Assembly: GCA_020056865.1 (NCBI GenBank)
Contig: JAGVGX010000224.1
Coordinates: 1-12,709 of the forward strand
Length of the DNA: 12,709 bases
From: Desulfobacterales bacterium
GTDB taxonomy: Bacteria > Desulfobacterota > Desulfobacteria > Desulfobacterales > BuS5
Direction of reading: 5' to 3'
Part shown: one piece after another, positions 1-12,709 of the stretch
Layout: every line of letters begins with the position of its first letter
Position numbering within the stretch: position 1 is the first letter of the stretch
The notes under the pieces: model-generated
Told to the model about the DNA's origin: nothing
Seen by the model: the letters and a program-made list of their open reading frames with translations, nothing else
Database searches by the model: none
Program-made: the position numbers and the translations under genes

Positions 1-1
1 A

Positions 2-952
2 AGCAACCCGAGGATGATCCACATTTACAATTTAATCCGGCAGGTCTCATCCACCCGGACCAATATTCTTGTAACCGGTGAAAGCGGTACCGGAAAAGAG
101 CTGATCGCAAAGGCCATACACAATCAGAGTCCCAGAAAAGACATGCCGTTTGTAGCTATTAATTGCGGCGGCATTCCTGAAAATTTAATTGAAAGCGAAC
201 TGTTCGGCCATAAAAAAGGGGCGTTTACAGGCGCTGTGCAGGATAAAAAAGGTCTGTTTGAAGTTGCAGACAAGGGCACTGTTTTTCTTGATGAAATCGG
301 AGAACTTGGCTTGCCGCTTCAGGTCAAGCTGCTCAGGGTTGTTCAGGAAAGGGTGTTTAAGCCAGTGGGCTGCACCCAGGATGTGTCAACCGATATCCGG
401 ATTATTTCTGCTACCAACAAGAATCTTGAAGAAGAGGTCATATCCGGTGCTTTCAGAGAAGATCTTTTTTACCGCATCAATGTAATTGAAATCAAGGTGC
501 CGCCGTTAAGGGAGCGAAAAAGCGACCTGCGCATTCTTGCCCAGCATTTTCTCGATAAATATGCCAAAGAAGCCGGAAAAGAAATTACCAAGATTTCATC
601 CTATGCTATTGATCTATTAAATAAATATGATTTTCCCGGAAATATCAGAGAGCTTGAAAATCTCATGGAACGAAGTGTTGCCCTGTCGAGCACCAATATC
701 CTGCTTCCGGACAGCCTTGCCATTTCCGTGCATAAAAACCGGTGGATTGAAGGGTTAACAAACCAGCGGTTTGATTTAGATGATGTTAAATCCGGGGTTT
801 GCTTAGATGATATTTTAGAAGAAATTGAGCGGGCCTATATGAAAAAAGCGTTTGAGTTTTCAGACAACAACAAAAACAAGGCCGCTGAACTTTTGGGCAT
901 CAGCCTTAGATCCATGCGGTACAGATTTGATAAATTAGGGTTTGACAGGTAG
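2..952 (+). CDS. pilR: PilR-like sigma-54-dependent response regulator, 3' part
   Basis: This is a bacterial enhancer-binding protein that remodels sigma-54 RNA polymerase using ATP. The reading frame is open to the left edge and the first ATG (14) lies inside the domain, so the N-terminal receiver domain is outside the window. Counting from that ATG, the AAA+ domain shows Walker A GESGTGKE at 22-29, the sigma-54 contact loop GAFTGA at 69-74, Walker B VFLDE near 90-94 and the arginine-finger region FREDLFYRIN near 145. The C-terminus carries a Fis-type helix-turn-helix (NKAAELLGISLRSMRYRF). The PilR assignment rests on context: a pilin gene with a sigma-54 promoter follows on the same strand, as in Myxococcus and Pseudomonas. 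Family membership is certain; the exact ortholog is inferred. Confidence 0.9.
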   Translation, partial: SNPRMIHIYNLIRQVSSTRTNILVTGESGTGKELIAKAIHNQSPRKDMPFVAINCGGIPENLIESELFGHKKGAFTGAVQDKKGLFEVADKGTVFLDEIGELGLPLQVKLLRVVQERVFKPVGCTQDVSTDIRIISATNKNLEEEVISGAFREDLFYRINVIEIKVPPLRERKSDLRILAQHFLDKYAKEAGKEITKISSYAIDLLNKYDFPGNIRELENLMERSVALSSTNILLPDSLAISVHKNRWIEGLTNQRFDLDDVKSGVCLDDILEEIERAYMKKAFEFSDNNKNKAAELLGISLRSMRYRFDKLGFDR

Positions 953-1012
953 GGGCAGGTCTCTGTGCCTGCCCGTATATGCAGGTCTCTGTGCCTGCCC
1001 GTGTATGCAGGT
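953..1012. repeat. Two 26-base tandem repeats, each able to form a hairpin
   Basis: Copies at 955-980 and 981-1006 differ by one base, and a third begins at 1007. Each contains GGGCAGG or GCAGG opposed to CCTGCCC across an 8-base loop, so each can fold as a GC-rich hairpin just after the pilR stop. No T-run follows, so a classical intrinsic terminator is doubtful. It may act as a transcript-end stem or be a dispersed intergenic repeat. Confidence 0.8.
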
Positions 1013-1077
1013 CAGGGGTGTAGGTGTCAGGATGCTATCAATAAAATTGACAAATCCATATCGATGGAGGTTTTGGC

Positions 1078-1284
1078 ATGCAAACAGTAACCGTATCACC
1101 AAAATATCAAGTCGTTATACCGAAAACCGTTAGGGAGGCATTAAACCTTCGTCCTGGTCAAAGAATGCAGGTTATAGGACATGATGGACGGATCGAGTTT
1201 ATACCGGAACGAGATTTTAAAGAACTCCGTGGATTCTTAAAAGGAATAAATACAAAATTTGAGCGAGAAAAAGACAGGATATGA
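1078..1284 (+). CDS. AbrB/MazE-family antitoxin of a vapBC-type module
   Basis: A 68-residue swapped-hairpin DNA-binding protein. The SpoVT/AbrB signature spans about residues 3-45 (VSPKYQVVIPKTVREALNLR, then PGQRMQV). A GGAGG ribosome site precedes the ATG at normal spacing. The stop overlaps the next start as ATGA (1281-1284), the usual layout for a VapB antitoxin followed by a PIN toxin. That toxin is now destroyed, so this antitoxin appears orphaned. It may still bind its own promoter or neutralise related toxins elsewhere. Family is clear from sequence; current function is inferred. Confidence 0.85.
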   Translation: MQTVTVSPKYQVVIPKTVREALNLRPGQRMQVIGHDGRIEFIPERDFKELRGFLKGINTKFEREKDRI

Positions 1285-1423
1285 ATATCGTCGATTCTTC
1301 CGGTTGGCTGTCATACTTCCTTCCGTACTGGCAATTGTCGCTTCGAAACTAAGTTTAGAACATAATCTTCCAATGGCGGACAGTATTATTCTTGCAACAG
1401 CAAGGCAATCTCCCAACTTTTAA
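1281..1423 (+). pseudogene. VapC (PIN) toxin remnant with a large internal deletion and frame change
   Basis: The start at 1281 encodes MNIVDSSGWLSYF, a typical PIN N-terminus with the first catalytic Asp, but this frame stops at 1350-1352 after 23 residues. In another frame, 1328-1421 encodes LPMADSIILATAR preceded by a KLSLEH segment, the C-terminal part of the same family with its conserved Asp. The roughly 80 central residues expected in a PIN protein of about 130 are missing. The toxin is therefore dead. Calling both parts one gene is inference from family order and position directly after the antitoxin. Confidence 0.8.
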
Positions 1424-1466
1424 TAGCGTGGATGAGTTAATGGAAGATTTAAATGCGGACGATTGA
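1401..1466 (+). pseudogene. RelB/DinJ-like antitoxin C-terminal remnant
   Basis: Frame 1401-1466 reads LPTFNSVDELMEDLNADD followed by a stop. This closely resembles the C-terminal tail of RelB/DinJ-family antitoxins, which often end in a SVDELMxDLNAD-type motif. It begins where the VapC remnant's similarity ends, in a different frame, with no start codon or N-terminal ribbon-helix-helix. It looks like the last piece of a second TA module fused by deletion. The motif match is from memory of the family. Confidence 0.55.
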
Positions 1467-1584
1467 GCGTGGGTTAGCCGACAGCAAGGAAGGCAGGACC
1501 AAGGACGTAAAAGAAGTCCGCGCGAAATACGGCTTGGGGTTCGCACCCTGCCTGCCGCTGAATTCGCTGTTCTGCCATATATAA
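1453..1584 (+). pseudogene. Possible third antitoxin remnant (ParD/CopG-like tail)
   Basis: An open frame from ATG 1453 to the stop at 1582-1584 reads IERGLADSKEGRTKDVKEV then RAKYGL. This resembles the C-terminal segment of ParD-type ribbon-helix-helix antitoxins, where GLxDxxAGR and RxKYG motifs are common. It starts inside the RelB-like tail and has no ribosome site or DNA-binding domain, so it is more likely a fragment than a gene. The last residues (GFAPCLPLNSLFCHI) match nothing I recognise. Confidence 0.4.
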
Positions 1585-1613
1585 ACAACAAAAAAATAGA
1601 GGGAAGAAAACCA

Positions 1614-1847
1614 ATGCAACAAAATTTTGAAGAGATAACAAAAGAATTAATAATGCTGCCCAAACGGGAACGATTAGAGATAGTCCGATTTCTCTTATTT
1701 CTTGATAGCAGATCTTTGGATACCGATATTGAATCTGCATGGGAAGAAGAGATAATGAATAGGGTCAGTGCTGTTGATGAGGGAAAAGCCACTGGTATGG
1801 ATTACAATAAAGCAATGAAAGAAATTGAACAGCGGTTTATATCATGA
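1614..1847 (+). CDS. Addiction-module antitoxin (TIGR02574-like)
   Basis: A 77-residue acidic protein of the small 'putative addiction module component' type. The pattern LPKRERLEIVRFLLFLD near 18-34, followed by an SAWEEEIMNRVSAVDEGKA stretch, is characteristic: helical, with a central Trp and a C-terminal toxin-wrapping tail. A GAGGGAAG site lies about 6 bases before the ATG. The stop overlaps the following toxin start as ATGA (1844-1847), so the two are translationally coupled. The antitoxin should neutralise the RelE/ParE-fold protein downstream and may repress the pair. This module appears intact, unlike the remnants just upstream. Confidence 0.85.
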   Translation: MQQNFEEITKELIMLPKRERLEIVRFLLFLDSRSLDTDIESAWEEEIMNRVSAVDEGKATGMDYNKAMKEIEQRFIS

Positions 1848-2140
1848 ATATCGTAATACTCCGGCAGGCATTTGAGGAATTGAAAGATGCAATAGCTTAT
1901 TATGAAGAACAACAGTCTGGATTAGGACTAAAGTTTAAAGAAGAAGCAGACCGGCATATCAATTGGATTTTAAGCAATCCAACTGTTCCACGACTCCGAA
2001 AACGAAGTTACCGTCGCGTCAATCTAAAAGTTTTTCCATACTATATAGCGTACATAATTCGAGGAGAAAGTTTGTGGATTCTTGCTATAGCACATGGGCA
2101 TCGTAAGCCGGGATACTGGATAAAGGCCGGGGTTTTTTAG
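1844..2140 (+). CDS. RelE/ParE-family toxin
   Basis: A 98-residue RelE/ParE-fold protein. Family marks are the N-terminal strand MNIVILRQAFEELKDAIAYY, the helix with GLGLKFKEEADRHINWI, the NPTVPRLRK turn, the RRVNLKVFPYYIAYII strand pair and the terminal ILAIAHGHRKPGYW, which holds the usual basic/His/Tyr cluster. Length is normal, so it is probably functional. RelE members cut mRNA on ribosomes while ParE members poison gyrase; the sequence does not decide which. It overlaps its antitoxin by 4 bases. Its insertion between pilR and pilA is unusual for a pilus locus. Confidence 0.85.
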   Translation: MNIVILRQAFEELKDAIAYYEEQQSGLGLKFKEEADRHINWILSNPTVPRLRKRSYRRVNLKVFPYYIAYIIRGESLWILAIAHGHRKPGYWIKAGVF

Positions 2141-2510
2141 GAAGTTTGTAGCTGTTCAAAATTTGTCTCTTTTCAGTCTGTTTTCAGCAACTACCCGCCG
2201 CAGGTTATCGCGAACGTTCCAACGGTAACGATATATGAGGTTTGCAAGGTCTCAAAAGGGTTTACAGTTCACGGTTCACGGTTCACAGTTAAACCGCCGC
2301 CCCGACTCCTGTCTCCTGACTACTGACTCCTGACTTCTGCCCTCTTGCCCTCTTGCCGTTTTTTGTCATTATTATAACAATTTTTGTAACGAATTTTAGT
2401 TTTTTTGACAATTCAATTGCCGCCTGTCCCGCGTAGTTTTTTGCTGTATTCTGCTTATTTATTAAATAAAACAATATGTTATTATAAATCTATCCTGTGT
2501 TTATAAAAAC
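2141..2510. other. Long intergenic region upstream of pilA with short tandem repeats
   Basis: No gene is supported here. Heptamers of the TTCACGG type lie at about 2267-2287, bounded by GGTTTA (2260-2265) and TTAAACC (2287-2293). Five heptamers related to ACTCCTG follow at about 2304-2338, then CCCTCTTG twice near 2340-2356. From about 2360 the DNA is AT-rich up to the sigma-54 promoter. As the region 5' of a sigma-54 promoter it should contain the activator's upstream sites; several TGTC motifs are present, but I cannot assign one. Confidence 0.6.
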
Positions 2511-2526
2511 TGGCACAACCATTGCA
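2511..2526 (+). promoter_or_regulatory. Sigma-54 (-24/-12) promoter of pilA
   Basis: TGGCACAACCATTGCA matches the sigma-54 consensus TGGCACG-N4-TTGCW at all positions but one, with the required 10 bases between the GG (2512-2513) and GC (2524-2525) pairs. Transcription should start near 2537, about 195 bases before the pilA ATG. A sigma-54 activator gene on the same strand upstream fits PilR control of pilin expression. Confidence 0.88.
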
Positions 2527-2533
2527 TCATCCT

Positions 2534-2617
2534 CTGACAACTGACAATTGATAATTGATAATTGATAATTGACAATTGACAACTGGTAACCGGTAACCGG
2601 TAACTGGTAACCGTCAA
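2534..2617. repeat. Array of 12 heptamers at the start of the pilA 5' UTR
   Basis: Exactly 84 bases divide into 12 consecutive 7-base units with no spacer. Eleven fit YYGRYAA (for example TTGATAA, CTGACAA, CCGGTAA); the last is CCGTCAA. The units drift in order from CTGACAA through TTGATAA and TTGACAA to CTGGTAA and CCGGTAA. The array begins within a few bases of the predicted start of transcription, so nearly all of it would lie in the pilA leader RNA. Confidence 0.9.
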
Positions 2618-2624
2618 CCGAACT

Positions 2625-2633
2625 AAAGGAGGT
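2625..2633 (+). promoter_or_regulatory. Strong Shine-Dalgarno sequence with no gene
   Basis: AAAGGAGGT is a near-perfect anti-16S match, about 100 bases before pilA. The next ATG (2654) is 20 bases away and opens only a two-codon frame. A GTG at 2632 overlaps the site. It could be a ribosome stand-by site, a leader element or the leftover of a deleted gene. Confidence 0.5.
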
Positions 2634-2732
2634 GGCAAAAAAAATAAGAAAATATGTATTGATTTTTATTTAAAACTTTGCTTTTTAAACCGGATATAAA
2701 TTAGCGACAATAAATTAATTGGAGGAAAAGAC

Positions 2733-3392
2733 ATGATTCAAAAACTTACAAATAACAAAAAAGGTTTTACATTAATCGAACTTATGATCGTTATTGCCAT
2801 TATCGGTATTCTTGCAGCTATTGCTATTCCGCAGTTTCTGGCATACAGAGTAAGGGCAAACAATACCAAGGCTGCTTCGTCTGTTGGTGTTGCCAAATCA
2901 GCACTCGCAGCTTTAAATTCCGACATTGGCTGCTATGGTGAAACCGATGGTGCACTGAATTTTTTGACAGCAGTTCCAGGCAGCGCCGGTGGTGTTGGCG
3001 TTCTTTATGCAGGAAGTGGTGGAGCTATAGTTGCTTCTACAGCTACAACTGCAGGCGCTTATATTTCAGGAACGAACCCCACTTCACTTGCTATCAGCGG
3101 GGTCGGCATGACTATTCCTGCTACTATTGACATACTTGTTCTTTCTAACGCAGCGGCTGGAGCAGCCCTTGGCAATGACACGTATATGATACATGCGGAA
3201 TCAATGGGCGGTAACCGGGGATTTGGTGTTGACGGAGATGCTGAAGACAACATGTATTTTGTTCAGAATGATAATTGGACAGGTTTGGCGGGTTTAGATT
3301 CTGGAGCCCCCCCTGTAACAGTTGGAACAAATGATTTTGTTGCTTTTCCTGGCGGCGGACTGCCAACTGCTAACTGGACCATTTTACAATAA
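2733..3392 (+). CDS. pilA: Type IV major pilin
   Basis: A prepilin of 219 residues. The leader MIQKLTNNKKG ends in Gly11, the prepilin peptidase site; the mature protein starts at Phe12 with FTLIE, keeping Glu at mature position 5. The hydrophobic assembly helix runs to about residue 35 (LMIVIAIIGILAAIAIPQFL), followed by YRVRANNTKAASS, the amphipathic start of the globular domain. The rest is rich in Ala, Gly, Ser and Thr and has only one Cys, so the usual C-terminal disulfide loop is absent. The ribosome site GGAGGA is 6 bases before the ATG. A sigma-54 promoter upstream and two stem-loop terminators downstream suggest a mostly single-gene transcript. Confidence 0.93.
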   Translation: MIQKLTNNKKGFTLIELMIVIAIIGILAAIAIPQFLAYRVRANNTKAASSVGVAKSALAALNSDIGCYGETDGALNFLTAVPGSAGGVGVLYAGSGGAIVASTATTAGAYISGTNPTSLAISGVGMTIPATIDILVLSNAAAGAALGNDTYMIHAESMGGNRGFGVDGDAEDNMYFVQNDNWTGLAGLDSGAPPVTVGTNDFVAFPGGGLPTANWTILQ

Positions 3393-3413
3393 TTGAAATT
3401 ATAATTATAAGGC

Positions 3414-3452
3414 ATAAAGGCCTGGTGTGTTAAACCTGCACCGGGCCTTTAT
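3414..3452 (+). terminator. Stem-loop terminator after pilA
   Basis: AAAGGCCTGGTG at about 3416-3427 pairs with CACCGGGCCTTT at 3439-3450, one position being a G-U wobble, with an 11-base loop. An A/T stretch follows. It starts 21 bases after the pilA stop and should end or protect the pilin mRNA. Confidence 0.8.
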
Positions 3453-3494
3453 TAAAAGCTGTAGCATTTAAAATAAAAAAGTGTTATTAAAAAC

Positions 3495-3519
3495 AGCATC
3501 CTTTCCAGATGCTTTTTTT
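3495..3519 (+). terminator. Second intrinsic terminator after pilA
   Basis: AGCATC (3495-3500) and GATGCT (3508-3513) form a 6-base stem with a 7-base loop, followed by a run of seven T. Together with the stem-loop upstream it should separate pilA from the transporter genes. Confidence 0.75.
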
Positions 3520-3555
3520 ATTTTAAAATTAAGTGCTTTTTTTATTTTACAATTT

Positions 3556-3618
3556 GTAACTACTTAGGAGTCAGAATTCTGACTCCTGAATTCTGAATTC
3601 TGTCTCCTGAGCAGTTAC
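3556..3618. repeat. Full-length heptamer palindrome, MITE-like
   Basis: A 63-base (9 x 7) element with inverted ends: GTAACTACTTAGGAG on the left and the complement of GTAACTGCTCAGGAG on the right. Inside, 3566-3587 is a perfect 22-base palindrome centred on GAATTC, and the remainder is heptamers of the TGACTCC and TGAATTC type. ACAATT occurs shortly outside both ends, possibly a target duplication. It lies 24 bases before the ABC ATPase start and also resembles sequences at 6156, 10267 and 11428. Confidence 0.85.
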
Positions 3619-3642
3619 AACAATTCATCAGGTTTTTTAAAA

Positions 3643-4380
3643 ATGGTTCCGATCTCATTTAATAATTTAAGCAAAAGTTTTTCATACGGGTTTACAGGCC
3701 GGCAAAACGTTTTAAAATCCATTTCGCTTAACGTTGAAAAGGGGGAGGTTTTCGGTTTTTTGGGCCCCAACGGAGCCGGTAAAAGCACCGCCATCAACAT
3801 CGCTCTTGGTTTTATCAGGCCTGATGCCGGCCAGGTTTTGATTAATGGCATTGTATCAACACAAAAATCTGCCAGAAAATATCTCGGATACCTTCCGGAG
3901 CATCCGGTTTTTTATGATCACCTTAAAGCCTGCGAACTCCTTGAATTCAGCGGTCTTGCTTCGGGGATGCAAAAACAGGAATTAAAAACAAGAATAGACC
4001 CCATTCTTGAAAAAATGGAACTGCTCCCGTTTAAAAACAGGCTTGTAAAAACCTTTTCAAAAGGGATGAAACAACGGATCGGCCTTGCCATGGCCATGAT
4101 TGCCAACCCGCCCATTTTAATTCTGGATGAACCCATGTCCGGCCTTGATCCTATGGGCAGAAAACTTGTTACCAATCTTATTCTTGAGATGAAATCGGAA
4201 GGCAAAACCATTTTTTTCAGTTCCCACATTCTAAACGATGTGGAGACGCTCTGCGACAGTATTGCGGTGATTCATAAAGGCCAATCACTTTACTCCGGAG
4301 ATGTTAAGGGGTTTAGAAATGATTTTTCAAATCTCGAAGATGCGTTTATTGCCCGTATTTCGTCTGAAGAAGATATGTAA
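3643..4380 (+). CDS. pilH: ABC transporter ATPase of the pilus locus (PilH-like)
   Basis: A 245-residue ABC nucleotide-binding subunit. Visible motifs are Walker A GPNGAGKST (41-49), a signature in the form SKGMKQR (139-145), Walker B LILDEP (159-164), D-loop SGLD (166-169) and the switch His in SSHIL (193-197). The Q-loop position has Glu (YLPEHP), common in the CcmA/NatA-like group that pairs with ABC-2 permeases. The permease gene follows on the same strand. In Myxococcus xanthus an ABC ATPase called PilH, encoded next to pilA, is needed for pilus biogenesis, and the gene symbol is proposed on that analogy. It is not the chemotaxis protein PilH of Pseudomonas. The ribosome site is weak. 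Confidence 0.85.
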   Translation: MVPISFNNLSKSFSYGFTGRQNVLKSISLNVEKGEVFGFLGPNGAGKSTAINIALGFIRPDAGQVLINGIVSTQKSARKYLGYLPEHPVFYDHLKACELLEFSGLASGMQKQELKTRIDPILEKMELLPFKNRLVKTFSKGMKQRIGLAMAMIANPPILILDEPMSGLDPMGRKLVTNLILEMKSEGKTIFFSSHILNDVETLCDSIAVIHKGQSLYSGDVKGFRNDFSNLEDAFIARISSEEDM

Positions 4381-4391
4381 GATGAGAAAAG

Positions 4392-4474
4392 GGGTCGAGG
4401 GGTCAAGGGGCCAAGGATTCAAGTGAAAGGCGTTTTAAAACACTTGAACCCTCGAATCCTCGAATCCTTGAACC
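4392..4474. repeat. Octamer palindrome, copy 1
   Basis: Four 8-base units on the left (GGGTCGAG, GGGTCAAG, GGGCCAAG, GATTCAAG) and four on the right (CTTGAACC, CTCGAATC twice, CTTGAACC) flank a 19-base core containing GTTTTAAAAC, with TG and CA closing the stem. The two sides are largely complementary, so the element can fold into one long hairpin. It fills most of the gap between the ATPase and permease genes and would be transcribed with them. A second copy lies at 8115-8173 with an identical centre. Confidence 0.85.
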
Positions 4475-4528
4475 CTCAAAAAATTTGTGATAAGAACCAA
4501 AAAATAAAAAATATTGAAAGTGTAACTC

Positions 4529-5341
4529 ATGCTAAATATCTGGCTTGTTATGAAAATAACGTTTAAAGAAGGAATCAGAAGCAGGATCCTTTTTGGCATC
4601 AGTCTGCTTGCGCTGTTTCTGTTTGCATCTAATATTTTCATTACCAATCTGTTTGCGTTTGAGCTTGGCAAAGTGATGGTGGATATTGCATTTTCATCGC
4701 TTTCAATCGCCGGCCTTTCCATTATTTTCTTTCTTGGCATTGGCCTTTTGAGCCGTGATATTCATCAGAAAACCGTTTATATGATCATCAGCCGGCCGAT
4801 CACGAGATTGCAGTACACGGTTGGTAAATTCTGCGGGCTTGCGCTTATTCTTTTAACAGCAATGGGGATTTTAGGCCTGCTTGCAGTTGTTTCTTTTTTT
4901 GTCTGTTCCAATATGGTTACAGGCGCCGAGCTTCCGAGAAACTTTTCGTGGCTGCACGTATTAACAGCGATTTTTTTTAATTTTCTTTCTCTTTTAGTGG
5001 TCATGTCGTTTGCGTTTTTCTTTACGGTTATTTCATCAAGTATTTATCTGGCCATGCTGTTTTCTTTTGCCGTGTATCTGATAGGCCACAGCATGGAAAC
5101 GATTGTAAAAATTATTGAGCGCGGTGATTTTATAGATACCAGCCCTTTATTTGTTTCTGTGATGAAAATCATCAGTTGGGTGGTTCCCAACCTTTCGGCC
5201 TTTGATATAAAGGCCGGTGTTGCATATGGGTTGCCGGTTGATCCGGTGTGCCTTTTCTGGACAGCCATGTATGGATGCACCTACACCGTGTTGATGATCA
5301 TGTTTACGTGTATGGTTTTTCATCGGAAGGATGTATGCTAA
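4529..5341 (+). CDS. pilI: ABC-2 family permease of the pilus locus (PilI-like)
   Basis: A 270-residue inner-membrane protein with about six predicted membrane helices (near 20-43, 53-74, 103-128, 145-168, 170-187 and 243-264). After helix two comes RDIHQKTVYMIISRPITR (76-93) and then GK (99-100), the cytosolic coupling segment typical of NosY/ABC-2 permeases. It should pair with the ATPase encoded upstream and overlaps the next gene by 7 bases. By analogy with the Myxococcus pil cluster the transporter would support pilus assembly; its substrate is unknown. The symbol is tentative. Confidence 0.8.
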   Translation: MLNIWLVMKITFKEGIRSRILFGISLLALFLFASNIFITNLFAFELGKVMVDIAFSSLSIAGLSIIFFLGIGLLSRDIHQKTVYMIISRPITRLQYTVGKFCGLALILLTAMGILGLLAVVSFFVCSNMVTGAELPRNFSWLHVLTAIFFNFLSLLVVMSFAFFFTVISSSIYLAMLFSFAVYLIGHSMETIVKIIERGDFIDTSPLFVSVMKIISWVVPNLSAFDIKAGVAYGLPVDPVCLFWTAMYGCTYTVLMIMFTCMVFHRKDVC

Positions 5342-6156
5342 CCTGTCGCAACTATGCCATATTCAGTGGGGTGTTTGTTTTTGTCATTTCAACGTATATC
5401 TATAGCGCCATAAAGGTTGAAGGGTTTAGAGACCGGTTTGATCCTGCCCAGCAGATTTCAGCATTGATGGTGTCACCGGAAATTCTCGAAGTGGCCGGCG
5501 GAGAATTCAAATTTCTTCTCGCTGACTATCTGCTGATGAAAGCAAGTGTGTTTCTTGGCGGAACATACGGCACTAAACCTTCCGACTGGCAGGCGATTGC
5601 CGCCCTGATGAAACAGTCGCTGCACCTTGACCCGTATTTTTTTCAAACCTGTTATTATGTTCAGAGCTTTCTGGCATGGAAGCGGCCTATGGTTAAAGAG
5701 GCCATTGAATTGTTAAAAATCAGCAAACACTACCGAACCTGGGACTGGCAGCCGGGTTTTTACATCGGGTTTGATTATTATTATTTTCTTAAAGATAATC
5801 TAAGCGGCTCAAAATATCTTATGGAAGCATCGAAAAAGTCCGGGGCTTCTCCATTATTGGCCTTGCTCGGCGCTCGATTGGCTCAAAAAGGCGGGGCAAC
5901 ACAAGCCGGAATTTTATTTCTGGCGAACATGTATGAAACTACCGATGATGAGCACGCGAGAAAAGACATCGAAATGCGGATAGAGGCATTAAAAGGGGTT
6001 CTTGTTCTTGAAAAAGCCATTGAAACGTTTACAGCGAAATTTAATCGTGAACCTGACACGTTAGAGGAGCTGACAACGGAAGGCATTTTAGAATCCCTGC
6101 CGATCAACCCTTACCTGAAAGAGTACCAATACAAAAACGGACAGGTTGAATTTTAG
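5335..6156 (+). CDS. Membrane-anchored helical-repeat protein, third gene of the pilus transporter operon
   Basis: The frame is open from 5248, but the ATG at 5335 is preferred: it has GGAAGG just upstream, overlaps the permease stop (ATGCTAA), and puts a membrane anchor (YAIFSGVFVFVISTYIYSAI) at residues 6-25 of a 273-residue protein. The middle (about 60-230) is helical and TPR-like, with pairs such as MKQSLHLDPYFFQ and NMYETTDDEHARKDIE. The C-terminal 50 residues carry an EPDTLEEL...LPINPY pattern also seen in pseudopilin-like tails. It probably works with the transporter at the inner membrane, like the extra protein (PilG) of the Myxococcus set, but similarity to PilG itself was not shown. 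Diverged fragments of this gene recur at 6301, 8185, 8719 and 10170. Confidence 0.8.
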   Translation: MLTCRNYAIFSGVFVFVISTYIYSAIKVEGFRDRFDPAQQISALMVSPEILEVAGGEFKFLLADYLLMKASVFLGGTYGTKPSDWQAIAALMKQSLHLDPYFFQTCYYVQSFLAWKRPMVKEAIELLKISKHYRTWDWQPGFYIGFDYYYFLKDNLSGSKYLMEASKKSGASPLLALLGARLAQKGGATQAGILFLANMYETTDDEHARKDIEMRIEALKGVLVLEKAIETFTAKFNREPDTLEELTTEGILESLPINPYLKEYQYKNGQVEF

Positions 6157-6205
6157 TAACTACTCAGGAGTCAGGAGTCAGGAGTCAGAATTCAGGAGTC
6201 AGAAT
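6156..6205. repeat. Left half of the heptamer element
   Basis: It begins with GTAACTACTCAGGAG at the last base of the preceding stop codon and continues as in-phase heptamers CAGGAGT (6165, 6172, 6179), CAGAATT (6186), CAGGAGT (6193) and a final CAGAAT. The right inverted end is missing. It shares its left end with the element at 3556. Confidence 0.85.
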
Positions 6206-6246
6206 GAAAAAGATATTGGTTATACGGAATAATAATTATAAACCCT

Positions 6247-6382
6247 CCCTAATTTAGGGACGCCCTAATTTAGGGACGTCCTTGACGAATTAAACTTACT
6301 GGGAAAAGTCCGGGGCTTCTCCTTTACTGGCCTTGCTGGGCGCACGATTGGCACAAAAAGGCGGGGCAACACAAGCCGGAAT
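6247..6382 (+). repeat. Chimeric repeat, copy A: REP-like unit fused to a pilus-operon gene fragment
   Basis: 6247-6259 is CCCTAATTTAGGG, a near-perfect inverted repeat, partly repeated downstream. 6267-6300 is the REP-like leader with palindrome GGACGTCC. From 6301 to 6382 the DNA matches 5831-5912 of the third pilus-operon gene at most positions, with scattered substitutions. The match ends abruptly at 6382. There is no start codon, so it is not expressed as protein. Confidence 0.85.
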
Positions 6383-6510
6383 CCAGATCCTGCCCCCTTT
6401 TGTCCCCCCTAACCCCTGCCTCTCGCTCCCTTTTTTATTTTTAACCTTCAGCTAAATTGCAGGCCCTGCCGGCGGTGTTGCTCAAGCTGACAGATGAAAG
6501 GTTTCCGCAG
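6383..6510. other. Unassigned stretch between a repeat and the minus-strand ATPase
   Basis: Pyrimidine-rich DNA (about 6388-6440, runs of C and T) is followed by a GC-richer part. On the plus strand 6457-6522 could encode ALPAVLLKLTDERFPQL ending in a stop just inside the ATPase gene. I do not recognise it; it may be a gene fragment. No start or ribosome site was found. Confidence 0.35.
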
Positions 6511-7749
6511 TTATCCTGTTAACATAAGAAAATTGGTTGCCGGAATTACAAAACAGTTTCCGGGAAATGTTTCAACTTTTCCGGCATTATGGACAATCTG
6601 GTAGAATGGGATGTTGAGCTTTTCTCCATAAAATCTACCTGCTTTACTAATATCAGTATCGCTTTCTTTTGTCTCAAACAGGCAGACAGAGTGATTGTCT
6701 TTTACCAGGACAAAATCAACTTCCCGCTTTTCCCTGTCACGGAGATACCGGATTTCAAAATTCCCCAAACCGGTTTCCGTCATTCTTGCCGCCATACGTA
6801 TAAGGCTGACGGCCATAAGGTTTTCAAAAATAACTCCTGGTTCAGACAGCATTGACCAGCCAAAGAAATAGAGTTTCTGCTCCTTTTTTATTGCCCGTGC
6901 TATTTTTTTATGCCAGGGACGCAGTGTAAAAACCAGATAAAGACCCTGCAATATATCTATCCAGTTCTTTATGGTATCGTATTTTTTCCCCAGGTCTTCG
7001 CTCAATGACGGGATGCTAATCTGAGAGCCGACTTTTGCAGGAAGGATTTCCACGAGCGTCTCAAGGCCTTTAATGTCTGCAATCCGTGAAAGATCACGCA
7101 CGTCTTCTTTTGTCAGCAGGTTCCTGTAATTATTCTGCCATCTTCGATGAAACTTTTCTGTGCCCCTGAGAAACGGCTCCGGGAATCCTCCGAATTTCAA
7201 CAGGTTTTCAAGGGCTTCATTCGCTCCCTGCGTTTTAGCCTCCCTCGCGCGTCCTGCCAAAAGGCTGCCGTCGGCAAAAATCTCGCCGTTGTCGAGAATA
7301 TGAGAAAAATCAGCCGTGACCTCAGGAAGTCCCAGCGGAAAAAGCTGATAGGAAAAGTATCGTCCAATCAGTGAGTCTCCGGACTTTTGAAAATAACCTA
7401 ACCTGGCGGAACCTGTAACAAGAAGCTGCATTTTTTCGCGATTAATGTCATAAAAACCTTTAAGAATATTCCTCCATTCCGTATGTTTATGAATCTCATC
7501 AAACACGAAAGGAACAGGATCGTTCTTGAATTTTTCATCGATAATGTTCCGAAAATAGAGCGGATTCTTCTTGTACTCTGCCATTAACGATGGGTCATCC
7601 CAGTTAAAGTATGTGTCTTTCGAGCCGACTGACTCAAGCCATTTCTGAGCAAAAGTGGTTTTTCCCACCTGCCTGGGACCAGTCAGAAAGATCATCTTCC
7701 CCGCTGTCATTTCAGGATCAAATATATATCTGCCAATTAATCGTTTCAT
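6511..7749 (-). CDS. AAA ATPase with C-terminal DUF4143 domain
   Basis: A 412-residue ATP-binding protein of the AAA_14/DUF4143 family, common next to TA genes. The N-terminal P-loop domain has Walker A GPRQVGKTT (24-32), Walker B FVFDEIHK (81-88) and a sensor-like LLVTGSARL near 109-117, then the family's GRYFSYQLFPLG segment. The C-terminal half (about 200-390) is DUF4143, ending with a nuclease-like pattern EVDFVLVKDN then LFETKES, as in PD-(D/E)xK folds. Length is normal for the family and it appears intact. Its cellular role is unknown; defence or TA-related roles are suggested only by context. It is the only minus-strand gene between pilR and the AbiE pair, and no ribosome site is seen. 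Confidence 0.88.
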   Translation of the reverse strand: MKRLIGRYIFDPEMTAGKMIFLTGPRQVGKTTFAQKWLESVGSKDTYFNWDDPSLMAEYKKNPLYFRNIIDEKFKNDPVPFVFDEIHKHTEWRNILKGFYDINREKMQLLVTGSARLGYFQKSGDSLIGRYFSYQLFPLGLPEVTADFSHILDNGEIFADGSLLAGRAREAKTQGANEALENLLKFGGFPEPFLRGTEKFHRRWQNNYRNLLTKEDVRDLSRIADIKGLETLVEILPAKVGSQISIPSLSEDLGKKYDTIKNWIDILQGLYLVFTLRPWHKKIARAIKKEQKLYFFGWSMLSEPGVIFENLMAVSLIRMAARMTETGLGNFEIRYLRDREKREVDFVLVKDNHSVCLFETKESDTDISKAGRFYGEKLNIPFYQIVHNAGKVETFPGNCFVIPATNFLMLTG

Positions 7750-7756
7750 GGCGCTT

Positions 7757-7784
7757 ATTATCCATATTACTGGAATATTGTCAA
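7757..7784 (-). promoter_or_regulatory. Sigma-70-type promoter of the DUF4143 ATPase, possibly leaderless
   Basis: On the minus strand TTGACA (7784-7779) is followed after 16 bases by GATAAT (7762-7757). Transcription would start near 7750, directly before the ATG at 7749. With no Shine-Dalgarno sequence, the mRNA may be leaderless. Confidence 0.6.
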
Positions 7785-7886
7785 GACCATTTTCCCTAAT
7801 TATGGATTATTGTCGATAGGGGGGAATTACCGGCGGAGTTTACCCCCGCGAAGGCGGATGACGAAATCTTTCTTTTGAAAAATCAG

Positions 7887-7915
7887 TTGATAATCTTTGC
7901 TGAAAGCGTTACATT
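7887..7915 (+). promoter_or_regulatory. Probable promoter of the 49-residue antitoxin-like gene
   Basis: TTGATA (7887-7892), a 17-base spacer and TACATT (7910-7915) form a reasonable sigma-70 promoter about 28 bases before the ATG at 7944. It diverges from the ATPase promoter across a gap of about 100 bases. Confidence 0.5.
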
Positions 7916-7943
7916 TAAACTGAATTAACTAAGGGGGTAAATA

Positions 7944-8093
7944 ATGAGAACTATAGAAACAACCGCAAGGGTGGGGAATGACCGCAAAGTGAACCTCTTT
8001 TTGGAATTTCCGAAAGAAGTTTCACCAGGTGATTACAGGATGCTAATTATTGTGGAAGAAAAGGCTGTGAGTCCTGTTGAATTAGGGACATAA
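7944..8093 (+). CDS. Small antitoxin-like protein, possibly truncated
   Basis: A 49-residue frame with a strong site AAGGGGG 6 bases before the ATG. The sequence (RTIETTARVGNDRKVNLFLE, then a SPGDYRMLIIVEE segment) resembles the N-terminal beta domain of small antitoxins usually paired with PIN toxins, which begin with a similar ET-A-V-DG-K-L-P-PG-V-VV-EE pattern. Such proteins are normally longer, with a toxin-binding tail. Here the frame ends in VELGT at GAATTAGGGACATAA, which resembles the start of the REP-like unit found in this window, so the tail may have been replaced. No toxin gene follows. Family placement is from pattern memory. Confidence 0.55.
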   Translation: MRTIETTARVGNDRKVNLFLEFPKEVSPGDYRMLIIVEEKAVSPVELGT

Positions 8094-8114
8094 GCGCTAA
8101 CTTAAAAGAGCAAG

Positions 8115-8173
8115 GGGTCAAGTGAAAGGCGTTTTAAAACACTTGAACCTTCGAATCCTTGAATCCTCGAACC
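8115..8173. repeat. Octamer palindrome, copy 2
   Basis: One left octamer (GGGTCAAG) and four right octamers (CTTGAACC, TTCGAATC, CTTGAATC, CTCGAACC) flank the same core as at 4392-4474; 32 consecutive central bases (8118-8149) are identical in the two. Compared with copy 1 the left arm is shortened by about three units. It sits between the 49-residue gene and a pilus-gene fragment. Confidence 0.85.
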
Positions 8174-8184
8174 CTATTTTCATA

Positions 8185-8225
8185 TAAAAGGGTATCAATA
8201 TAAAAACGGGCGGGTTGAGTTTTAA
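8185..8225 (+). pseudogene. 3'-end fragment of the pilus-operon third gene, copy D
   Basis: In the reading frame of the intact gene this encodes KGYQYKNGRVEF and a stop, matching the last 13 codons at 6118-6156 with mainly synonymous or conservative changes. It directly follows the octamer palindrome. No start codon or upstream coding part is present. Confidence 0.8.
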
Positions 8226-8243
8226 TGAAAATAATCCTATAAA

Positions 8244-8271
8244 TTGTCAAGTAACTTTCAAACGATAATAA
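8244..8271 (+). promoter_or_regulatory. Possible promoter of hicBA copy 1
   Basis: TTGTCA (8244-8249), a 16-base spacer and TAATAA (8266-8271) lie just upstream of the hicB ribosome site. The fit is moderate and the start of transcription would be very close to the gene. Confidence 0.4.
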
Positions 8272-8282
8272 AGGTGATCTTC

Positions 8283-8474
8283 ATGGAAACAAAAAAATTT
8301 ATGTATTATCAAGACGAAGATATGTTCGTTGGTTGGCTGGATGAGTTTCCTGATTATAAAACACAAGGGGAAACTCTTGATGAATTAAAGGAAAATCTGA
8401 AAGACATATATGAAGAATTAACCAATGGAACGATACCTTACGTTATTCAAGTCGGGGAGCTTCGTGTTGCATGA
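8283..8474 (+). CDS. hicB: HicB-family antitoxin, copy 1
   Basis: A 63-residue short HicB with the degenerate RNase-H-like fold: a strand containing MYYQDEDMFVGWLDEFPDY, then TQGETLDELKENLKDIYEEL, the conserved helix with T-x-E-E-A-like spacing. The ATG at 8283 is chosen over an in-frame TTG at 8244 because AAGGTGAT lies about 8 bases upstream. It has no C-terminal DNA-binding domain, like the roughly 70-residue HicB subgroup. Its stop overlaps hicA as ATGA (8471-8474). The antitoxin-first order is the reverse of the E. coli hicAB operon. Confidence 0.88.
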   Translation: METKKFMYYQDEDMFVGWLDEFPDYKTQGETLDELKENLKDIYEELTNGTIPYVIQVGELRVA

Positions 8475-8653
8475 AGCGCAAAGATTTAATCCGTGCAATT
8501 GAGCGAATGGGATGCATTTTTATTCGTCATGGCGGCAGACATGACTGGTATCAGAATCCTGAAACGAAAATATCGCAACCAGTTCCCCGACATAGCGAAA
8601 TAAGAGATTCATTAGCAAAGCATATTCTTAAAATGTTTAAAGGAAGATCATAA
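8471..8653 (+). CDS. hicA: HicA-family mRNA interferase toxin, copy 1
   Basis: A 60-residue double-stranded-RNA-binding-fold toxin. It has KRKDLIRAIERMGC (helix 1), GGRHDWYQNP with the catalytic-type His24, and the PVPRHSEIRDSLAKHILK end typical of HicA. All key residues are present, so it is expected to cut mRNA when free of HicB. It is translationally coupled to hicB. Confidence 0.9.
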   Translation: MKRKDLIRAIERMGCIFIRHGGRHDWYQNPETKISQPVPRHSEIRDSLAKHILKMFKGRS

Positions 8654-8684
8654 GATTTTTTAAATAGTGCCCGGAATTGTAAGG

Positions 8685-8804
8685 AATTTAGGGATGTCCT
8701 TGACGAATTAAACTTACTGGGAAAAGTCATGGGCTTCTCCGTTATTGGCATTGCTCGGCTGCCTAAAAGGGTATCAATACAAAAACGGGCAGGTTGAGTT
8801 TTAA
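8685..8804 (+). repeat. Chimeric repeat, copy B, with internal deletion
   Basis: 8685-8718 is the REP-like leader (one base changed to GGATGTCC). It joins the pilus-gene fragment at the same junction as copy A, runs about 40 bases, then jumps near 8760 to the gene's last codons, encoding LKGYQYKNGQVEF and a stop at 8802-8804. The middle and later part of the gene are deleted. Confidence 0.85.
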
Positions 8805-8832
8805 TCCACAGATTTCACAGATTACGCTGATT
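8805..8832. repeat. Short nonamer repeats (CACAGATT type)
   Basis: Three approximate 9-base units (CCACAGATT, TCACAGATT, ACGCTGATT) follow copy B. Such runs are common between genes in many bacteria. No function is assigned. They end about 10 bases before the proposed cassette boundary at 8842. Confidence 0.6.
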
Positions 8833-8862
8833 TGCATCGTTGTTGGGCATCCGTAATCACGC

Positions 8863-8891
8863 TTGACGTTAGTCACGAGATGCGTTACTAT
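8863..8891 (+). promoter_or_regulatory. Promoter of higBA
   Basis: TTGACG (8863-8868), a 17-base spacer and TACTAT (8886-8891) make a strong sigma-70 promoter. Transcription would begin about two bases before or at the higB ATG (8900), so higB may be translated from a leaderless mRNA. It lies inside the proposed cassette. Confidence 0.7.
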
Positions 8892-8899
8892 ACAACAAC

Positions 8900-9178
8900 A
8901 TGATTAAATCATTCAAGTGTGAATACACCGAAGCACTCTCAAAAGGCCGGCGTGTCAGGCAGTTCGTGAACATCGCTAAGGTGGCGCGGCGTAAGCTTAG
9001 ACAGCTCGATATCGCCGGTCGACTTGATGATCTGAGGGTGCCGCCCGGTAATCACCTTGAAGCACTCAAGGGTGATCGTTCCGGTCAATACAGCATTCGT
9101 ATCAATGATCAGTGGCGTGTCTGTTTTTGCTGGACGGATGCGGGTGCAGAAAATGTTGAAATCGTCGATTACCACTAA
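8900..9178 (+). CDS. higB: HigB-family toxin
   Basis: A 92-residue RelE-superfamily toxin of the HigB/plasmid-killer type. It begins MIKSFKCEYTEAL and continues with a VARRKLRQLD helix, DDLRVPPGNHLEALKGDRSGQYSIRINDQWRVCF, and the terminal VEIVDYH. Pattern, length and toxin-first order with higA are characteristic. HigB proteins cleave mRNA in translating ribosomes. No Shine-Dalgarno sequence is present, consistent with the leaderless start suggested by the promoter position. HigA starts 13 bases after the stop. The gene appears complete. Confidence 0.92.
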   Translation: MIKSFKCEYTEALSKGRRVRQFVNIAKVARRKLRQLDIAGRLDDLRVPPGNHLEALKGDRSGQYSIRINDQWRVCFCWTDAGAENVEIVDYH

Positions 9179-9191
9179 GGGAGAGTCCATT

Positions 9192-9533
9192 ATGAGCAAG
9201 CTTGAGCCTATTACTCCAGGCGAAATCCTCCTGGAGGAGTTTCTAATACCGATGGGTCTTAGCCGGTACCGTTTGGCCAAGGAAATTGGCGTTCCTGCTC
9301 AGCGTATCAGTGAGATTGTTGCGGGCAGGCGTTCGATCACAGCTGATACCGATTTACGGCTGTGTCGGTTCTTTGGCCTTTCTAACGGCTATTGGTTGAG
9401 AGCTCAGGCTGCTCACGACACGGAGGTTGCAGAGCACACTCTTGGCCCGTCGCTAAAAAAGATCAAACCCTGGTCTACGTTTGCGGCCCAACATGCCATT
9501 GGAGGGGATGCGAATAACTTGCGGTCTTCGTAG
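9192..9533 (+). CDS. higA: HigA-family antitoxin with an unusual C-terminal tail
   Basis: A 113-residue HTH_3 antitoxin. An in-frame start further up (9057) lies inside higB; the ATG at 9192 with AAGGGAG upstream matches the family N-terminus (EPITPGEILLEEFLIPMGLS). The helix-turn-helix is RYRLAKEIGVPAQRISEIVAG with the RRSITADTDLRL segment after it. It should bind HigB and repress the higBA promoter. HigA proteins usually end near position 95-100; here about 20 extra residues (FAAQHAIGGDANNLRSS) are read through the start of the proposed attC, a habit seen in integron cassette genes. Confidence 0.9.
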   Translation: MSKLEPITPGEILLEEFLIPMGLSRYRLAKEIGVPAQRISEIVAGRRSITADTDLRLCRFFGLSNGYWLRAQAAHDTEVAEHTLGPSLKKIKPWSTFAAQHAIGGDANNLRSS

Positions 9534-9572
9534 GTCATACCGTGCGCTCACTCCTCAAATTTTTCGTTAGGT
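9484..9572 (+). other. Candidate attC recombination site of the higBA cassette
   Basis: R'' is GCCCAAC (9484-9490), followed by a 5-base spacer and L'' ATTGGAGGGG. L' is CTCCTCAAAT, followed by a 5-base spacer (TTTTC) and R' beginning at G9566. L'' and L' pair at 8 of 10 positions. The symmetric 5-base spacers, about 89-base length and R-box complementarity to the cassette's own start are hallmarks of attC. A covariance-model search (attC model) would decide it. Confidence 0.65.
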
Positions 9573-9608
9573 GCATAATGATTATCAAATTTATTTGGAG
9601 GTATACCT

Positions 9609-9821
9609 ATGAACAATCTATATACTGCCGTCACAAAAAAAGATGGGAACTGGTGGGTGGGTTGGATATCAGAGGTTTCTGGGGTTAACTGCCAGGAACG
9701 AACTCATGAAGAATTATTGGAAAGTTTAAAAATAACATTAAAAGAAGCTTTGGATTTTAATCGGAATGATGCATTAATAGCAGCAGGCAATGATTACCAA
9801 GAAGAACAAATTGCTTTATGA
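9609..9821 (+). CDS. hicB: HicB-family antitoxin, copy 2
   Basis: A 70-residue short HicB. Strand one reads YTAVTKKDGNWWVGWISEVSGVN, then CQERTHEELLESLKITLKEAL, the family's regulatory helix. The ribosome site GGAGG lies about 10 bases before the ATG. It has no C-terminal DNA-binding domain. The stop overlaps hicA as ATGA (9818-9821). It differs strongly from copy 1, so the two are separate acquisitions, not a duplication. Confidence 0.88.
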   Translation: MNNLYTAVTKKDGNWWVGWISEVSGVNCQERTHEELLESLKITLKEALDFNRNDALIAAGNDYQEEQIAL

Positions 9822-10006
9822 AAAGAAAAGAATTACTTAAATATCTTCGCAATAATGGTTGCGAATTTTTAAGGGAAGGTGGTCGTTATTCATGGTGGCA
9901 TAATCCAACATTGAATAAAAGGTCAGCTGTTCCAAGACATAATGAAATTAGAGATATTTTGGTAAAGAAAATTTGTAAAGATCTTAGTATACCACCAGTA
10001 AAATAG
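9818..10006 (+). CDS. hicA: HicA-family protein, copy 2, catalytic His replaced by Tyr
   Basis: A 62-residue HicA with KRKELLKYLRNNGCEFLREG and the SAVPRHNEIRDILVKKICKDL end. Aligned on GGR, the position of the catalytic His (His24 of copy 1, in GGRHDW) is Tyr24 (GGRYSWW, codon TAT at 9887-9889). A single C-to-T change would explain it. The protein may be inactive or may use His28 (WWHNP) instead. It is coupled to its hicB and ends exactly at the proposed attC. Confidence 0.85.
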   Translation: MKRKELLKYLRNNGCEFLREGGRYSWWHNPTLNKRSAVPRHNEIRDILVKKICKDLSIPPVK

Positions 10007-10078
10007 CACATAACGATCGCATACAGGCTGACACCCAAAGCCGAGCCGGTTTTTGCTTTTGCGAACACCTTGTTAAAA
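10006..10078 (+). other. Candidate attC site of the hicBA cassette
   Basis: R'' GCACATAAC (10006-10014) is followed by GATCGCA, and TGCGAAC lies before the right end, giving complementary inner arms (TCGCA with TGCGA). The right core is GTTAAAA (10072-10078). Spacers are asymmetric and the right core is imperfect, so the site is weaker than the one at 9484. Confidence 0.45.
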
Positions 10079-10114
10079 GTTGCATTTACCAAGGTTTTTG
10101 TTGGTTTTGGGAGG

Positions 10115-10330
10115 AATTTAGGGACGTCCTTGACGAATTAATTTAGGGACGTCCTTGACGAATTAAACTTACTGGAAAAAGTCCTGGGCTTCTCCTTTAC
10201 TGGCCTTGCTGGGCGCACGATTGGCACAAAAAGGCGGGGCAACACAAGCCGGAATTTTATTTCTGGCTCCTGAGCAGTTACTGGCGAACATGTATGAATC
10301 CACGGATGACAAGGACGGCAAAAAGACCTT
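10115..10330 (+). repeat. Chimeric repeat, copy C, longest, with an in-frame insertion
   Basis: The REP-like unit is present twice in tandem (25-base units 10116-10140 and 10141-10165). It joins the pilus-gene fragment at the same junction as copies A and B and extends to about 10330, encoding KKSWASPLLALLGARLAQK, then QAGILFL, then NMYESTDDKDGKKT in the original frame. An 18-base insert (10267-10284) interrupts it. No start codon is present, so it is a pseudogene fragment. Confidence 0.85.
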
Positions 10331-10462
10331 ATATATGGGCACTATTTACAATATAGCTTTATATGTGATAATATTATTTTAAATCTTTCACAGGGCCTTT
10401 TCCGGATTTTTCATGGAGTTTTATTTATATATGCTCCGCAAATAAATAAAAGGAGATAAACC
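10331..10462. other. AT-rich gap before a short gene
   Basis: AT-rich sequence with TATAT motifs (about 10328-10385) and no coding frame of note. It probably holds the promoter of the short gene at 10463, but no clear -35/-10 pair could be chosen. Confidence 0.4.
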
Positions 10463-10549
10463 ATGAAAACCTTTAAAATGGAAGTGCCTGAGCTTCTGGA
10501 AACATTTATCCTTGATGATGCAGAGAGTGGCATTCATGGCTATGAATAA
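10463..10549 (+). CDS. 28-residue small frame with a strong ribosome site
   Basis: ATG is preceded by AAGGAGATAAACC, a strong site at good spacing. The product begins MKTFKMEVPELLETFILDD and ends GIHGYE. It is unlike the surrounding repeats and resembles the start of a small antitoxin, but it is too short to assign. It may be the truncated first part of a lost TA module, as the next gene is another antitoxin without a toxin. No function is proposed. Confidence 0.4.
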   Translation: MKTFKMEVPELLETFILDDAESGIHGYE

Positions 10550-10661
10550 ATCAAACATTAAAGTAATCTGTACGCTTGTTGATATCCTTCAATCTTCATT
10601 GAGCCTATCCACCTGTTTGATGAATGGATAATAAATATATTTCAATAACTTAGGAGGTTCT

Positions 10662-10904
10662 ATGGAAATAAAAAAATCATACATTACCGATGAAAGCGGG
10701 GCAATTAAAAATGTTGTGATCGACCTTGACACATTTAGAAAAATTGAAGGCTTAATTTTAGATCAAGGGCTTGCAAAGGCCATGGATGAAGTACAAGATG
10801 ATGTTGAATATGATATTGAAGAAGCAAAGATATTATTGAAACAGGAGGGTTTCAAGTACGAATATGATGAGAAAAAGGATGAATATCGAATTGTTCCAGA
10901 ATAG
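10662..10904 (+). CDS. Small antitoxin-like protein without an adjacent toxin
   Basis: An 80-residue acidic protein. The stretch SYITDESGAIKNVVIDLDTF with KIEGLILDQGLAKAMDEVQDD resembles short Phd/YefM-like antitoxins that precede RelE toxins (ITDE-G-VVIDYETFKKIEELL pattern). AGGAGG lies 5 bases before the ATG. In this group the antitoxin usually stops soon after EAKILLK; here 20 charged residues follow (KYEYDEKKDEYRIVPE), and no RelE frame follows. The toxin was probably lost and the tail acquired by readthrough. Family placement is from pattern memory. Confidence 0.65.
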   Translation: MEIKKSYITDESGAIKNVVIDLDTFRKIEGLILDQGLAKAMDEVQDDVEYDIEEAKILLKQEGFKYEYDEKKDEYRIVPE

Positions 10905-11020
10905 GCCCAACAAATCATCGGAGCCAATCGCCTGGAAAGAACACCCGCCGCTGGCTCAATTCTGTGTTCGCTGCCATGAAACACATAAGTTGTTTTTGTC
11001 TATAGCGGATAAGAAGCTTA

Positions 11021-11049
11021 TTGACATGGGCTTTTCCATAGTTTATATT
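11021..11049 (+). promoter_or_regulatory. Promoter of the phd/vapC pair
   Basis: TTGACA (11021-11026), a 17-base spacer and TATATT (11044-11049) are close to ideal for sigma-70. The gene starts 34 bases downstream. Confidence 0.8.
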
Positions 11050-11066
11050 TCGTAGTGTAAACTATG
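11037..11066 (+). promoter_or_regulatory. Palindromic operator over the -10 region
   Basis: CATAGTTTA (11037-11045) and TAAACTATG (11058-11066) are perfect 9-base inverted arms 12 bases apart, covering the -10 box. This is where an autoregulating Phd/YefM antitoxin would be expected to bind. Binding is inferred. Confidence 0.65.
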
Positions 11067-11082
11067 ACAAAGGAGGTGAACC

Positions 11083-11316
11083 ATGAAAGCAACGGCAAAA
11101 GACCTAAGATTTAATCCAAAGGCGCTTCTTGATACGGTCAATAGGGGCGAAGAGGTTGTAATAACCTTTCGCGGCAAGCCCTGCACAAAACTTATTCCCT
11201 ACGATTGGGAAAATGAACAAAACACAACAAACGAATTGTTTGGAATCTGGAAAGATAACGATTTGGTCCAAAACGTCGATGAGTATGTCCGAGGATTAAG
11301 AAAAGGAAGATTCTAA
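11083..11316 (+). CDS. Phd/YefM-type antitoxin
   Basis: A 77-residue antitoxin of the Phd/YefM fold. The N-terminal DNA-binding domain reads MKATAKDLRFNPKALLDTVN, then RGEEVVITFRGKPCTKLIPY, the typical G-E-x-V-x-I-T-x-x-G-K-P stretch. The C-terminus (ELFGIWKDNDLVQNVDEYVRGLRKGRF) is the toxin-binding tail common to antitoxins of PIN toxins. A strong site AAGGAGGTG precedes the ATG. The stop TAA is directly followed by the vapC ATG. The gene is intact while its toxin is truncated. Confidence 0.88.
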   Translation: MKATAKDLRFNPKALLDTVNRGEEVVITFRGKPCTKLIPYDWENEQNTTNELFGIWKDNDLVQNVDEYVRGLRKGRF

Positions 11317-11436
11317 ATGGTTATCGATATGGATGTCCTTATTTGGTACATGAAAGGGAATCAAAACGCATATAAAGCTATTGAGAATTCAAAGCATTTT
11401 TTTATCTCTGTTGTCACATATATGGAATTTATATGA
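11317..11436 (+). pseudogene. VapC (PIN) toxin cut off after 39 codons by a repeat element
   Basis: The start reads MVIDMDVLIWYMKGNQNAYK, then an AIENSKHFFISVVTYMEF segment, a clear PIN N-terminus with Asp4/Asp6 and the conserved Glu after TYM. A full VapC has about 130 residues; here the frame ends with TGA at 11434-11436, which lies inside the left arm of a palindromic repeat. No later PIN motifs are found beyond the repeat, so the remainder is deleted. The toxin should be inactive. Confidence 0.85.
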
Positions 11437-11521
11437 GAATACAGGAGTCAGAATACAGAAGAAAAACAAATACCATGTTTATTCTGGCTACTGACTCCTG
11501 TCTCCTGTATTCTCATATAAA
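11428..11521. repeat. Palindromic heptamer-type element that ends vapC
   Basis: Perfect 20-base inverted arms at 11428-11447 and 11502-11521, containing ATATGAGAATACAGGAG. Inside are heptamers of the AGGAGTC/GACTCCT type, as in the element at 3556, but with other ends (GAGAATACAGGAG instead of GTAACTRCTYAGGAG). It can form a long hairpin, between the truncated vapC and the convergent abiEii gene. Confidence 0.85.
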
Positions 11522-11554
11522 ACTTACGGCGATATAGGTTCAGACAGCATTTTT

Positions 11555-12199
11555 CTATAATGCCCCTTTTAATATCTTAAAATTTTCAACAGAATAATAT
11601 TGGCGTTGTTCTTTTTCTAATAATGAGCCAAGCCTGACTGTATAATCTTTCCTGGAAAAAGCATTAATACGCCTGAGAACCTGTCTTCGCGTATCATCAG
11701 ATGCCTGAAGCGGCACACCTTTCTTAAGCAGAAATTCCATGTCAAAGACATCCCTGATTTCCTGACGATCCAGAAATGCCTCAAGCTTTGACGCCATCAT
11801 GTCGCTCAAGGATACGGCCCTTAAAAAAATCTGCGTATTTGCATATTTGCTGTAAGCGATTAACTGTTCCACGTTGATTTTTTTGACTTGCCTGCGAATT
11901 TCCAGTTTCAGGCTTCTCGGATACGTATGCGATTTGAGTTCAAAAACAAGGGTATGAAATTTCCTTGCGCTGTCTTTTATGTCATAATGTTTTGCAAGGT
12001 AAGCCTTCATTTTCTCAAAAAACCCAGGTTCCAGCTCCTTGATAACCCAGAAGTCCAGATCAACGGAAAATCGGTCGAGGTTATGGCACAGACGTAACAT
12101 GGTCCCGCCGCAAAAGACAATATTTGTGAGAAATTTACCGCTGTTGAGCCTGTCGAGAACTTCAAGCTCAAATCGTTCCTGCATGATTAAATCCTGCAT
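11555..12199 (-). CDS. AbiEii-type nucleotidyltransferase toxin
   Basis: A 214-residue member of the AbiEii/DUF1814 family, the toxin of type IV AbiE systems, which inactivates translation by adding nucleotides to tRNA in characterised members. The nucleotidyltransferase motif is GGTMLRL (31-37) with SVDLDF (45-50); a further acidic strand LKLEIRR follows near 100. The family signature SDMMASKLEAFLDRQEIRD with FDMEFLL lies near 131-157. The start at 12199 has GGGAG upstream and overlaps the antitoxin gene by 13 bases; an alternative ATG at 12184 lies 3 bases after the antitoxin stop. Length is a little shorter than many AbiEii proteins. Confidence 0.88.
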   Translation of the reverse strand: MQDLIMQERFELEVLDRLNSGKFLTNIVFCGGTMLRLCHNLDRFSVDLDFWVIKELEPGFFEKMKAYLAKHYDIKDSARKFHTLVFELKSHTYPRSLKLEIRRQVKKINVEQLIAYSKYANTQIFLRAVSLSDMMASKLEAFLDRQEIRDVFDMEFLLKKGVPLQASDDTRRQVLRRINAFSRKDYTVRLGSLLEKEQRQYYSVENFKILKGAL

Positions 12200-12709
12200 A
12201 GCTCCCTGATGTTTTTTTGTGTTTTTTCAGGGAAAATGGCCATGATATGGGTAAGCAGCTTCTTGTCCAGCATCTTTAGGTCACAAGCATGCCAGTCCAT
12301 GGAATATTTCCCGAACGCGCACAGGTGCGCTGTATCAACAAACGCCTTTTCCTTCGTAGCAATAAAAAGATCTTCGTGCTTAACAAATCCAAAGTAATAT
12401 TCTTTTTTAAACTTGTAATAATTAAACGCAACGCCTTTTGCATCGAATTTGACAGATCGCTTAACAGAAATGTTATCATACCAGTCTCTTGGCACCTGGG
12501 TAGTAATCCCGTAAAATGAAAGCGCTGTCACACAAGAAACATACGAAGGGACCTGGAGATAATTGGCTATTTTGAAGTAATCTTCACGGTTATAATGTGG
12601 CCAGTTTCCGGTCGATACATAGAAATTTTTTTTTAACCTTAAAAAAAATCCATTTTTAACATAACGGCTGCATAATACCTGAGCAGATTCATGTTTAATG
12701 CCGGCAGCT
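12187..12709 (-). CDS. AbiEi-type antitoxin, 5' end outside the window
   Basis: The frame is open to the right edge with no start needed at the internal GTG (12531). Translation into the edge gives SAQVLCSRYVKNGFFLRLKK and then NFYVS, the winged-helix part typical of AbiEi (transcriptional regulator/antitoxin), followed by YFKIANYLQVPSYVS and SFYGITTQVPRDWYDN, and FVKHEDLFIATKEKAFVDT, the family's core. About 174 residues are visible. It precedes abiEii as in known AbiE operons, where the antitoxin represses the operon and opposes the toxin. Confidence 0.85.
   Translation of the reverse strand, partial: AAGIKHESAQVLCSRYVKNGFFLRLKKNFYVSTGNWPHYNREDYFKIANYLQVPSYVSCVTALSFYGITTQVPRDWYDNISVKRSVKFDAKGVAFNYYKFKKEYYFGFVKHEDLFIATKEKAFVDTAHLCAFGKYSMDWHACDLKMLDKKLLTHIMAIFPEKTQKNIRELCRI

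Follow-up and report, generated by a model that had tools for sequence, protein, structure and literature searches.

Positions 8842–10111 of the window (the whole stretch of DNA analyzed, 12,709 nucleotides) are very probably an integron-cassette relic: a complete higBA cassette (8842–9566, with its recombination site attC1 at 9486–9572) to which a hicBA cassette (from 9567) is attached by a normal junction. The attC belonging to hicBA no longer has its L' and R' boxes; a local repeat around 10112 apparently took part in a later rearrangement that removed them. The borders of higBA, the complementarity of its start and end, the completeness of attC1, the missing right half of the second site (attC2) and the lack of an integrase in the window were established by comparison. 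The initial annotation had proposed two toxin–antitoxin (TA) cassettes forming an integrase-less cluster (CALIN). Sequence comparison gives good support to an origin as cassettes in the case of higBA and fairly good support in that of hicBA; the part of the proposal that does not survive is a CALIN with two attC sites, attC2 being truncated.

Borders of the higBA cassette

The higBA module comprises, on the + strand, a RelE-like HigB toxin of 92 aa (8900–9178; PF05015, E 1.8e-18) and a HigA antitoxin of 113 aa (9192–9533; TIGR02607, 96.7 bits against a cut-off of 47.7), the last codons of which lie in attC1. The left end of the cassette is marked by the R'-type core GTTGGGC (8842–8848, + strand), identified from the borders of relatives and from the start/end complement, and the recombination point would lie after G8842. 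This word is present where the initial annotation had placed it; its exact reverse complement GCCCAAC is likewise found near the end of higBA, at 9486–9492 and not at 9484–9490 as given there. Since GCCCAAC occurs twice in the 12.7 kb window (at 9486 and 10905), a 7-base complement alone is weak evidence.

All 7998 HigA relatives with an E-value of 1e-10 or better were scored. The window HigA was aligned with 32 of 120 listed relatives, leading to the best 80 of 546 confirmed genome loci, to which the following counts refer. More than 100 nt of flanking DNA is available on both sides in 76 of the 80, and conservation of the flanks beyond the borders, named in the initial annotation as a refuting result, was seen in none of the 80. 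Counting matches that overlap higBA, no locus is similar to the window left of 8838; the match starts before 8950 in 55 of the 80 loci, at 8838–8845 in nine cases and at 8846–8862 in 44. On the right, 30 matches end at 9486–9501, 48 at 9431–9485, one at or before 9430 and one (L040) at 9512, so that the match reaches the R'' box in 31 of the best 80 loci and fades inside higA before R'' in the other 49. By these alignments the left border is sharp, and the right border is sharp in part of the relatives only. The printed flanks (36 right and 29 left ends) are mostly dissimilar, the exceptions being L019 and L021, which appear to be one and the same array, and some mutually alike attCs. Short matches to the window outside higBA were found in four loci: L050 (10012–10096) and L019, L021 and L036 (near 1050–1318).

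To locate R'' boxes we searched for [AGT]YYYAAC within 45 nt after the KPW codons of HigA. The box is found in 33 of 79 testable higBA loci versus 184 of 4157 control stretches, 30 times at the identical offset; its lack within this distance in the remaining 46 of 79 counts against the cassette reading. Start and end could be compared in 21 "readable" loci, that is, those where an AAC end stands in its predicted position and a GTT start lies no more than 6 nt from its own: they are complementary at all seven positions in ten, at six of seven in six and at fewer in five, and the ten exact loci include a compensated pair, GTTGAGC/GCTCAAC, in L004 and L016. The higBA unit thus shares its borders at unrelated sites among the best 80 of 546 loci, 76 of them with both flanks. 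The search of related genomes suggested in the initial annotation was successful in this respect and unsuccessful in another: an empty insertion site was not found among 395 genomes.

Upstream of higB, within the cassette, lies a promoter-like sequence, TTGACG-17-TACTAT (8863–8891, + strand), assigned by consensus match only. The region has three promoter-like sites versus 2.2 in shuffles, which is no excess; among 64 relatives, 37 carry TTGAC[AG]-N15-19-TANNNT ahead of higB, an uncontrolled count.

attC1 and the tail of HigA

The complete site, attC1 (9486–9572, + strand), consists of R'' GCCCAAC (9486–9492), L'' (about 9498–9507), L' (about 9550–9559) and R' GTTAGGT (9566–9572), and the bases of R' after G9566 are part of the hicBA cassette. 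Its L boxes pair, as had been noted from the sequence. The symmetric 5-base spacers described at the same time are a matter of fit: the best fit of our script has a bulged base in L'' and spacers of 6 and 7, and an alternative fit by eye has spacers of 5 and 5 with one mismatch.

Among 17 attC arm pairs from relatives the two helices covary, with 39 cells changed on both sides; none of 500 shuffles reaches the covariation score, and slid versions score lower. A pair-aware attC score, trained on these 17 arm pairs, ignores the loop and is compared with resampled windows. By this score attC1 is the top + strand site, at 37.0 against a maximum of 21.7 in 200 resampled windows (0/200 reach it). 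It is still the top site, at 32.0 against a maximum of 24.4, when the five higBA rows are excluded from the training set, and none of 100 resampled windows in a separate run reaches it, the highest being 25.1. A simple box scan, only moderately telling, gives attC1 a score of 7.0; 6.0 is reached by 13 of 300 resampled windows.

A covariance check of the kind suggested in the initial annotation gave the outcome listed there as refuting, no attC hit at either site. A home-made covariance model, R1, was built from the 17 attC arm pairs with their loops cut; the rows dropped from training were L053 and the minus-strand hit in L031 (of 16 script hits) and L113, L134 and L122 (of six hicBA attCs). 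R1 detects short-loop attCs in relatives; at E ≤ 10 its matches include neither of the window sites, attC1 and attC2. Run on its own training set, it does not list L158, L030 (4303–4377) or L045 (776–853) and gives L038 and L066 other ends; because it loses or misplaces long-loop attCs of the set it was trained on, we used the pair-aware score with resampled windows. An Rfam scan of the window at gathering thresholds gave no match.

Gene ends had been described as lying at or inside the R'' boxes. This applies to hicA, whose stop (10004–10006) is one base off its R'', and not to higA, which runs through R'' and stops at 9531–9533, inside attC1 and 45 nt past the start of R'' (the range in relatives is 9–45 nt). 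The HigA frame extends past R'' in 32 of the 33 relatives that have the box (loci from the best 80 of 546), so the tail of the antitoxin in this cassette family is, by its predicted reading frame, encoded by the attC and changes with it.

The probable hicBA cassette and the remnant of attC2

The hicBA cassette starts on the + strand with TTAGGTGCA (9567–9575), assigned from matching relatives. It encodes a HicB-like antitoxin of 70 aa (9609–9821, + strand), which has no Pfam or NCBIfam match and has relatives up to 97% identical, several of them named HicB by their sources and those at 93–97% (P0121–P0125) located on metagenome contigs, and a HicA toxin of 62 aa (9818–10006, + strand; PF07927, E 2.3e-9). 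Relatives of hicBA are present in 8 of 46 genomes and in 29 of 395. Four of them (L106, L111, L116 and L118) start with GTTAGGGC and end with CCCTAAC, and in L149 an attC with model support comes after hicBA, with two more model matches in the array (5266–5328, 4601–4664 and 8674–8729) and an integron integrase (IntI) over the TIGR02249 cut-off on the same contig. An R'-like box upstream of hicB is found in 12 of 35 loci versus 150 of 1010 controls, and an R''-like box at the hicA stop in 7 of 34 testable loci versus 52 of 996 control stretches; because the latter is present in 7 of 34 only, most hicBA relatives are not visibly in cassettes.

Of attC2, what remains (10006–10111, + strand) is R'' ACATAAC (10008–10014), L'' ATCGCATACA and a long loop, without any L' or R'. 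The stretch aligns with four loci, L050, L164, L165 and L167, from matches in 3 of 395 genomes, L164 and L167 coming from one genome. In each of the four, a CTTTGGGTGCAG-like arm comes next, followed by GTGATGCG (L'). Beyond L', L165 has GTTGAAC, L167 has GTTGGCA and L164 has GTTCCCG, which departs from the R' consensus, and L050 is much longer, up to GTTAGAC; the full long attCs of L164, L165 and L167 measure 125–130 nt. The window tracks these relatives to TTGGTTTTGGG and then reads AGGAATTTAGGGACGTCC, a repeat with several copies nearby. By loss of homology and by the repeat families D1/D2, a junction with the local repeat AGGAATTTAGGGACGTCCTTGACGAATTAA (10112–10166, + strand) replaces the right half of attC2; no exact copy of the repeat at 10112 was found in any of the 170 loci. 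The alignment thus leaves hicBA with a truncated attC2 in place of a complete one. In L166 and L100 the left part of attC2 is held in common and the right side diverges, so this type of shortening may not be unique. The core pattern of attC2 was also met in one viral contig, L170, where it seems to fall within coding sequence, and was taken as chance.

The loop of the remnant is identical to that of L164, L165 and L167 at 67–69 of 86–87 positions each, and to that of L050 at 60 of 75. Within the stretch examined, L164, L165 and L167 have no likeness to HigBA or HicBA, L050 being the exception. The loops of attC sites are generally regarded as free to vary. We consider it a speculative and rather unlikely idea that the long-attC class of the hicBA remnant has a conserved apical loop with a candidate function, for example as a binding site or terminator, and that breaks at local repeats may be a recurrent route by which wandering TA cassettes become fixed. 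In L050, the cassette array also contains reading frames (3531–4877), which we take to resemble a group II intron reverse transcriptase.

Origin of the cassettes and comparison with known systems

By Pfam, seven or more modules or remnants of TA type lie in the window. The surroundings of higBA and hicBA include MazE/AbrB-like (1078–1284), Unstab_antitox/ParE (1614–2140), HicA with a partner (8244–8653), RelB-like (10662–10904), Phd/YefM (11083–11316) and AbiEii (11555–12199). The surrounding "pilus-gene fragments" of the initial annotation are in fact pieces not of the pilin but of an ORF (5248–6156) that follows a pilin-like gene and an ABC transporter; fragments of it are repeated between TA modules (5789–10330), like a row of decayed paralogues. 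Its best relative is 54% identical, and no close relative of the whole region was found in 395 genomes. The DNA at 1060–1284, with the MazE/AbrB-like gene, is 91–95% like a gene after an attC in the higBA-bearing array L019/L021 and 69% like L036; on visual inspection its toxin partner seems truncated, and it is possibly another former cassette. Repeats with a 14-base period, of the ACTCCTGACTTCTG type, lie at several module borders (2302–2339, 3572–3609, 6155–6213 and 11436–11507), and the one near 11430 adjoins a short frame that is PIN-like by eye. By eye, too, 8826–8848 resembles the right half of an attC, a likeness with no scored support, and can likewise be taken for a common intergenic repeat.

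Directly after the RelB-like stop lies the second-best attC-like site of the + strand (10905–10972; score 22.3). It is reached by 0 of 200 resampled windows with 17 training attCs and by 7 of 200 with 12, and in the 100-window run, with its highest score of 25.1, it is exceeded by at least one. There is no GTTRRRY word between 9661 and 10803 and hence no matching cassette start for this site; the RelB-like neighbor has a relative in 1 of 297 genomes.

As had been noted initially, no integrase is seen within the 12.7 kb window: six IntI proteins give a best tblastn E-value of 0.30, and Pfam finds none in the 19 reading frames tested (of 62 of at least 50 aa). Among relatives, an IntI over the TIGR02249 cut-off is present in 22 of the 46 genomes that hold 46 of the 80 higBA loci versus 0 of 14 control genomes, and L159, on one contig with L021, combines higBA, attC matches and such an IntI. 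In plasmids, higBA DNA has matches of 60–80% identity in 35 records, none covering 80%, and hicBA DNA has no match. HigA relatives occur in 28 phage records, all below 60% identity, and 15 were found in viral contigs, the best at 74%; searches for HicB in viral contigs and for the left flank of the cassettes in phages gave nothing.

The annotation had placed a complete second attC at 10006–10078, with R' GTTAAAA, which would make both cassettes excisable by IntI acting in trans. The word GCACATAAC (10006–10014) does match the complement of GTTAGGTGC, at the start of hicBA, in 8 of 9 positions, and there is a GTT at 10072. However, that pair scores −9.2, and the word at 10072 lies in the loop of the homologous long attCs of L164, L165 and L167, where L' follows 44–45 nt and the R' candidate 56–57 nt further on; L050 has no GTT at the matching position. 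The alignment largely contradicts two complete cassettes, which we regard as very improbable. We think it equally far-fetched that the modules are ordinary chromosomal TA operons with chance GTTGGGC and GCCCAAC words, even if such a 7-base complement is unremarkable, its second half recurs in the window and R1 misses both sites: borders shared across unrelated genomes, covarying ends and the attC structure stand against it. For higBA, the borders, R'' boxes and start/end complements of relatives contradict this explanation; for hicBA the contradiction is weaker.

Within the cassette-relic reading, an integron integrase in the present or an ancestral genome would have joined higBA and hicBA as cassettes, which would have reached their current place by off-target insertion or by the break-up of an array. 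Insertion at an attG-like site by an IntI encoded elsewhere in the genome, with later damage to the right end, has in our estimate close to an even chance. No high-scoring + strand attC ends at 8842, PMC8618304 names off-target insertion among the routes proposed for cassettes that lack an integrase, and attG sites are described in PMC12901181; against it, no empty site was seen in the 395 genomes, and with the right junction lost the target is unreadable. That the cassettes are instead the end of a larger broken array, whose integrase and remaining cassettes were lost through rearrangements among local repeats, is a real possibility that we hold short of probable: the break in attC2 falls at a repeat with several nearby copies and the weaker attC-like site follows the RelB-like gene, but the window holds no trace of IntI. 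On either route, a rearrangement at the local repeat would then have removed the right half of attC2. Only one attC is complete and 8842 has no att site with a high score, so that excision by attC × attC recombination is predicted to be impossible, and neither cassette should leave by this path now. For this reason, and as TA modules that would resist loss, higBA with its own promoter-like sequence, the cassettes would persist; attC1, as a predicted site, may remain able to take up a cassette in a cell that has an IntI.

Cassettes with HigB/HigA and HicA/HicB are known from chromosomal integrons and metagenome cassette surveys (PMC7370490, PMC4909258). The window shares with them the two-gene TA cassette, the R'-type start and the R'' at the gene end, and differs in having no integrase in view and a second cassette without the right half of its attC. 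A CALIN, as described in PMC8618304, is a set of attC-bearing cassettes without a nearby intI. Here, too, attC-bearing cassettes occur with no intI in 12.7 kb, but with one complete attC and one half, the candidate at 10905–10972 being weaker. The usual CALIN call requires at least two attCs. Truncation of an attC by deletion, with R'' still recognizable, is ascribed to Partridge et al. 2009 in PMC12901181. The likeness lies in the recognizable original R'' and the deleted remainder; the known cases are discussed for mobile resistance integrons, whereas the window has a TA cassette and a break at a local repeat. Loot et al. 2024 is said to describe cassettes inserted at attG sites, and such insertion would account for cassettes outside an integron. 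TA cassettes, integrase-less attC clusters and truncated attCs are thus already known, and the window is an instructive relic, not a new system. In a TA-crowded region, a full cassette adjoins one with a halved recombination site, which illustrates a way in which TA cassettes may come to stay outside integrons; the case is also a caution against taking a word in the loop for an R' box.
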